The translations under genes and the position numbers were made by a program. From Brevibacillus brevis (GTDB taxonomy: Bacteria > Bacillota > Bacilli > Brevibacillales > Brevibacillaceae): a stretch of 64,000 nt of DNA. The notes beneath the pieces are model-generated. The model was not told where the DNA came from. It ran no database searches and saw only the letters and a program-made list of their open reading frames with translations. Where the stretch lies: the NCBI RefSeq assembly GCF_001039275.2, contig NZ_CP030117.1, forward strand, positions 2,604,001-2,668,000. The letters are read 5' to 3'. Positions 1-64,000 of this stretch are shown one piece after another (positions within the stretch are counted from its first letter, which is position 1; each line of letters opens with the position of its first letter).

Positions 1-2
1 AT

Positions 3-1946
3 CACAATCAGCAGCAGCTGGTAGTCAGTACCAACACCATTCAATTGCAGGAACAGCTATTCTACAAGGAAATCGCTACCTTGCAGGAGTCTCTGCCGTT
101 TTCCTTTACAGCTTCGACGCTAAAAGGCAGAGGAAATTACTTATGCTTGCGTAAATTTGAACAAGCCGTGGACGAGCCAGTAGAAGGAAGCAGCCAAGAA
201 ATGCGCTTGGTCAAAGGACAGATGCTGACTTGGCTCACGCAAACCGTTACCGGTGATGTGGAAGAGCTGAGTATGCCTCCGAGTGGCCAACTGCTGTGGC
301 AACAGGTAAAAAGTGATACGAGCTCTTGTTTGAATCGGGCTTGTCCCTGGTTTAGTCGCTGCTACTATTTTCAGGCGAAGGAACGGGCGCGCGATGTCGA
401 TGTACTCATTGTCAATCACGCCCTATTCATTAGCGACTTGCAAGCGGAGAATAGAATCCTCCCTCCGTATGAAGTGGCCATCGTCGATGAGGCTCATCAT
501 TTGGAGGATGCCGCGACACAGCATTTAGGCAAGCAGTTTTCAACTACGCAACTTCTTTTCTTGTTAGATCGCGCATCGGTTGAAGAGAGTGGGTCAATTG
601 CCCGCTTCGCAGAAGAGCTGCAAAGCTGGATGCCTGCGGTACAAGAAGATGTAGCCACTAAGCTTCTGGAGCTCAGAAAACAGTCCGCTGCCTTACGTGA
701 GAAAGCGCAGCAATGGACACAGCTCTTGTATGCATGGGCATCAGATCGTGCGGAGGAGACGGCGGATGCTGGACGTGAGACGGTACGTTATCGGATCGAA
801 TCCTTTGTAGGCAAACACGAAAAAATACGCAAAGTAACCAAAAAGCTTATTGATGGGATGACCGCATACGCAGCGGACATCGAGCAGCTATTGCGAACGA
901 CTCCGCAAGAGGAAAAGCCTCCTTTTGCCGTACGCAGTCTACTGACAGATTTATTCGGCCTCATCAAAGACTGGCAAAACGCCGTGGAGCTGCTTCACTT
1001 CTTTTTGCTTGAGCAGGATGCCGAGTATGTATATTGGATGGAAGTAGAGTCCCGTACAGCTCGCAAGCAGGTTCATTTGTCAGCAGCACTCTTGAAGGTT
1101 GCCGACTCTCTGGCAGAACCGCTTTTCGCGCAAAAGCGGAGTCTGATCTTGACATCAGCCACTCTGACGGTCAAAAACAGCTTCTCCTACATCAAAAGCC
1201 AGTTTGGTCTCGACCAATTGCCCGAGGAACGAGTGCGTACCTTGTCACTGCCATCGCCGTTTCACTATGAAGAGCAGGGATTACTGTTGATTCCATCTGA
1301 TTTCCCTGCACCAGGCAAAGAGAGTGACCATACGTATTTGGAGGCGGTCATTCAAGGGTGCGTGGATGTCGTACTGGCTTCGAAAGGAAGGACGCTGATC
1401 CTGTTCACCTCCCACTCGATGCTTCGACTTGTTTACCAAGCAATGAAGGAACGCCTTGCGGAGGCCCCAGAACCGTATACGTTATTTGGTCACGGGATTG
1501 ATAGCAACAATCGGAGCAAGCTGGTGCGTCTGTTCCGAAGCATGGAGAGAAGTGTCCTACTTGGGACGAGCAGCTTCTGGGAAGGTGTCGATATCCAGGG
1601 GGAATGGCTGAGCAGTTTAGTCATTGTTCGCCTCCCATTTGCTCCACCGAATCATCCAGTCTATCAAGGAAGGGCAGAGCTTTTAAAGGCAGAAGGAAAA
1701 AACGCTTTTATGTCCTTGTCTCTTCCACAAGCTGTTCTGCAATTTAAACAAGGGGTAGGTCGATTAATTCGCCACCACTTGGATCGCGGGGTCGTGATCG
1801 TTCTAGACACACGTGTGGTTGAGTCGAGATATGGACGCTCTTTCCTTCAATCTTTGCCGCCATTTCAGATCGAAAGCGGTCCATGGCCAACGTTGCGAGA
1901 GCGCATAGAGCCATTCCTTAGTATGCAATCCCTGTCAGATTCATAA
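3..1946 (+). CDS. dinG: ATP-dependent helicase DinG (3' part; 5' end outside window)
   Basis: This is the C-terminal part of an XPD/DinG-type superfamily 2 DNA helicase. The frame is already open at the window edge (helicase core text VVSTNTIQLQ), so the first ATG/TTG inside the window is not the start. Visible are four cysteines spaced as in the iron-sulfur domain (NYLC, then SSC, AC and RC within a dozen residues), the DEAH box in VAIVDEAHHLEDA, the LTSATL motif, GTSSFWEGVDI and the closing QGVGRLIRHHLDRG motif VI. DinG of Bacilli carries an N-terminal DEDD exonuclease domain; that part would lie upstream. The family unwinds 5'-tailed DNA, including R-loops and damaged structures. In B. subtilis dinG also lies upstream of ypmB, asnS and dnaD, as here. 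Confidence 0.93.
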   Translation, partial: HNQQQLVVSTNTIQLQEQLFYKEIATLQESLPFSFTASTLKGRGNYLCLRKFEQAVDEPVEGSSQEMRLVKGQMLTWLTQTVTGDVEELSMPPSGQLLWQQVKSDTSSCLNRACPWFSRCYYFQAKERARDVDVLIVNHALFISDLQAENRILPPYEVAIVDEAHHLEDAATQHLGKQFSTTQLLFLLDRASVEESGSIARFAEELQSWMPAVQEDVATKLLELRKQSAALREKAQQWTQLLYAWASDRAEETADAGRETVRYRIESFVGKHEKIRKVTKKLIDGMTAYAADIEQLLRTTPQEEKPPFAVRSLLTDLFGLIKDWQNAVELLHFFLLEQDAEYVYWMEVESRTARKQVHLSAALLKVADSLAEPLFAQKRSLILTSATLTVKNSFSYIKSQFGLDQLPEERVRTLSLPSPFHYEEQGLLLIPSDFPAPGKESDHTYLEAVIQGCVDVVLASKGRTLILFTSHSMLRLVYQAMKERLAEAPEPYTLFGHGIDSNNRSKLVRLFRSMERSVLLGTSSFWEGVDIQGEWLSSLVIVRLPFAPPNHPVYQGRAELLKAEGKNAFMSLSLPQAVLQFKQGVGRLIRHHLDRGVVIVLDTRVVESRYGRSFLQSLPPFQIESGPWPTLRERIEPFLSMQSLSDS

Positions 1947-1987
1947 AATGAAGCAATAGTCTCATAGGGATTAAGGTGATAAAATAA

Positions 1988-2893
1988 ATGTTATGGAAAA
2001 AAGCGTGGCCTTGGTGGATTGTAGTTCTTAGTGCGATTTTCCTTTGCGCATGCTCGATTGATAGCCATTTGTATTTGCAAGAAGCAGCAGTGAAGATAGA
2101 TGACCCGTTTGAAACAGAGACAGAACAGGAATTTTCGGGTCTCATTATCACTTACTTGGCACTTCCGCATGGTGAGAGTACGCTTTTGAGAATGCCAGGT
2201 GGCAAAACGATGCTGATTGATACGGGTACGGTAGAAGATTGGCCCGTTCTTTCGGCGCGCTTGGCAGAACTCAAGATCACACGGCTCGATTATGTAGTGT
2301 TGACGAACGATCTGCCTGAGCATATGGGAGGCTACGTTTCATTGAGCGAGCAAGTGCTTGTAGATGCCGTCATTTTGCCCAAGCTGATTGCACCATCGAT
2401 TCGCCATGTCGTGCTGCTTCGCTCCAACCAAAAGCAGATGGAAGCAGAGCAAGGACAAGTACTCACTCTTGACAAGGAAATCTCCATGGAAGTTTTGCTC
2501 CCGGATGAACCGTTATTTTTATCGCCTCAGAACAATTCTCTCGTTTTTCGATTGACGCACGGTCAATTGCGATTTTTATTTATGAGCGCAGTGAATGAAA
2601 AAGCAGAGGAGCGACTGTTGGAACGGCAAAATGACAGACTGAAGGCGGAAGTGCTAAAGGTAGCCGGTCAAGGGAGCAATCAAGGCTCTTCGCAACCGTT
2701 TCTGACGCAGGTCGATCCTCAGGTCGCCATTATTCAGACAGGCCGATCGCGGGATCAAATGAAAGACGGTCAGACGGAAGTCATGGAGCGCCTGGGTGAG
2801 TCTTGGGCCGAGACATACGTTACCAGCCACGACGGTTCCATTACCATTTTATCGAATGGAAAAGAATATCGGATTTTGAAGCAAAAGAATTAG
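1988..2893 (+). CDS. ComEC C-terminal-like MBL-fold lipoprotein with degraded metal site
   Basis: A 301-residue protein resembling the metallo-beta-lactamase-like C-terminal domain of the DNA-uptake protein ComEC, but standing alone. The N-terminus is a hydrophobic export signal with a possible lipobox (LCAC, Cys22), so it is probably a surface lipoprotein. The fold signature is present (LLRMPGGKTMLIDTG, then YVVLTNDLPEHMGG), but the HxHxDH metal motif has become N107-D-L109-P-E111-H112, so three of its four ligands are changed and hydrolase activity is doubtful. The start ATG follows TTAAGGTGA. It lies between dinG and rex with short gaps. Binding without catalysis is an inference; no function is established. 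Confidence 0.72.
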   Translation: MLWKKAWPWWIVVLSAIFLCACSIDSHLYLQEAAVKIDDPFETETEQEFSGLIITYLALPHGESTLLRMPGGKTMLIDTGTVEDWPVLSARLAELKITRLDYVVLTNDLPEHMGGYVSLSEQVLVDAVILPKLIAPSIRHVVLLRSNQKQMEAEQGQVLTLDKEISMEVLLPDEPLFLSPQNNSLVFRLTHGQLRFLFMSAVNEKAEERLLERQNDRLKAEVLKVAGQGSNQGSSQPFLTQVDPQVAIIQTGRSRDQMKDGQTEVMERLGESWAETYVTSHDGSITILSNGKEYRILKQKN

Positions 2894-2908
2894 GGGGGAA
2901 GACCGAAC

Positions 2909-3532
2909 GTGGCAAAACACGAAAAGATTTCAGAAGCGGTCGTCCGTCGTTTGCCGATTTATCTGCGTTACCTCAGTTATTTGCAGCAAGTTGAGGTGAC
3001 CACCGTTTCCTCCCAACAGATGGGCAAGAATCTTGATGTGAATCCTGCCCAAATCAGAAAAGATCTTGCAGCTTTTGGTGATTTTGGAAAAAAGGGAATC
3101 GGCTACGATGTCGATTATCTGGTGGAAAAAATCCGTGAAATTCTGAAGCTAACCGATGAAATCCGTGTCGCTTTGGTCGGAGCTGGGCATTTGGGCCATG
3201 CCATTAGTAACTACAACGCTTATTTGAAAGATAACATGCGGATTGCGGCCATCTTTGACAGTAATCCAGAGAAGCAGGGCAAAAAAGTCGCAGGGATACC
3301 GATTCAGCCTTTATCAGAGCTGAAGGAAACAATCGTAAACAAGCAAATCAAGCTCGCGATTATTACGGTACCGGCACCTGCAGCGCAATCCGTATGTGAT
3401 CAGTTGACTCAAGCGGGTATCAGGGGGATCTTGAATTTTGCCCCTACGACGATTCGCGCAGGGAAAGATGTTCGCATTCACTATGCGGATGTGACGTCCA
3501 ACCTGCAAAGCTTGGCCTACTATTTGACGTAA
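2909..3532 (+). CDS. rex: Redox-sensing transcriptional repressor Rex
   Basis: A 207-residue Rex repressor. Residues 1-80 form the winged-helix DNA-binding domain (VRRLPIYLRYL, then QIRKDLAAFGDFGKKGIGY, both family signatures). The rest is a Rossmann domain with the NAD(H)-binding glycine motif GAGHLG. Known function of the family: it senses the NADH/NAD+ ratio and represses fermentative and respiratory genes when NADH is low. The GTG start follows the site AGGGGGGAA at the end of the upstream gene. Length and sequence are typical. No convincing Rex operator was found near the gene itself. Confidence 0.96.
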   Translation: MAKHEKISEAVVRRLPIYLRYLSYLQQVEVTTVSSQQMGKNLDVNPAQIRKDLAAFGDFGKKGIGYDVDYLVEKIREILKLTDEIRVALVGAGHLGHAISNYNAYLKDNMRIAAIFDSNPEKQGKKVAGIPIQPLSELKETIVNKQIKLAIITVPAPAAQSVCDQLTQAGIRGILNFAPTTIRAGKDVRIHYADVTSNLQSLAYYLT

Positions 3533-3548
3533 GAATGGAGTGTATACT

Positions 3549-4853
3549 ATGAAAAAGACGATCCTCATTCACGCAACAGTCATTACCGTTAACGATACGA
3601 ATGAAGTCATTTACGATGGTGCCGTAGCGTTCGAAGGCAACAAAATTACGTATGTGGGCCCAACTCCTGAGGACCTATCGGAAGCGGGATACGATGAAGT
3701 CATCGATCAAAAAGGTGATTACATACTGCCTGGCTTAATCAACACGCATGGACATGCTGGTATGTCCCTCCTACGAGGGTATGCAGATGATTTGCCGCTG
3801 CAACAATGGCTGGAAGATAAAATGTGGCCATTGGAGGCACAATTCACGGGAGACACAGTAAAATGGGGTACCCAATTGTCTCTTATCGAGATGATTCGTA
3901 CTGGAACCACCACGTTTGTAGATATGTATGATCATATGGATGTTGTGGCAAAGGAAGTCGATGCAGCAGGCATGCGTGCCCGCCTTTGCCGCGGTATGAT
4001 CGGTCTGTGCTCTGAAGAAGAACGTCAAACAAAGCTGAAAGACGCGACTCTTTTTGCAAAAGAATGGCATAATCAGGCAGACGGGCGCATTACCGTCATG
4101 ATGGCACCGCATGCACCGTACACCTGCTCGCCAGAATTTATTACCCAAATTATCGAAAAAGCTGATGAGCTTTCCTTGCCACTTCATATCCATATGTCTG
4201 AAACGGCTTGGGAAGTCGGTCAAAACGAGAAGGACTACGGTCTGCGTCCAGTTGCTCATTTGGAAAAGCTGGGTATGTTCAATCGCCCAACACTCGTCGC
4301 GCACGCTGTTCACCTAACGGATGAAGAAATCGACATTTTGGCAAAATACAATGTGAGAGTTTCTCATAATGTAGTGAGCAACCTGAAGCTGGCAAGCGGT
4401 GTTGCGCCTGTTCCGAAAATGTTGGCAAAAGGTGTAAGCGTGTCACTGGGTACCGACAGCTCGGCAAGCAACAACAATTTGAATTTGTTTGAGGAATTGA
4501 AACTCGCTGCGATCCTGCACAAAGGTGTGAACAACGATCCAGTAGCCGTACCAGCAGAGGAAGCACTTCGCATGGCAACTCGTTATGGCGCAGAAGGGGT
4601 ATTCCAAGAGGAAACGCTCGGAAGCATTGAAGTAGGCAAGCAAGCTGACTTGATCGTACTGGATAGCCACCAAGCCCATTTCCACCCGGCTCACCAACCG
4701 ATTTCACATGTGGTGTACGCGGCAAATGGACGCGATGTGAAAGATACGATTGTAGCGGGTAAATTTTTGATGCGTAATCATAAGCTCTTGACTATCGATG
4801 AGGAGCGCGCGATTTACGAAGCAAACCGCGTATTCCAAACATTAAAACGGTAA
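3549..4853 (+). CDS. mtaD: 5-methylthioadenosine/S-adenosylhomocysteine deaminase
   Basis: A 434-residue amidohydrolase of the cytosine-deaminase-like group. The first metal motif is in INTHGHAGMSLLRG, the second His region is LHIHMSETAWEVG, and the catalytic Asp lies in LGTDSSASNN. The combination with LRGYADDLPLQQWL is typical of MtaD, which deaminates methylthioadenosine and S-adenosylhomocysteine to the inosine forms in sulfur salvage. The ATG at 3549 is chosen over an in-frame GTG at 3540 because GGAG at 3537-3540 gives proper spacing. Exact substrate preference cannot be read from sequence. Confidence 0.88.
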   Translation: MKKTILIHATVITVNDTNEVIYDGAVAFEGNKITYVGPTPEDLSEAGYDEVIDQKGDYILPGLINTHGHAGMSLLRGYADDLPLQQWLEDKMWPLEAQFTGDTVKWGTQLSLIEMIRTGTTTFVDMYDHMDVVAKEVDAAGMRARLCRGMIGLCSEEERQTKLKDATLFAKEWHNQADGRITVMMAPHAPYTCSPEFITQIIEKADELSLPLHIHMSETAWEVGQNEKDYGLRPVAHLEKLGMFNRPTLVAHAVHLTDEEIDILAKYNVRVSHNVVSNLKLASGVAPVPKMLAKGVSVSLGTDSSASNNNLNLFEELKLAAILHKGVNNDPVAVPAEEALRMATRYGAEGVFQEETLGSIEVGKQADLIVLDSHQAHFHPAHQPISHVVYAANGRDVKDTIVAGKFLMRNHKLLTIDEERAIYEANRVFQTLKR

Positions 4854-4856
4854 AAG

Positions 4857-4882
4857 GCTCCTGTCAGGTGGGGGACAGGAGT
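4857..4882 (+). terminator. Hairpin after mtaD, no T-tract
   Basis: CTCCTGTC pairs with GACAGGAG just after the mtaD stop. The stem is strong, but no run of T follows, so it may be an mRNA 3' stabiliser or a weak terminator. Confidence 0.45.
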
Positions 4883-5229
4883 AAGGCAGTGCAGGTGTAG
4901 GTAGGGGTATTGGATACTACGACGTTCCGTTGTTCATTTTCGCTACAGCTTTTGTCAGGAGATGATGGCGAAAATGAAGAGTGGGTGTGTGCGACCATTG
5001 ACGCAAGGGAGACGACAATCCTGCCCAGGAGACGCGGTATTCCTGTAACAGAAACCCAAGTATGTCAGGAGATGTGGTTTGTTGCGAAGATGTCACGCGC
5101 TCACCTCCTCGGGGTGTATAAGTAGTATGACCGCCCGACCTTAAGCTATGATTAGCAACTTTTCCGTGTCGTTCTAAAACCTTCCCGTATAGCATAGGCT
5201 AAAGACAAAAATGGGACAGGGGGGACGAC
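4883..5229. other. Non-coding stretch between mtaD and the next gene
   Basis: About 350 bases without a convincing gene. A 71-codon frame at 4910-5125 has no ribosome site and no recognisable family. The stretch holds a perfect 11-bp inverted repeat (listed separately) and two copies of TGTCAGGAGATG about 117 bases apart. No T-box, SAM or other riboswitch core was recognised. Confidence 0.5.
4933..4978. repeat. Perfect 11-bp inverted repeat
   Basis: TTCATTTTCGC (4933-4943) and GCGAAAATGAA (4968-4978) are exact reverse complements, separated by 24 bases. In RNA this would give a long stem-loop; no T-tract follows, so it is not an ordinary terminator. Confidence 0.6.
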
Positions 5230-5934
5230 ATGTACATCCGGCCCAAAATGCTGTGGTGGCTCATTCCTATCCTACTCGGTCTATTTCTGCTTGGGATTGT
5301 ATTGGGGACAGTAAGTCGATCAGCCAATACAGACAGCACAGATACTGCGTCCGCGGTCAGACAAACAGCAGGAACGGAGCAGACAGCGAGGACGGTAGCA
5401 GAGCTTTTGGAGCAGATCACGAAGGACGAGGAGCGCTCATTTCTGGTATACATGCAGGATCAGACCTTGCATGGGCGATTTCAAAATGAGCAATTTCAGC
5501 TCACAGGAGAAATTGGTGGTCACCAGCTTGAAATAGCCAGAAAAGATGGGCAGCCCGTATCGGTGCGAATTAATGGCCAGATACAGGATCATGCCGCACT
5601 GCCGTATGCGATGTTCACCCCGTATGAGCACGGAGTATTGCTCAAGGGAGTTTTACAATCGGTTAGTCCTGAACGCCTTGAAGATACTACAGGGCAAGGA
5701 TGGAGTGGATATCGGATAGCGGTTCCACCTGAGGAAGTCTCTTCGTTATTAGCGATGTGGTTAGGTCCATCCTTCCCTATTCAAGATTTGACTTCAAACG
5801 TAACGAACGGAATGAAAGTCAATTACCAACTATGGTACGAGTCAACTACGGGGCAGCTTCGCCAACTGGAGCTGGATTTGCAAATACAAACGGCAGTTGG
5901 AGTGAAGAGAGATCAGCTTCGATTCCGATTGTAA
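5230..5934 (+). CDS. Membrane-anchored extracytoplasmic protein, unknown function
   Basis: A 234-residue protein with one N-terminal membrane segment (about residues 6-28, WWLIPILLGLFLLGIVLG), a Thr/Ala-rich linker and a soluble domain of about 160 residues, predicted outside the membrane. No catalytic motif or known family was recognised. The ATG follows GGGGG at a good distance. It lies 29 bases upstream of the TseB/YpmB-like gene and is probably co-transcribed with it, which makes a cell-envelope role plausible but unproved. Confidence 0.7.
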   Translation: MYIRPKMLWWLIPILLGLFLLGIVLGTVSRSANTDSTDTASAVRQTAGTEQTARTVAELLEQITKDEERSFLVYMQDQTLHGRFQNEQFQLTGEIGGHQLEIARKDGQPVSVRINGQIQDHAALPYAMFTPYEHGVLLKGVLQSVSPERLEDTTGQGWSGYRIAVPPEEVSSLLAMWLGPSFPIQDLTSNVTNGMKVNYQLWYESTTGQLRQLELDLQIQTAVGVKRDQLRFRL

Positions 5935-5963
5935 TGTCAGCCACGTAAAGGAGTTACTTTGCT

Positions 5964-6443
5964 GTGTTAGTACGAATTATCCTATCAATCGTAGCCGTCA
6001 TTTTACTTACGGGAGCTGGGTTCGCCTATCACCTGACGGCTTCTTTAGCAGGAGAGCGCAATCAATTTGAGGAAACCGTTCGTCAGTGGGTCTTTGATCG
6101 CACGACAATCACGGAGATTGAATCCATTGATGAATATCGAGGCAAAGAGAGCTACGCTGTCGTCATCGGGAAAAATAAGGCGGGTACACAGGTTGTAGCA
6201 TGGATGACAGATCAGAAGGTAAGCTTCGATCGAATGGATCTAGCTGTTCCAAAAAAGAATGTAGAAGAGGCGGTTTACAAGTCATTCCCTCAATCGGAGA
6301 TCACTCATTTAGTTCCTGGTCTCGAAAACGATAAGAAATTTTGGGAAGTCACTGTCAAAGACAAAGACGGTCGTTTTCACTATATTCACTATGATCTATT
6401 CACTGGTGCTTTGCTAACCTCATACGTGCTCGCGCCAACCTAA
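5964..6443 (+). CDS. tseB: TseB/YpmB-like PepSY-fold membrane protein
   Basis: A 159-residue protein with an N-terminal membrane anchor (about residues 4-24) and two PepSY-like alpha/beta repeats. The second carries the typical FWEVTVKDKDGRFHYIHYD pattern. It matches the YpmB (DUF5590, now TseB) family, which in B. subtilis lies in the same dinG-asnS region and has been linked to penicillin-binding-protein function in wall elongation. The GTG start follows AAAGGAG. The length is that of the family (about 160 residues). Identity rests on fold pattern plus synteny. Confidence 0.78.
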   Translation: MLVRIILSIVAVILLTGAGFAYHLTASLAGERNQFEETVRQWVFDRTTITEIESIDEYRGKESYAVVIGKNKAGTQVVAWMTDQKVSFDRMDLAVPKKNVEEAVYKSFPQSEITHLVPGLENDKKFWEVTVKDKDGRFHYIHYDLFTGALLTSYVLAPT

Positions 6444-6458
6444 TACGCTTGCTTGACG

Positions 6459-6491
6459 ACAGGCCTTTTCCTTATGGGAGAAGGCCTGTTT
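6459..6491 (+). terminator. Rho-independent-type hairpin after tseB
   Basis: ACAGGCCTT pairs with AAGGCCTGT around a 13-base loop, followed by only three T. It separates tseB from the split-FtsH pair and argues against a start for the next gene upstream of it. Confidence 0.65.
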
Positions 6492-6595
6492 GGCATTCCA
6501 TCCAACATCTGTATAAGAAATTGATATACTCATATGATATACTGGGGACGTTGCAAAGAGAGAGAACGAGAACGATATATATGGGGGGAGTAGCC

Positions 6596-7123
6596 GTGCA
6601 GTTGAAAAAGAGCGCAATTGGATTATCTTTGGTGGCAACCTTGGCACTCCTGTTCGGAGGATGGTTCTTGTATCAAAAGATGGAGATTGAGGAGCCAATC
6701 CGTACAGAAATTGGACAAATGCAGTCCGCAACATTGGGCAATTTGGAGATCAGCAAAGATAAAATTCAAATAGATGTAACTGTTACAAAGCCAGACGCAT
6801 TTCCAGCAGAATATCGTAATCTGCTAACGGAAACACAAAAGGTCGCTGGGGAAAAAGAAGTGGTCATTGACATAGACAACCAATCGACAGCGATGAACGA
6901 TATATGGCAGAGCGGTCAATTTGTGTTTACAGAAGCTGTGGAGCTGCATGAATATAGCCGCATTCCAGCCCTCGTGGAACAATGGAAAAAGGGGAATCAG
7001 CTGGACGAAGCATCCGCATTGATGGATGACGAGAACATTTATGTTTACTTGAAAAAAGGAACGGAGGATTTTTACACCATCATACCCCGTTCCATTGAAA
7101 AAGAGGTGACGGCACGTGCGTAA
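6596..7123 (+). CDS. Outer-face membrane protein coupled to FtsH-like protease
   Basis: A 175-residue protein with one N-terminal membrane span (about residues 6-27) and roughly 145 residues predicted outside the membrane; no family recognised. The frame is open further upstream, but that part contains a terminator hairpin; GTG at 6596 follows GGGGGGAG with correct spacing and was chosen. Its last eight bases overlap the GTG start of the AAA protease gene, so the two are translationally coupled. The partner lacks the outside domain that FtsH normally has between its two membrane spans. This protein may supply it in trans (inference). Confidence 0.75.
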   Translation: MQLKKSAIGLSLVATLALLFGGWFLYQKMEIEEPIRTEIGQMQSATLGNLEISKDKIQIDVTVTKPDAFPAEYRNLLTETQKVAGEKEVVIDIDNQSTAMNDIWQSGQFVFTEAVELHEYSRIPALVEQWKKGNQLDEASALMDDENIYVYLKKGTEDFYTIIPRSIEKEVTARA

Positions 7124-8627
7124 GGAAGTACTGATCGGCGTCGTACCTGCACTATTGATTTTTCTTGTTTTTCTTGGTGTAAATATTACGCCATTCTTGG
7201 TGTTCGGAGCCGTACTGGGGGCGATTTACTTTCTGGTCATCCGTCAGCAAAATGGACAGGGCGGGAATGTGGCCCTCGGTGGGAAAAGAAAAGCAAACAA
7301 GCATGAGCTGCCAAAATCGGACGTGCAGTTTGCGGATATCGGTGGACAGGAACGCGCTAAAAAAGAATTGAAGGAATCGCTTGATTTTCTCGTGTACAAG
7401 GACAAAATTGAGCAGTATGGGATTCGCCCGATCAAAGGTGTTCTTTTGACAGGTCCACCTGGTACGGGTAAGACACTGATGGCGAAAGCGGCAGCGAACT
7501 ATACAAATTCCGCCTTTGTGGCGGCATCAGGTTCGCAGTTTGTAGAGATGTACGTGGGTGTCGGTGCACAACGCGTCCGTGAATTGTTTCAAGAAGCGAA
7601 GGCATTAGCAGAGAAAAATGGGCAAGACAGCGCGATTATTTTTATCGATGAGATCGATGTCGTCGGTGGAAAAAGGGACGGTCAACAGCAGCGTGAATAC
7701 GATCAAACCTTAAATCAACTGTTGACGGAGATGGATGGTGTAGCTACGACTGACAAGCCGCGGATTTTAGTCATGGCAGCTACGAACCGAAAGGACATGC
7801 TCGACGCAGCGTTGTTACGTCCTGGTCGTTTTGACCGCCATATTAGCGTCGATCTTCCAGACAAACCAGCACGCGAGCAGATTTTGACCATTCATACGGC
7901 CAATAAACCGTTAAGCGAGGATGTCACATTGGAAAAAGTGGCACAGGAGACATTCGGATTTTCTGGCGCACAGTTGGAAAGTGTAGCGAATGAAGCAGCC
8001 ATTTATGCCATGCGTGACCGTCAGGAAAAGATCACGGCGAAGCATTTTGCCTATGCAGTGGACAAGGTCATGCTCGGTGAGAAGGTAGATCGTCAAGCAT
8101 CAGAGGAAGAGAAGAAGCGCGTTGCACTCCACGAACTGGGACATGCCATTGTCAGTGAGAGTGTGCGACCAGGCTCTGTCTCGCAGGTCACGCTGAGTCC
8201 ACGTGGCAAAGCACTAGGATACGTCCGACAAAATCCAATGGAAGACCGCTATCTGTATACCAAGGAAGCAATGGAGAAGCAAATCATGGTTAGCCTTGGG
8301 GGAGCCGTAGCGGAGGAAATCTACTACGGTGGGCGCAGTACTGGATCGAAGAATGACTTCGAGCAAGCGCTGGGAATGGCACAGGAAATTGTACAAAGCG
8401 GTATGTCCGAGCTAGGGATTGTACATTTGCAATACGTGGATAAGAATCGGATTCATGACGAGGTTGAGCGTTTGCTGGAGGGATTGCTCGTAGAAACTCG
8501 CAATCTTTTGAGACAGTACGACTCCGTATTCCAAACGGGCTTGTATACATTGTTGGAAGCGGAAGTTCTGCAAGGCGATGAGTTCAGGGCGCTATTGTCA
8601 CAAACGAAGGAAGAAGTTGCTGTATAA
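7116..8627 (+). CDS. FtsH-type AAA zinc metalloprotease, short form
   Basis: A 503-residue membrane AAA protease. Residues 5-43 form a tight two-helix hairpin with almost no outside loop. Then come Walker A GPPGTGKT (about 113-120), Walker B IIFIDEID (about 173-180), the second-region arginines in LLRPGRFDRHI, the zinc site HELGH (339-343) and the third-ligand region STGSKNDFEQA. All catalytic elements of FtsH are present, so it should degrade proteins with ATP. It is about 130 residues shorter than housekeeping FtsH, chiefly through loss of the extracytoplasmic domain and a shorter tail. It is therefore most likely a paralogue and not the main FtsH. Confidence 0.88.
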   Translation: MRKEVLIGVVPALLIFLVFLGVNITPFLVFGAVLGAIYFLVIRQQNGQGGNVALGGKRKANKHELPKSDVQFADIGGQERAKKELKESLDFLVYKDKIEQYGIRPIKGVLLTGPPGTGKTLMAKAAANYTNSAFVAASGSQFVEMYVGVGAQRVRELFQEAKALAEKNGQDSAIIFIDEIDVVGGKRDGQQQREYDQTLNQLLTEMDGVATTDKPRILVMAATNRKDMLDAALLRPGRFDRHISVDLPDKPAREQILTIHTANKPLSEDVTLEKVAQETFGFSGAQLESVANEAAIYAMRDRQEKITAKHFAYAVDKVMLGEKVDRQASEEEKKRVALHELGHAIVSESVRPGSVSQVTLSPRGKALGYVRQNPMEDRYLYTKEAMEKQIMVSLGGAVAEEIYYGGRSTGSKNDFEQALGMAQEIVQSGMSELGIVHLQYVDKNRIHDEVERLLEGLLVETRNLLRQYDSVFQTGLYTLLEAEVLQGDEFRALLSQTKEEVAV

Positions 8628-8641
8628 GTGAAGATAAAGAG

Positions 8642-8681
8642 CCTGCTAGCCAAAGGAAGAGTTGGTGAAGCAGGTTTTTTT
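8642..8681 (+). terminator. Terminator after FtsH-like gene
   Basis: CCTGCT pairs with AGCAGG, with an inner GCCAA/TTGGT stem, followed by seven T. Confidence 0.85.
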
Positions 8682-8805
8682 GTGTTTGCTGGCAACTTTG
8701 GCAAATCAGGGTGAAACAATTTTGTAGACACGGTGCCAAATAGGGAAATGGATGAATATCCTACAAAAGTGATACGGGAATGAAATCAGGAGGCAAGGAG
8801 ACCCT

Positions 8806-11631
8806 ATGGCCAATGTGAACCGGCGAAAAGCTAACAAAAGTCTGAGTAAAACCTTTAGGCAGACCATGAACGAGTTACCGCTCTCATATACATCATCACC
8901 TGATCGGGAGTGGATGGAAGACCTCGAATTAAATCTGCTTGAAAGTAATTTGGAGAGCACTCACAGAATACCTCCCCTCTCTGCTGCCACACCGAAAGAG
9001 CAACAAAAACCGATTCCCAAAGTACCCAAGCAGGACCTATCCTCCAAACAGGACTCGTTTTCCAAGCAGGATACATCTTCCAAACAGGACTCGTTTTCCA
9101 GACAGGATTTGACTTCCAGACAGAATTCAATTTCCAGACAGGACCCAACTTCCAAGCAGGACTCAACTTCCAAACAGGAGGCATCTTCCAAACAAAACGC
9201 ATCTTCTAAACAAAACGGATCCTCCAAACAAAGCTCAACTGCCAATCCGAACTTTTATTCGAAGGTCATTAAAGATCGCAATGATGATCGTGTCCAATCG
9301 TTTGTCTATACAGACGACTTGACAGATCAATCGGTGACAACTGAAAAAATTGCGAACCGTGCCATTGACGCGTCCAAGATTAAGCAAGGCGCCGTGGATA
9401 ATTCGATTTTGAAGGATTATGCGGTGGACAGCAGTAAACTCGCGGACAAGAGCGTAACTTCCACCAAACTCGCACCGCACGCGGTACAAAGGGATCATCT
9501 GGGGCAAGGAATCGTAAGTGGCGAGCATTTGCAGGATTATTCGATTTCTGCGCAAAAATTGATCAACCATAGCATTACGTCGGAGAAGTTAGCTGATAAA
9601 ACCATCGACTCGATGAAATTTGCCGACCACTCGATTCAGAGCAAGCATATTCAGGATCAAGCGATCACGAATGAGTTGCTCCAGGATCAATCGATTACTT
9701 CGGAAAAAATAAAGATGGGGACCATTCAAACAAGTAATCTCGCCAATTATGTGATAAACACAGTGAAGCTTGAGGATGGAGCTGTCACAGGCGATAAATT
9801 ACGCGATGGAGCAGTAACTTCCACGAAGATAGACGAAGATGCAATTGAATCTCAGCATATTCGTGAAGGCTCCATTTACCACCATCATCTCACGGAAGAG
9901 CTAATAGATGGCAGTAACATTAGCGCTGGCAGCATCACGGATCATCACATTGCATTTCAGGCCATTTATAGCCAGCATTTACATCCAGAAGCGGTGACCA
10001 GTGATAAAGTGGGGCCATATGCGATATTGACTGAGCATTTGGACAACAACAGTGTCACGTCAGAAAAGCTCGCCAAAGAATCAATCGGCAGCACACATTT
10101 ACAAGTTGGCAGTGTCCTATCGAGTCACTTGCAAGACGGGATGCTAACGGCTAAAAAAATCGGTGATCAGCAGATTACCACAGCCAAGATAGCTGATAAG
10201 GCTATCACTACCGACAAATTGGCGAACAGGAGTGTAGGAGAGCAACACTTGCTCGATGAGAGTGTGAGTTCACGACATCTGATTGACGGGACCATTCGCT
10301 CAGAAAAGCTGGCAAGAAGATCTGTGGAAGAACAGCATTTAACTGACAGAATCATTGGGGGCAATCATCTACGCGAGTACATCATCCAGACCCAGCATCT
10401 GCATGACCACTTGGTGACCACATCAAAATTGGCGCCGGAATCTGTTTCCACAGACAAAATTTCAGATTTAAGCATTACGACAAGCAAACTTGGAGATGCC
10501 GTGATCACAGCGCCCAAAATAGCTAAAGATGCGATCAAGACACGCCATCTGGGCAGATCATCCGTCACGGGGGAAAAAATTGCGGAAAAAGCAATTTCCT
10601 CTACACATCTCAACAGTCACATCATTCAGGCAGACCATCTCCAAGGTAACTCCATTTCCAAGGAAAAATTACAGGACGGCAGTGTCACTCGAGATAAAAT
10701 AGCCGATCAGAGCATTGATGCGAGTAAGCTGGATAGCCATTCTGTTCATGGAGCTCATGTCATAAAAGGCAGCTTGGATGGAACGCACATTAAGGAAGGA
10801 ACGCTCAAAGGGAATCATCTTATCAGCAAGAGCATAACAGAACAGCATCTGCAAAACCGGATTATTACGCAGGAAAAACTGGCAGAGGACTCCGTGACCG
10901 GTTCTAAAATTGCGTCCAAAGCTGTCACTACGCATCACATTGCGGATCAGTCCATTAGCGCTGAGAAGATGACCTTTCCCGTAATTGAGACGCATAATCA
11001 CATAGGAGTAACCTTGCAACAATTCGGTTTCGTCCCCTTCAGACTTTCTGCCACTAGCAAGTCTACAGATGTGATCGTTCGATTGCCACAACCTTATGCG
11101 GATACACATTATTGTATGGTCGCGATGACAAATCAACCGGGGATATATACGTCGCTCAAATACACGAAAAGGACTTCAGCGATGATCACCGTATTTCGCA
11201 ATCAAGAGGGGCAGGAAGCGACTGGAGTGATTCACTGGATCGGGATTGGAGTAAAAGGAGTAGATGTCCCACACGAAATGCTGGAATGGTCAACAGAGAT
11301 GGGACAACTGGAGGCAGAAGAAGTCGAGGAAGATCAAAGTGACGAAGATCACGACTTTGAAACGGAAGACATGGATGATGAAGATACGTATGATGAAGAC
11401 GTGGAAGTGGAGGACGTAGAAGACGAAGATATGGATGATGAAGACGCGGAAGATGGGGACATGGAAGACGAGGATACGGATGACGAAGACATGGAAGATG
11501 AGTACACCGACGAGGAAGACATGGAAGATCACGACATGGATGAATATGAAGAGGAAGAAGACACGGATGAAAGTGATTTCGAACAAGATTATGAAAGTAG
11601 TGAAGAATACGATATCGAGAACGATAAATAA
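8806..11631 (+). CDS. Three-period repeat protein with WIAG-like domain and acidic tail; probable surface fibre
   Basis: A 941-residue protein without signal peptide or membrane span. Layout: a basic start (1-75); eleven hexapeptides of form xSSKQD (about 78-143); a linker; 55 uninterrupted decapeptides (176-722) such as SITSEKLADK or SIGSTHLQVG; a globular domain (723-830) containing GVIHWIGIGVKG, resembling the C-terminal WIAG-tail domain known from Brevibacillus/Paenibacillus repeat proteins; and a strongly acidic tail of about 105 residues with a five-residue period. Such decads are typical of beta-helical, often trimeric, fibres. The ATG follows AGGAGG and AAGGAG. The absence of an export signal plus the coat-glycan operon downstream suggests a spore-surface fibre assembled from the mother cell (inference). 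Confidence 0.85.
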   Translation: MANVNRRKANKSLSKTFRQTMNELPLSYTSSPDREWMEDLELNLLESNLESTHRIPPLSAATPKEQQKPIPKVPKQDLSSKQDSFSKQDTSSKQDSFSRQDLTSRQNSISRQDPTSKQDSTSKQEASSKQNASSKQNGSSKQSSTANPNFYSKVIKDRNDDRVQSFVYTDDLTDQSVTTEKIANRAIDASKIKQGAVDNSILKDYAVDSSKLADKSVTSTKLAPHAVQRDHLGQGIVSGEHLQDYSISAQKLINHSITSEKLADKTIDSMKFADHSIQSKHIQDQAITNELLQDQSITSEKIKMGTIQTSNLANYVINTVKLEDGAVTGDKLRDGAVTSTKIDEDAIESQHIREGSIYHHHLTEELIDGSNISAGSITDHHIAFQAIYSQHLHPEAVTSDKVGPYAILTEHLDNNSVTSEKLAKESIGSTHLQVGSVLSSHLQDGMLTAKKIGDQQITTAKIADKAITTDKLANRSVGEQHLLDESVSSRHLIDGTIRSEKLARRSVEEQHLTDRIIGGNHLREYIIQTQHLHDHLVTTSKLAPESVSTDKISDLSITTSKLGDAVITAPKIAKDAIKTRHLGRSSVTGEKIAEKAISSTHLNSHIIQADHLQGNSISKEKLQDGSVTRDKIADQSIDASKLDSHSVHGAHVIKGSLDGTHIKEGTLKGNHLISKSITEQHLQNRIITQEKLAEDSVTGSKIASKAVTTHHIADQSISAEKMTFPVIETHNHIGVTLQQFGFVPFRLSATSKSTDVIVRLPQPYADTHYCMVAMTNQPGIYTSLKYTKRTSAMITVFRNQEGQEATGVIHWIGIGVKGVDVPHEMLEWSTEMGQLEAEEVEEDQSDEDHDFETEDMDDEDTYDEDVEVEDVEDEDMDDEDAEDGDMEDEDTDDEDMEDEYTDEEDMEDHDMDEYEEEEDTDESDFEQDYESSEEYDIENDK
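9037..9234 (+). repeat. Eleven 18-bp (hexapeptide) repeats
   Basis: Eleven contiguous 18-bp units encode the pattern x-[ST]-S-[KR]-Q-[DNE], for example LSSKQD, SFSRQD, ASSKQN. The DNA copies are also similar (TCCAAACAGGAC core), which points to tandem duplication and slippage. The segment is hydrophilic and probably disordered. Confidence 0.9.
9331..10971 (+). repeat. Fifty-five decapeptide repeats (30-bp period)
   Basis: The frame divides into 54 full decads and a last seven-residue unit with no insertion or deletion. Position 2 is Val, Ile or Leu in all units; position 7 is hydrophobic in all; position 6 is Lys (28) or His (23), with four exceptions. DNA identity between units is low, so the array is old and held by selection on the protein. 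Confidence 0.93.
11365..11544 (+). repeat. Twelve 15-bp acidic pentapeptide repeats
   Basis: Twelve units like EDMDD, EDTYD, EDVED, EDMED in the C-terminal tail. DNA copies share GAAGACATGGA-type cores, indicating recent tandem growth. The net charge is extremely negative. Confidence 0.85.
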
Positions 11632-11675
11632 TTCGGTAGGAAACAACAATGGGGCGAGTGGATGATTCAGAAGCA

Positions 11676-11704
11676 GGGAGGCCGATGTTGAGATCAGGTC
11701 TCCC
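11676..11704. terminator. Hairpin after the repeat-protein gene
   Basis: GGGAGGCC pairs with GGTCTCCC around 13 bases. No T-run follows, so it is a weak terminator or a 3' stabiliser. Confidence 0.4.
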
Positions 11705-11762
11705 AAATGTACAATTGTTTACATAATTATTTTATGGTTAACATTATGCAGGGAGACTTTCA

Positions 11763-11791
11763 TTGAATTTGCAGGCCCCCAATAGTATAAT
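11763..11791 (+). promoter_or_regulatory. Sigma-A promoter of asnS
   Basis: TTGAAT, 17-base spacer, TATAAT; the -10 is a perfect consensus. It lies 56 bases upstream of the asnS ATG. No T-box element is visible in the short leader, so asnS does not look tRNA-controlled here. Confidence 0.8.
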
Positions 11792-11847
11792 TGATAGGTA
11801 TACTTAGTCTGTATTTGCGTGGCATGGTAAATGGAGGGAATCATTCA

Positions 11848-13137
11848 ATGTTGACGACGATTGCCCGAATCGGGCAGCATGTTGGACAAGAAGTACGCCT
11901 GGGATGCTGGTTATACAACAAACGCAGCAGCGGCAAGATTCAATTTTTGCAGCTTCGCGACGGCTCCGGCTTCATTCAAGGTGTAGTAGTAAAAGCGGAA
12001 GTAGCGGAAGAAGTGTGGGAGAATGCTTCACAGCTCACACAAGAAAGCTCACTTTACATAACCGGTGTAGTTCGTGCGGATGACCGCGCACCAAGCGGTT
12101 ACGAACTGACAGTAACAGGTGTGGAAATTATTCAGATCGCCCAGGAATATCCGATTTCCTTGAAGGAACACGGTGTTGACTTCCTCATGGACCATCGCCA
12201 CCTGTGGCTGCGTTCTCCACGTCAGCGTGCAGTCATGGCTGTGCGTTCTGAGGTGATTCGCGCCATGTATGAGTTCTTCCACGAGAACGGTTTCGTAAAA
12301 GTAGATCCACCGATTTTGACACCGACCTCTGCGGAAGGTACCACGAATCTGTTCCATACCAAATATTTTGAGGAGGATGCGTACCTCTCGCAGTCCGGCC
12401 AGCTTTATATGGAAGCAGTCGCTATGGCGTTAGGTCGCGTTTACTCTTTCGGTCCAACTTTCCGTGCCGAGAAATCCAAGACACGTCGTCACTTGATCGA
12501 GTTCTGGATGATCGAGCCGGAGATGGCTTTCGTGGATCATGAAGAAAATCTGCGTATTCAGGAAGCATTCGTTTCTCATGTGGTACAATCCGTATTGAAA
12601 AACTGTGAGCGCGAACTGAAAACGTTGGAGCGCGATACAACAAAACTGCAAAATGTAACGGGGTCGTTCCCACGCATCTCTTATGATGATGCGATCAAAC
12701 TGTTGCAGGAAAAAGGTAGCGAGATCAAATGGGGAGACGACTTCGGGGCACCGGATGAGACGATGATTGCGGATCACTTCGACAAGCCTGTTTTCATCAC
12801 CCATTATCCTACTGAAATCAAGGCTTTCTACATGAAGCCACACCCTGAACGTCCAGAAGTGGTTCTGTGCGCGGACATGATCGCACCGGAAGGCTACGGT
12901 GAAATCATCGGGGGTAGCCAGCGGATTGATGATCCAGAACTCTTGGAGAAACGTTTTGCTGAGCATGAGCTTTCGGAAGAGGCATATCGCTGGTATTTGG
13001 ATCTGCGCAAATACGGTACAGTTCCTCACTCCGGCTTCGGTTTGGGTCTGGAGCGTACGATTGCATGGATTTGCGGTCTGGATCACGTGCGTGAAACCAT
13101 TCCATTCCCACGCATGCTGAATCGTCTCTACCCTTAG
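11848..13137 (+). CDS. asnS: Asparaginyl-tRNA synthetase
   Basis: A 429-residue class II synthetase that charges tRNA-Asn. The N-terminal OB-fold shows [20 protein letters not shown]; the catalytic core follows with motif 2 ([17 protein letters not shown]) and motif 3 ([15 protein letters not shown]). Start: the frame extends 19 codons upstream, but ATG 11848 follows GGAGG and matches the known N-terminus of the family (x-TT-x-x-x-x-x-x-HVGQEV). The gene has its own sigma-A promoter. It lies upstream of dnaD as in B. subtilis, but aspB, which precedes asnS there, is absent here. Confidence 0.97.
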
Positions 13138-13163
13138 AGAGTTCCTTTATCACTGAACGATCT

Positions 13164-13196
13164 ACACCCTGTTGCGCGAGGGCAGCAGGGTGTTCC
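13164..13196 (+). terminator. Probable terminator after asnS
   Basis: ACACCCTG pairs with CAGGGTGT, followed by a T-rich but interrupted tail. Confidence 0.55.
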
Positions 13197-13259
13197 TATT
13201 GTTTGACAGCGCGTTTTACGCACTCCCTTGTTATTCCAACCCAGAGGTGAATATGCGTT

Positions 13260-13943
13260 ATGGACTCCCATATATTGCAATTGTTGCAAGAAGGAGCAAC
13301 ATCCGTCTCCAACCTTCTTTTGAAAATGTATAAGCGTATGTCATTGACTGATGACGAGATGATGCTGTTGATTCATCTGCTGTCCTTTCAGCAGGAAGGG
13401 AATCGATTCCCGACCTTAACAGAGCTGGAGGAACGCATGTCCATGACGAGCAGGAGATTGATTCAATCTCTACAAAAGCTATTAAAAGAAGATTGGATTA
13501 CGATAGATGAGTTTATCGATCCACAGACTGGCATGCGTCATGAACAATACAATTTGACACCCTTGTACAAAAAGCTGTACCAGACCTGGCGGGAGCAGCA
13601 AGCAGACCCGAGAAGCATGGAGCCTTTTATGGAAGTGGCCGTTTCTCTGGATGCCGAACCTGTTGCCATTTACGCTCGTTTTGAGCAGGCATTCGGTCGC
13701 CCGCTAGCGCCATTTGAATTGGAGAACATCCACATGTGGACAGAACAGGACGGCTATCAGGAAGAATTGATTTTGACCGCTTTGCGTGAGGCTGCAACCG
13801 TTGGCAAACTCCACATCCGCTATATCGACAGGATCTTGCTCGAATGGCAAAAGCAACAGATTACAACCGTAGAACAAGCGCGTCTTTACAGCTTGAACTT
13901 CCGTAGACAAGCAAATATGAGAGACCACGGGCAACCGCTTTGA
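13260..13943 (+). CDS. dnaD: Replication initiation/primosome protein DnaD
   Basis: A 227-residue DnaD. The N-terminal winged-helix part (about 1-100) contains the ordered SMTSRRLIQSLQKLLKEDWI segment. The C-terminal DnaB/DnaD domain (about 125-205) contains YARFEQAFGRPLAPFELE and the basic YIDRILLEWQK helix. Together with DnaB and DnaI, DnaD loads the replicative helicase in low-GC Gram-positives. ATG 13260 is preceded by AGAGGTGA. Its stop codon lies inside the terminator stem. In B. subtilis nth follows; here the order breaks and a glycan operon comes next. Confidence 0.93.
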   Translation: MDSHILQLLQEGATSVSNLLLKMYKRMSLTDDEMMLLIHLLSFQQEGNRFPTLTELEERMSMTSRRLIQSLQKLLKEDWITIDEFIDPQTGMRHEQYNLTPLYKKLYQTWREQQADPRSMEPFMEVAVSLDAEPVAIYARFEQAFGRPLAPFELENIHMWTEQDGYQEELILTALREAATVGKLHIRYIDRILLEWQKQQITTVEQARLYSLNFRRQANMRDHGQPL

Positions 13944-13968
13944 TTTCCTCCAAATCAAGCGGTTTTTT
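13933..13968 (+). terminator. Terminator overlapping the dnaD stop
   Basis: AACCGCTTTGATTT pairs with AAATCAAGCGGTT and is followed by six T; a strong Rho-independent terminator. Confidence 0.9.
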
Positions 13969-13986
13969 CTATGTCACCGTACACGT

Positions 13987-14014
13987 ACCCATTTTCCTTG
14001 ACTGTCATAACATA
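13987..14014 (+). promoter_or_regulatory. Sigma-K-like (late mother-cell) promoter
   Basis: AC at 13987-13988, a 17-base spacer, then CATAACATA at 14006-14014, an exact fit to the sigma-K -10 form CATAnnnTA. It lies about 35 bases before the first start codon of the glycan operon and right after the dnaD terminator. The short -35 makes chance matches possible; position and gene content support it. Confidence 0.6.
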
Positions 14015-14048
14015 TTACGTAGATGCAAGCTTCAGGAGGCGATGACTT

Positions 14049-14471
14049 GTGGAAAAACGGAAAAAATGGGATCTGTCTCATTGGGTAACGCCAGGTGTGT
14101 TTTCAGGAAGTTATGTCGTAGATGAGGCAGTTCAACGTATTTCAATTGTAAAAGCCAATGAAAAAGAGGAAGAGGAAGTAACGGAAAACGTCCAGGAGTT
14201 GGTCGTAAATACAACAGGTGAGCAGCCGAAGGAACTGGTCTTGGAGCCTACCTTCGAAATTATTATGAGAGAGACCGATGAGGCAGTCGTAGAACAGGTT
14301 CACAAGCTTGAGCAAGAAGTGTTGGTACTGAGAGAGGCGCTGGCTTCGTGGGAAGAAAGGTGGGAGAAGCTTGAAGAGAACCATACAAAACAATTGCAGT
14401 ACTTGTATCAAGTAGTTCTTTCACTGAAAAAGGAGTGGGAGATCGAGCGAAATGAACATCGCAATTATTAG
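14049..14471 (+). CDS. Coiled-coil protein at head of glycan operon, unknown function
   Basis: A 140-residue acidic protein with no signal peptide or membrane span. Residues 1-40 contain aromatic and small residues (WDLSHWVTPGVFSGSYVVDE); residues 78-135 form a long heptad-like coiled coil (EQVHKLEQEVLVLREAL and on). GTG start with AGGAGG eight bases upstream. Its end overlaps the next gene by 20 bases, which indicates tight coupling with the first glycosyltransferase. Not recognised; a scaffold or coat-morphogenesis partner is only an inference from context. Confidence 0.75.
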   Translation: MEKRKKWDLSHWVTPGVFSGSYVVDEAVQRISIVKANEKEEEEVTENVQELVVNTTGEQPKELVLEPTFEIIMRETDEAVVEQVHKLEQEVLVLREALASWEERWEKLEENHTKQLQYLYQVVLSLKKEWEIERNEHRNY

Positions 14472-15624
14472 TCCGGGTCCCTTTTCTGTACCACCGGTCA
14501 AAGGAAGCTCGGTCGAACACGATATAGACGAGGTCACAAAGATGATCGAGCCCATGCATAACGTGACGATCTACACTCGTAAATGTGCGACCTATCCAAC
14601 CTCATCCGTGGAAGAAAACCGGCAGTTCATTCGCGTCCCGTATCAAGGGCCTAAGCCTTATTTGCGCCGGATCATTAACCATATCAAAAAGAACAAGCCA
14701 GATGTCATTCTCGTGGAAAACAGACCGATCTATGTTCTCACATTAAAACGCCATTTTCCCAAGATCCCGGTCTTCGTGAATATGCACTCTCACGTGTATG
14801 GATCACAGCCGATCATCAGCAAGGAAAAGATGCGGCGCGCCGTTCGCCTGGCAACAGGTTTTATTACGAACAGTGAATTTTTACGTCAACATTTTATTCG
14901 TTCGTGCAAGATACCTGCAAACAAAATTCATGCGGTTCACCTCGGAGTCGATGTCACTCCTTATCAGGTTGCAAAGATTGCGGTCAAAAAAATGCGTCAA
15001 GAACTCGGATTGAAGCCAGATGATCGCGTCTTGTTTTATGCCGGCAGACTCATGCGGGGTAAAGGGGTGCATGTGCTGATTAAAGCCTTTCGTCAGGTGA
15101 GCAAACAAGATCCGAAAGCTAAACTCGTCATTGTGGGTGGCACGGGATACGGCAGTAATCGCCTGAATCCGTACGTTCGTGAGCTCAAGAGACTTGCGAA
15201 GCCTTTGGGTGAAAAGGTGCGTTTCGTCAATTTCGTACCATCCGCAAAAATGCCGCTTTACTACCAAATTGGGGATGTCGTGGCGACACCATCCGTTTGG
15301 AAAGAAGCGTTTTGCCGTGTCAATTTAGAGGCAATGGCTTCCGGAAAGCCCGTCATTTCCACTCCACGTGGCGGCATTCGTGAAGTCGTTGCCCACGAGA
15401 AAAGTGGCTTTATCATTCCGCCAAAAGATTGGAAAAAAGGATTGCCTGCTGTCTGGGAACTGTTGTGGAGTTCACCCGCCGTCCGGAATGAAATGGGCAA
15501 ACAGGCTCTGCAACGAGCTAAGTTTTTTTCTTGGTACGCAACTGCGCAAGGCTATCTGAACGTGTTTGAAACAGTTGTTCCAACGCGGAGTGAAGAGAAA
15601 CAACCGCTTTTAAAAACAGGTTAA
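14452..15624 (+). CDS. GT4 glycosyltransferase, CotSA/YtcC-like
   Basis: A 390-residue GT-B fold glycosyltransferase of family GT4. The N-terminal domain starts MNIAIISPGPFSVPPVKGSSVE, the acceptor-side glycine loop; the C-terminal domain has LFYAGRLMRGKGVHVLI and the EX7E donor site in EAFCRVNLEAMASGKPVIS. Overall form resembles CotSA/YtcC of B. subtilis, spore-coat proteins that decorate or build spore surface glycan. Its ATG lies inside the end of the upstream gene. Donor sugar unknown; the operon's UDP-glucose dehydrogenase suggests a UDP-uronate or a derived sugar. Confidence 0.85.
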   Translation: MNIAIISPGPFSVPPVKGSSVEHDIDEVTKMIEPMHNVTIYTRKCATYPTSSVEENRQFIRVPYQGPKPYLRRIINHIKKNKPDVILVENRPIYVLTLKRHFPKIPVFVNMHSHVYGSQPIISKEKMRRAVRLATGFITNSEFLRQHFIRSCKIPANKIHAVHLGVDVTPYQVAKIAVKKMRQELGLKPDDRVLFYAGRLMRGKGVHVLIKAFRQVSKQDPKAKLVIVGGTGYGSNRLNPYVRELKRLAKPLGEKVRFVNFVPSAKMPLYYQIGDVVATPSVWKEAFCRVNLEAMASGKPVISTPRGGIREVVAHEKSGFIIPPKDWKKGLPAVWELLWSSPAVRNEMGKQALQRAKFFSWYATAQGYLNVFETVVPTRSEEKQPLLKTG

Positions 15625-15746
15625 TTCGAATGGAACGGATGTAGGTGGTTGCCTTTTCTTGCGCCAATGTGGACGTCTGCCCTGTCCAGCTATTCAGATA
15701 CGCATACCTTATAAGTATCGCAGAGCACAACTGGGGAGTGATACTT

Positions 15747-16793
15747 GTGAAAGGGTTAATCTTGTGTGCTGGACGTGGGACGCGACTGCACCCCTTTTCC
15801 TATTCGCAACCGAAAACCCTCCTCCCTGTGGCCAATCACCCGGTCTTACACTACTGCATTCGCAAACTGCGTGAAGTGGGCATTCAGGACATTGGCATCG
15901 TGATACATCCTTCTCAAGTACAGATTCCTCCCATGGTGGGCGATGGTAGTCAATTCGGGGCTACCATTACGTTTATCAGGCAGGAGGTACCACTGGGAAT
16001 TGCCCATGCTGTCCAGCTAGCGCAACCGTTTTTGCAAGACGAACCGTTTATCTTGCTACTAGGTGATAATTTGTTAATGGATTCGCTTCACGGGCTTACA
16101 AAAGCGTTTACGAAGGGAAAATCTGACGGTGTCGTGATGCTAAGTAAAGTGGAGAGACCACAGGACTATGGGATCGCAGAAGTACAAAAAGGAAGACTGA
16201 TCTCTGTAGAGGAGAAGCCACGTCAGCCAAAGAGCAATCTGGCGGTTATCGGCGCATACCTGTTTACGCCACCTATTTTTGAGTCGATTGCTAACCTGCA
16301 GCCATCTCCACGAGGCGAACTAGAAATAACGGATGCGATTCAATCGATGATTAATCGCGGATTCAAATTGGCTCACTCCGTCACCAACGGAAAGTATTCG
16401 GATGTGGGAACCATCGATCGCTGGCTGGAGGCCAACCAGTGGATGCTTACGAAGGAGCTAGGCAATCAACATCAAATTGGCAAAGGAACCATTGTGAAAA
16501 ATGCGAAGATTACGGGTCCTGTAAGAATCGGTGAAGATTGTGTGATTGAAAATTGCCAAATAGGACCGTACGTCTCGATCCAAAATGGCGTAAGCTTGAG
16601 AAATTGCTCGTATATCGAAAATAGTATTTTGCTGGAAAACAGCTCGCTGCAAGACATTGCTTGGAAAATAACAAACAGCGTTTTCGGCCGCTCATCGATG
16701 ATGACGGGTCAATCTTCTAACAGTACGGGAGTTTTCATTGTAAGCGACAAATCGTCCATTTGCATTCCGGCTGTCAAGAGGGAGGACGTATGA
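15747..16793 (+). CDS. Sugar-1-phosphate nucleotidyltransferase, long RmlA-like type
   Basis: A 348-residue enzyme that activates a sugar-1-phosphate with NTP. The N-terminal Rossmann-like domain has the signature LILCAGRGTRLHPFS and QPKTLLPVANHP, then LLLGDNLL and EEKPRQPKS. The C-terminal third is a left-handed hexapeptide beta-helix (for example IVKNAKITGPVRIGEDCVIE). This layout is that of the long glucose-1-phosphate thymidylyl/uridylyltransferase group; B. subtilis YtdA fills the corresponding place near ytcABC. The GTG at 15747 after GGGGAG is chosen; the upstream open frame lacks a ribosome site. ATGA overlap with the next gene. Confidence 0.85.
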   Translation: MKGLILCAGRGTRLHPFSYSQPKTLLPVANHPVLHYCIRKLREVGIQDIGIVIHPSQVQIPPMVGDGSQFGATITFIRQEVPLGIAHAVQLAQPFLQDEPFILLLGDNLLMDSLHGLTKAFTKGKSDGVVMLSKVERPQDYGIAEVQKGRLISVEEKPRQPKSNLAVIGAYLFTPPIFESIANLQPSPRGELEITDAIQSMINRGFKLAHSVTNGKYSDVGTIDRWLEANQWMLTKELGNQHQIGKGTIVKNAKITGPVRIGEDCVIENCQIGPYVSIQNGVSLRNCSYIENSILLENSSLQDIAWKITNSVFGRSSMMTGQSSNSTGVFIVSDKSSICIPAVKREDV

Positions 16794-17593
16794 ATCCGAC
16801 CTTTACTGTAGTCATTCCGACATACAATCGAGCCAAGTTTATTCGCAAAGCCATCAACAGCGTTTTGAATCAAACCTCAAAAGATTGGAAGCTGTTGATC
16901 ATTGACGATGCGTCCACCGATCACACCAGAAGTAAAATTGAAAAATATATGTACCACCCAAACATTCTGTATCATCGAATGGAAAAAAATTCTGGCATCG
17001 GCAAAGTGATGAATCAGGCATTGTCAATGGTGGATACCCCTTATCTCGTACAACTCGACTCCGATGACTGGTTACCGAAACGAACGCTGGCAGTGATCAA
17101 AAAGTACATTCACAAAAGCAAGAAAAGCACGGCTATCTTCTACGGGAACATGAACATCTGGAAAGTTAAGCGCGGAAAGTATACCAAGACGATTAAGGTG
17201 AAACACAAGACCTTTCATAACAAATACCAGTTTTTGAAATACAATCGCTGGATGGTCTCTCCACGCTGCTATCGCGTAGAAGCTCTGCATCAAGTGGGTG
17301 GTTGGGATACCTCGGATCGATACGAGGGAAGGATTATGGAGGATCGGCGAATCATTTTGCGGTTAATTGAAAAGTATCCAGTGAGATACATCAACAAAAT
17401 TCTTTACAACCGGACGAAGCATAAAGGTCAGCTCACGGACAGCAAGATGAAGTTTCGCCGTAATTATTTGCGAAAAAAAACATTCAAATATTATCTGAAA
17501 AGGTGGGGCAAGAAGTACAAGGCCATCTATGGTTACAAAAACGGTTATTTAGTCATTAAAAGGCTGAAGAAAGTGAGGCGTCGGAGACGATGA
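16790..17593 (+). CDS. GT2 family glycosyltransferase
   Basis: A 267-residue GT-A fold enzyme. FTVVIPTYNRAKFIRKAI starts the fold, LLIIDDASTDHT binds the nucleotide, VQLDSDD is the DxD metal site and EDRRIILRL carries the catalytic-base region. The C-terminal 70 residues are very rich in Lys/Arg and aromatic residues, suggesting peripheral membrane or polyanion contact. ATG 16790 overlaps the upstream stop (ATGA) and follows GGAGG. The downstream epimerase gene also overlaps by four bases. Confidence 0.85.
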   Translation: MNPTFTVVIPTYNRAKFIRKAINSVLNQTSKDWKLLIIDDASTDHTRSKIEKYMYHPNILYHRMEKNSGIGKVMNQALSMVDTPYLVQLDSDDWLPKRTLAVIKKYIHKSKKSTAIFYGNMNIWKVKRGKYTKTIKVKHKTFHNKYQFLKYNRWMVSPRCYRVEALHQVGGWDTSDRYEGRIMEDRRIILRLIEKYPVRYINKILYNRTKHKGQLTDSKMKFRRNYLRKKTFKYYLKRWGKKYKAIYGYKNGYLVIKRLKKVRRRRR

Positions 17594-18540
17594 AGAAAGC
17601 TCTTGTCACCGGCTGTGCAGGCTTTATTGGGTCTCATTTGACACAGCGCTTGTTGAACGATGGCGTGACAGTCATCGGGATAGACGGTTTCATCGATAAC
17701 TACGATGTTGCTGCGAAACTGCGTAATCTGGCCGAAATAGGAAAACATCCTGCCTTCACCTTCCACTCTACAACACTTCAGACTGGGCGTTGGGACATTT
17801 GGCTCGAGAACGTCGACGCTGTTTTCCATCTCGCTGCCTTGCCGGGCGTAAGAAATAGCTGGGGAAAGTCTTTTGCCGATTATGTTAGCCATAATATTTT
17901 GGCTACACAAGAATTGCTGGAGGCTTGCTTGCAAAGACCGAAGCCACCTGTCATCGTGGTCTCGTCCTCTTCCTCGGTTTACGGGACGATGCAAGGGACC
18001 GTAACCAATGAAACTGCGCCTCTTCGCCCGGTTTCCCCTTATGGTGTGACCAAGGAAGCGATGGAACAAATCTGCTCGGTTTATGTAAAAGCTTATGGAC
18101 TCCCGGTTAGCATGCTTCGCTACTTTACGGTATACGGTCCCAGACAGCGTCCCGATATGGCTTTTCATCGTTTCTTTCGTCAAATGATGAAAGGCGAGCA
18201 GGTCATCATCTATGGGGATGGCCAGCAATCCAGAGACTTTACGTATGTGACAGACGCGGTAGAGGCGAATCTGCTCGCTGCACAGCATGCTGTTCCCGGT
18301 GACATTTTTAATGTGGGGGGAGACCGGGAAATCAAGCTCATCGATGTGCTATCCATCATGGGCACGTTAATGAATCTGACCCCTCGCATTACGTTTCAAA
18401 ATGGGCCGGCAGGTGACTCCTTACGAACCTGTGCGGATATCCAATTTGCCCAACAACGCTTGGGATACAAACCAAAAGTGACGCTAGAAGAGGGACTTCG
18501 CCTTCAATTAGAAGAGATTCGTTCTCAATCGAAGGGGTAA
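17590..18540 (+). CDS. NAD-dependent sugar-nucleotide epimerase (YtcB-like)
   Basis: A 316-residue extended short-chain dehydrogenase. NAD motif VTGCAGFIGSH; catalytic Ser in VVSSSSSVYG and YxxxK in YGVTK; the substrate region RYFTVYGPRQRPDMA is typical of UDP-glucuronate/UDP-glucose 4-epimerases. With UDP-glucose dehydrogenase at the end of the operon, UDP-glucuronate to UDP-galacturonate conversion is a reasonable guess, as for the ytcA-ytcB pair in B. subtilis. ATGA overlap with the GT2 gene. Confidence 0.82.
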   Translation: MKKALVTGCAGFIGSHLTQRLLNDGVTVIGIDGFIDNYDVAAKLRNLAEIGKHPAFTFHSTTLQTGRWDIWLENVDAVFHLAALPGVRNSWGKSFADYVSHNILATQELLEACLQRPKPPVIVVSSSSSVYGTMQGTVTNETAPLRPVSPYGVTKEAMEQICSVYVKAYGLPVSMLRYFTVYGPRQRPDMAFHRFFRQMMKGEQVIIYGDGQQSRDFTYVTDAVEANLLAAQHAVPGDIFNVGGDREIKLIDVLSIMGTLMNLTPRITFQNGPAGDSLRTCADIQFAQQRLGYKPKVTLEEGLRLQLEEIRSQSKG

Positions 18541-18566
18541 CACCCGTCATCAAGGAGGCCAGTTGC

Positions 18567-19640
18567 ATGCATCGGGTCCTCGTTTATCGCAGAAAGTTTC
18601 TTCCCAAGAGTGAAACATTTATTTATGAGCAATTGCTTGGACATCAAGTGGTCAAACCCGTGGTGTTGACCCGACAGCGAGCCTTTAACCGAAAACAATT
18701 TCCTTATTCGCCGGTCTATGTGCGCAAGCATATGGCCGGCCTCTCCACTTGGCTGCGACGTAAAAAAATTAAATGCCTGCATGCCCGTTTTGGTCCTGCT
18801 GGATTAGAATTGCTTCCTTATGCACAAAAAAGCAAGCTCCCCCTGATTACTTCCTTTCACGGCTTTGATGCCACCAAGCGTGTCAAAGAAAATCCATTGT
18901 ACAGACGGTCCCTTTCGCGTCTCTTTCGAAAGGGCCATGCGTTTACCGTCGTGAGCAATCACATGAGAAAGCGATTGATTCATCTGGGCTGTCCCCCATC
19001 TAAAATTACCCTTATCCGCTCAGGAATTGATTTGCGCAAATTTCCCATGCTGCCGCCACAGCCGGTGGAAAATGGGGAGTACCGATTGCTAAGCGTAGGG
19101 AGACTGACTGAAAAAAAGGGTATGGATACGTTAATTAAGGCGTTTACCCATGTGCATAAAAAACATCCCAAGGCAAAGTTAATCATCGTCGGCGATGGAG
19201 AAGAAAAAAAGAAACTCAAACGACTGATCAAGAAAAATAGGTTAGGCACACAAGTCGTGCTCAAAGGGGCTCTGCCACATCGTGAAGTCCAGCGTGAACT
19301 GGCCAAGTGCCATTTGTTCATCATCGCATGCAAGACAGCGAGAAATGGCAACCAGGAGGGGATTCCTAATGTCATCATGGAAGCGATGGCTAGCGGACGC
19401 CCTGTCATTTCCACCTATCACGCGGGAATCCCTGAGCTGGTTGAACACAAAGTGACTGGATATCTGGTTCCGGAGAAATCACCGACTGCGCTCGGGAAAA
19501 TGATAAACCGTGTACTAACAGAAAGTCACGAGTGGGCACAGATCACGACGGAGGCTCGGCTGAAAGTAGAAAAAAACCACGATATCCACCAGCAACGGAT
19601 GAGACTAGAAGAGCTTTATTTGCGTGTGTCGAAAAAATGA
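18567..19640 (+). CDS. GT4 family glycosyltransferase
   Basis: A 357-residue GT-B glycosyltransferase. It opens with VLVYRRKFLPKSETFIYEQL, the stretch typical of colanic-acid-type GT4 enzymes, followed by LITSFHGFDA, LLSVGRLTEKKGMDTLIKA and the EX7E site EGIPNVIMEAMASGRPVIS. ATG 18567 follows AAGGAGG. It lies 26 bases after the epimerase and 12 bases before ugd, within the same operon. Sugar specificity unknown. Confidence 0.86.
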   Translation: MHRVLVYRRKFLPKSETFIYEQLLGHQVVKPVVLTRQRAFNRKQFPYSPVYVRKHMAGLSTWLRRKKIKCLHARFGPAGLELLPYAQKSKLPLITSFHGFDATKRVKENPLYRRSLSRLFRKGHAFTVVSNHMRKRLIHLGCPPSKITLIRSGIDLRKFPMLPPQPVENGEYRLLSVGRLTEKKGMDTLIKAFTHVHKKHPKAKLIIVGDGEEKKKLKRLIKKNRLGTQVVLKGALPHREVQRELAKCHLFIIACKTARNGNQEGIPNVIMEAMASGRPVISTYHAGIPELVEHKVTGYLVPEKSPTALGKMINRVLTESHEWAQITTEARLKVEKNHDIHQQRMRLEELYLRVSKK

Positions 19641-19652
19641 TGAGGTGAAGGA

Positions 19653-20939
19653 ATGAAAGTTGCCGTTATTGGGACCGGCTACGTAGGTTTGACGACTGCA
19701 GTTTCCCTAGCCATGAACGATCATCAGGTGACGGGTATTGACCTCGTTGCATCCAAAGTAGAAAAACTGCGCCAAGGGATCTCGCCGATTTACGAGCCGG
19801 GCTTAGAAGAGGCATTGAAAAAAGTATTGGATGATGGCGCACTTGCTTTTTATACAAATTTGACAGAGGCGAAGGACGCAGAGGTTTTTTTCATTTGTGT
19901 GGGGACACCTGAAGCAGCAGACGGCACAGCCGATTTAACGTATTTACTCGGGGCTGTTTCTGACATTCACAAGGTCCATTTGCTCGCACCGCAAGAACGC
20001 ATCGTGGTAATCAAGAGTACCGTACCAGTCGGAACTGGCGAAAAAGTAGCGGGGATGCTGGCTGGCTGCCAAGGAGTATCTGTTGCATCCAACCCGGAGT
20101 TTTTACGGGAAGGGAGTGCATTATTGGACGCATTGGAGCCTTCGCGAATCGTCATTGGTGTAGACAATTCTCAGGCAGCCGCTCGCATGGAGGAACTGTA
20201 CAACGGCGTGAAGGCACCGCGCGTCATCACCACCAGGGCTAATGCGGAGCTGATCAAATACGCTTCGAATGCATTTTTGGCAACCCGAATCTCCTTCATG
20301 AATGAGCTAGCACGGTTAAGTACCGCGCTCGGGACGGATATCGTGACGATCTCGCGAGGAATGGGACTGGACAGCCGAATCGGTCCGCAATTTTTACGGG
20401 CAGGAGTAGGCTATGGCGGCTCCTGTTTTCCGAAGGATACAATTGCGTTATTGCAGCTTGCAGCAGAGCGCAATATTCACTTAAGTATTTTGGATAAAGT
20501 GCGAGAGGTGAATGCTACACAGCCTGGTTGGTTTTTGGAGCAGTTGTGCTTGCAGCTCCCTGATCTGACAGGCAAACAAATTGCTATTCTGGGGCTGACG
20601 TTTAAACCGGATACGGATGACATCCGCGAAGCGCCATCGCTCAAATTGATTGAAATACTCCTGCACAAAGGTGCCATCGTGAAGGCGTTCGATCCGATTG
20701 GAGCACCCTGTGTCAGCAAGCAGTTTCCACAGATCACGTACACGCAATCCGCGGCAGAAGCATGCGAGGGAGCACACGCCGCATTATTGGTTACAGAATG
20801 GGAACCGTGTGTCCAATTGAATTGGAAACAGGTTTATCAAAGCATGGCACAGCCGCTCTTGCTAGACGGACGAAATGCCTGGCCGAACCAGGAGGTAAAG
20901 GAAGCAGGTTTTCATTATATTGGAGTAGGGAGAAGCTGA
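19653..20939 (+). CDS. ugd: UDP-glucose 6-dehydrogenase (YtcA/TuaD-like)
   Basis: A 428-residue enzyme that oxidises UDP-glucose to UDP-glucuronate with two NAD+. NAD site VAVIGTGYVGL at the N-terminus, KSTVPVGTG, the active-site Cys in GYGGSCFPKD, and the C-terminal UDP-binding part with LGLTFKPDTDDIREAPS. Length and motifs are complete. It is the last gene of the glycan operon; the corresponding B. subtilis gene in the ytc group is ytcA. ATG preceded by GAGGTGAAGGA. A strong terminator starts at its stop. Confidence 0.93.
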   Translation: MKVAVIGTGYVGLTTAVSLAMNDHQVTGIDLVASKVEKLRQGISPIYEPGLEEALKKVLDDGALAFYTNLTEAKDAEVFFICVGTPEAADGTADLTYLLGAVSDIHKVHLLAPQERIVVIKSTVPVGTGEKVAGMLAGCQGVSVASNPEFLREGSALLDALEPSRIVIGVDNSQAAARMEELYNGVKAPRVITTRANAELIKYASNAFLATRISFMNELARLSTALGTDIVTISRGMGLDSRIGPQFLRAGVGYGGSCFPKDTIALLQLAAERNIHLSILDKVREVNATQPGWFLEQLCLQLPDLTGKQIAILGLTFKPDTDDIREAPSLKLIEILLHKGAIVKAFDPIGAPCVSKQFPQITYTQSAAEACEGAHAALLVTEWEPCVQLNWKQVYQSMAQPLLLDGRNAWPNQEVKEAGFHYIGVGRS

Positions 20940-20969
20940 CTTTCCATTTCGGGAAGCTCGGCTTTTTTT
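20933..20969 (+). terminator. Terminator of the glycan operon
   Basis: AAGCTGA/TCGGCTT and CTTTCC/GGGAAG stems followed by seven T; the ugd stop lies inside the stem. Confidence 0.85.
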
Positions 20970-20999
20970 CTGTGGAAAACGTGAAAGCGCCTGATTGAT

Positions 21000-21028
21000 T
21001 TGAACCTGTAGGCATAATACGATAGGAT
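21000..21028 (+). promoter_or_regulatory. Possible sigma-A promoter of pepF
   Basis: TTGAAC, 17 bases, TAGGAT. The -35 is good, the -10 only moderate; no better pair was seen in this gap. Confidence 0.35.
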
Positions 21029-21085
21029 ACACATATGGATGATTTGACCATTTCATCTTACATGAATAACGAGGGAGTGATCACG

Positions 21086-22894
21086 GTGAATAAAAGCAAA
21101 ACACTGCCGAAACGCAGTGACGTCCCCGCTGAATACAAATGGCGTCTTGAGGACATGTATCCCACTGATAATGATTGGGAAGCGGACGTACAAAAAGTAA
21201 AACAGCTCACAGAAAAAATCGCAGCAATGAAAGGCTCTCTGGCTACTTCCGGTAAACAGTTGCTGGCCGTGTTGACTCTGCAAGATGAATTATTGAAGAC
21301 GCTTGATCAAGTGTACGTCTACGCACGTATGCGTCGAGACGAAGACAATGCCAACAGCAAGTATCAAGGGCTGACTGACAGGGCGACCAGCCTTAGTACG
21401 CAGGTATACGGTTCCATTTCGTACATACAGCCAGAGATTTTGGCGATTGCCACGGAAGATTTGCAAACGTGGATCAAGGAAGTTGAAGGACTTGAGCACT
21501 ACCGCATTTTATTAGAAGAGATTACTCGCTTCAAGCCACATACGCTATCCGCAGAGGAAGAAGCATTGCTGGCAAATATGAGCGAGCTTGCATCTTCTCC
21601 ATCCAAAATTTTTGGGATGCTCAACAACGCGGACATGAAATTTCCGATGATCACGGATGAAAACGGCGAGGAAGTCGAGCTGACCAAGGGACGCTACACG
21701 CAGTTCATGGAAAGCAAAGACCGACGCGTGCGCAAAGATGCATTCGAGGCGCTGTACAGTACGTATGGCAAGTTCCGCAATACGATCGCAGCCTCGTTGA
21801 CATCTGCCATCAAAGGGGATGTTTTCTACGCACGGACGAGAAAATATCCGTCTGCCCTGTACGCTGCCTTGTTTGCCGATAATGTGGAGCTCCCTGTTTA
21901 CGATAACCTGATTGCAACGATCCATGAGCATCTGCCGCTCATGCACCGATACATTGCCTTGCGCAAAAAATTATTGGGCGTAGATGAATTGCACATGTAC
22001 GATTTGTACGTGCCGATCGTACCTGAGACGGACATGAAAATCCCGTATGATCAGGCTGTTTCAACGATTAAAGAAGCTCTTCATCCACTGGGTGAGGAGT
22101 ACGGTCGCATTTTGGATGAGGGCTTTTCCAACGGTTGGATTGATGTGCATGAAAACGAAGGGAAGACAAGTGGAGCCTATTCATGGGGTGCCTATACGTC
22201 ACATCCGTTTGTACTCATGAACTATCAGGACAATGTCAACAACATGTTTACGCTAGCGCATGAGATGGGGCATGCTTTGCATAGCTACTATTCCAATCAC
22301 GCACAGCCTTACACGTATGCCGATTACAAGATTTTCGTAGCAGAAGTGGCTTCTACACTGAACGAAGCACTACTGATGAATCATTTGCTCGAGACGACGA
22401 CTGACAAGAAACAACGCATGTACTTGATTAATCATTACCTGGAACAGTTCCGTGGAACGGTATTCCGTCAAACGATGTTTGCTGAGTTTGAGAAAATTGT
22501 GCACGCAAAAGAAGAGCAGGGAGAGCCGCTGACAGCCGAATCTCTCAGTACGATTTACCGTGAGCTCAATGTTTCCTATCACGGACCGGACATGGTTGTA
22601 GACAGCGAGGTAGATTTGGAATGGGCACGAATCCCTCATTTCTATCGCGGCTTCTATGTGTATAAGTACGCGACTGGCTTCTCCGCCGCGACGTCTCTTT
22701 CCAAGCAGATTGTGGAGGAAGGCCAGCCAGCCGTAGATCGTTATTTGCAGTTCCTCAAGGGCGGCAGTTCAGATTATCCGCTTAATCTGCTCAAGGGCGC
22801 AGGCGTAGACATGACGTCGCCAACACCGATTGCAGAAGCATTGAGTGTCTTCAAGGAATTGCTCGAGGAACTGGAACAACTGATAGAACAATAA
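21086..22894 (+). CDS. pepF: Oligoendopeptidase F
   Basis: A 602-residue M3 metallopeptidase acting on short peptides in the cytosol. The zinc site is AHEMGHALHSYYS, followed by the third-ligand helix VAEVASTLNEALL. The N-terminal part has the helical PepF domain (LPKRSDVPAEYKWRLEDMY is the usual beginning). The frame opens at 21035, but GTG 21086 follows GAGGGAG and gives the standard N-terminus. Monocistronic, between two terminators. Confidence 0.94.
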   Translation: MNKSKTLPKRSDVPAEYKWRLEDMYPTDNDWEADVQKVKQLTEKIAAMKGSLATSGKQLLAVLTLQDELLKTLDQVYVYARMRRDEDNANSKYQGLTDRATSLSTQVYGSISYIQPEILAIATEDLQTWIKEVEGLEHYRILLEEITRFKPHTLSAEEEALLANMSELASSPSKIFGMLNNADMKFPMITDENGEEVELTKGRYTQFMESKDRRVRKDAFEALYSTYGKFRNTIAASLTSAIKGDVFYARTRKYPSALYAALFADNVELPVYDNLIATIHEHLPLMHRYIALRKKLLGVDELHMYDLYVPIVPETDMKIPYDQAVSTIKEALHPLGEEYGRILDEGFSNGWIDVHENEGKTSGAYSWGAYTSHPFVLMNYQDNVNNMFTLAHEMGHALHSYYSNHAQPYTYADYKIFVAEVASTLNEALLMNHLLETTTDKKQRMYLINHYLEQFRGTVFRQTMFAEFEKIVHAKEEQGEPLTAESLSTIYRELNVSYHGPDMVVDSEVDLEWARIPHFYRGFYVYKYATGFSAATSLSKQIVEEGQPAVDRYLQFLKGGSSDYPLNLLKGAGVDMTSPTPIAEALSVFKELLEELEQLIEQ

Positions 22895-22911
22895 CAGGGC
22901 TCAAATTCAAA

Positions 22912-22947
22912 AGGCAGTTCAAGTCTATGACTTGGCTGCTTTTTTTG
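22912..22947 (+). terminator. Terminator after pepF
   Basis: GCAG/CTGC and CAAGTC/GACTTG stems with seven T. Confidence 0.88.
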
Positions 22948-23141
22948 TAAATTTTTCCTCAGGATCGTCCAAAAAAAGGTAACTTTCCCAGTTTTCTTGC
23001 GTATCTATTTATGCGCTGTTAGGTACTGTTCTCCGTCTCGGGGCGGATATGAATTTCCACCCGCTGACTGTTTTGCAGCAGAGGTAAAAACTGGCACAAT
23101 TACGCCATGAGGAATGATTGTGAAAATTTGGAGGAATTCTT

Positions 23142-24365
23142 GTGAAAAAACGGGCATCAATTATTCTGGCATCGGTAATGTTGGTCACTGCTGGTTGTTC
23201 AGCACCAGCACCAGAGGCACCGCAGCAGACAGAGGCAAAGGCGAAGGTAGTAGAAGTAGTGAAGGTTCAAAAAGCAACAAAGCCAGTGATGCTCGCAGTC
23301 ACAGGGATGGTAGAAGCCAAGCGGGACGCGGTGTTATCGTTTGGTACAGGCGGAACGATCTCCGCGATCTCTGCGACCAAAGGAGCAAAAATCGCACAAG
23401 GTCAGTTATTGGCCACATTGGATACCCGTTACCATCAAAAAGAAATTGCAGCGGCACAGGGGCAAGTAGAGGAAGCAGCAGCGCGGAAAATCAAGACGTT
23501 AAAGGGCGCGACAGCAGAAGCACTTGAGCAGAAGCGTCTGCAGGTAAAAAGCGCGCAAGACAGTCTGGATAAAGCAAAGCAGGATCTCGCAACAAGTGAG
23601 AAGCTATTAGCTGGTGGAGCCATTTCGCAAAACGAAATAAATGCGAGTAAACGGGCTGTTACACAAGCAGAGATTACACTGCGTGACGCTCAGTTGTCTC
23701 TGAATGAACTGCAAAAAGGAGCGGAACCAGAAGATGTCATGGTCGCCAACGCATCGATTAAAGCTGCTGCCGGCGGTGTAGACCGTGCGAAGAAGAGCTT
23801 GGATGATGCGAAAATTCAGGCGCCATTCGCAGGAACAGTCGTGGATGTGAAATTGCAAATTGGAGAGCAGGTGTCTCCCGGTCAGGAAATCATTCGCCTC
23901 GTCGACCTGTCTGAAGTGAAGATAACCTTGGATGTTTCCAATGATTTGATCAGTCAGTTCCATGAAAAAACGAAGGTGCAGGCGCTATCTGACGATGGAA
24001 AGAAAAGTGAAGGAACGATTGCCTTTATATCTCCAGTTGTGAACAAGGATACAGGTAAATACCGCGTCGAAATCACGATTCCGAATGCAGATGGTTACTG
24101 GCGTGGTGGAATGGCCGCAACAATTGAGGTGCCTCGCCAAGTAAATGGCTTCCTCGTACCGCTGGAAAGTGTCGGCGTGAGTCAAACAGACCATTACGTA
24201 ATGGCAGTAGAGAATGGACTTACTGTAAGAAAACCAGTGAAGACCGGTCAATTGGTCGGAGACTCCATCGAAATCGTATCTGGAGTGAAAGAAGGCGACC
24301 AACTCCTGCGCAGTGGAATTACATTCTACGTCGAAGGGCAAAAAGTAGAGGCGAAGGGAGAATAG
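23142..24365 (+). CDS. RND efflux periplasmic-adaptor-type lipoprotein (HlyD family)
   Basis: A 407-residue membrane-fusion protein. Signal peptide with lipobox VTAGC (Cys19), a biotinyl-lipoyl-like half (GTGGTISAISATKGAKIAQGQ), a long alpha-helical hairpin (about residues 105-205), the second lipoyl half (IQAPFAGTVVDVKLQIGEQV), then beta-barrel domains. GTG start after TTGGAGGAATTC. It lies four bases before the RND pump gene and is surely its partner. In a Gram-positive it links the pump to the wall side and not to an outer-membrane channel. Confidence 0.9.
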   Translation: MKKRASIILASVMLVTAGCSAPAPEAPQQTEAKAKVVEVVKVQKATKPVMLAVTGMVEAKRDAVLSFGTGGTISAISATKGAKIAQGQLLATLDTRYHQKEIAAAQGQVEEAAARKIKTLKGATAEALEQKRLQVKSAQDSLDKAKQDLATSEKLLAGGAISQNEINASKRAVTQAEITLRDAQLSLNELQKGAEPEDVMVANASIKAAAGGVDRAKKSLDDAKIQAPFAGTVVDVKLQIGEQVSPGQEIIRLVDLSEVKITLDVSNDLISQFHEKTKVQALSDDGKKSEGTIAFISPVVNKDTGKYRVEITIPNADGYWRGGMAATIEVPRQVNGFLVPLESVGVSQTDHYVMAVENGLTVRKPVKTGQLVGDSIEIVSGVKEGDQLLRSGITFYVEGQKVEAKGE

Positions 24366-24369
24366 TTAC

Positions 24370-27300
24370 ATGAACAAGGTGATTCTCTTTTTGCTGAAAA
24401 GACAGCTAATCGTCTACTTGTTTACATTTTTACTCGTGATTGCAGGTTTGGGGTCCTTATTCAGCTTTAATATCGAACTCGTTCCAAAAACGAACTTTCC
24501 TGATATTTACGTAAGAATTTCCGGTGGTGCACTGCCACCAGAAGAGATGGAAGAAAAAGTAACGAAGAAAGTAGAGCAAGAACTAAAATCGATTAATGAT
24601 ATTAAAAAATACTCTTCTTCAACAAGTGCAGGTTCTGTCAGAATCAATATTTCAGCAAATGAAGGTAAAGGCGAGCAGGTTAAGCAAGATGTACAAAATG
24701 CCGTCAACCGTCTCCGAAACGGTTTTCCGAAAGCTGTTGACTCTGTAGATATCTCCCAGAGCAATATGGGTAGCGATCAAATGATTGATTTTGCCGTCGT
24801 GGGAGCAGAGCCGAAGACCATGCTGAGTTTGGCAAAAACTTCAATCAAGGACCGCATTGAAGAAGTCGAGGGAGTCAAGGAAGTAATCGTAGAAGAGAAA
24901 AGCTTCGAGAATAAAATTACCATATCCTTTTTGCCACAGCGATTGAATGCCTATCAAACAACGCCAGCGGCTATCATTTCACAGCTTCAGGATACAAACT
25001 GGAAGCAAGGGATTGGTACACTGGAGAACACGGGATTTGATACAGTTGTCATGATTGACAATACTTATCAGACTCCACAGGAAATAGAGGCACTGCCAAT
25101 TGATACACCGAGAGGAACCGTTTCTCTGAATCAACTGGCACAAATTGAAGATTTGCGTGGAAAAGTGAAAGACTTCGTCGCTCTGACAAACGGTTCCGTG
25201 TTTATTCAACTCAGCGTGACGCGGGCAGACGGCTATGACTTGATCACAACACAAAAGAATGTAGAAGAAGTCGTTCGCAAAATGAACACAGAAGCAAACG
25301 GTAAATACAACATCAAAGTCATGTTCGAAGGAGCTTCCTTTGTTGAGCACGCCGTGAGCAACCTCAGCCGGGATGTCATGATTGGTGGGGCGCTTGCGAT
25401 CATCATCTTGTTCGTCTTCCTACGCAACTGGAGGGTCACACTCGTTATCGCTACTACATTGCCGCTCTCTGCGTTCATGACGTTCATCGCGATGAAACTC
25501 GCAGGCTACAACATTGATATGATCAGTTTGCTGTCCTTGAGCTTGTCAGTCGGCTTGATCGTCGATGCCGCTATCGTCGTATTGGAAAGTATCTATCACT
25601 ACCGGGAAAAGGGCGAAGAGCTGAAGCAGGCTATTATTAAAGGAACGAGAGAAGTTTTGACACCTGTGTTCACCTCCCAGCTCACGATCATCATCGTCTT
25701 TTTGCCACTTGTCTTCGCGGATTTTGAAGATTGGCTGAAACCGGTTTTGGCTACAATCGCCTTTACGGTATCCGCTGCCATTATTGCATCGACGATCGCT
25801 GCTTACTTCTTCGTTCCCGTGTTTTCCAATCGCTTCTTGCAGAAGGATAAGCACGTTTCGCTAGAAGGAGAAGGCAAGGAACACTTTATCATTCGCGTAT
25901 TCAGCGGCATTTTACATGTAGCGATTAGACATCGGATAAAAACGGTTTTACTCGCAGTAGCATTGCTGGTTGGTGCCGTTTTCCTCACACCTTTTATGAA
26001 AATGGGTCAAGGGATTAACCCGAATGAAAATATCGTCTTTGTCAATATGAAAATGCCAATCGGAGCTACGTTGGAAACAGCTCAAAAAGCAGCCGTCACC
26101 GCGGAAACATCGCTGCGGGAGATCCCGGAAATCAAGGATGTATTCTTCTTTACTTCCAAGGAAGAAGCAACATTGTTCATTTCCTTAATTCCGAAGACGG
26201 ACAGAACACGTGATAAGGACGCTTTGAACGAGGATATTAACAAGCGCCTGAATGAGACCCCAGGAATCGAATCTGTCTCCATGTCTTTCGGACAACAAGG
26301 CGGAAGCGGCCCGATCCAACTGGATGTTTACGGGGATAACATGGAAGTCATGCGGAAGATCGCAACCGATCTGGAAACGATGCTTGGCACGATCAACGGG
26401 CTCACCAACATTCGTAACGATTTTAAAGAAGGAAAAGAAAAAGTTACGTTGCTGCCAAAACAAGAAGCGCTTACCAGACTGAATGTCGATCATCGTTCGC
26501 TTTTGCAACAACTGAGCGTGTTAATCGGCAACCAACCAATTACGTCCATCACACAAGATGGAATCGAAGTCGACATCGTTGCCAAGATGCCGGACAACTG
26601 GCTGAAGCACCCGGATCAGCTCAAAACGATTATGGTTACATCGAAAGACGGGGCAGCAGTACCTTTGGCAGATCTGGTGGAAATGGAGTACAGTAAGTCT
26701 CCGATCACGATTGAGCGGAAAGAAGGCGAACGCATCGTTACGGTTTCTGCCGAGATGCTGGGAAGTGATTTAGGGGCAGTAGGCCGTGAACTAAATGAGA
26801 AATTGCCAACCGTACCTGTACCAGCAGGGTATAATGTCGAAATCGCTGGTAAGCTAAAAGAGCAAAGCACGAATATGAGCCAGGGGATATTCGTATTCCT
26901 GGGGGTTCTGGCTCTGATTTACGTCATCATGGTTGCCCAGTTCGGACGGATGTCCCAACCGTTTATCATCATGCTGACGATTCCAATGGCCTTGGTCGGT
27001 GTTGTGCTTGGATTCGTCCTTACGCAGCGGACATTCGGTGAAATGGCGATGATCGGGATCATCATGCTTGTCGGTATCGTCGTATCCAATGCGATCCTCT
27101 TGATCGACAGGATCAACCTGCTGCGCAAACGTGGAATGGAAACCGCAGAGGCGATTATCCAAGGAACGAAGGAACGTATTCGTCCCGTTATCATGACGAA
27201 GCTGACGGCGATTCTCGGGATGCTGCCGATGGGTCTTGCCATGGCGGAAGGCTCTGATTTGGAAGCACCACTCGCAACAGCCGTTATCTCCGGCTTGATT

Positions 27301-27465
27301 TTCCACACGATTGTAACACTGGTGCTCGTACCAGTCCTGTACTCCCTGTTTGAAGGGGCGAAGGCAGGAAGACTGGCACGAAAAGCTGCTCGCCAGGCGA
27401 AGCGCGAAGCGAAACGAGCAGCAAAACAAAACAAAGATAAGAATGTACCTCCGACAGAGGTATAG
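24370..27465 (+). CDS. RND-type efflux permease (AcrB/SwrC family)
   Basis: A 1031-residue inner-membrane pump with the standard plan: TM1 near residues 12-30, a large outer loop, a block of membrane spans (about 335-530), a second outer loop and a second block (about 850-1000). Family stretches include SLSLSVGLIVDAAIVVLE with the TM4 Asp of the proton relay, and GIIMLVGIVVSNAILLID. The C-terminus is a basic Ala/Lys/Arg-rich tail. Closest in kind to B. subtilis SwrC, which exports lipopeptides and other amphiphiles; substrate here unknown. A strong terminator follows. Confidence 0.92.
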   Translation: MNKVILFLLKRQLIVYLFTFLLVIAGLGSLFSFNIELVPKTNFPDIYVRISGGALPPEEMEEKVTKKVEQELKSINDIKKYSSSTSAGSVRINISANEGKGEQVKQDVQNAVNRLRNGFPKAVDSVDISQSNMGSDQMIDFAVVGAEPKTMLSLAKTSIKDRIEEVEGVKEVIVEEKSFENKITISFLPQRLNAYQTTPAAIISQLQDTNWKQGIGTLENTGFDTVVMIDNTYQTPQEIEALPIDTPRGTVSLNQLAQIEDLRGKVKDFVALTNGSVFIQLSVTRADGYDLITTQKNVEEVVRKMNTEANGKYNIKVMFEGASFVEHAVSNLSRDVMIGGALAIIILFVFLRNWRVTLVIATTLPLSAFMTFIAMKLAGYNIDMISLLSLSLSVGLIVDAAIVVLESIYHYREKGEELKQAIIKGTREVLTPVFTSQLTIIIVFLPLVFADFEDWLKPVLATIAFTVSAAIIASTIAAYFFVPVFSNRFLQKDKHVSLEGEGKEHFIIRVFSGILHVAIRHRIKTVLLAVALLVGAVFLTPFMKMGQGINPNENIVFVNMKMPIGATLETAQKAAVTAETSLREIPEIKDVFFFTSKEEATLFISLIPKTDRTRDKDALNEDINKRLNETPGIESVSMSFGQQGGSGPIQLDVYGDNMEVMRKIATDLETMLGTINGLTNIRNDFKEGKEKVTLLPKQEALTRLNVDHRSLLQQLSVLIGNQPITSITQDGIEVDIVAKMPDNWLKHPDQLKTIMVTSKDGAAVPLADLVEMEYSKSPITIERKEGERIVTVSAEMLGSDLGAVGRELNEKLPTVPVPAGYNVEIAGKLKEQSTNMSQGIFVFLGVLALIYVIMVAQFGRMSQPFIIMLTIPMALVGVVLGFVLTQRTFGEMAMIGIIMLVGIVVSNAILLIDRINLLRKRGMETAEAIIQGTKERIRPVIMTKLTAILGMLPMGLAMAEGSDLEAPLATAVISGLIFHTIVTLVLVPVLYSLFEGAKAGRLARKAARQAKREAKRAAKQNKDKNVPPTEV

Positions 27466-27474
27466 TGATTCGCA

Positions 27475-27516
27475 AGAGAAGGGGAGTATGTGCTGCACCC
27501 CTTCTCTTTTTCTTTT
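27475..27516 (+). terminator. Terminator after RND pump
   Basis: AGAGAAGGGG pairs with CCCCTTCTCT, followed by a T-rich tail. Confidence 0.9.
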
Positions 27517-27589
27517 CCTTCGTCTGAAAGTTCTGTAGAATAAAGAGATCAAGATACATACATGAGTGGACCATGAAAGGAGCATGCAC

Positions 27590-28378
27590 ATGGATCTATT
27601 TTTGCAAGGAAAAACGGCTCTAGTACTCGCCTCATCAAAAGGATTGGGGAAGGCAACAGCGCAGTGCCTCGCCCAAGAAGGAGCGAATGTTACGATATGC
27701 GGTAGAGATGAAGCTGCTCTGGAAATCGTTCGTGCAGAGATCGAACAAGCTACTGGAAAATCACCTCTTGCCGTAACCGTGGATGTGACGAAGGAAGAAG
27801 ATATCAAGCGGGTTGTCGAAGCAACGGTCAAGCATTTTGGCAGCGTCGATATTTTAATCAACAATTCAGGTGGACCTGCAACAGGTAGATTCGATCAGCT
27901 CACCGACGAACAGTGGATGCAAGCCTTCCAGCTAAATTTGCTCAGCTATGTACGTGCCATTCGTGCTGTTTTACCGCATATGCGAGCGAACCAATTTGGA
28001 AGAATCATCAATTTCGCTTCCTCGTCCTTTAAACAGCCAATTGAGAATTTGCTTCTGTCCAATACGTTTCGTACTGGGGTATTGGGCTTATCCAAGACGC
28101 TTTCTTCAGAACTAGGACCGGATGGGATTCTGATAAACACCATTGGGCCAGGTAGAATTGCGACGGATCGGGTGGCACAACTGGATGGACTTACCGCAGA
28201 GGCGAAGAGTATCAGTGCTGATGAAGTTAGGGAAAATTGGGAGAAGCAAATCCCATTGGGCAGATACGGCCAGCCTGACGAGTTTGCTCGCATGGTGACG
28301 TTCTTGGCTTCGCCAGCCAACAGCTACGTGACAGGTCAATCCTTCCTCGTCGATGGTGGGTTGATCCGAGCGATCTAA
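27590..28378 (+). CDS. SDR family oxidoreductase
   Basis: A 262-residue classical short-chain dehydrogenase, 3-oxoacyl-reductase-like. The cofactor loop ASSKGLGKA replaces the usual TGxxxGIG start, NNSG is intact, and LVDGGL is near the end. The usual YxxxK site lies in [14 protein letters not shown], where Tyr is replaced by Phe or Thr, so catalysis may differ or be lost. ATG 27590 is chosen because AAAGGAG lies seven bases upstream. Substrate unknown. Confidence 0.82.
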
Positions 28379-28398
28379 TAAAAGAGAGGGGAATTCCT

Positions 28399-28890
28399 TT
28401 GAGTAAAGAGAGCTCATTTGATATCGTGTCCAAGGTAGAGTTGTCCGAAGTGAACAATGCGATTCAGACCGCATTAAAAGAAATAGAAAATCGCTTTGAC
28501 TTCAAAGGGAGCAAGAGCAGCATCTCTTTGGAAAAGGAAGAGCTCGTCCTCGTCTCCGATGATGACTTCAAGCTTAGTCAGGTAAAAGATATTTTGCTTG
28601 GTAAGCTCGTCAAACGGGATGTCCCGATCAAAAACCTTGACTACGGAAAGGTCGAACCAGCAGCGGGTGGTACAGTCCGTCAGCGTGTAAAGCTAGTGCA
28701 GGGGATCGACAAAGACAATGCGAAAAAGATCAACAGCATCATCAAAGATACAGGACTCAAAGTGAAAACACAGATTCAAGACGATCAAATTCGCGTGACG
28801 GGAAAAAGTAAAGATGAATTACAGCAAATCATCAACGCAATTCGTAAGGCTGATCTGCCTTTGGAAGTACAATTTATTAACTACCGCTAA
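28399..28890 (+). CDS. YajQ family nucleotide-binding protein
   Basis: A 163-residue protein of the YajQ (UPF0234) family, nearly complete match to the family pattern: [19 protein letters not shown], then [11 protein letters not shown], and the end [16 protein letters not shown]. It forms two ferredoxin-like domains; in some bacteria YajQ binds cyclic di-GMP, elsewhere nucleic acid or nucleotides. TTG start after GAGAGGGGAA. It lies 20 bases after the SDR gene, so co-transcription is likely. Confidence 0.93.
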
Positions 28891-28982
28891 TTACTAGAAA
28901 AGTTTTTGCTTCTAACTCTCTTCACTCTCGCATATGCATGTACAAATAAGTGACAAGCACTTGCGAAAGGGAGAGTAGAGAC

Positions 28983-29459
28983 ATGAAGGTCTTTATTATC
29001 AGTATGCGCAATCTCATTTTGGGCGGAATTGTGTTCCTTGTAGCACTAGTGGCGGGCATCGTACTTCTGGTCAAAGACCCTCTGAGCGTCTCGGACTCCT
29101 ATCGACCGTCAGACCCGACTACTTCTGTTACAGCGACGGCACCCATGAACCAGCCAGCAGGGTCAGAAAAGCCAGCGCTGAATATGGAGGTCAAAATGGA
29201 TGGGACGACGGCAGAAGTATCCTTGCTTACAGAGAACTTCACGTTTGTTCAGGACAATGGAGAATTGGCCGAGGCACCAGTCTTTGGTGAGGGGCACGCA
29301 CATTTATACCTGAATGGCGAACCAAAAGGGATGATTTACCAACCAGAGTTTTTACTGAAAAAGTTACCTAAGGGAGAGCATGAAATTCGGGTAGAGCTCA
29401 ACTACAGCAACCACCTGCCATACAAGGTAGAGGCTACGAAAAAAATCGTCGTGAAGTAA
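28983..29459 (+). CDS. Membrane-anchored surface protein, unknown function
   Basis: A 158-residue protein with an N-terminal membrane span (about residues 9-28), a Ser/Thr/Pro linker and a C-terminal beta-rich domain (HAHLYLNGEPKGMIY, then GEHEIRVELNYSNHLPY) reminiscent of small Ig-like or copper-resistance-type domains. No family assigned. ATG 28983 is chosen, with GGGAG nine bases upstream, over an in-frame ATG 11 codons earlier. Confidence 0.65.
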   Translation: MKVFIISMRNLILGGIVFLVALVAGIVLLVKDPLSVSDSYRPSDPTTSVTATAPMNQPAGSEKPALNMEVKMDGTTAEVSLLTENFTFVQDNGELAEAPVFGEGHAHLYLNGEPKGMIYQPEFLLKKLPKGEHEIRVELNYSNHLPYKVEATKKIVVK

Positions 29460-29467
29460 AACAGATG

Positions 29468-29496
29468 GCGTTCCACAACAGGGACGCTTTCTTTTT
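29468..29496 (+). terminator. Terminator
   Basis: GCGTTCC pairs with GGGACGC, followed by TTTCTTTTT. Confidence 0.8.
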
Positions 29497-29522
29497 CGTC
29501 AAAAGAAAGGGGCGTTCTTGAT

Positions 29523-30320
29523 ATGGAAAAATCGTCATCATCGAGGGAAGAATTATTAGCCGGAGGAAACGTAACGAACGTTTACCGTTCTGGCAATACA
29601 GTCAGAAGGGAAGTAAAGCCAGGGAGCAAGAACATTCATGAATTATTGAAGCACTTGGAAAGAAAAGGCTATCCGTATGCGCCGAAATTTTTAGGCATGG
29701 ATGAAAAGGGGAGAGAAATCCTGTCCTTTATAGAGGGAGAGGCAGGTCATTACCCTTGGAAGGAATATATGAAGTCAGACGAAGCGTTACAAGTAATTGC
29801 GAAAATGCTTCGGTTTTATCATGACGCTGTGAGTGATTTTCCTTTCGATGATCTGTGGCTTTCGTTCGTTCACACACCTGGTCCGCGTGAAGTCATCTGT
29901 CATAACGACTTTGCTATGTACAATATCATTTTCAATCAACAAAAACCGATAGGCATTATCGATTTTGATTTAGCGGCTCCGGGTCCAAAACTTTGGGATA
30001 TCGCCTATACGCTCTATACCTGCGTGCCTTTGAGCAGATTTTCTTTAACGGAATCCGGAGAAAAAATCCATTACCAACCATTGGTGCATGCCAACCAGCG
30101 AAAACAGCGAGTGGCCATGTTCTTTGAGTCGTACGGGATGGAAATGAAGGAAGGTACGCTAGAAATGGTCTTGCTCCGTTTAGAAGGACAATGCAAAACC
30201 ATTGCCAAAAAAGCCAGTGAAGGCGATGCTGCTTTTCAAAAGATGGCCGAAGAAGGACATATTCTTCACTATCAAGAAGACATCGCATTTATCAAGGAAC
30301 ACATGAACGAATGGTTATAG
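29523..30320 (+). CDS. APH-fold phosphotransferase
   Basis: A 265-residue kinase-like protein of the aminoglycoside/choline phosphotransferase superfamily. The catalytic loop is VICHNDFAMYNIIF (His-Asn-Asp, with downstream Asn) and the magnesium motif is IIDFDLAAPG. This fold phosphorylates many small molecules; nothing here shows that an antibiotic is the substrate, and the sequence looks like a chromosomal housekeeping member. ATG follows AAAGAAAGGGG. Next to a terminator upstream; 78 bases before the acyl-CoA ligase. Confidence 0.83.
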   Translation: MEKSSSSREELLAGGNVTNVYRSGNTVRREVKPGSKNIHELLKHLERKGYPYAPKFLGMDEKGREILSFIEGEAGHYPWKEYMKSDEALQVIAKMLRFYHDAVSDFPFDDLWLSFVHTPGPREVICHNDFAMYNIIFNQQKPIGIIDFDLAAPGPKLWDIAYTLYTCVPLSRFSLTESGEKIHYQPLVHANQRKQRVAMFFESYGMEMKEGTLEMVLLRLEGQCKTIAKKASEGDAAFQKMAEEGHILHYQEDIAFIKEHMNEWL

Positions 30321-30398
30321 AACGCTAACGGAAAAGAAGGGATTGTGGCGTAAAAGAAGAATCCTACAGAATAGTCTGAATGTTTTGGGGGTGCTTAT

Positions 30399-32057
30399 AT
30401 GATTCATATGACCACAATCGGCAACATGTTAGACGACACAGCGAGTAAGTATCAGGAAAAGGAAGCGCTGGTTTATCACGAACGAGGGCTTCGCTATACG
30501 TTTGGAGAATTTCAAGCGATATGCAATCAGGCAGCGCGGGGATTTATGTCTTTGGGCATTCAAAAAGGGGAAAATATCGCGATTTGGGCAACGAATGTAC
30601 CAGAATGGGTGATTTCGCAATTTGCTACAGCGAAAATAGGTGGTGTACTGGTAACGGTCAATACGAGCTACCGGGTACATGAACTGGAATATTTGCTGCG
30701 TCAATCCGAATCGACGACGCTTCTCTTAATGGATTCCTATCGCGATGCGAATTATCTTGCCATGATTCAAGAGATTTGCCCGGAGTTACAGACATGTGAA
30801 CCTGGAGCGCTACAATCCAAAAGGCTTCCGCATTTAAAAAATGTGATTTATCTAGGGAATGAGCGACAACCCGGAATGTTTTTGTGGAGTGATTTGCTCG
30901 AACGTGCAGCATGGGTCACAGAAGAAGAGCGGATCGCGCGCCAGGCGACGCTCTCACCTGATGATGTCATCAATATGCAGTACACATCCGGCACGACCGG
31001 TTTTCCAAAGGGAGTCATGCTGTCGCATGTCAATATTGTCAATAATGCCATCAAGGTAGCAGAATGTCAGCGGCTCGGGTTTGAGGATAAGGTGTGTATT
31101 CCTGTGCCGTTTTTCCACTGCTTTGGCTGTGTGATGGGGACCTTGGCATGTGTGGCGACAGGTGCGACGATGGTTCCTGTCATCGCCTTTGATCCCGGTG
31201 TCGTACTTTCGGTTGTGGAGGCCGAACGCTGCACAGCACTGTATGGTGTACCCACGATGTTTATTGCCGAATTGAACCATCCGACGTTTGCCGAGCGTGA
31301 TCTGAGCTCGCTGCGAACAGGCATCATGGCTGGTTCTTTATGCCCGATTGAGGTCATGAAGAAGGTCGTCGATCAAATGGGAATCCGTGACATCACAATT
31401 GCGTACGGACAAACTGAAGCTTCTCCTGTCATCACACAGACCGTACCAGAGGATTCTCTCGAGCGAAAAGTATCCACTGTCGGTCGTTTGCATGCAGAGG
31501 TAGAAGCAAAAATCATCGATCCGGCGACAGGTGACATTTTGCCGTCAGGTGCACAAGGCGAGCTGTGCACCCGAGGATACTTGGTCATGAAAGGCTATTA
31601 CAACATGCCAGAGGAGACAGTAAAAGCAATCGATCACGAAGGCTGGCTACATACCGGAGACTTGGCAACCGTCGATGAAGAAGGCTACTATCGGATTACT
31701 GGCAGGCTGAAAGACATGATCATTCGCGGAGGGGAAAATATTTATCCTCGTGAAGTGGAAGAATTCCTCTATACACATCCAAAAGTGTTGGACGTCCAGA
31801 TTGTCGGTGTACCTGATGCCAAATACGGAGAGCAGGTTTTGGCGTGTATTCGGGTAAAACCTCACGAAACGTTGACGGAGGAAGAGGTACGGGACTATTG
31901 TGAAGGGAAGATCGCTCATTACAAAATCCCTCGCTACATACAGTTTGTAGACGAATATCCGATGACCGCTTCCGGTAAAATTCAAAAGTTCAAGCTACGA
32001 GAGCAAGCGTTGCAGCTATTTGGGCAAAGCAACCCAAACCAGACGGGAACGGCATAG
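30399..32057 (+). CDS. Acyl-CoA synthetase (AMP-binding, YngI-like)
   Basis: A 552-residue adenylate-forming enzyme that joins a carboxylic acid to CoA. AMP-binding P-loop [28 protein letters not shown]; the hinge and adenine motif [20 protein letters not shown]; the C-terminal catalytic Lys in [12 protein letters not shown]. Length and layout fit medium- to long-chain fatty-acid CoA ligases such as B. subtilis YngI. No beta-oxidation genes adjoin it. ATG 30399 has GGGGGTG at good distance. Confidence 0.9.
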
Positions 32058-32066
32058 GATAGGTTC

Positions 32067-32099
32067 AAGCGCTAGGGAGATGCTCCTGGCGCTTTTTTT
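32067..32099 (+). terminator. Terminator after acyl-CoA ligase
   Basis: AAGCGCTAGGGA pairs with TCCTGGCGCTT, followed by a run of T. Confidence 0.85.
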
Positions 32100-32108
32100 A
32101 GATAGTTC

Positions 32109-32137
32109 TTTACTTTCAAGTAACTCTTGACTAAGAT
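32109..32137 (+). promoter_or_regulatory. Possible sigma-A promoter of GNAT gene
   Basis: TTTACT, 17 bases, TAAGAT, 37 bases upstream of the start codon. Both hexamers match four of six consensus bases. Confidence 0.4.
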
Positions 32138-32173
32138 TAGTGAAAATCAAAAATAAGAGAGGTGCAGCCTAGG

Positions 32174-32680
32174 ATGGAAGTTAGATTTTTGGGACCAGAC
32201 GATGCAGAAGAGTTGGTAAAGATTAGACTGGAAGGGCTGCAAACAGACCCAGACGCTTTTGGCTCTACCTATGAAGAGGCAATTCAGGTATCGATGGAAG
32301 AGTGGCTGCAAAGACTTTCTCAAGGGGAGTCAGGTGATAGCGGCTATTTTGGTGCATTTGTGGAAGGACAGTTGGCTGGGATCATTGGTTTTTTCCGCCA
32401 CAAAGGGCTGAAAGCAAAACACAAAGCCTCTGTCGTCTCTATGTACGTACGTGAAGCGTATCGCGGGACAGGTGTCGCACAAGCGCTCATGCAGGCAGAA
32501 CTTGCCTACTTAAAGGAGCGGGGAGATATCGATACGATACAGCTCGCGGTCGTCACGACCAATCCGGCTGCCATTCGTCTCTATGAAAAAATGGGCTTTA
32601 TTCCATACGGTTTAGAGAAGCGTGCACTGAAAATCGGCGATCAATATTTTGATGAGAGCCACATGTATATTCTTTTATAA
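32174..32680 (+). CDS. GNAT family N-acetyltransferase
   Basis: A 168-residue GCN5-type acetyltransferase. Acetyl-CoA loop region VVSMYVREAYRGTGVAQALM (R-x-x-G-x-G/A form), followed by the VTTNPAAIRLYEKMGF motif. Substrate unknown. ATG 32174 is preferred to an in-frame GTG at 32162, which lacks a ribosome site. Own promoter and shared downstream terminator. Confidence 0.85.
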   Translation: MEVRFLGPDDAEELVKIRLEGLQTDPDAFGSTYEEAIQVSMEEWLQRLSQGESGDSGYFGAFVEGQLAGIIGFFRHKGLKAKHKASVVSMYVREAYRGTGVAQALMQAELAYLKERGDIDTIQLAVVTTNPAAIRLYEKMGFIPYGLEKRALKIGDQYFDESHMYILL

Positions 32681-32696
32681 GACAAACATGAAAAAG

Positions 32697-32730
32697 CGAA
32701 GGCACTCAATCGTGGATGCCTTCGTTTTTT
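32697..32730. terminator. Bidirectional terminator between GNAT and leuD
   Basis: CGAAGGCA pairs with TGCCTTCG, with AAAAAG on one side and TTTTTT on the other, so it can serve both converging genes. Confidence 0.88.
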
Positions 32731-32755
32731 CTATGCGCTACGCTACGGATGGAAA

Positions 32756-33340
32756 TTAACGACTTGCTTCGTATGCAGAAATCTTATCTTCATACTGCAA
32801 CGTAATTCCAATATCGTCTAGACCATTCAGTAGGCAATAACGACGATAGGAGTCTACCTCGAACGGGTAGGAGAGACCTTCACTGTCACGAACGACTTGT
32901 TCTTGCAGATCGATGGTCAACTGGTAGTTCGGCTTGTTTTGAGCACGATTGAACAGTTCATCGACTTGCTCTTCACTCAACTTGATCGGCAGGATGCCGT
33001 TTTTGAAGCAGTTGTTGTAAAAAATGTCCGCAAAGGATGGAGCAATCACACAGCGAAAGCCATAATCCAGGAGTGCCCATGGAGCATGCTCACGAGAGGA
33101 GCCACAGCCAAAATTGTTGCGGGCAAGAAGGACAGTAGACTCCTTGTACGCAGGCGTATTCAGAATGAACGTATCGATTGGCGTACCATCGACAGTAAAG
33201 CGCCATTCGTAGAACAGGAATTGACCAAAACCGCTGCGCTCAATGCGCTTCAAGAACTGCTTAGGGATAATTGCGTCCGTATCTACGTTTACACGATCGA
33301 GTGGGGCTACCACTCCGGTGTGGATGACAAATGGATTCAT
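32756..33340 (-). CDS. leuD: 3-isopropylmalate dehydratase small subunit
   Basis: A 194-residue LeuD, the swivel domain that completes the LeuC active site in leucine synthesis (2-isopropylmalate to 3-isopropylmalate). Typical stretches: [37 protein letters not shown], and [16 protein letters not shown]. Its ATG overlaps the leuC stop as ATGA, so the two subunits are translated together in equal amounts. Confidence 0.97.
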
Positions 33341-34767
33341 TGGAATACCTCCTTGCTAGCGTTCTCGCTTTTCCATTCACGTACATCGACGAAGTGACCT
33401 GCGATAGCTGCTGCTGCTGCCATTTCCGGACTGACCAGATGAGTCCTTCCGCCGCGTCCTTGACGTCCTTCGAAGTTCCGGTTGGAGGTAGAAGCACAAC
33501 GCTCACCCTCGGACAGGATATCCGGGTTCATCGCCAAACACATGGAGCAACCAGATTCGCGCCAGTCAAAACCAGCTTCTTGGAAGATGAGGTGCAAGCC
33601 TTCTTGCTCAGCGAGCTGCTTAACTGCTTGAGAGCCAGGAACGACCATTGCGTGTACGGAAGGGGAGACCTTGCGTCCTTTGGCCACTTCGGCTGCTTTG
33701 CGCAGGTCCTCGATCCGACCGTTTGTACAGGAGCCGATAAAGACGCGATCGATTTTGATTTCGCTCATAGGGGTGCCAGGTGCAAGGTCCATGTACGCCA
33801 GAGCATCTTGTGCCGCTTTTCGCTGTGCGGTTGTCTCGAATGACTCAGGGTTTGGAACGGTGCTCGTAATGTTCGTACCCATACCAGGGCTCGTTCCCCA
33901 CGTCACTTGCGGTGCGATCTCGGCTGCCTCGATTTCTACACAAGCATCAAACGCTGCGCCTTCGTCTGTGCACAGCTCTTTCCAAGCCTCGACAGCTGCC
34001 AGGAAATCTTCCCCTTGCGGAACGTAGCGCTTGCCTTTCAAGTAGTCAAAAGTAGTCTGGTCAGGAGCGATTAAGCCAGCACGAGCGCCACCTTCAATCG
34101 TCATGTTGCACACAGTCATACGCTCTTCCATAGTCAGGTTGCGGATCGCAGCACCTGTGTATTCTACGACGTAGCCAGTTGCAAAGTCAGTTCCGTATTT
34201 TGCGATAATCGCCAAAATTAAGTCTTTTGCACTGACACCGAATGGCAGGTCGCCGTTTACGCGTACTTCCATCGTTTTTGGTTTGGATTGCTGCAAGCAT
34301 TGTGTTGCGAGTACATGCTCCACCTCACTGGTACCAATACCGAAGGCGAGGGCACCAAATGCTCCGTGAGTGGAGGTGTGGCTATCACCGCAGACAATTG
34401 TTTTGCCTGGATGTGTGAGTCCGAGCTCAGGACCAATGACGTGGACGATCCCTTGATCCGGGCTGTTCAGATCTGCGAGTGTAATCCCGAACTCCTCACA
34501 GTTCGCCGTCAAGGTTTCCATTTGTTGACGAGAAATCGGATCCTTGACATTAAAACGGTCAGCAGTCGGTACGTTGTGGTCCATGGTTGCGAAGGTAAGC
34601 TCTGGACGGCGTACCTGGCGGCCAGCCAAGCGGAGTCCTTCAAAGGCTTGCGGCGAAGTCACCTCGTGAACCAGGTGCAGGTCGATATACAAAAGGCTCG
34701 GCTTGCCTGCCTCTTCGTGAATAACGTGATTGTCCCAAATCTTTTCAAACATCGTACGGGCTGTCAT
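33337..34767 (-). CDS. leuC: 3-isopropylmalate dehydratase large subunit
   Basis: A 476-residue aconitase-family subunit that holds the 4Fe-4S cluster. Visible: [37 protein letters not shown], the cluster cysteine in FIGSCTNGR and the pair in [11 protein letters not shown]. The start is ATG 34767 ([11 protein letters not shown]) with AAGGAGG upstream, not the longer open frame. Other leu/ilv genes are not in the window. The divergent LysR gene across a 113-base gap is its likely regulator (inference). Confidence 0.97.
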
Positions 34768-34802
34768 TATGTTTCCTCCTTCGTTCAAAAACTCTTAACA
34801 AG

Positions 34803-34831
34803 GTTGTAACATGGCAAAGAGAATAGTTCAA
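34803..34831 (-). promoter_or_regulatory. Probable sigma-A promoter of leuCD
   Basis: Reading the minus strand: TTGAAC (34831-34826), 17 bases, TACAAC (34808-34803). It lies in the leuC/LysR gap, where a LysR-type protein would usually bind. Confidence 0.45.
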
Positions 34832-34880
34832 AGATATAATAATTATAAGAAGGATAGTTTTTGCCTATCGGGAGGTCTAT

Positions 34881-35768
34881 ATGGAGTTACGACAAATTCG
34901 TTATGTACTCGCTGTTGCGGAAGAACGCAGTTTCTCCCGGGCAGCCAATCGATTACATTTGGCCCAACCATCGTTGAGTCAACAAATTGCGAAGCTGGAG
35001 AAAATACTCGGTGTCAGCTTGTTCCATCGCTTGCCACAGCACGTAGAACTGACTGATGCGGGCCAGCGCTTCATACAGGTGGCGCAAACGCTCGTCGACA
35101 TGTCAGAGGGGCTAGAGCGGGAAATGCGCGCTTATGCCGTAGGAGAAAGCGGAAAATTGCTAGTAGGAAGCTTGCCGATCACAGGGGCGTACGTGCTGCC
35201 AAGGGTGTTGCCTACGTTTACACAGCAATTTCCCGGTGTGGAGCTGCAATTGATGGAGGAAACGTCGAGTCATTTGGAGCAGCTACTCGTGCGAGGGAAA
35301 ATTGATGTAAGCTTACTAACCATGCCCATCAGTGATCCGTCTCTGGAAATCATCCCCGCGATCAACGAAGAAATCTTTTTGGCGGTACCAGCCAATCATC
35401 CGCTCGCGAAACGGAAAGAAGTCGATCTCGCAGAGGTAGCCGATCAGCCATTTATTCTGTTAAAAGAAGGACAAGGCTTCCGCACGATTTCACTTCGGCT
35501 CTGTGAGCAAGCGGGATTCCGACCGAGAATTGTGTTTGAGAGCTCGAACATCCAGACGGCTCAGTCACTTGTTGCAGCAGGAATGGGGTTATCGTTTGCG
35601 CCGAAAATGATTACGCTCGCACCCGGAACGATCGAACCGCCAACTTATGTACGGATAAAAACAAAACCTTCTCGCACACTCGTCGTGGCGTATCGAAAGG
35701 ACAAACCGCTGTCACGCCCGGCTGAAGCGTTTGTGCAATGTCTCCTCGAGCAGGGGGGGAAAATATAA
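34881..35768 (+). CDS. LysR family transcriptional regulator
   Basis: A 295-residue LysR regulator. The N-terminal winged helix starts MELRQIRYVLAVAEERSFSRAANRLHLAQPSLSQQI, shown here only in part as LHLAQPSLSQQIAKLE; the effector domain (about 90-290) has the usual two-lobe pattern ending in GMGLSFAPKMI. ATG 34881 follows GGGAGG. Divergent from leuCD, the normal arrangement for a LysR activator and its target. The effector may be a leucine-pathway intermediate (inference). A terminator follows the stop. Confidence 0.9.
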   Translation: MELRQIRYVLAVAEERSFSRAANRLHLAQPSLSQQIAKLEKILGVSLFHRLPQHVELTDAGQRFIQVAQTLVDMSEGLEREMRAYAVGESGKLLVGSLPITGAYVLPRVLPTFTQQFPGVELQLMEETSSHLEQLLVRGKIDVSLLTMPISDPSLEIIPAINEEIFLAVPANHPLAKRKEVDLAEVADQPFILLKEGQGFRTISLRLCEQAGFRPRIVFESSNIQTAQSLVAAGMGLSFAPKMITLAPGTIEPPTYVRIKTKPSRTLVVAYRKDKPLSRPAEAFVQCLLEQGGKI

Positions 35769-35779
35769 AGGCAAACAAG

Positions 35780-35819
35780 AAACCCAGTCGCCGCAATCAT
35801 TCGCGCACACTGGGTTTTT
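35780..35819. terminator. Terminator between LysR and sortase genes
   Basis: AACCCAGT pairs with ACTGGGTT, followed by a T-run on the plus strand; the sortase stop codon lies in the loop. Confidence 0.7.
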
Positions 35820-36486
35820 CATCTTGTGGCTCTATATCTTGTACAAGTTCGGAAAAGACGACGAGCCTTCGAGCATGCTCCTGTGTTTTCTTGTTAAATT
35901 TTCCAGAGCAGGTTATCAAATTCAGATGGGATCGCTCTGCATTCCCAAAAATCTGATCGATGGGCGCTTCGGCAGTCTGGAAGCTTTCTACTCTGCGAAC
36001 CTGGAAAGTAAGCGTTTTTCCTTTTGCTTCACGCACCGTGATTTTGTCGCCGGGTTTTAGTTTTTTCAGATGGTAAAAAACAGCCGGACCTGTATAATGA
36101 TCAAAATGACCAGCGATCACTGCATTCCCCTTCATTCCGGGCTTCGTCCAGGGCGCCAAAATACCCACGCGATCAAAAGCCTTTGGGACGTCCATTTGCC
36201 CATTCGGTAAAACGCCGACTGGTTCTACACGAGCTTGCAGGTTCAGTTTGGGAATATGTAGAAGTGTAGGCATGATTCCGTCTGGAAGAGGAGGGGCAGG
36301 AAGGAACGTCGGTTGAGGTGGCAGCGATGGACCATAAACGGTAAACGTTCGTTTGATATGGATGGGCCCTGCTGGTTTTGGCATGGTATTCGTGATTTTT
36401 GGAGCTTCGACTGGTTGTTTAGCTGTATGACCGCAACCCATTGTAACCAAACTAATGAATAGAAGGAACCCCAGTAGTTTTTTCAT
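35797..36486 (-). CDS. Class F-like sortase with lipoprotein-type signal
   Basis: A 229-residue cysteine transpeptidase. The N-terminal signal ends in TMGCGH, a possible lipobox, followed by a long Pro-rich linker. The catalytic set is His in NAVIAGHFDHYTG, Cys in NLITCSGKFN and Arg in ARRLVVFSEL. The motif context resembles class F (or D) sortases and not housekeeping class A. ATG 36486 (MKKLLGFLLF) gives a clean signal peptide, but it has no good ribosome site; a longer in-frame start at 36534 overlaps the upstream gene. The probable substrate is encoded just upstream. Confidence 0.82.
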   Translation of the reverse strand: MKKLLGFLLFISLVTMGCGHTAKQPVEAPKITNTMPKPAGPIHIKRTFTVYGPSLPPQPTFLPAPPLPDGIMPTLLHIPKLNLQARVEPVGVLPNGQMDVPKAFDRVGILAPWTKPGMKGNAVIAGHFDHYTGPAVFYHLKKLKPGDKITVREAKGKTLTFQVRRVESFQTAEAPIDQIFGNAERSHLNLITCSGKFNKKTQEHARRLVVFSELVQDIEPQDEKPSVRE

Positions 36487-36489
36487 AGA

Positions 36490-36519
36490 TCGCAAAGAAA
36501 AGGGGGAAGATCCCCCTTT
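36490..36519 (-). terminator. Intra-operon terminator/attenuator before sortase gene
   Basis: On the minus strand AAAGGGGGA pairs with TCCCCCTTT around a three-base loop, then TTCTTT. It begins at the stop of the small upstream gene and ends a few bases before the sortase start, so the sortase may be expressed only by read-through. Confidence 0.7.
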
Positions 36520-36736
36520 AATTGCTTGCCCCACCCATACCAGTTTTCGGCATAGCCTTGATATGCACTTTGCCTTTATGTGCTTTGGTTTTCATGTGGT
36601 GAGCTTTGGTCTTCATATGATGCGCTTTTGTTTGTACCTTATGGTGTTTTTTGTGACCGTCATGTGTTGCAGCAGATACAGGAATTGCAGTAGTTACCAA
36701 GCATGCAACCATCAACAAAGCAGCGAACTTCTTCAT
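36518..36736 (-). CDS. Small secreted His/Lys-rich protein with C-terminal MPKTG motif
   Basis: A 72-residue precursor. Signal peptide of about 23 residues (FAALLMVACLVTTAIPVSA) followed by a 49-residue mature part that is extremely rich in His and Lys, with the repeat KAHHMKT, and ends KAMPKTGMGGASN. MPKTG matches the x-P-x-T-G form of a sortase cleavage site, yet no hydrophobic stretch or charged tail follows. The start has AAGGTAGG eight bases upstream. It lies directly upstream of a sortase gene on the same strand, so it is the likely substrate (inference). The His content suggests metal or polyanion binding. Confidence 0.72.
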   Translation of the reverse strand: MKKFAALLMVACLVTTAIPVSAATHDGHKKHHKVQTKAHHMKTKAHHMKTKAHKGKVHIKAMPKTGMGGASN

Positions 36737-36758
36737 GAGTAGCACCTACCTTAAAAAT

Positions 36759-36777
36759 TATTGGCTTACAACCAATA
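36759..36777. repeat. Short inverted repeat upstream of the His-rich gene
   Basis: TATTGG and CCAATA separated by seven bases, 23 bases upstream of the ATG of the small secreted protein; possible operator or hairpin. Confidence 0.35.
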
Positions 36778-36886
36778 GGATTTCCGTTTGTTGTTTTGTT
36801 AGTGATGGCAATTGTTTCTCCTAAACGTCCCAAACAGCCCGCGCCTGTGGTACACTATTTCCAAATCATTCTGGGAGGAAGATAAC

Positions 36887-37234
36887 ATGAGAGAAATTAA
36901 GACAGAAGCTGAATTCGAGCAAGTAATCGCAGCAACCAAGCCAGTCATTGTCAAATTCTTCACGGATTGGTGCCCAGATTGCCATCGCATTGATCCATTC
37001 ATGCCTGCTGTGGAAGAAAAATACAAAGAACAGCTGGACATGATTGAAGTCAACCGTGATACTCTCCCGGACTTGTCCCAAAAATACGATGTCTTCGGGA
37101 TTCCGAGCTTTATTGCGTTCCATAATGGAAAAGAACTGGTTCGCTTCGTGAGTAAGCTCGGAAAGAGTCGTGAAGAGATCGAGCATTTCCTGGACCGTGC
37201 GATTCAAGTCAGTAAAGGACTCGAGCAAGCATAA
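36887..37234 (+). CDS. Thioredoxin family protein
   Basis: A 115-residue cytosolic thioredoxin-fold protein. The active site WCPDC lies in [14 protein letters not shown], and the cis-Pro region is [20 protein letters not shown] differs from the WCGPC of main thioredoxin and is seen in YtpP-like Bacilli proteins. ATG 36887 with GGGAGGA upstream; the longer open frame has no ribosome site. Divergent from the sortase pair. Confidence 0.9.
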
Positions 37235-37267
37235 TTGCATGAACATAGAACAGGGAGATAGACAGAA

Positions 37268-38176
37268 ATGTTATTCATGAAAAAAGAAGGAGAATGGCTC
37301 GTTGCTCACTTACGCGACAATGATGATGCCATTCCGATTGGGAACCTGCTGCGCGAAGAGTGGAAGCTGCCTCGCAAGCAGGTCCATCTTTTATTCCAAC
37401 ACAAAGAAGTACTGCTGGATGGCGAACCAGTTGCTCAGCATGTTGTAGGAAAAGCAGGGCAGGAAGTTCGCCTGCGGATGTGCAAGCCTGAGCCATTGGG
37501 GCTTGATCCGGCTAGCGAAGCTCCTGAAATCTTGTATGAGGACGATCATTTGCTCATCGTGAATAAGCCGGTTGGCCTTTTGTTACATCCGACCGAACGA
37601 CATCATCATGTGACGTTGGATCATCTCGTATCGGGGCACTTTTTCCGTACAGGTTTGGAAGCAAAAGTCCGCCATGTCCACCGGCTGGATCAGGATACGT
37701 CAGGCGTCGTTCTGTACGCGAAGCATGCCTGGGCCTCTGCATTGTTAGATGAAATGCTGCGTGAGCGTACAATCAAGCGTACATATGTCGCGTATGTATC
37801 GGGACAAATGCCCAAAGAGCGCGGGAAAATTAATGAACCCATTGGAAAAGATCGGAATCATGGGACGCGAAGAAGGGTCACACCAAACGGAGATCCAGCG
37901 ATTACCCATTACCAGGTGAAAGAACGTTTTCAAACAGCTACGAAAGTAGAATGTCAATTGGAGACGGGGAGAACCCATCAAATTCGCGTTCACTTCAGTC
38001 ATATCGGGCACCCGCTTTTAGGGGATGAACTGTATGGTGGCAAGCGCGAACTCATTAAGCGACAAGCGCTGCACGCAGCAGTGCTCAAATTTGTGCATCC
38101 ATTCGGTGGAGAAGTCATCGAAGTAACGGCTCCGTTGCCACTCGATCTATTTCACTTGGAAAAGAAGCTGAGATAA
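37268..38176 (+). CDS. RluA family pseudouridine synthase
   Basis: A 302-residue enzyme that changes uridine to pseudouridine in rRNA or tRNA. An S4-like N-terminal part (about 20-75), then the catalytic domain with the Asp in HRLDQDTSGVVL, ETGRTHQIRVHF and HPLLGDELYGG. Start ATG 37268 has GGGAG ten bases upstream. It resembles YjbO/YlyB-type enzymes of Bacilli; the modified position cannot be read from sequence. Confidence 0.92.
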   Translation: MLFMKKEGEWLVAHLRDNDDAIPIGNLLREEWKLPRKQVHLLFQHKEVLLDGEPVAQHVVGKAGQEVRLRMCKPEPLGLDPASEAPEILYEDDHLLIVNKPVGLLLHPTERHHHVTLDHLVSGHFFRTGLEAKVRHVHRLDQDTSGVVLYAKHAWASALLDEMLRERTIKRTYVAYVSGQMPKERGKINEPIGKDRNHGTRRRVTPNGDPAITHYQVKERFQTATKVECQLETGRTHQIRVHFSHIGHPLLGDELYGGKRELIKRQALHAAVLKFVHPFGGEVIEVTAPLPLDLFHLEKKLR

Positions 38177-38235
38177 TCGCCATTTGACTACGGACTGAAT
38201 AAACTGCCAAGGAGGAAACGAGAGAGGGTGGTCTT

Positions 38236-39354
38236 TTGAAACGACCCATTATCGGCATCTTGACTTGGCGGGAAGGCAAACGCTTTGCAGAGCCAACCTA
38301 TTTTCGGCGACTACTTAAGGCTGGACAAGAACTAGGCTGTACCGTTTTCTTGTTTTCCCCAAATGATGTGCTTGCGGCCGGCAAGAAGGTGAGAGGGTAT
38401 ATTCCGGGGAGCAATGGCGGCTGGCAAGCAAGGATATTTGACCGTCCAGACGCTGTTTTCGACCGATACCGCTATACACCGACACAAGCATTTAAGAACT
38501 ATGTGGCCTTTCGACGGACGAGTAATTTTTTGTACGCAAACAATCGCTTGGCAAACAAATGGCGTGTACATGAGGTGCTGCATCGGGACCCCAGAATGCA
38601 TCGCTGGCTTCCGGAAACCCACCTCTATAACCGCCAAAGCCTGGTCAACATGCTAAGTAAGCATCCATTGCTCTACGTAAAGCCACTCAATGGAACAGGA
38701 GGACGAAACATCTTGTCCATTGAAAAGCGTGGCGACGAACTGAGACTGCTCGGTCGTAATAAACAAAGGGCAAAAGTATCCACAGTAGTAAGAGACAAAG
38801 CCGCTGCCCAGAGATGGGTAGATCGTTGGACGAGACAGGAGAAATACATCGTTCAGCAAGGGCTTCGTTTGCAGCTGGTTCCTTCGCGAGCAGTAGACAT
38901 GCGCCTCTTGATTCAAAAGAATGGGCAAGGTGAATGGGGTATCACAGGTCATGGAATTCGCGTGGGTCCAGAACGCAGTGCCACCTCTAATCTGCATGGT
39001 GGCGGAAAAGCTATCCCTGTATCGGAATTTCTCCGACCGAGGTTTGGGGAGGAACGCACTGCGCAGATCGTGCGTGATTGCGAACAGCTCGCTTTTCAAA
39101 CAGCGGAAACACTCGAGGATCATTTTGGACGGATGGTTGAATTTGGGCTGGATATTGGCATCGATGTAGATGGTCACGCTTGGCTGATCGAAGTGAATCC
39201 CAAACCAGCTCGGGAAATTTTCCGGGAGATGGGAGCAACGGGGCAGTACAAGAATGCTATTACTCGCCCGCTTGAATACGCCATCTACCTTGCAAAAACA
39301 CAGGGACGTGAAGGTCGCGAGCCACTTTTGAAGAGAAAGGTCGCCAGAGGATAA
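38236..39354 (+). CDS. YheC/YheD family ATP-grasp protein, spore-coat associated
   Basis: A 372-residue protein of the YheC/YheD family. N-terminal part IIGILTWREG; the ATP-grasp region has YVKPLNGTGGRNI (the nucleotide loop), MRLLIQKNGQGEWGITG and GLDIGIDVDGHAWLIEVNPKP with metal-binding Glu/Asn. In B. subtilis these proteins are linked to the spore coat; their reaction is unknown, though ATP-grasp enzymes join carboxyl to amino groups. TTG start after GAGAGGGTG. Bounded by a strong terminator downstream. Confidence 0.85.
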   Translation: MKRPIIGILTWREGKRFAEPTYFRRLLKAGQELGCTVFLFSPNDVLAAGKKVRGYIPGSNGGWQARIFDRPDAVFDRYRYTPTQAFKNYVAFRRTSNFLYANNRLANKWRVHEVLHRDPRMHRWLPETHLYNRQSLVNMLSKHPLLYVKPLNGTGGRNILSIEKRGDELRLLGRNKQRAKVSTVVRDKAAAQRWVDRWTRQEKYIVQQGLRLQLVPSRAVDMRLLIQKNGQGEWGITGHGIRVGPERSATSNLHGGGKAIPVSEFLRPRFGEERTAQIVRDCEQLAFQTAETLEDHFGRMVEFGLDIGIDVDGHAWLIEVNPKPAREIFREMGATGQYKNAITRPLEYAIYLAKTQGREGREPLLKRKVARG

Positions 39355-39366
39355 TGTAAAAGCAGA

Positions 39367-39400
39367 ACAGCGGCAGTCTTCGTCTGCCGCTGTATTTGTT
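39367..39400. terminator. Bidirectional terminator
   Basis: ACAGCGGCAG pairs perfectly with CTGCCGCTGT around seven bases, with a T-rich tail; it lies between converging genes. Confidence 0.8.
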
Positions 39401-40199
39401 AAATGGAGATAGAAAGCGGTAATTGCAATTTGCTCGGGGTGTCAGGGGCGTAATCGGGTGTATGGATAACAGAAAAAGTGTATCCTTCCCGGACGAACGT
39501 AAGCTCTTGGGCATCCGAATGGAAGAGGACATTACTTTTTTCAAAGCGTCTCCGTACTTTTTGCAGGAACGTTTGGTCAGGTGTTCCAAAAGTGACGTGC
39601 ATTTTTGGTGGTAGCGCTTTCATCGCAATGGGAATCCAGGGCCTGTTTTTCCATGTGGCTACAATATGCGCCGTTCCCCCAATGACGAAGTTAAAAATTT
39701 CGCCATCCTCATAAGTTTTCATGCTTATATTCGATTTTAGCCATTGCGTAAAAACAGGCACACTTTCTACGGGACAGCCCACTTCTCGTAAATACAGAAT
39801 GTGCAGGGGAGTGGATGGCTCGACGATCTCTTCTGATACATACTCGTGGGCAATAATCTCAAGAAGATTCCCGTCTCCATCGCGGAAATACAGGTTCATC
39901 CGTCCTTTTTCCTGATCAATGTCATGCCCATCCTCCCATCGAACAATCAAAAGACCAGATTCTTTGATCTTTTTCGCTGATTCATGAAAGAGGGAATAAG
40001 GTACTTGAAAAGCAATATGGGCGGGGGAGATCGGTTCATACACTTCTTCAAAGGTTAAACGAAAATCGGGTGTGACTTGAAACGTAATCTGTTTATTTGA
40101 CTGAGATGAAATCGGAAAGCCGAGAGAGTCTGCGTAAACCTGGCGTACCCCTTGGATGGACACAGTTTGTAAGGTTAATTTTGAAAAATGCGTGATCAC
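39399..40199 (-). CDS. VOC (glyoxalase/dioxygenase fold) family protein
   Basis: A 266-residue protein with two vicinal-oxygen-chelate modules. The first (1-125) contains QVYADSLGFPISSQ and YFRDGDGNLLEIIAHE, the classic end of a VOC unit with its metal Glu. The second half is more diverged. Members bind a divalent metal and act on thiol adducts, extradiol substrates or drugs; substrate unknown. GTG start with AAGGTGA upstream. A 7-bp-arm inverted repeat lies in its leader. Confidence 0.78.
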   Translation of the reverse strand: MITHFSKLTLQTVSIQGVRQVYADSLGFPISSQSNKQITFQVTPDFRLTFEEVYEPISPAHIAFQVPYSLFHESAKKIKESGLLIVRWEDGHDIDQEKGRMNLYFRDGDGNLLEIIAHEYVSEEIVEPSTPLHILYLREVGCPVESVPVFTQWLKSNISMKTYEDGEIFNFVIGGTAHIVATWKNRPWIPIAMKALPPKMHVTFGTPDQTFLQKVRRRFEKSNVLFHSDAQELTFVREGYTFSVIHTPDYAPDTPSKLQLPLSISI

Positions 40200-40228
40200 C
40201 TGGCATCACCTTTTCCTATAAAAAGATA

Positions 40229-40246
40229 ACATAATATAAATTATGT
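40229..40246. repeat. Inverted repeat upstream of VOC gene
   Basis: ACATAAT and ATTATGT separated by ATAA, 30 bases before the GTG; AT-rich and operator-like. Confidence 0.4.
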
Positions 40247-40283
40247 ATACTCATTTGATTCACACTGTTTCTAGACAGTCTTC

Positions 40284-40736
40284 TCAAATATCTTGAGAGA
40301 GGCGAACCATATCTACCACCTGAATCCCGTTTTCGTAAATCTCTTCCTCATAATGCCGCAAGAAAAAGTCCCGATCGATCCAATTCATCCGAAATCCACA
40401 CTTTTGATAAAGGGCGAGCTGACCCACGCTAGAATTCCCTGTGCCGACCTCGATCGTCTTATAACCGAGAGATTTGGCTACATCAATGGAATGAAGAACG
40501 AGCTTTTTGCCAATGCCCTTGCCATGATGGGCCTCATCGACGGCAACATTCACGAGTTCAATCGTATCTGGTCTGGTTGGAATCAATACGTAGACACCTA
40601 CGATGCTATCCTCCAGAATAGCGACATAGCATTGACCTCGTTGTAAATAATCTTTCACCAATCTGACAGAGGGGTCAGCCAATAAGAGTAAATCCATTGG
40701 TGGTTGTTCTTGTACGGCAAGCTTGCGAATTTCCAT
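40284..40736 (-). CDS. GNAT family N-acetyltransferase (YvbK-like)
   Basis: A 150-residue acetyltransferase. ELVNVAVDEAHHGKGIGKKLV is the acetyl-CoA loop and GTGNSSVGQLALYQKCGFR is the second CoA-contact region. The opening (PPMDLLLLADPS) and the end (RHYEEEIYENGI) match the form of B. subtilis YvbK. ATG after GGAGGAG. It lies 18 bases downstream of the Nudix gene, probably one transcript. Substrate unknown. Confidence 0.87.
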   Translation of the reverse strand: MEIRKLAVQEQPPMDLLLLADPSVRLVKDYLQRGQCYVAILEDSIVGVYVLIPTRPDTIELVNVAVDEAHHGKGIGKKLVLHSIDVAKSLGYKTIEVGTGNSSVGQLALYQKCGFRMNWIDRDFFLRHYEEEIYENGIQVVDMVRLSQDI

Positions 40737-40754
40737 CCGTGTTTCTCCTCCGAT

Positions 40755-41246
40755 TTAAGTGGTTACCGGTTTTTGCAATGGAGCTGTTTCATAGTTGACA
40801 ACCTGGTTGTTTTCGTACGTAAAGAAATGCTGACAAGGATCAGCCTCTTCCAACATGTATGGTAAAAACAGGGGAAGGTTTTCTGGGACGCCAGCATTGT
40901 CGGGGTCCAAGATCCACGCTAGCTTTTTCCAGTCAAGGATACCTTCTTCCACTACCTGTGGGGTTTGAGAGCGCTCGTAGTTGTCTGGAAGATGAGCGAG
41001 AAATGCATACATACCACCCGTTTCCATTCCATCGACCAGCCAAGAGACAGTGCCTTTGTAGCAAGCGGTTTCTAGCAAAATGCCCGTCTCTTCCCGAACC
41101 TCGCGAAGGACACTGTCCAGTGGAGTCTCTCCGTGCTCTAGCTTACCGCCTACGCCATTCCATAGCCCCATCAACGGTGATTTGTTGCGATTCAGCATGA
41201 GTATTCCATTTCTATGTTTGAGAAAGCATATGGTATAGCGATACAT
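40755..41246 (-). CDS. Nudix hydrolase (MutT-like)
   Basis: A 163-residue Nudix enzyme with a complete box: GKLEHGETPLDSVLREVREE followed by TG. It begins TICFLKHRNGILMLNRNKSP, the form of 8-oxo-dGTP diphosphatases of Bacilli, so removal of oxidised nucleotides is a likely but unproved role. First gene of the Nudix-GNAT pair on the minus strand. Confidence 0.88.
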   Translation of the reverse strand: MYRYTICFLKHRNGILMLNRNKSPLMGLWNGVGGKLEHGETPLDSVLREVREETGILLETACYKGTVSWLVDGMETGGMYAFLAHLPDNYERSQTPQVVEEGILDWKKLAWILDPDNAGVPENLPLFLPYMLEEADPCQHFFTYENNQVVNYETAPLQKPVTT

Positions 41247-41408
41247 GTTATCACTTTCCTTTTTGTTACAATCGATTTCTTTAACACGACCATTGTATCA
41301 AATGAGTGGTTTCATCAGTAATTTTTATTTGGTTTTCCCAAAGAAGTTTCGTAATATTTCGTTATAATAACAAAGAAGATGGAAGGAAGAATAGGGGGCT
41401 CGTTCAAC

Positions 41409-42782
41409 ATGCGAAACAATGAAAAGGTAGAAGGGCTAACAAGGGAGGAGTGGATAACGAAATATCCGCTTCTTCCAAACATGATGGAGACGGATGAAGT
41501 TTTCTGGACAAACCCTAGCTATGATGAGATCGCAAAAGCAACTCTCCCCGTTACGCCAGAGGAAGTCCAGGATGCAGAAGAACGGTTGCGGCGTTTTGGC
41601 TCGTTCATTCAAGTGGCTTTTCCTGAGACGAGAGAAGCTGGTGGACTGATCGAGTCCCCACTTGTTCCGATAAAAGAGATGCAAAAGTACTTGGAGTCTC
41701 GCTTTGCATCGGATATACAAGGGGATCTCTGGTTAAAATGCGACAGCCATTTGCCTATTGCAGGTTCCATCAAAGCGCGGGGCGGCATCTACGAGGTGCT
41801 GGCACATGCAGAAGAATTGGCCCAAAAGCATCAGATGCTGCAACCGGACAATGATTACGCTATTTTGGCTTCGGATGCGTTCCGGGAACTGTTTTCCCGT
41901 TATTCCATTGCGGTAGGCTCGACAGGAAATCTCGGTTTGAGTATCGGGATCATTAGCGCGAAGCTCGGTTTTCAAGTCACTGTACACATGTCAGCGGACG
42001 CCAAAACATGGAAAAAGGAATTGCTGCGGGCAAAAGGGGTCCAGGTTGTGGAGTACGCATCGGATTACGGAAAAGCGGTGGAAGAGGGCAGGAAGCAGGC
42101 AGAAGCCGATCCGAACTGCTATTTCATCGATGATGAGAACTCCAAGCGATTGTTCCTCGGCTATGCAGTAGCAGCCGGACGATTAAAGAAACAGGTAGAG
42201 GAGCAGCAGATTACAGTAGATAACGATCACCCGCTGTTTGTCTACTTGCCGTGTGGGGTGGGGGGAGGCCCTGGCGGTGTAGCTTACGGATTGAAGCTTA
42301 TCTACGGAGACAATGTTCATTGCTTTTTTGCGGAACCAACTCATTCTCCCTGCATGCTGCTAGGTTTAATGACAGGCCTCCATGACAAAGTCTCCGTTCA
42401 AGATTTCGGGATAGACAACAAGACAGAGGCGGATGGCCTGGCGGTTGGTCGACCTTCCCGATTTGTAGGAAAAATGATGGAGAAGCTACTGAGTGGCGTG
42501 TTTACAGTGGACGACGAAGAACTATATGCGTTATTGCGAGCCTTGCGCGATCACGAATCCATTCGATTGGAGCCTTCTGCATTGGCCGGAATGCCAGGAC
42601 CTGCTAGATTGTTTCAGCAGGAGACTGGGCGGATGTATATGGAGAAGCAAGGTTTGACGGAGGAAAAAATGAAAAAGGCGACCCACATCGTATGGGCGAC
42701 GGGTGGGAGTATGGTGCCGGAGCATATTCAGGATGAATACTATGCCAAAGGTCTGGAAGGCAAAATCGATACAGATACATAA
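41409..42782 (+). CDS. dsdA: D-serine dehydratase
   Basis: A 457-residue PLP enzyme that turns D-serine into pyruvate and ammonia. The PLP lysine is in [17 protein letters not shown]; the phosphate-binding glycine loop is [27 protein letters not shown] is the substrate loop. Length and pattern fit DsdA and not the short eukaryotic type. ATG 41409 is preferred (GGGGG upstream) to ATG 41379. A perfect -10 (TATAAT, 41363-41368) lies upstream, but no good -35 is visible. Confidence 0.93.
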
Positions 42783-42799
42783 TGTCTGTCCTTGAAGGA

Positions 42800-42827
42800 A
42801 AGCCCGGATCACTCCTCCGGGCTTTTG
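42800..42827. terminator. Terminator after dsdA, shared with methyltransferase
   Basis: AAGCCCGGA pairs with TCCGGGCTT with T on one side and A on the other; between converging genes. Confidence 0.85.
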
Positions 42828-42832
42828 TTCAT

Positions 42833-43579
42833 TCATTTCAAAGTCTTCTGTGTCTTGAAAATAATAAACGTCGGTCTTCTTACTTCGGAAATCTGATGCG
42901 GCTGCAAGAGGAGTCCTTCTGGCGTGCAGGTTGGCTCGATGATCTCTTGCAGGGTAAGCCCCGCTCGGATTAACGTATTGACGGCAGTGGACATGGAGCG
43001 GTGGTAAAAAAGGGCCTTTCTGCCATTCATCATGTACATTTCACGTTCTCCATCTTCCAGGTAGTTGTCCAAGGGCCAGAAATGTTTCTGTCCTTCCTCG
43101 TCGCGTACCCAGCCCTCGACCTTTTTGCGAGCGGTAATATGCGGATGGAGTGTAGAGTAAACGAAATGTCCTCCGTTACGTAAGGCGCGGCTTACTTTGT
43201 TGATCACATGCTCATAGTCACGAACATAGTCCATGACGAGAGAGCTCGTAATAAGATCGTAGTCATGATCGGCAAGCTCAATGTCCTCCAGGGAGCCGTG
43301 TAGATATTGAATGTTCTCATGACTGTTATTCGTTCGGGCATACTCCAGCATGTTGTGAGAGAGATCAACACCGATCACTTCACTGGCTCCTTGCTCCACG
43401 CAGTACTTGGCAAACTGTCCGCCACCACATCCGAGGTCGAGTACACGCAAGCCTTTTAGCAAGGGGAGACAACCACGAAAGGCAGGCTGTTCAATCAAAT
43501 CATTCTCTGATTCACCGGACAGACGGAGCTTTTGATAGTCCTGATAAAAATCCAGTTGATCATACAGATTTTGTTTCAT
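42833..43579 (-). CDS. Class I SAM-dependent methyltransferase
   Basis: A 248-residue methyltransferase. SAM motif I LRVLDLGCGGGQFAKY, motif II acidic residue in VIGVDLSHNML, and the YDLITSSLVMDYVRDY post-motif. Small-molecule type, similar to ubiquinone/biotin-type and other unassigned enzymes; substrate unknown. ATG after GGATAGGGG. Alone on the minus strand between two plus-strand genes. Confidence 0.86.
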   Translation of the reverse strand: MKQNLYDQLDFYQDYQKLRLSGESENDLIEQPAFRGCLPLLKGLRVLDLGCGGGQFAKYCVEQGASEVIGVDLSHNMLEYARTNNSHENIQYLHGSLEDIELADHDYDLITSSLVMDYVRDYEHVINKVSRALRNGGHFVYSTLHPHITARKKVEGWVRDEEGQKHFWPLDNYLEDGEREMYMMNGRKALFYHRSMSTAVNTLIRAGLTLQEIIEPTCTPEGLLLQPHQISEVRRPTFIIFKTQKTLK

Positions 43580-43817
43580 CCCCTATCCCCCGTTTCCATT
43601 TTTTCTCGGATTCCTATTATGGATAAAAGATGAAGATGATGTCAATTATTCGTTTAAAACGATTGAAAATGAGAGCAGGAGTTTGCCTTTTTTACGAGAA
43701 TTAGTGTGAGACAACCCATTTTTGCGATTCCGTCCGCTTTGCTGAGACGGTTTTTTTCTGTAAGAAGATTTGGTTTCGATATTTTTTGGCGAGACTGAAA
43801 TCGAAGGAGGGATAAAG
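43580..43817. other. Gene-free stretch containing an orphan terminator
   Basis: About 240 bases with no convincing gene. It contains a T-tailed hairpin (listed separately) that does not end any plus-strand gene; an eight-codon frame (TTG at about 43683) after AGGAG is the only coding candidate upstream of it. Confidence 0.45.
43730..43757 (+). terminator. Orphan terminator/attenuator upstream of 43818 gene
   Basis: CCGTC pairs with GACGG around 11 bases, followed by seven T. The upstream neighbour is on the other strand, so it ends either a small RNA or the leader of the gene at 43818. Confidence 0.65.
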
Positions 43818-44267
43818 GTGGACCAAATACTTCAACTGATCAAAGATTACTGGCCGATTGCGCTAGGTATCATAATCATTATCATGGCTGCCCAATGGGT
43901 GGTGCGAAGTATCATTCGAATTATTTCGCTTGCTGCTATTATTGGTGTTGTGCTCGTGTTGTTTTTCCAGTTCAGTCCTGAAGAAGTGATCCAGATGGGA
44001 CGTCAAGCAGCCGTAGCTACACAGGAAGTCGTCGACAAGACGATTACACCAGTCTTGGACAAAGAGCTAAAGGATGCTGATATTTCCTTCAAGGAAGACG
44101 GGACCTATGAAGTGAAGACAACGAATATTCGTATCGTGGGCAAAAAAGGCGAATCCAAAGCGACAGTTTATTACAAGGATGAAGAATGGGAAGTAAATAT
44201 CGGTCAATTGAGCAAGCTGTTCCAGGACCGACTTGGTAAAGCGGAGCAAGAAAGTAAGACGATGTAG
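43818..44267 (+). CDS. Membrane protein with two spans and basic soluble tail, unknown
   Basis: A 149-residue protein: two close membrane spans (about residues 12-29 and 34-54) and a soluble C-terminal part with alternating charges. GTG 43818 follows AAGGAGGGATAAAG; the longer open frame upstream lacks a site. No family recognised. It may be controlled by the leader hairpin upstream and ends at a strong terminator. Confidence 0.68.
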   Translation: MDQILQLIKDYWPIALGIIIIIMAAQWVVRSIIRIISLAAIIGVVLVLFFQFSPEEVIQMGRQAAVATQEVVDKTITPVLDKELKDADISFKEDGTYEVKTTNIRIVGKKGESKATVYYKDEEWEVNIGQLSKLFQDRLGKAEQESKTM

Positions 44268-44273
44268 AAAGGG

Positions 44274-44311
44274 AAAAACGCATGGGGCCAAAAAGGTCTC
44301 ATGCGTTTTTT
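44274..44311. terminator. Bidirectional terminator
   Basis: AAAAACGCATG pairs with CATGCGTTTTT, with inner GGCC/GGTC pairing; T and A runs on both sides. Confidence 0.9.
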
Positions 44312-44820
44312 GCTGGATAGGCGAGTACTTCCTTTACCCATGTATCTAGCAGATGCTGATATTCTTCGCTCGTTTTGATTCCGGGGGCTGAGGCAACTTG
44401 TTTTTCGAGTGGGAGCGTGCGTAGTTTTTTAGCAAATTTCCCCTCGATATCATCTTCATCTTCGAGTAGCAGATAGACGACATCTTCCAAGGAGCGATAG
44501 CTCGTAACGCTATACTCGATTCCATTCATGATCGTTTGAAAGTGACCGTGACGGTATTGGCAAAGGATGAAAGTGAAATCTAGGTTGTTTATGATTTCCA
44601 AAAATCTGTTCAAAAACGCCGGTTCCACCATGATACACTCCAGCATTGTGGGTGGATAATTAGAGTGACTGATGTGGAATTCCGGGATAATTTGGATAAA
44701 GTCCTGCTGGCGTTCAGGACTGGCTTTGTCATAGTAATCATCGTTGAATTTGCGAATGATTTTCTTCAGGTGCTTGAAAGGGATTGCTGTACCTATAAAA
44801 AGTCCATAATATCGGTTCAT
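44299..44820 (-). CDS. Conserved-looking cytosolic protein, unknown function
   Basis: A 173-residue protein with no signal or membrane span, rich in aromatic and acidic residues (for example FTFILCQYRHGHFQTIMNG). No family recognised. It starts 12 bases after the amidase gene on the same strand and is probably in its transcript. Confidence 0.65.
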   Translation of the reverse strand: MNRYYGLFIGTAIPFKHLKKIIRKFNDDYYDKASPERQQDFIQIIPEFHISHSNYPPTMLECIMVEPAFLNRFLEIINNLDFTFILCQYRHGHFQTIMNGIEYSVTSYRSLEDVVYLLLEDEDDIEGKFAKKLRTLPLEKQVASAPGIKTSEEYQHLLDTWVKEVLAYPAKNA

Positions 44821-44832
44821 TCTGTGCTTCCT

Positions 44833-46284
44833 TTAATCTTTCGTCATATTCGGAGCTACACGCAGTCGAGTTGCTTGCTCATAAGCGTAGGCCAGGCGAA
44901 GAAGAGTAGGTTCCTGGAATGCCAGACCGGTCAGCATGAGGCCAAATGGCTTGCCCGCAGAAGTATAGCCAGCCGGAACCGTAATCGAAGGGTAACCAGC
45001 TTTGGCCGGGATAGCATAACCCGTACTGCCGGGGTACAAGAGGGCATCGAGTTCGTGCTCCTTCATAACAGCATCAAGGCCTTGCTTCTGTGACATTTCC
45101 AAATCGAACAGGCGATTCGCCAAATACTCAGGCTCTGTCAGTGTGCCACTTGTTAGCTCGGATTCTTCCAGTAGCTCTTGCCCATATAGCAGGGCTTGTT
45201 CTTCATGAGCCCGATTAAAAGCAATGACATCCTGTAAGGAGCGGATCGGGTAGGAGGCTGGTAACGTTTTTAAGTACGCATTTACCCCAACCTTGAATTC
45301 ATGTACGAGAACATGTCTATCCCACTCGGCATTTTCTGTCGGAATGGTGACCGCATCTACGACAGTTGCGCCAGCCTCTTTGAGCTTTTCAATAGCTGCT
45401 TCATACAAGGCGATTTCTTCGTTTTCACACTCAGCCAAAAACCTGGAGCGTACAACGCCGATGCGCGCACCCCGCAATCCATCTGCATCGAGGAAGGGGA
45501 GGTAATCAGTATGCGCGAGACCCTCGCTTTTTCCAGTCACCGGATCCTTTTCATCTATGCCAGTAAGCGCGCCAAGCAAAATAGCTGCATCTGTCACGGT
45601 TCTTGCCATCGGTCCGGCTGTGTCTTGGCTATGGGAAATCGGGATGATACCCGAACGGCTGATTAAGCCAACAGTAGGTTTGATTCCCACGAGCGAATTT
45701 TGTTCTGCTGGATGGAGAATCGACCCAGAAGTCTCCGTACCGACTGCCACAACAGCAAAACCTGCGGCAATCCCAGCAGCCGACCCCGAGCTAGACCCGC
45801 CGACATCGAGTACACCAGGACCGTATGGGTTCAACACTTGTCCACCGCGCGAGCTGTAGCCATCTGGCATGTCATTGGAGATAAAGTTAGCCCATTCCGT
45901 CAGATTGGTTTTCCCTAAAATAACCGCGCCCGCCTCTCGGAGCTTGGTAACGACGAATGCATCCGCAGAGGCAAACGAATCAGCTAAAGCTAGAGCTCCA
46001 GCCGTCGTGTGCATCTTGTCAGATGTCGCAATGTTATCCTTAATCAATACAGGGATACCGTGAAGCGACCCACGACTGCCTGACACCGCTCGTTCTCGAT
46101 CCAGTGACTCTGCGATCGCTAGTGCATCTGGATTTAGCTCACAAATGGCGTTGATTCGGATGCCTTGTTTGTTGTAGGTGGCAATCCGCTGTAAAAAGGA
46201 GAGAGTCAATTCCCGCGAAGTCGTGGTTCCAGCTGTCATTGCAGTTTGCCATTCGAGAATGCTCGTTTCATGAATCACTGACAT
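44833..46284 (-). CDS. Amidase (amidase signature family)
   Basis: A 483-residue amidase. The Ser-cisSer-Lys triad is visible: Lys in GIPVLIKDNIAT, cis-Ser in DVGGSSSGSAAGIAAG, nucleophile Ser in GTETSGSILHPA. The order and the closing GLMLTGLAFQEPTLL fit amidases that act on small amides, not GatA. ATG after AAAGGGG. The signature SSSGSAAG with GPGVLDVGG resembles B. subtilis YedL-type proteins. Cytosolic; substrate unknown. Confidence 0.88.
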   Translation of the reverse strand: MSVIHETSILEWQTAMTAGTTTSRELTLSFLQRIATYNKQGIRINAICELNPDALAIAESLDRERAVSGSRGSLHGIPVLIKDNIATSDKMHTTAGALALADSFASADAFVVTKLREAGAVILGKTNLTEWANFISNDMPDGYSSRGGQVLNPYGPGVLDVGGSSSGSAAGIAAGFAVVAVGTETSGSILHPAEQNSLVGIKPTVGLISRSGIIPISHSQDTAGPMARTVTDAAILLGALTGIDEKDPVTGKSEGLAHTDYLPFLDADGLRGARIGVVRSRFLAECENEEIALYEAAIEKLKEAGATVVDAVTIPTENAEWDRHVLVHEFKVGVNAYLKTLPASYPIRSLQDVIAFNRAHEEQALLYGQELLEESELTSGTLTEPEYLANRLFDLEMSQKQGLDAVMKEHELDALLYPGSTGYAIPAKAGYPSITVPAGYTSAGKPFGLMLTGLAFQEPTLLRLAYAYEQATRLRVAPNMTKD

Positions 46285-46374
46285 AATGTATCCCCTTTTG
46301 CGAATGATTTGATTTTTATTATAGTACCAAATTCAGGGAAAGGGAATGAGAGGGGAGTGTGAGCCTTTTACCTA

Positions 46375-46412
46375 TAAAAAACAAGCTGACTCTACGAGAG
46401 AATCAGCTTGTT
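46375..46412 (-). terminator. Terminator after trhO
   Basis: On the minus strand ACAAGCTGATTCTC pairs with GAGTCAGCTTGT around five bases, followed by six T. Confidence 0.88.
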
Positions 46413-46427
46413 TGTATTTGTACCAAA

Positions 46428-47372
46428 TTATGCGTTTGATCCAGCAGCTTCCAGCTTCGCTTTTTCTTCCGCTTCTACATAACGGTTGCGAGGGTGCTCG
46501 CGGCATTCATCGGAGCAAGAACGCTTGAATTTTGTCTCACATTCTGTGCAGCAGAAGTGCTGCTTGTTGCAGAATGGGTTGGCGCAGTTTACATAGCGGT
46601 CTTCGACAGTACCGCAGTAATGGCAACGGCCAATGACGACGTCTTCTTCGGTATGATTGATCGGTACGGAGATGCGCTCGTCAAACACGTAGCATTTTCC
46701 ATCCCACAGGCGCCCTTGGACTTCTGGATCTTTACCATACGTGACAATTCCGCCCTCAAGATGGTACACATTTTCAAAACCTTGTTGCAGCAAGATACCT
46801 GTCAGCTTTTCGCAACGAATACCGCCTGTGCAGTAGGTGAGGACTTTTTTATCCTTGAACTGGCTCATGTTTTCACGAATCCACTCAGGGAACTCACGGG
46901 ATGAATCCACTTCAGGGCGAATCGCACCACGGAAATGTCCCAAATCGTATTCGTAGTAGTTGCGACCGTCAAGGATCACGACGTCTTCTTCCTGCATCAT
47001 TTCGTACCATTCTTTTGGATTCAGATAGGTTCCGACTAATTTATTCGGATCAACATCTTCCTCCAAACGCCAGGTTACCAACTCTTTTTTCGGGCGTACA
47101 AACATTTTTTTGAACGCATGTTCTTCCGACTCATCTATTTTAAACCACATATCACTAAAACGTGGATCTTTTCGCACATATTCCATGTAGGCGTCAGTTT
47201 GCTCAATCGTTCCGGATACGGTTCCATTAATGCCTTCCGGCGCTACGATAATCCGCCCTTTCAGCCCGTTATCCTTGCAAAATTGCAAGTGCTCGGCTGC
47301 GTACTCCTCATAATTTTCAATAGGAGTATACTTGTAATACAACAAAATGCGATATGGTTTTTGTACTTGCAA
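46428..47372 (-). CDS. trhO: tRNA uridine(34) hydroxylase, rhodanese-related (TrhO/YbfQ)
   Basis: A 314-residue protein that forms 5-hydroxyuridine at tRNA position 34 in an oxygen-dependent way. N-terminal ferredoxin-like part ([16 protein letters not shown]), rhodanese domain with active Cys in [14 protein letters not shown], then a Cys-rich C-terminal part ([23 protein letters not shown]) that probably binds zinc. TTG at 47372 is chosen because GGTGG lies nine bases upstream and the N-terminus then fits the family. A terminator follows. Confidence 0.92.
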
Positions 47373-47480
47373 GGTACAATTCCACCTTTCTTTTTTCAAT
47401 TGTGATTTTAGATGCAACGGTGATTATATCACATCCCATTGTTAAAAGCGCTGAAAAAGAAAGGGATTTGTGAGGTTTTT

Positions 47481-47555
47481 ATGAAAATCGGTGCTTCTTG
47501 CTGGAAGTGGATGCATCCTGTAAACTATGAATGGTATTCTGCTGACAGGCTATAG
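47481..47555 (+). CDS. Possible 24-codon leader frame before dut
   Basis: ATG with GTGAGG five bases upstream; 24 codons ending in a TAG that overlaps the dut ribosome site (TAGAGGAGAG). It contains two Cys/Trp-rich spots (SCWKW). Coupling of translation into dut is possible, but codon evidence is too short to be sure. Confidence 0.25.
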   Translation: MKIGASCWKWMHPVNYEWYSADRL

Positions 47556-47569
47556 AGGAGAGACATTAC

Positions 47570-48106
47570 ATGAACATGGCAAATGAGCGCCTGGTTACAC
47601 AGGTGAAAATTAAAAAGCTCCATCAAGACGCGGTGATCCCAGCGTACGCGAGAGCAATGGACGCGGGCTTTGATCTGGTCGCGGTAGAGGATACATTGAT
47701 TGCCCCTGGACAATCTGCAAAAGTTCCAACTGGCTTGGCGTTCGCGCTTCCAGAAGGATTTGAATTGCAAGTGCGCCCTCGCTCCGGGATCAGTGCAAAA
47801 ACAAAGCTGCGTTTGTCCAATGCACCGGGGACTGTTGATGCAGGCTATCGCGGTGAAGTATGCGTACTGATGGATAACATTCGAATCGCATCCGGAAAAA
47901 ATGGCAAGGTATGTCTGGGCGCTGGCGAAAACGAAGTAACCGTTGAACAAGAAGTCGATGCACATAGCTACTTGATCAAAAAAGGGGATCGAATTGCACA
48001 AGGCGTGATTGCAATCGTTCCAGTCGCGCAGTTCGAAGTAGTCGATGAGCTCGACGAGACTGAAAGAGGAGCGGGCGGCTTCGGCAGCAGCGGTATCAAG
48101 AGCTAG
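47570..48106 (+). CDS. dut: dUTP diphosphatase
   Basis: A 178-residue trimeric-type dUTPase that cuts dUTP to dUMP. The five motifs are present in order: DAGFDLVA, RPRSGIS, GTVDAGYRGEV, KGDRIAQGVIA and RGAGGFGSSG. It is about 30 residues longer than the usual type; the extra part lies between motifs 3 and 4 (a Gly/Glu-rich insertion, IASGKNGKVCLGAGENEVTV). ATG after AGAGGAGAG. A long hairpin terminator follows. Confidence 0.93.
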   Translation: MNMANERLVTQVKIKKLHQDAVIPAYARAMDAGFDLVAVEDTLIAPGQSAKVPTGLAFALPEGFELQVRPRSGISAKTKLRLSNAPGTVDAGYRGEVCVLMDNIRIASGKNGKVCLGAGENEVTVEQEVDAHSYLIKKGDRIAQGVIAIVPVAQFEVVDELDETERGAGGFGSSGIKS

Positions 48107-48126
48107 TTCTATCGAGTAAAAATACA

Positions 48127-48187
48127 AGACCCCTGATCATCAGCCGTGTAAATGCACGTGAGCTGTTACGTCAGGGGTCTTTGTTTT
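48127..48187 (+). terminator. Terminator after dut
   Basis: AGACCCCTGA pairs with TCAGGGGTCT; the 34-base loop can pair internally (CGTG/CACG). A T-rich tail follows. Confidence 0.82.
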
Positions 48188-48197
48188 GATCATATCC

Positions 48198-48500
48198 TCA
48201 TCCTTTGGCGGATAAAAACTGGTCAATTCTCGAAAGGTCGTCAGCCGTCAACGAACGTCCATCTGCCTTGACGAATACGCAAGGTCCATAGACCCAATCT
48301 AAAAAACCGTCTGATGTGATGGGGAAATTGTTCGCTTGTACCCCGCGAGCATCTTCATTCACTACGAGGGAGATTCCCTCCAGATGGTCATCTTCCACGA
48401 CCTCATAGTCACCACCCACCAGTTCCTGTAGTTCATCCGTCCCAGCGATTTCTCGAACAACTGCATGTTCATGCGGAAGCTTTATGTATACCGTAGTCAA
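48198..48500 (-). CDS. Small DUF3846-like protein
   Basis: A 100-residue protein with the pattern LQELVGGDYEVVEDDHLEGISLVVNE, split here as ELVGGDYEVV and ISLVVNEDA, then YGPCVFVK. This order resembles DUF3846 proteins, found in phages and bacteria; function unknown. TTG 48500 is chosen because GGAG lies nine bases upstream; an earlier TTG at 48506 is too close to it. Confidence 0.65.
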   Translation of the reverse strand: MTTVYIKLPHEHAVVREIAGTDELQELVGGDYEVVEDDHLEGISLVVNEDARGVQANNFPITSDGFLDWVYGPCVFVKADGRSLTADDLSRIDQFLSAKG

Positions 48501-48649
48501 GCGCAATCACTCCTTCTGACATCTATCATAACGTATGACGAATGAATTGTGCGATAGGGGAGCGGATGCCTGTTGGTGTGTTGGTTATCCTAATGATTGA
48601 GATTGAAGAAGCGTCCGTATTGATACTTTCAGCCTGAGGGGACATGCTG

Positions 48650-49876
48650 ATGATATTCGTGACCGGAAAATTGTATTGGCCAGAAACATTGCCAACGCCA
48701 CCCCTCTATCCCTCTCTGGCCGAGGATGTGAAGTGTGATGTCCTGATCATTGGTGGCGGAGAGGCAGGAGCACTCGTTTCCTATTATTTGAAGCAGCATG
48801 ATATGGACGTCATCCTCGTGGATAAACGGCGGGTGAGTGGGGGCAGCAGCAGCGCTAACACGGGTTTGCTGCAAATATGCAACGATAAAACATTGACAGC
48901 CTGTATCCATTCGTTCGGTGAGCAAAAAGGAGCTCGTTTTTACGAATTGACGAGGCAGGCTGTTGATGAATTGGAAAAAATCTCTGGGCAGCTAGACCAA
49001 TCTCCAGATTACATAAGGCGTGATAGCTTGTATTATGCAAGTGAACCAGCCGATGCGGAGAGCTTGCGGACAGAGTACCAGTTATTGAAGAAGTACGGCT
49101 TTCCGGTCACGTATTTGGAGCGACGGGATATAGAGAAGCGATTCTCTTTTTCGAAGGAAGGGGCTATTTATTCCAAGGGAGATGCGGAGCTCAATCCGTA
49201 CAAATTTGCCAACGGTGTGATCGCCCACTCTGTGAAAAAAGGGATGCGTGTATACGAAAACACGGAAGTTGTGCATCAAAAAGTACAGGATGGAGGGCTT
49301 TTGGTCTATACCAAAAGTGGGCACACTATCAAGTGCAGGCGTGCCGTGTTTGCCACTGGCTACGAAGCACAAACCATGAAGCGCAATGCCAACGCCGTGA
49401 TTTCAAGCTCGTTTTCCATCGTGACCAATCAAGTCGAAGCGTTTCCGGGCTGGCCACAAGCATGTTTAATTTGGGAAACAGCCCGTCCATACTTGTATAT
49501 CCGTACTTGTCCGGAAGGGAGAATCATCGTCGGAGGACTCGATGAGCCGTTGAACGACTTACAAAAGAAGGATGCTTCCAGTCTGAAGAAGCGGGATCAT
49601 TTGCTCGCAAAGATTCAAGAGTTATTTCCACAGATTCCAATGCGAGCCGAATATTATTGGGGAGCGACTTTTGTCGATACCCATGACGGACTCCCGCTGT
49701 TTGGGGAGCAGGAAGGCTATCCGCACTGCTTGTTCCTACTAGGTTACGGTGGGAACGGAACCGTCTATTCGACCATCGGGGCCCAAATCATCCGTGATCT
49801 GATTACAAAAGGAAGTCATTCGGACGCTGATCTTTTTGCTTTTAAACGGATGAAATATGCCAGTGTCACCATCTGA
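48650..49876 (+). CDS. FAD-dependent oxidoreductase (DAO family)
   Basis: A 408-residue flavoprotein. FAD site VLIIGGGEAGALVSYYL with VDKRRVSGGSSSANTGLLQ, and the C-terminal GGLDEPL and LFLLGYGGNGTVYSTIGA typical of D-amino-acid-oxidase-type enzymes. The N-terminal start LYWPETLP resembles glycine/gamma-glutamylputrescine oxidase-like proteins. ATG 48650 fits GAGGGG eight bases upstream better than ATG 48644. Substrate unknown. Confidence 0.86.
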   Translation: MIFVTGKLYWPETLPTPPLYPSLAEDVKCDVLIIGGGEAGALVSYYLKQHDMDVILVDKRRVSGGSSSANTGLLQICNDKTLTACIHSFGEQKGARFYELTRQAVDELEKISGQLDQSPDYIRRDSLYYASEPADAESLRTEYQLLKKYGFPVTYLERRDIEKRFSFSKEGAIYSKGDAELNPYKFANGVIAHSVKKGMRVYENTEVVHQKVQDGGLLVYTKSGHTIKCRRAVFATGYEAQTMKRNANAVISSSFSIVTNQVEAFPGWPQACLIWETARPYLYIRTCPEGRIIVGGLDEPLNDLQKKDASSLKKRDHLLAKIQELFPQIPMRAEYYWGATFVDTHDGLPLFGEQEGYPHCLFLLGYGGNGTVYSTIGAQIIRDLITKGSHSDADLFAFKRMKYASVTI

Positions 49877-49882
49877 TCGAAA

Positions 49883-49917
49883 AAGCTTTCCCATTCAACG
49901 GGAGGGCTTATTTTTTT
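49883..49917 (+). terminator. Terminator after DAO-type gene
   Basis: AAGCTTTCCC pairs with GGGAGGGCTT (with G-T pairs), followed by seven T. Confidence 0.8.
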
Positions 49918-50012
49918 GAAAATGTCAGAACGGGCGGGCCCAAATTTGCTGAATGGGCAAGTAACATTTGAACGTGGCCTACCTGCCTAGCATAGGGTAG
50001 ATGGAAATATCG

Positions 50013-50040
50013 TTGACAGGAATAAAAAGGCAGGTATAAT
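50013..50040 (+). promoter_or_regulatory. Strong sigma-A promoter of sulfate operon
   Basis: TTGACA, 16 bases, TATAAT: both hexamers are perfect consensus. A promoter this strong needs repression when sulfur is plentiful; the inverted repeat just after it is a candidate site. Confidence 0.88.
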
Positions 50041-50052
50041 CTTCAATAACAG

Positions 50053-50072
50053 AGTATTCCGAGTAAAATACT
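50053..50072. promoter_or_regulatory. Inverted repeat overlapping the transcribed start; candidate operator
   Basis: AGTATT and AATACT separated by eight bases, 13 bases after the -10. Well placed to block transcription; CymR-type control is a guess only. Confidence 0.4.
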
Positions 50073-50103
50073 ATAGATTAAAAGAGGAGTGAAGGTGAGC
50101 TGT

Positions 50104-51165
50104 ATGAAAACCACGAAAGGCAAGGTCCAGACGATCCTGCAACGCGTAGGAATCGTTGCTATGGCGGCAGCTATGGCAGGCTGCTCGGCTGCCGCACCAG
50201 CAGAAACAGGTAATGGAGCGGCGGGCAGCAACTCTACGGTAGAGCTGCTCAATGTTTCCTACGATCCGACGCGAGAGTTTTACCAAGATATCAACAAGGA
50301 GTTTGCCTTAGAGTGGCAACAAAAGACAGGTCAAACCGTGACGATCAAGCAATCACATGGCGGGTCAGGCAAGCAATCGCGCTCCGTCATTGATGGTTTG
50401 GAAGCAGATGTAGTCACCCTTGCCCTCGCTTATGATATTGACGCGATTGCCGAACGCGGTCTGATTCCTGCTGATTGGCAAAAGAAGCTCTCGGACAACA
50501 GCTCGCCTTATACCTCCACGATTGTGTTTCTCGTGCGAAAAGGCAATCCGAAGCAAATCAAAGATTGGGATGATTTGATCAAGCCTGGTATCGCCGTGAT
50601 CACACCGAACCCGAAAACGTCTGGGGGAGCCAGATGGAATTACTTGGCTGCCTGGGGTTATGCTCTGAAGACAAATGGGGGAGATGAAGCGAAGGCACAA
50701 GAATTCGTGGCACAATTGTTTAAAAATGTACCCGTCCTCGATTCTGGTGCACGTGGTTCGACCACTACATTTGTCGAACGTGGCATTGGGGATGTACTGA
50801 TTGCATGGGAAAACGAAGCGTATCTTGCGGTCAATGAACTAGGGAAAGACAAGTTTGAGATTGTGAATCCGTCCTTGAGCATTTTGGCTGAACCGCCTGT
50901 CACCATCGTTGACAAATACGCTGACAAGCACAAGACAAAAGAAGCAGCGGAAGCATACCTTCAGTTCCTGTATAGCAAAAAAGGCCAAGAGCTCGCAGCC
51001 AAGCACTATTACCGTCCACGTTCACAGGAAGTACTCAAAGCACATACACCCGCATTCCCTGACATCCAATTGTTTACTATCGATGAGTTGTTTGGTGGCT
51101 GGACGAAAGCACAAAAGACTCATTTTGCAGATCAAGGCGTCTTCGATCAACTTTATAAACCATAG
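50104..51165 (+). CDS. sbp: Sulfate-binding lipoprotein
   Basis: A 353-residue substrate-binding protein of the sulfate/thiosulfate ABC importer. Signal peptide with lipobox MAGC (about Cys25). Family stretches: [38 protein letters not shown] and [16 protein letters not shown]. It captures sulfate outside the membrane and hands it to CysT/CysW. ATG 50104 follows AAGGTGAG; an earlier GTG is in frame but less well placed. First gene of the operon. Confidence 0.94.
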
Positions 51166-51195
51166 ACCTACACTTTCCTCAGAGGAGTTACCTTC

Positions 51196-52032
51196 ATGAG
51201 AAAATCATTTCGCAACAGAGGGTTCTTGCCTGGCTTTGGCATGACCATGGGGTATACCATCATCTACCTGAGTCTTCTGGTACTAATCCCTCTGTCTGTC
51301 TTGTTTTTAAAAGCTTCGACGATGAGTTGGGAGCAATTCATTGGGACGATAATGGATACGAGGGTCCTTGCCTCTATTCGTGTGAGTATTATGACTTCTT
51401 TTTTCGCGGCTTGTCTCAATGCAGTGTTTGGTGTCTTGGTGGCTTGGGTATTGGTACGCTATCAGTTTGCGGGGAAGCGGATCATTGACGGCATAGTTGA
51501 TCTGCCATTTGCTTTACCTACCGCTGTAGGCGGAATTGCCCTGACTTCTATTTACGCTGAGAATGGCTGGATCGGACAGTATCTGGCGGAGTGGGGGATC
51601 AAGGTTGCGTACACTCCCATCGGTATATGGGTTGCCCTAACATTCATCGGTCTTCCTTTTGTTGTTAGAACCGTCCAGCCAGTGTTGCAGGATTGGGATT
51701 TGCAAATGGAGGAAGCGGCGGCAACGTTGGGCGCTACCCGATGGAATACATTTTGGCGGGTGGTGTTGCCGCATCTGTTACCGGCGATTATTACGGGTTT
51801 TGCGCTCGCTTTTGCCAGAGCATTGGGAGAGTATGGCTCCGTCGTGTTCATCTCCGGGAACATGCCGTTGAAAACAGAGATTGTGCCCCTCTTGATTATG
51901 ACCAAGCTGGAACAGTTTGACTATGCAGGCGCTACGGCAATTGCAACGGTCATGCTAGTGATTTCCTTTATCATGCTTTTGATCATCAACTACTTGCAAT
52001 GGAAAATCAATAAATTCGATGCGGCCCGTTAG
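51196..52032 (+). CDS. cysT: Sulfate ABC transporter permease CysT
   Basis: A 278-residue permease with about six membrane spans. The EAA loop that meets the ATPase is EEAAATLGATRWNTFWRVVLP, here cited in part as AAATLGATRWNTFW. DLPFALPTAVGGIAL is typical of CysT. ATG follows AGAGGAG. It lies 30 bases after sbp and 12 bases before cysW. Confidence 0.95.
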   Translation: MRKSFRNRGFLPGFGMTMGYTIIYLSLLVLIPLSVLFLKASTMSWEQFIGTIMDTRVLASIRVSIMTSFFAACLNAVFGVLVAWVLVRYQFAGKRIIDGIVDLPFALPTAVGGIALTSIYAENGWIGQYLAEWGIKVAYTPIGIWVALTFIGLPFVVRTVQPVLQDWDLQMEEAAATLGATRWNTFWRVVLPHLLPAIITGFALAFARALGEYGSVVFISGNMPLKTEIVPLLIMTKLEQFDYAGATAIATVMLVISFIMLLIINYLQWKINKFDAAR

Positions 52033-52044
52033 GAGGTATTACGG

Positions 52045-52911
52045 ATGAAGCATTTGACGGAGCCAGCCTATATCCGATGGACACTGATTATCGTGGCCAT
52101 GCTCTTCCTTGGCTTGTTTTTGATCCTGCCGCTAGTCGCTGTTTTTACAGAAGCATTTCGACAAGGAGCGGAGGTGTTCGTGGCGTCCATTACAGAGGAG
52201 GAAACGTTATCCGCTGTCAAGCTCACCTTGCTTGTCGCAGCTATTAGCGTACCGCTGAATGTAACGTTCGGGATCGCGGCTGCATGGGCCATTGCCAAGT
52301 TTTCGTTCCCGGGTAAAAATGTGTTGCTTACGTTGATTGACTTGCCATTTGCCGTGTCGCCAGTCATTGCCGGCCTGATTTTTGTCCTCTTGTTTGGGAG
52401 TCAAGGTGTGGCAGCGCCCTTACTTGCGGCGTGGGATCTCAAAATTATATTTGCGGTTCCAGGTATCGTGCTCGCGACGACCTTTGTTACCTTTCCGTTC
52501 GTCGCTCGTGAACTGATTCCGGTCATGGAAGCGCAGGGAAGAGACGAAGAGGAAGCAGCAGTCTCGCTCGGAGCAAGTGGCTGGAAAACATTTTTACGCG
52601 TCACGCTGCCAAACGTAAAATGGGGACTCCTGTACGGAGTCATTTTGTGTAATGCCCGCGCCATGGGTGAATTCGGGGCAGTATCCGTCGTTTCCGGTCA
52701 TATCCGAGGCATGACCAATACGCTCCCGTTGCATGTGGAGATTCTCTACAACGAATATCAATTCGCTGCTGCCTTTGCGGTAGCCACCTTGCTTGCTGCC
52801 TTAGCCTTGGTGACGCTTATTCTGAAAAGCTTGATCGAGTGGAAAACCGAGCGGCAGGCAAAGCTGGATGAGGAACAACACTACGACGTGACAGGAGAGA
52901 GAGCCGGATGA
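52045..52911 (+). CDS. cysW: Sulfate ABC transporter permease CysW
   Basis: A 288-residue permease, partner of Cys[21 protein letters not shown] and the EAA loop [20 protein letters not shown] are family marks; [20 protein letters not shown] is near the end. ATG after AGGAGG. Its last four bases overlap the cysA start (ATGA). Confidence 0.95.
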
Positions 52912-54029
52912 GTATCGAGGTAGTGAACATTACGAAGTCATATAAAAGCTTTACGGCGCTGAAAAATGTGAATCTGCATATCCCGGAAGGCGAACTCGTA
53001 GCGCTTCTCGGGCCTTCCGGATCGGGAAAGACGACGCTTTTGCGTCTCATCGCTGGACTGGAGCAACCGCAGGAGGGGAGCATTCTCTTTCACGGAGAGG
53101 ATAATACGAACCGCGACGTGCGCGAGCGGCAGGTTGGATTTGTTTTTCAACATTACGCCTTGTTTCGGCATATGAACATCTTTGACAACATTGCGTTTGG
53201 ATTGTCCGTTCGCTCCCGCAAAACACGACCGAGCAAGGAAGAAATCAGTGAAAAGGTTCATTCGCTGTTAAAACTCGTGCAGCTAGAAGGTCTCGCACAT
53301 CGCTATCCCTCACAGCTATCTGGTGGGCAGCGCCAGCGTGTTGCATTGGCGAGGGCGTTGGCAGTGGAACCAAAATTTTTGCTGCTGGATGAACCATTTG
53401 GCGCTTTGGATACGAAAGTGAGACAGGAGCTGCGTCGTTGGCTCCGTCATCTACACGGGAAGCTCGGGCTGACGATTTTGTTCGTCACACACGATCAGGA
53501 GGAAGCAATGGAATTGGCGGATCAGGTTGTTGTGATGAATGAAGGGCGAGTGGAGCAGGTAGGATCGCCCGAAGAAATTTATCATCATCCGGCGAATCCG
53601 TTTGTGTATAGCTTTCTGGGGCGAGTCAATCTGTTTCACGGACGAATCCAAAATGGCAAAATCAAGCTTGGTGAGGCAGAGTTCGAGACGGATTGGAAGG
53701 ATAAAGGCGTGGAGGCTCCCGCTGTCGGATACATGCGTCCACATGATGTAGAGATATCGTTGCGACCGCCTGAGGGGAAGTCTGCCAGATCTGTTCAGGC
53801 CGAGATTAACCATATTTCGCTCTTGGGCCCAATTGTTCGCCTTGACCTGAAGCGTTTGGACACGGAGGAGGTGTTTGAGGCAGAGATGAGCAGGCAGCGC
53901 TTTATGGAGTTGAACGTAGAAGAGGAGAGCATTGTGTATGTGACATTGCACAATGTATCGATCTATGTGGATTCACAGCCGGTACAGACACATCGCCCTG
54001 CACGCGTTCCGTTGCAGGCCAGTGTTTGA
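52908..54029 (+). CDS. cysA: Sulfate ABC transporter ATPase CysA
   Basis: A 373-residue ATPase that drives sulfate import. Walker [11 protein letters not shown], signature [15 protein letters not shown], Walker [13 protein letters not shown]-loop VTHDQEEAM; a TOBE-like regulatory domain follows (about 240-350). Overlaps cysW by ATGA. A strong terminator follows, which closes the sbp-cysT-cysW-cysA unit. Confidence 0.95.
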
Positions 54030-54046
54030 TCCGATTTAATGAAAAT

Positions 54047-54079
54047 AAACCGGTCTGCATATGCCGCAGGCCGGTTTTT
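54047..54079 (+). terminator. Terminator of sulfate operon
   Basis: AAACCGGTCTGC pairs with GCAGGCCGGTTT around six bases, with five T. Confidence 0.9.
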
Positions 54080-54094
54080 GATGGAGTCACTAAG

Positions 54095-54211
54095 CTATTC
54101 GCCGCGTTGCTTGGAGCGTGTCTGTTCTTTGCTAATTGTGTTCGATCTACGGGTTTGCGAAGGGTTTTCTTTCTTTCCCATCTCATTTTTGACACCATTT
54201 TGCTTGGACAT
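54095..54211 (-). CDS. 38-residue basic protein, unknown (SASP-like composition)
   Basis: A short gene with an excellent ribosome site (AAGGAGG, eight bases before ATG). The product begins MSKQNGVKNEMGKKENPS and ends KEQTRSKQRGE; it is rich in Lys, Arg, Gln, Asn, Ser and Glu and lacks aromatic residues. Such composition is found in minor small acid-soluble spore proteins, but no named family was recognised. The rest of the 54030-54380 gap holds the sulfate-operon terminator and the promoter of the ABC-F gene. Confidence 0.6.
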   Translation of the reverse strand: MSKQNGVKNEMGKKENPSQTRRSNTISKEQTRSKQRGE

Positions 54212-54312
54212 TTCTTAAGCCTCCTTTTCACTGGATTGCCATGGTAGTTTTCCCTGCCAAAGTCCATTTCATGAATCCAGTATTTTTTGCTGTGCGCGAA
54301 AACGTTTACCTT

Positions 54313-55994
<1,682 letters not shown>

Positions 55995-56010
55995 GTTGCT
56001 ACGCACATAT

Positions 56011-56052
56011 AAAAAGCCCTTGACTTCACACAGTTGAAGTCAGGGGCTTTTT
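56011..56052. terminator. Bidirectional terminator
   Basis: AAAAAGCCC-TGACTTC pairs with GAAGTCA-GGGCTTTTT; serves the ABC-F gene and the minus-strand gene that converges on it. Confidence 0.9.
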
Positions 56053-56053
56053 C

Positions 56054-56239
56054 TCATGTTACGGGGTCTTCCACGAACTCGATTTTGTTAAGGAACGCTT
56101 CCTTGCTCGAGAAAATAACGCGTTCCTTTCGCGGGGAAGTAAAGAACACCACGATATACTGGTCATCTATGTATTCTACCGTGCCTCGTTTCTTTGGTCT
56201 TTGTATGGTCTTCACGGGTTTATTCAACCATTCGTTCAT
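56054..56239 (-). CDS. 61-residue conserved-looking small protein
   Basis: A short gene with TAGGAGGAACAACAG before its ATG, a very good ribosome site. The product is mixed charge with a small beta-rich core (GTVEYIDDQYIVVFFTSPRK), cytosolic. No family recognised. It lies 43 bases after pucR on the same strand and before a terminator, so it is probably the last gene of that transcript. Confidence 0.65.
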   Translation of the reverse strand: MNEWLNKPVKTIQRPKKRGTVEYIDDQYIVVFFTSPRKERVIFSSKEAFLNKIEFVEDPVT

Positions 56240-56282
56240 CTGTTGTTCCTCCTACCTAGCTTTCCCATTCATTATACCAAGA

Positions 56283-57917
56283 TTAATGACGATGCCCAAT
56301 GACATGTGCAGTTATGGCGATGCGCAGCAGCATTTGATCGTGTCCGTTTTCCGCATTCAATCCGGTCCACTCTCGGATGAGCTGGATGCGGTATTTGATT
56401 GTATTTTTATGGACATACAAACGACGCGCGGCTTCCGCGTAATTACCATCCGCTTGCAAAAACACTTGCAAGGTTTGTAAGAGTTGTCCGTTCTTGTCTC
56501 GATCATAGCTTTGGATTTTGCCCAGACATTCTTCTGCAAACGCTTGGGCTTCTGTCGCAGGATCGTCTGCGTACATGATTCGCTCGAGTCCCAAGTCGTG
56601 GTAGCTTTTGATGACGCTAAGAGAAGAGATGGTGGTGGTGTTTGCAGAATGTAGAGCGGTTTGCAAGCTGATCAGTGCTTCCCGATAACTACGAACGATG
56701 CCTTCCCGTTTCGGATGATATCGCCCAATTCCTGCAAATACGGGCTGATCCAGTTGCTTGGTGGCCGTATTCAAGCACTGTTCTTGCAGCCATTGCGAGA
56801 GTGATTCAGTGGGGGTATGAATAGACATCGGCACGAGCAAGAGGACACGATTTTCCTGATCCAATCCATACAGAATCGCTCCATGGGAAGAAAAAAAGCT
56901 GTGCAACGCGTTCAGAAGATGATGGTTTTCTTGCCAAAGTTCCATGCTGGTTTTGTCGTGGGGGGAGGTGCTTAGGAGCATCGCGATATAATGATCGGAC
57001 AACTCCCAGCCGACTTCATCCGCCTTTCGCATGAGCATTTCGTGTGAGACGATCTGGCCACTGACAAGTTGTTGTAAAAAATCATTGCGAAAACGCTGGA
57101 ATGTTTCCTGGATGGCTCGTTGTCGCTGCATTTCAAGTGCCAAGAGGGCAGCACTTTGCTCGATGGCAACTTTTTCCCACGCGTATAGATCACGCTCCCG
57201 CTGTCCAATGATGATGGTTCCCTGCACGATCTGGTCGTGGAGAAGCCACCGGACATGGATGCCTTCTTTTTGTTTGCTAAGAGGCTCTTGTGTTAGTCGA
57301 ATCGGGGCGCGTTGACCATATAGCTTGTCCAATGAATGATCAAGTGGGAGCGGAGTAAGAGAAGAATCCCATTTCCATTTATGCTGGGGGACACGGATGG
57401 AGACAGGAGCATCAAGGATATCGGACAGTAAATCTGTCAATGTAGAAATCGGAGCTCCTCCCGTCAAATAGTAATGAAACCGTTCATAAATGGCATGGGT
57501 TCTGTCCAGCTCGATGCGCTGTTTGTCATTGATGTACTGAACGACTGGCACGATGACATCTGACCAAGCTTTATCCATCGGAAAGGACAGGATGGGAAAT
57601 GCCTTTTTCGTAGCATGGGTGAGAACGGCTTCAGGAAGGTTCTCGATGTATCGACCTAATTTGATGGCAAGCCCGGGGGTGCCGATGGCGACTAGCTCAT
57701 CGATGAGCGTAATCAGCCGTTTCGTACATGTTTTTTGCTGAGAGAGAAATGGAAAGCCTGTCGTCAGAACGAATTCACCAGCTCGCAACCATCTGTGGCC
57801 ATCGGGAGAATCAAAGGAAGTAACATTCAACAGCTCATTTTCTAAAGAGTCCGCGCCAGCAAGCACTGACGATTCAGTAAAGCCACCAACTTGTATGAGC
57901 TCACGGACAGTAATCAT
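56283..57917 (-). CDS. PucR family transcriptional regulator
   Basis: A 544-residue regulator. The N-terminal PucR domain (about 1-125) shows SFDSPDGHRWLRAGEFVLTTG; a GGDEF-like/CdaR middle part follows; the C-terminal helix-turn-helix has YAEAARRLYVHKNTIKYRI. Members control purine, hydantoin, sugar-acid or amino-acid catabolism and usually activate a neighbouring operon. Here the divergent genes encode an SSS transporter, an amidohydrolase and an M20 amidase, so it probably answers to their substrate. ATG 57917 (MITVRELIQVGG) is the usual family start. Confidence 0.9.
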   Translation of the reverse strand: MITVRELIQVGGFTESSVLAGADSLENELLNVTSFDSPDGHRWLRAGEFVLTTGFPFLSQQKTCTKRLITLIDELVAIGTPGLAIKLGRYIENLPEAVLTHATKKAFPILSFPMDKAWSDVIVPVVQYINDKQRIELDRTHAIYERFHYYLTGGAPISTLTDLLSDILDAPVSIRVPQHKWKWDSSLTPLPLDHSLDKLYGQRAPIRLTQEPLSKQKEGIHVRWLLHDQIVQGTIIIGQRERDLYAWEKVAIEQSAALLALEMQRQRAIQETFQRFRNDFLQQLVSGQIVSHEMLMRKADEVGWELSDHYIAMLLSTSPHDKTSMELWQENHHLLNALHSFFSSHGAILYGLDQENRVLLLVPMSIHTPTESLSQWLQEQCLNTATKQLDQPVFAGIGRYHPKREGIVRSYREALISLQTALHSANTTTISSLSVIKSYHDLGLERIMYADDPATEAQAFAEECLGKIQSYDRDKNGQLLQTLQVFLQADGNYAEAARRLYVHKNTIKYRIQLIREWTGLNAENGHDQMLLRIAITAHVIGHRH

Positions 57918-58022
57918 TACGCTCACCATGCCTTCATCATCTTTTAGCTACTCGCACAAAACCCCGTTCCGTTTTCTAGCCATGTGAACAAAGGAGATGT
58001 TTGAATTTTTCGATAATACTAA

Positions 58023-58045
58023 TGTACATGTCCAGGATGTGTACA
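58023..58045. promoter_or_regulatory. Paired TGTACA boxes, candidate PucR operator
   Basis: TGTACA at 58023-58028 and 58040-58045, 17 bases centre to centre, flanked by partly symmetrical AT/AT bases, in the pucR/DUF3311 gap. Confidence 0.4.
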
Positions 58046-58082
58046 GGCAATGGGACAAATCGAGCAAACTGGGGGGAGTCGT

Positions 58083-58280
58083 ATGAAAGCGAGAGATTGG
58101 CTAGGGGTACTGCCGTTCATTGGGATGCTGGGAGGAATTCCGTTTGTGAATCGGGTTGAGCCTTACGTAGTAGGCATGCCGTTTGTCCTATTTTGGATCG
58201 TTCTCTGGGTTGTCTTAACTTCCGTCATCATGGCATTCCTCAACAAAATCGACCCTGCTACGAAGGAGGACGGCCAATGA
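58083..58280 (+). CDS. DUF3311 small membrane protein (transporter subunit)
   Basis: A 65-residue membrane protein with two spans (about 6-22 and 30-52); the opening WLGVLPFIGMLGGIPFVNRVEPYV, cited here in part as LGGIPFVNRVEPYV, is the DUF3311 mark. In many Bacilli DUF3311 genes lie directly before an SSS-family permease, and the two are thought to work together. ATG 58083 follows GGGGGGAGT. Overlaps the permease gene by four bases (ATGA). Confidence 0.9.
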   Translation: MKARDWLGVLPFIGMLGGIPFVNRVEPYVVGMPFVLFWIVLWVVLTSVIMAFLNKIDPATKEDGQ

Positions 58281-59767
58281 ATATCGCCTTGATCATTATT
58301 TTTGCCTTTTTATTGCTGTCCTTCTATTCCGGTATTCGTGCGCAACAAGGGAAAGACATGAATATGGAACAATGGACAGTTGGTGGCAGAGGATTCGGTT
58401 CGATCTTTATTTTCTTGCTGGTAGCAGGCGAGATTTATACGACATTCACCTTTTTGGGAGGCAGTGGATGGGCGTACTCCAAAGGGGCACCTTCTTATTA
58501 CGTTCTCTCTTACATTTCCCTCGCCTATGTGATTTCCTACTGGCTCTTGCCGCCCATTTGGCGGTATGCCAAAGAGCACAGGCTCGTCTCCCAATCCGAT
58601 TTTTTTGTAAGCAAATACAAGAGTCCGATACTCGGAATTTTGGTTGCAGCGGTCGGAGTCATTGCGATTATTCCGTATCTCGTCCTCCAATTCAAAGGCC
58701 TGGGGATCATCGTATCGGAAGCATCCTATGGCTCGATTTCGCCTGCTGCTGCGATATGGATCGGAGTCATTGTTGTGACCATTTACGTCATGATCTCAGG
58801 GATTCACGGCTCGGCTTGGACGGCTGCGATCAAGGACATCATGATTTTCTTTGTCGTCGTTTTCCTCGGGCTTTATCTTCCGTTTCATTACTATGGGGGC
58901 ATCCAGCCAATGTTTGAAGCTGTACAAGCCTCCAATCCGGGTTTCTTGACGTTCCCAGAGGAAGGATTAAGCATTTCCTGGTACATTTCAACGGTGCTTG
59001 TCACGGTGTTCGGATTTTACATGTGGCCGCATACGTTCGGCTCTGTATTTTCCGCGAAAAATGCAAATGTGTTCCGCAAAAATACGATCATGCTGCCGCT
59101 CTATACCTTGATGCTTTTGTTTGTGTTCTTTGTCGGCTTTACGGCGATCCTGCAAGTGCCCGGTTTAAAAGGGGCGGACGGTGATTTGTCCTTGCTCCGT
59201 CTGTCGTTGCAAACATTCGATCCGTGGGTGGTTGGCATCATTGGAGCAGCAGGCTTGCTCACGGCGCTCGTACCAGGCTCGATGCTTTTGATGACAGGGG
59301 CGACGCTCTTGGCGAAAAATGTGTATAAAGTTATGGCTCCGCACACATCTGACGTACAAATCGCCCGGATTGCCAAATGGTTGGTGCCTGTCATCTCGTT
59401 GATCTCGTTGTATTTTGCACTGAGTGGGGGAGATACGCTCGTAACGCTGTTATTAATGGGCTACAGCTTGGTCACACAGTTATTCCCGGCATTGCTTTTC
59501 AGTCTCCCTGCCAAGCCGTGGGTGAATAAATACGGTGCGTTTGCCGGGATTTTATGTGGGGTGTCAACCGTTGCGTATGTGACGATTTTCCAAGTGACGA
59601 TTGCGACCATGTTCCCGAATTGGCCAGCCGCTGTCAAAGACTTGAACATTGGTGTCGTGGCATTGCTGGTCAATCTCGTCGTGATGTTTACTGTGACATT
59701 TGTGACGAGGAATCTTTTTGCACTGAATCGTCATACGGCTAACACAGAAGGGACACCAACTCTTTAA
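58277..59767 (+). CDS. Sodium:solute symporter (SSS family)
   Basis: A 496-residue permease with about 13 membrane spans. The SSS core is seen in GEIYTTFTFLGGSGWAYSKG, VGVIAIIPYLVLQFKGLG and the LTALVPGSMLLMTGATLLAKN stretch (part cited). ATG 58277 follows AAGGAGG and overlaps the DUF3311 stop. It imports an organic solute with sodium; the two downstream hydrolases suggest an amide, ureide or cyclic imide (inference). Confidence 0.92.
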   Translation: MNIALIIIFAFLLLSFYSGIRAQQGKDMNMEQWTVGGRGFGSIFIFLLVAGEIYTTFTFLGGSGWAYSKGAPSYYVLSYISLAYVISYWLLPPIWRYAKEHRLVSQSDFFVSKYKSPILGILVAAVGVIAIIPYLVLQFKGLGIIVSEASYGSISPAAAIWIGVIVVTIYVMISGIHGSAWTAAIKDIMIFFVVVFLGLYLPFHYYGGIQPMFEAVQASNPGFLTFPEEGLSISWYISTVLVTVFGFYMWPHTFGSVFSAKNANVFRKNTIMLPLYTLMLLFVFFVGFTAILQVPGLKGADGDLSLLRLSLQTFDPWVVGIIGAAGLLTALVPGSMLLMTGATLLAKNVYKVMAPHTSDVQIARIAKWLVPVISLISLYFALSGGDTLVTLLLMGYSLVTQLFPALLFSLPAKPWVNKYGAFAGILCGVSTVAYVTIFQVTIATMFPNWPAAVKDLNIGVVALLVNLVVMFTVTFVTRNLFALNRHTANTEGTPTL

Positions 59768-59794
59768 TCCTAATTTCTTAAAGGAGGCAGTTAC

Positions 59795-61417
59795 ATGGCA
59801 GATACTGTTTTTCTTAACGGACAGGTGGTCACGGTAGATCAAGAGAATCGGGTGGCAGAGGCAGTAGCAGTCAGGGGGAATCGCATCCTTGTTGTCGGGT
59901 CTAGTGAAGATGTGAAACCGTTGATTCAATCACATACAAACGTCATTGATTTGCAAGGGAAGAGTCTATTGCCCGGCTTCATCGATGCCCATCTGCATAT
60001 TACGATTTACGGTACGAACAAGCTGGGAGTCGATTGCAAAGCGAGAAGGATCACGTCAATTGATGAACTGCTCACTGCACTGCAAGAACAAGCGAAAAAA
60101 ACACCCAGAGGGGAATGGGTGAGGGCATGTGGGTTCGATGAGAATCTCATGGTCGAGCAACGCTATCCGACACTTGCCGAGCTGGATGAAGTGACGACAG
60201 CGCATCCTGTTTTTGTCATGAGGACGTGTGCTCATCATTCTGTCGTAAACAGCAGAGCGCTTGCCATTGCGGGTTATGACCGAAACACAGCCGATCCCCA
60301 AGGTGGACGTATTGATCGTGATGCAGATGGTGAGCTAACGGGATTCCTCATCGAAACGGCACATATGAACATGTTTGAAAAAGCTGCTTTTACAGAAGCA
60401 GAGTACATCCAAGGCCTGCGATTGGCTTCGAAAGATTTTGTTGCTGCGGGCATTACGAGTGTCCACGATGCGGGAGGATACGGGCCAGAGAACTATCGGG
60501 CGATGCAAAAAGCGGTACAGAAAGGTGACGTGAAAGTTCGCATCTACGCAATGGTTTGTGCGCTGAATCAATCCGACGATTTTGTCCGAAAGATGATCGA
60601 TGCCGGGATGGTAACAGGTACGGGGAATGCTCGCTTCCGAATCGGACCCGCGAAGGTTTTTACCGATGGGGCAAGCATTGCGCCCACGATGGCCATGCGT
60701 AAACCGTTCACCAGCCGACCCGATGATTACGGAATTCTCTACTATGAACAGGACGAGTTGAATACCATTTTGGGAGAGGCACATGCAAGAGGTTTTCAAA
60801 TTACCGCTCATGCCCAGGGAGATCGAGCGATTGACATGCTGCTCACATGCTTTGAAACGGCACTAGAAGCACATCCGCGCGCGAATCACCGACATCGAAT
60901 TGAACATGCGGGTGTATCTGCGCCAGATCTGCTGGCGAGAATGGCTCGGCTAGGTGTCGTACCCATTCCGAACCCTGCTTTTATCTACGATTACGGCGAT
61001 TCGTATGTGAACAACATCGGAGAGCGTGTCGGGCATATGTTTCCGGCGAGAGATCAGTTCGACGCGGAGATCATTACGGCGGGAGCATCGGATAGTCCCG
61101 TGACTGATTTCAACCCACTGATCGGGATTCATGCTGCTGTTAATCGGTTGAGTAAAACAGGTCAGGATGTGGGGAGCAATCAAAGGGTCAGCATCATGGA
61201 GGCGATTCGCATGTTTACTTGGAACGGAGCGTACGCCAGTTTTGAGGAGGGGATCAAAGGGAGTATTGAGGTCGGGAAGCTGGCTGATCTCGTTGTGCTG
61301 GACGGCGATATTTTGGCAACGCGGGCAGATCGCATCAAAGAGCTGCGCGTAGACAAAACGATGATAGATGGGGAGTTCGTCTATCTACGCCAAGATGAGG
61401 AGGTTCTACAAGCATGA
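59795..61417 (+). CDS. Amidohydrolase (YtcJ-like, amidohydro_3 group)
   Basis: A 540-residue metal-dependent hydrolase. The HxH site is in LLPGFIDAHLHITIYG; RTCAHHSVVNSRAL, ITAHAQGDRAID, HRHRIEHAGV and the Asp in ITAGASDSPVTDFNP follow in the usual order. YtcJ-type enzymes have varied or unknown substrates; imides, N-acyl or cyclic ureides fit the context. ATG after AAAGGAGG. Overlaps the next gene by ATGA. Confidence 0.88.
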   Translation: MADTVFLNGQVVTVDQENRVAEAVAVRGNRILVVGSSEDVKPLIQSHTNVIDLQGKSLLPGFIDAHLHITIYGTNKLGVDCKARRITSIDELLTALQEQAKKTPRGEWVRACGFDENLMVEQRYPTLAELDEVTTAHPVFVMRTCAHHSVVNSRALAIAGYDRNTADPQGGRIDRDADGELTGFLIETAHMNMFEKAAFTEAEYIQGLRLASKDFVAAGITSVHDAGGYGPENYRAMQKAVQKGDVKVRIYAMVCALNQSDDFVRKMIDAGMVTGTGNARFRIGPAKVFTDGASIAPTMAMRKPFTSRPDDYGILYYEQDELNTILGEAHARGFQITAHAQGDRAIDMLLTCFETALEAHPRANHRHRIEHAGVSAPDLLARMARLGVVPIPNPAFIYDYGDSYVNNIGERVGHMFPARDQFDAEIITAGASDSPVTDFNPLIGIHAAVNRLSKTGQDVGSNQRVSIMEAIRMFTWNGAYASFEEGIKGSIEVGKLADLVVLDGDILATRADRIKELRVDKTMIDGEFVYLRQDEEVLQA

Positions 61418-62673
61418 ACGTAAAAGCGAGAAAGCTGACGATCAATGAAGAACGACTGAAAAAAAGAATCGAGCAATTGGCGCAAATCGGGAAAATAGGT
61501 GAAACGGGTGTATGTCGACTCGCTTTGTCCGCTGAAGACCGGGCAGGCGTAGAGCTGGTGCGTAGCTGGATGGAAGAAGCCGGTCTTCAGACCCGGATCG
61601 ATGACTTCGGCAATTTGATTGGTCGGATGACGGGGAAGGATGAGCAAGCTCCGATCTTGATGATTGGCTCGCATATCGATTCGCAGCCGTACGGCGGTCA
61701 GTATGATGGGGTGATCGGGGTATTGGGTGGACTAGAAGTCGTCCAGACGTTGAATGAACAAGGGCTTATGCCGGAACAGTCGATTGAAGTCGTTGCGTTT
61801 TGTGACGAAGAAGGATGCCGGTTTCAAAAAGGACTGTTTGGTTCCAAAGGCATTCTTGGGATGCTGGACCCAACGGACTTGGAGAGGACGGATAAAAACG
61901 GGATCACACGCAGGCAGGCACTGATTGATTTTGGGTGCGACCCTGATTGCCTGGAAGCGTCTATTTATCCAAAAGGCAGCATCGGTGCTTATCTGGAGCT
62001 GCATATTGAACAGGGGCCGATTCTCGACGATGCAAAAGAAGCGATTGGAATCGTGTCGGCGATATCGGGGCCTTTGTGGTGGACGGTCGAGCTGACTGGC
62101 TTTGCCGGGCACGCTGGTTCCGTACCGATGCCGATGAGAAAAGATGCACTAGTCGGCGCGGCAAAAGTAATTTTGGCAGTGAACGAGCTGGCAAAGCTCG
62201 ATCCACAAGCGCCAACAGTCGGTACAGTCGGTCACTTGGAGGTTTTCCCGGATTCGCGCAACATCATTCCCGAGCGGGTGCGTTTATCGATTGATTTGCG
62301 GGATATCGATTTGAAGCGTCGCGATGAGCGCGAACAAGCGTTGCGCGAGGCGATTGAGCTAGCCGCCGTAGAAGGTGGATTGAAATATACCATTACGGAA
62401 GATACGAATAGTGACCCGCGTTACTGTGCCGACTGGATAAAGGCAATTATGCATGAGGAGAGCAGCAAGCTCGGTGCCTCTGTACGCGAGCTGATGAGTG
62501 GTCCTTTCCACGACGCATTGGCACTCTCCTACGTTTGTGATTACGGGATGATTTTTGTCCGCTGCAAGGACGGTATCAGTCATAATCCGCAGGAATACGC
62601 AGCCTATGAAGATGTGGCACTGGGAACAGAGCTGCTCTACAAAACCGTATTGCGGATGAGTATCAATCAATAA
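61414..62673 (+). CDS. M20 family amidase/carbamoylase (allantoate- or N-carbamoyl-amino-acid hydrolase-like)
   Basis: A 419-residue zinc-dependent enzyme. Metal residues lie in MIGSHIDSQPYGGQYDGVIG, CDEEGCRFQ, ELHIEQGP, and near the end SHNPQEYA. The dimer domain includes GFAGHAGSVPMPMRKDAL. The pattern groups with allantoate amidohydrolase, beta-ureidopropionase and L-carbamoylase. It starts inside the end of the amidohydrolase gene, so the two steps are coupled: one enzyme may open a ring or release an amide and the other may split the carbamoyl product (inference). Confidence 0.9.
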   Translation: MNVKARKLTINEERLKKRIEQLAQIGKIGETGVCRLALSAEDRAGVELVRSWMEEAGLQTRIDDFGNLIGRMTGKDEQAPILMIGSHIDSQPYGGQYDGVIGVLGGLEVVQTLNEQGLMPEQSIEVVAFCDEEGCRFQKGLFGSKGILGMLDPTDLERTDKNGITRRQALIDFGCDPDCLEASIYPKGSIGAYLELHIEQGPILDDAKEAIGIVSAISGPLWWTVELTGFAGHAGSVPMPMRKDALVGAAKVILAVNELAKLDPQAPTVGTVGHLEVFPDSRNIIPERVRLSIDLRDIDLKRRDEREQALREAIELAAVEGGLKYTITEDTNSDPRYCADWIKAIMHEESSKLGASVRELMSGPFHDALALSYVCDYGMIFVRCKDGISHNPQEYAAYEDVALGTELLYKTVLRMSINQ

Positions 62674-62681
62674 GAGAGAGG

Positions 62682-62714
62682 GTCGCCCGTCTAAGCGGAT
62701 AGGCGACTTTTTTT
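62682..62714 (+). terminator. Terminator of the SSS-amidohydrolase operon
   Basis: GTCGCC pairs with GGCGAC, with inner pairing, and seven T follow. Confidence 0.9.
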
Positions 62715-62802
62715 CATACAGCCAATGACGAGACTTTACAGGCTGTTTTTGATATATTTTAGTCTGAGAGGTTCTTATCACGTTTGAGGAAGGAAGAATG
62801 GC

Positions 62803-63660
62803 ATGAAAATGCGTGTTTCCGCTGTGCAGTACCATCTGCATACCATACATAGCTTTGAAGACTTTGCCAATCAAGTTGAGCACTACGTGAAAAACGCGCA
62901 AGAGTACGACACAGAATTCCTCCTTTTCCCGGAGCTGTTTACGACTCAACTCATGTCAATCGGAGACGAGCAGGGCAATGCGCTGCCAATTACGGCATTG
63001 CCGTCATTCACGGATCAATATGTCGAGCTGTTTCGATCCCTCGCTGCCAAATATGAGATGCATCTGATTGGTGGAACACACATCATCGAGGAAAACGGCA
63101 AGCTTTACAATACGGCTTTTCTGTTTTACCCGGATGGACGTGTAGGGCAGCAGAAAAAAATCCATATCACCCCATGGGAAGTAAAAGGCTGGAACATGGG
63201 GGCTGGCGACTCGTTGCAAATCTTTGAGACCGACAAAGGGAAGGTCGCGATGATTATTTGCTACGACATCGAGTTTCCTGAGTGGGTGCGCATCGCCAAA
63301 GCACGGGGCGCAGACGTCATTTTCTGCCCATCCTGCACGGATGATCGCCACGCATTCCACCGCGTACGTTACACCAGCCATGCCCGGACGATTGAAAACC
63401 AGGTGTATGTCGTGTTGACTGGTACTGTAGGCTCGCTGCCGACAGTTGATTTCATGCGAGCGAACTTTGGACAAGCGGCGATCCTGACGCCAAACGATGT
63501 TCCGTTCCCTCCTCGTGGCGTTCTGGCTGAAGGGGAGATCAACCACGACATGATGGTAACCGCTGACTTGGATATCCAATTGCTATACGACGTACGAGAA
63601 AAAGGCTCCGTCACAACGTGGCGCGACCGCCGCATCGATTTGTATACCGACTGGAAGTAA
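62803..63660 (+). CDS. Carbon-nitrogen hydrolase (nitrilase superfamily)
   Basis: A 285-residue amidase-type enzyme with the Glu-Lys-Cys triad: Glu in LLFPELFTTQL, Lys in GQQKKIHITPWE, Cys in AMIICYDIEFPEW. Cytosolic; acts on small amides such as omega-amides or N-carbamoyl compounds. ATG 62803 follows GGAAGGAAGAA. A GNAT gene follows 36 bases later; fusion of these two families is known in other bacteria. Confidence 0.9.
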   Translation: MKMRVSAVQYHLHTIHSFEDFANQVEHYVKNAQEYDTEFLLFPELFTTQLMSIGDEQGNALPITALPSFTDQYVELFRSLAAKYEMHLIGGTHIIEENGKLYNTAFLFYPDGRVGQQKKIHITPWEVKGWNMGAGDSLQIFETDKGKVAMIICYDIEFPEWVRIAKARGADVIFCPSCTDDRHAFHRVRYTSHARTIENQVYVVLTGTVGSLPTVDFMRANFGQAAILTPNDVPFPPRGVLAEGEINHDMMVTADLDIQLLYDVREKGSVTTWRDRRIDLYTDWK

Positions 63661-63696
63661 GCAATCCATCGTGATCTGGACAGCAGGAGGATGAAT

Positions 63697-64000
63697 ATGT
63701 ACAGAAAAGAACTGTATGTATTTGAAGGGAGCAAGCCGCGGAAAGCCGTTATTCGCAACTACAATCGCGCAGATTTCTTCGAATTGATCCAAATACAGGC
63801 GGAGAGCTTTCCCCCACCGTTTCCGTCTGAGCTATGGTGGAACCAGGAGCAGCTGACGAACCATATTACCCTGTTCCCAGAAGGTGCCATTTGTGTAGAA
63901 GTGGACGGTGTTTTGGCAGGTTCGATGACAGGGTTGCTCGTGAAGTTTGATCCGGCTCACCCCGAACATAAGTGGGAAGATGTCACGGATAGCGGTTATA
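63697..64000 (+). CDS. GNAT-like acetyltransferase (3' end outside window)
   Basis: The first 101 codons of an acetyltransferase. It begins MYRKELYVFEGSKPRKAVIR, then IQIQAESFPPPFPSELWW and AICVEVDGVLAGSMTGLLV, the usual beginning of the fold; the acetyl-CoA loop would lie beyond the window. ATG 63697 has AGGAGG six bases upstream, better than ATG 63691, which touches it. Probably one transcript with the nitrilase-family gene. Confidence 0.78.
   Translation, partial: MYRKELYVFEGSKPRKAVIRNYNRADFFELIQIQAESFPPPFPSELWWNQEQLTNHITLFPEGAICVEVDGVLAGSMTGLLVKFDPAHPEHKWEDVTDSGY

Follow-up and report, generated by a model that had tools for sequence, protein, structure and literature searches.

A tail-fibre-like protein with a decapeptide rod and a WIAG-tail domain in Brevibacillus brevis, a candidate spore-surface fibre

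The stretch of Brevibacillus brevis DNA analyzed here, called the window, comprises 64,000 nucleotides of a 6.44-Mb contig. On its forward strand lies an open reading frame (8806..11631) with AGGAGGCAAGGAGA ahead of its ATG, and we refer to its 941-residue product as the fibre protein. The protein begins with a basic segment (residues 1-74, 8806..9027), proposed here as an anchor, whose first residues are rich in lysine and arginine (MANVNRRK...) and follow an MA[NKR]xNRRK-type start common to the Brevibacillus orthologs. This segment is followed by an array of hexapeptides (residues 75-146, 9028..9243), a rod cap carrying a YTDDL... motif (residues 167-175, 9304..9330), a rod of decapeptides (residues 176-725, 9331..10980), a WIAG-tail domain proposed as the tip (residues 737-815, 11014..11250) and an acidic tail (residues 832-941, 11299..11628). 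Inspection by eye revealed no export signal in the protein.

The sequence-only reading had described the protein as 11 hexapeptides, 55 unbroken decapeptides, a WIAG-like domain and 12 acidic pentapeptides. The decads do form 55 consecutive in-register units, and the WIAG domain belongs to NCBIfam family NF012201 (101.7 bits, E 1.7e-29, curated cut-off 33 bits). The hexad array is likewise present, although it counts 12 units, the twelfth (KQSSTA) being degenerate. For the C-terminus, the acidic character stands, with D or E at 70 of 110 residues, whereas the regular pentad register does not, as the 12 blocks share a mean protein identity of 52% in a loose register. Taking the commonest residue at each position, the decad consensus is S-I-T-S-E-K-L-A-D-G; V, I, L, M or F fills positions 2 and 7 in every one of the 55 units, and 51 of them have K or H at position 6. 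The cap unit ahead of the decads fits a loose form of the decad pattern and is counted as a 56th unit, and its motif occurs in 54 of the 59 relatives of at least 600 residues. Serine and threonine account for 113 of the 560 residues in the rod.

A hydrophobic residue placed exactly every five positions is also what a monomeric beta-solenoid of the pentapeptide type, with a role inside the cell, would show, and the protein weakly resembles HetL (E 6.7e-4) as well as pentapeptide-type helices of known structure (E 1.8e-5 to 0.6). However, what we take to define the pentapeptide fold is a small residue at i-2 relative to each core residue; such a residue occurs in 15/55 and 18/55 units, and no Pfam pentapeptide family was matched at E up to 1. 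Since such a fold would also leave the spore-gene context described below unexplained, we consider a solenoid of this kind very unlikely.

The repeat arrays appear to differ in age, with old decads and young outer arrays, as the sequence-only reading had suggested. Mean pairwise DNA identity among units is 69% for the hexads and 69% for the acidic pentads as against 40% for the decads, and Tandem Repeats Finder calls both outer arrays and misses the decads. The comparison of repeat numbers among relatives that was called for at the time bears this out. Rods were aligned unit by unit, with the cap counted as a unit and shuffled units as control. In eight close relatives, all 56 units aligned gap-free with 9.0-9.7 identities per ten residues (shuffled 4.6-5.5), and the remaining 17 Brevibacillus orthologs gave 5.7-6.9 (shuffled 4.0-4.5). 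Exactly 56 units were found in 16 of the 25 Brevibacillus orthologs, the others having 48, 48, 50, 57, 64, 66, 66, 69 and 69. Ten rod alignments contain gaps, nine of them at units 47-57, which is the tip-side end, and one (L064) at unit 14. The decads thus correspond one to one throughout the genus, whereas the hexads belong to the nearest clade, where the hexad pattern has 5-12 matches compared with 0 or 1 in other Brevibacillus. The start-to-cap distance in the nine proteins of that clade is 149, 155, 161, 167, 173 or 185 residues, i.e., the copy number shifts by six-residue steps.

Outside Brevibacillus, proteins uncut by a contig end or sequence gap carry 47 to 212 decads each, with the exception of three proteins from genus g5. 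In most of the distant families, unit identity is close to the shuffled level; therefore, we claim a one-to-one correspondence of decads for Brevibacillus and, less firmly, for the family it belongs to. The longest rod was found in L118 (genome G165), where the protein has about 2,384 residues and 212 decads. The three g5 proteins (L081, L111 and L112), whose genes have a synteny like that of the window, are WIAG proteins of about 350-385 residues with the same basic start and no decads, and a charged, probably disordered stretch takes the place of the rod.

The decad rod is of the kind found in phage tail fibres, as seen from its match to phrog_892 (E 1.2e-91). Since repeats of this kind score easily, this value expresses likeness and not descent. 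Tail fibres of phages that carry V-T-x-x-K-[LI]-A-D-G-type repeats (phrog_892 and others) and PF21882 tips have a rod built of such decads, as the fibre protein does, and an end domain that may be distantly similar to its own. The Pfam family PF21882 (Gp53-like_C) was matched at E up to 0.5 by 22 of 47 WIAG domains selected from the 67 found, the best at 6.3e-6, and the window's own domain scored 19.2 bits against a cut-off of 24.9. Used as a profile, the WIAG domain had no hit in the PDB at E up to 5, and a search of 72,556 plasmid records found matches in 20, below 60% identity. A similar repeat stretch is present in the cyanophage fibre gp28 (8i4m), for which the available part of the report describes the distal fibre as not resolved (PMC10575957). 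The family NF012201, of which the fibre protein is a member, is named only by its domain; in the literature covered, a single paper mentions the WIAG-tail domain, for an annotated algal-virus tail-fibre gene, in a text whose available part says nothing on spores.

Such likeness raises the question of whether the gene belongs to a phage, or is the remnant of a prophage or a tail-like particle. Besides the phrog_892 score and the Gp53-like_C matches, this origin is favored by the decads matching 105 of 50,697 phage records, all at less than 60% identity. Against it, a tblastn search of the same phage records with the WIAG domain at E up to 0.01 gave no match, the gene occurs once per genome in 26 Brevibacillus genomes, and in the class sample discussed below the family is confined to genomes that carry SpoIVA. 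The gene also keeps a constant chromosomal place in Brevibacillus among housekeeping neighbors. A place in a phage tail module was named at the outset as an observation that would speak against a spore role, and what we found are chromosomal neighbors that are syntenic in Brevibacillus. Unlike phage tail fibres, the gene is chromosomal and conserved across a genus and many spore-former families, and we regard a phage or prophage identity as extremely unlikely. The fibre protein would instead work like a tail fibre outside a phage module, and it may share descent with one.

The acidic tail had been proposed as the charged end of the fibre. This did not hold up, as several relatives stop no more than about 10 residues past the WIAG domain; with the tail absent from these proteins, the tip of the fibre is more likely to be the WIAG domain itself. 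In L103, a different acidic repeat (EQDDDPSADDAK-like) stands behind the WIAG domain. This separate repeat suggests that tails of acidic repeats originated on more than one occasion.

All 26 Brevibacillus genomes, including the one studied here, contain an ortholog of the fibre protein, in one copy each. Among 398 genomes of the class, NF012201 was matched in 109 (108 over the cut-off), representing 40 of 145 genera. SpoIVA (TIGR02836) was matched in 269 of the same 398 genomes, and all 109 genomes with the WIAG family fall within these 269, with none among the 129 SpoIVA-negative genomes. The hypergeometric value of this overlap, 2.7e-23, overstates the association because the genomes are related, and the overlap is partly a matter of shared ancestry. 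The shared content of these genomes is dominated by sporulation genes. As many as 160 of the 269 SpoIVA-positive genomes lack the WIAG family, and the family is therefore dispensable for spore formers. In a sample of the phylum, NF012201 was found in 6 of 398 genomes, from families f1 and f4, and 14 control genomes including Bacillus subtilis gave no match.

We compared 25 Brevibacillus loci in addition to the window. A gene upstream resembles ftsH, with a similarity below the family cut-off, and is present in 23 of the 25 loci (L123 starts at a contig edge and L119 is without it), and an asnS-like gene lies downstream in 24 (in L066 the contig stops first). We assign the names asnS and dnaD to neighboring genes from their sequences. 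Further downstream, the window contains seven forward-strand genes (14049-20939) that we treat as a glycan operon. The first encodes a 140-residue product (14049..14471) that belongs to no NCBIfam family and has a sub-threshold Pfam match to a coiled coil. It is followed by a GT4-type glycosyltransferase (14452..15624; PF00534, E 2e-38), a sugar nucleotidyltransferase of the RmlA-long type (15645..16793; TIGR01208 over cut-off, PF00483), a GT2-type glycosyltransferase (16760..17593; PF00535, E 1.6e-30), an NAD-dependent sugar epimerase/dehydratase (17590..18540; PF01370, E 4e-57), a second GT4-type glycosyltransferase (18567..19640; PF00534, E 2.1e-39) and a UDP-glucose/GDP-mannose dehydrogenase (19653..20939; PF03721, E 3.3e-54). 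The first glycosyltransferase of the operon is found downstream in 23 of the 25 loci, the exceptions being L066 (contig edge) and the full-length L068. Family searches of the seven genes detected neither a transporter nor a polymerase, and sugar transfer inside the mother cell would fit an operon composed in this way.

The link between sugar enzymes and WIAG genes is also seen in other surroundings. Relatives of all six operon enzymes adjoin the WIAG gene in L095 (family f27), and three of the enzyme types do so in L118 (f27) and three, with weaker scores, in L115 (f20). Loci of family f4 have a weak nucleotidyltransferase relative near the WIAG gene, and L088 has GT2-type neighbors.

The fibre gene and the operon are each preceded by a promoter-like site of similar layout. 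The site of the fibre gene (8733..8763) reads GTGCC-N16-GAATATCCTA, and that of the operon (13985..14014) reads GTACC-N15-TCATAACATA, the latter being conserved in an alignment of 24 Brevibacillus upstream regions; it starts 2.35 kb past the end of the fibre ORF, in line with the 2.4 kb given in the sequence-only reading. In the aligned upstream regions, the patterns are GTRCC-N16-GAATANNNTA ahead of the fibre gene and GTACC-N15-TCATANNNTA ahead of the operon. We take the consensus of the sigma-K -10 element to be CATANNNTA, from which the -10 of the fibre gene (AATANNNTA) differs by one base and which the -10 of the operon fits. A joint pattern written for both sites occurs in the window at these two places only. 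Among the 26 Brevibacillus, the window being one of them, 24 have it; the figures are 7 of 39 for the other WIAG genes and 2 of 422 for control ORFs, where one of the two is the second WIAG gene of L079. Because the pattern was written after the alignments had been seen, these counts describe the sites and do not test them. For sigma-K promoters, the available part of PMC517825 gives gaps of 14-16 nt, with which both sites agree.

Genome-wide, two stricter sigma-K-type forms gave 8 matches compared with 11 in the reversed control, and an earlier stricter form gave 1 compared with 1, i.e., no excess. One of the eight matches stops 51 nt short of an ORF for which GerE is the top PDB hit (1fse, E 2.1e-34). 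The plain CATANNNTA element precedes 8 of 65 WIAG genes and 15 of 431 control ORFs. The promoter sequences give modest support for sigma-K control. A TGAATA box lies 15-110 nt upstream of 44 of 65 WIAG genes, compared with 18 of 431 control ORFs, and the exact box TGAATATACCTA had a single occurrence per genome in the two genomes searched (control 0). In several families, e.g., at L102, L103, L106, L108 and L110, TGAATATACCTA is located about 40-60 nt before the WIAG start. As a regulatory lead the TGAATA-type box was set aside, as its looser form has 8 places in the B. brevis genome (control 0), of which only that of the WIAG gene is a clear leader.

A sigma-K-like layout and the absence of the family from all SpoIVA-negative genomes in the class sample both argue against a surface protein of growing cells that leaves the cell by a route needing no classical export signal, in which case the sugar enzymes would serve a vegetative glycan. 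In Brevibacillus the fibre gene does lie among vegetative genes, as this alternative would predict, and we consider it improbable.

Outside the home family, neighboring genes point to the spore coat. The comparison covered 58 stretches around WIAG genes, none longer than 20 kb. Among the 29 loci that lie outside the home family, 15, representing 8 of 14 families, contain at least one gene of the spore-coat YheC/YheD ATP-grasp type; the other 14 stretches, several of them contig ends, have none. The upstream row of L101, L102, L103, L106, L107 and L110 contains three or four such genes, and five representatives were confirmed by Pfam. In the 27 genomes counted, the number of YheC/D matches is 6 to 31 per genome, and by a rough estimate, 15 of 29 loci is therefore far beyond chance. 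Additionally, a small gene of cluster C3 recurs in seven loci and a gene of cluster C5 in six; in L110 these encode a GNAT acetyltransferase and a SpoVR protein, respectively. According to the available text of PMC7911427, YheD forms a shell around the B. subtilis spore. The spore association put forward in the sequence-only reading is thereby supported indirectly, through the SpoIVA-only distribution, the YheC/D-type and SpoVR-type neighbors and the promoter-like site of the gene itself.

Coat-type neighbors would equally suit a structural scaffold that remains within the coat, unexposed, and links coat layers through its basic and acidic ends. The two ends of the fibre protein are indeed oppositely charged, and a scaffold needs no signal for exposure. 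However, the acidic end is missing from several relatives, and a long rod with a fibre-tip-like domain next to a glycan operon suggests exposure, so that a buried scaffold is unlikely.

Considering the observed architecture, distribution, neighborhood and similar promoter layouts together, we propose with a probability of about 0.6 that the fibre protein is a spore-surface fibre protein. On this proposal, which is drawn from sequence comparison, the mother cell would make the protein late in sporulation from a sigma-K-type promoter; a product of the mother cell would need no export signal. The K/R-rich N-terminus would dock on the coat or the exosporium. As we infer its orientation and oligomeric state, the decad rod would project outward as a fibre with a length fixed per clade, and the WIAG domain would sit at its outer end as the tip, on the model of a phage tail fibre. 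The neighboring, similarly controlled sugar-enzyme operon might glycosylate the fibre or its surroundings. The outcome would be a hydrophilic hair layer with a function like that of the BclA nap, built on a different rod.

The proposed role and layout resemble those of BclA-type collagen-like nap glycoproteins, which have an N-terminal anchor, a long repeat stalk, a C-terminal domain and sugar genes, and whose stalk length differs between lineages according to the available text of PMC11952670. The stalk here consists of decads in place of Gly-X-Y repeats, and a Pfam search of the fibre protein at E up to 1 returned a single sub-threshold family and no C1q-type domain. Among other spore-surface fibres, F-ENA (DUF4183) endospore appendages are described also from Paenibacillaceae, including Brevibacillus genomes, in the available part of the same source (PMC11952670). 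F-ENA are polymers of small subunits, whereas the fibre protein is one long chain, in which Pfam found no DUF4183 at E up to 1. The fibre protein may, at somewhat less than even odds, represent a third class of spore-surface fibre apart from the collagen-like nap and ENA. Such a class would have a phage-tail-fibre architecture of rod and tip and occur in many families of endospore-forming Bacilli, each clade having a set rod length. Enzymes of a sigma-K-type sugar operon would decorate the fibre, and its gene would adjoin, in several lineages, genes for YheC/D ATP-grasp enzymes that may modify it.

In the literature on spore fibres and on Brevibacillus and Paenibacillus spore proteins, judged by titles and abstract openings and with most subscription journals outside the scope, no paper describes such a protein. 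Spore-coat proteomics of B. laterosporus, in the available part of the report, named four other proteins and no tail-fibre-like one, the bands analyzed being two major ones of 28 and 16 kDa (PMC5335551). If the proposal is true, it provides a named spore-surface component for Brevibacillus, Paenibacillus and relatives that is open to deletion and to tests of adhesion and surface chemistry, as well as an example of cells reusing the design of a tail fibre.

Some minor observations concern individual genomes. In L079 (genome G026), two WIAG genes form a tandem pair; their rods comprise 93 and 48 decads, and their promoter-like sites are similar. The B. brevis genome itself contains 10 YheC/D matches. 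In the window, a YheC/D-type ATP-grasp gene (PF14398, E 1.4e-85) is located at 38236-39354, at a distance of 27 kb on the downstream side of the fibre gene. Elsewhere in the same genome, on the reverse strand of C1 (1398980-1399009, L152), one of the eight matches to the stricter sigma-K-like forms is located near a run of four YheC/D matches on the same strand.
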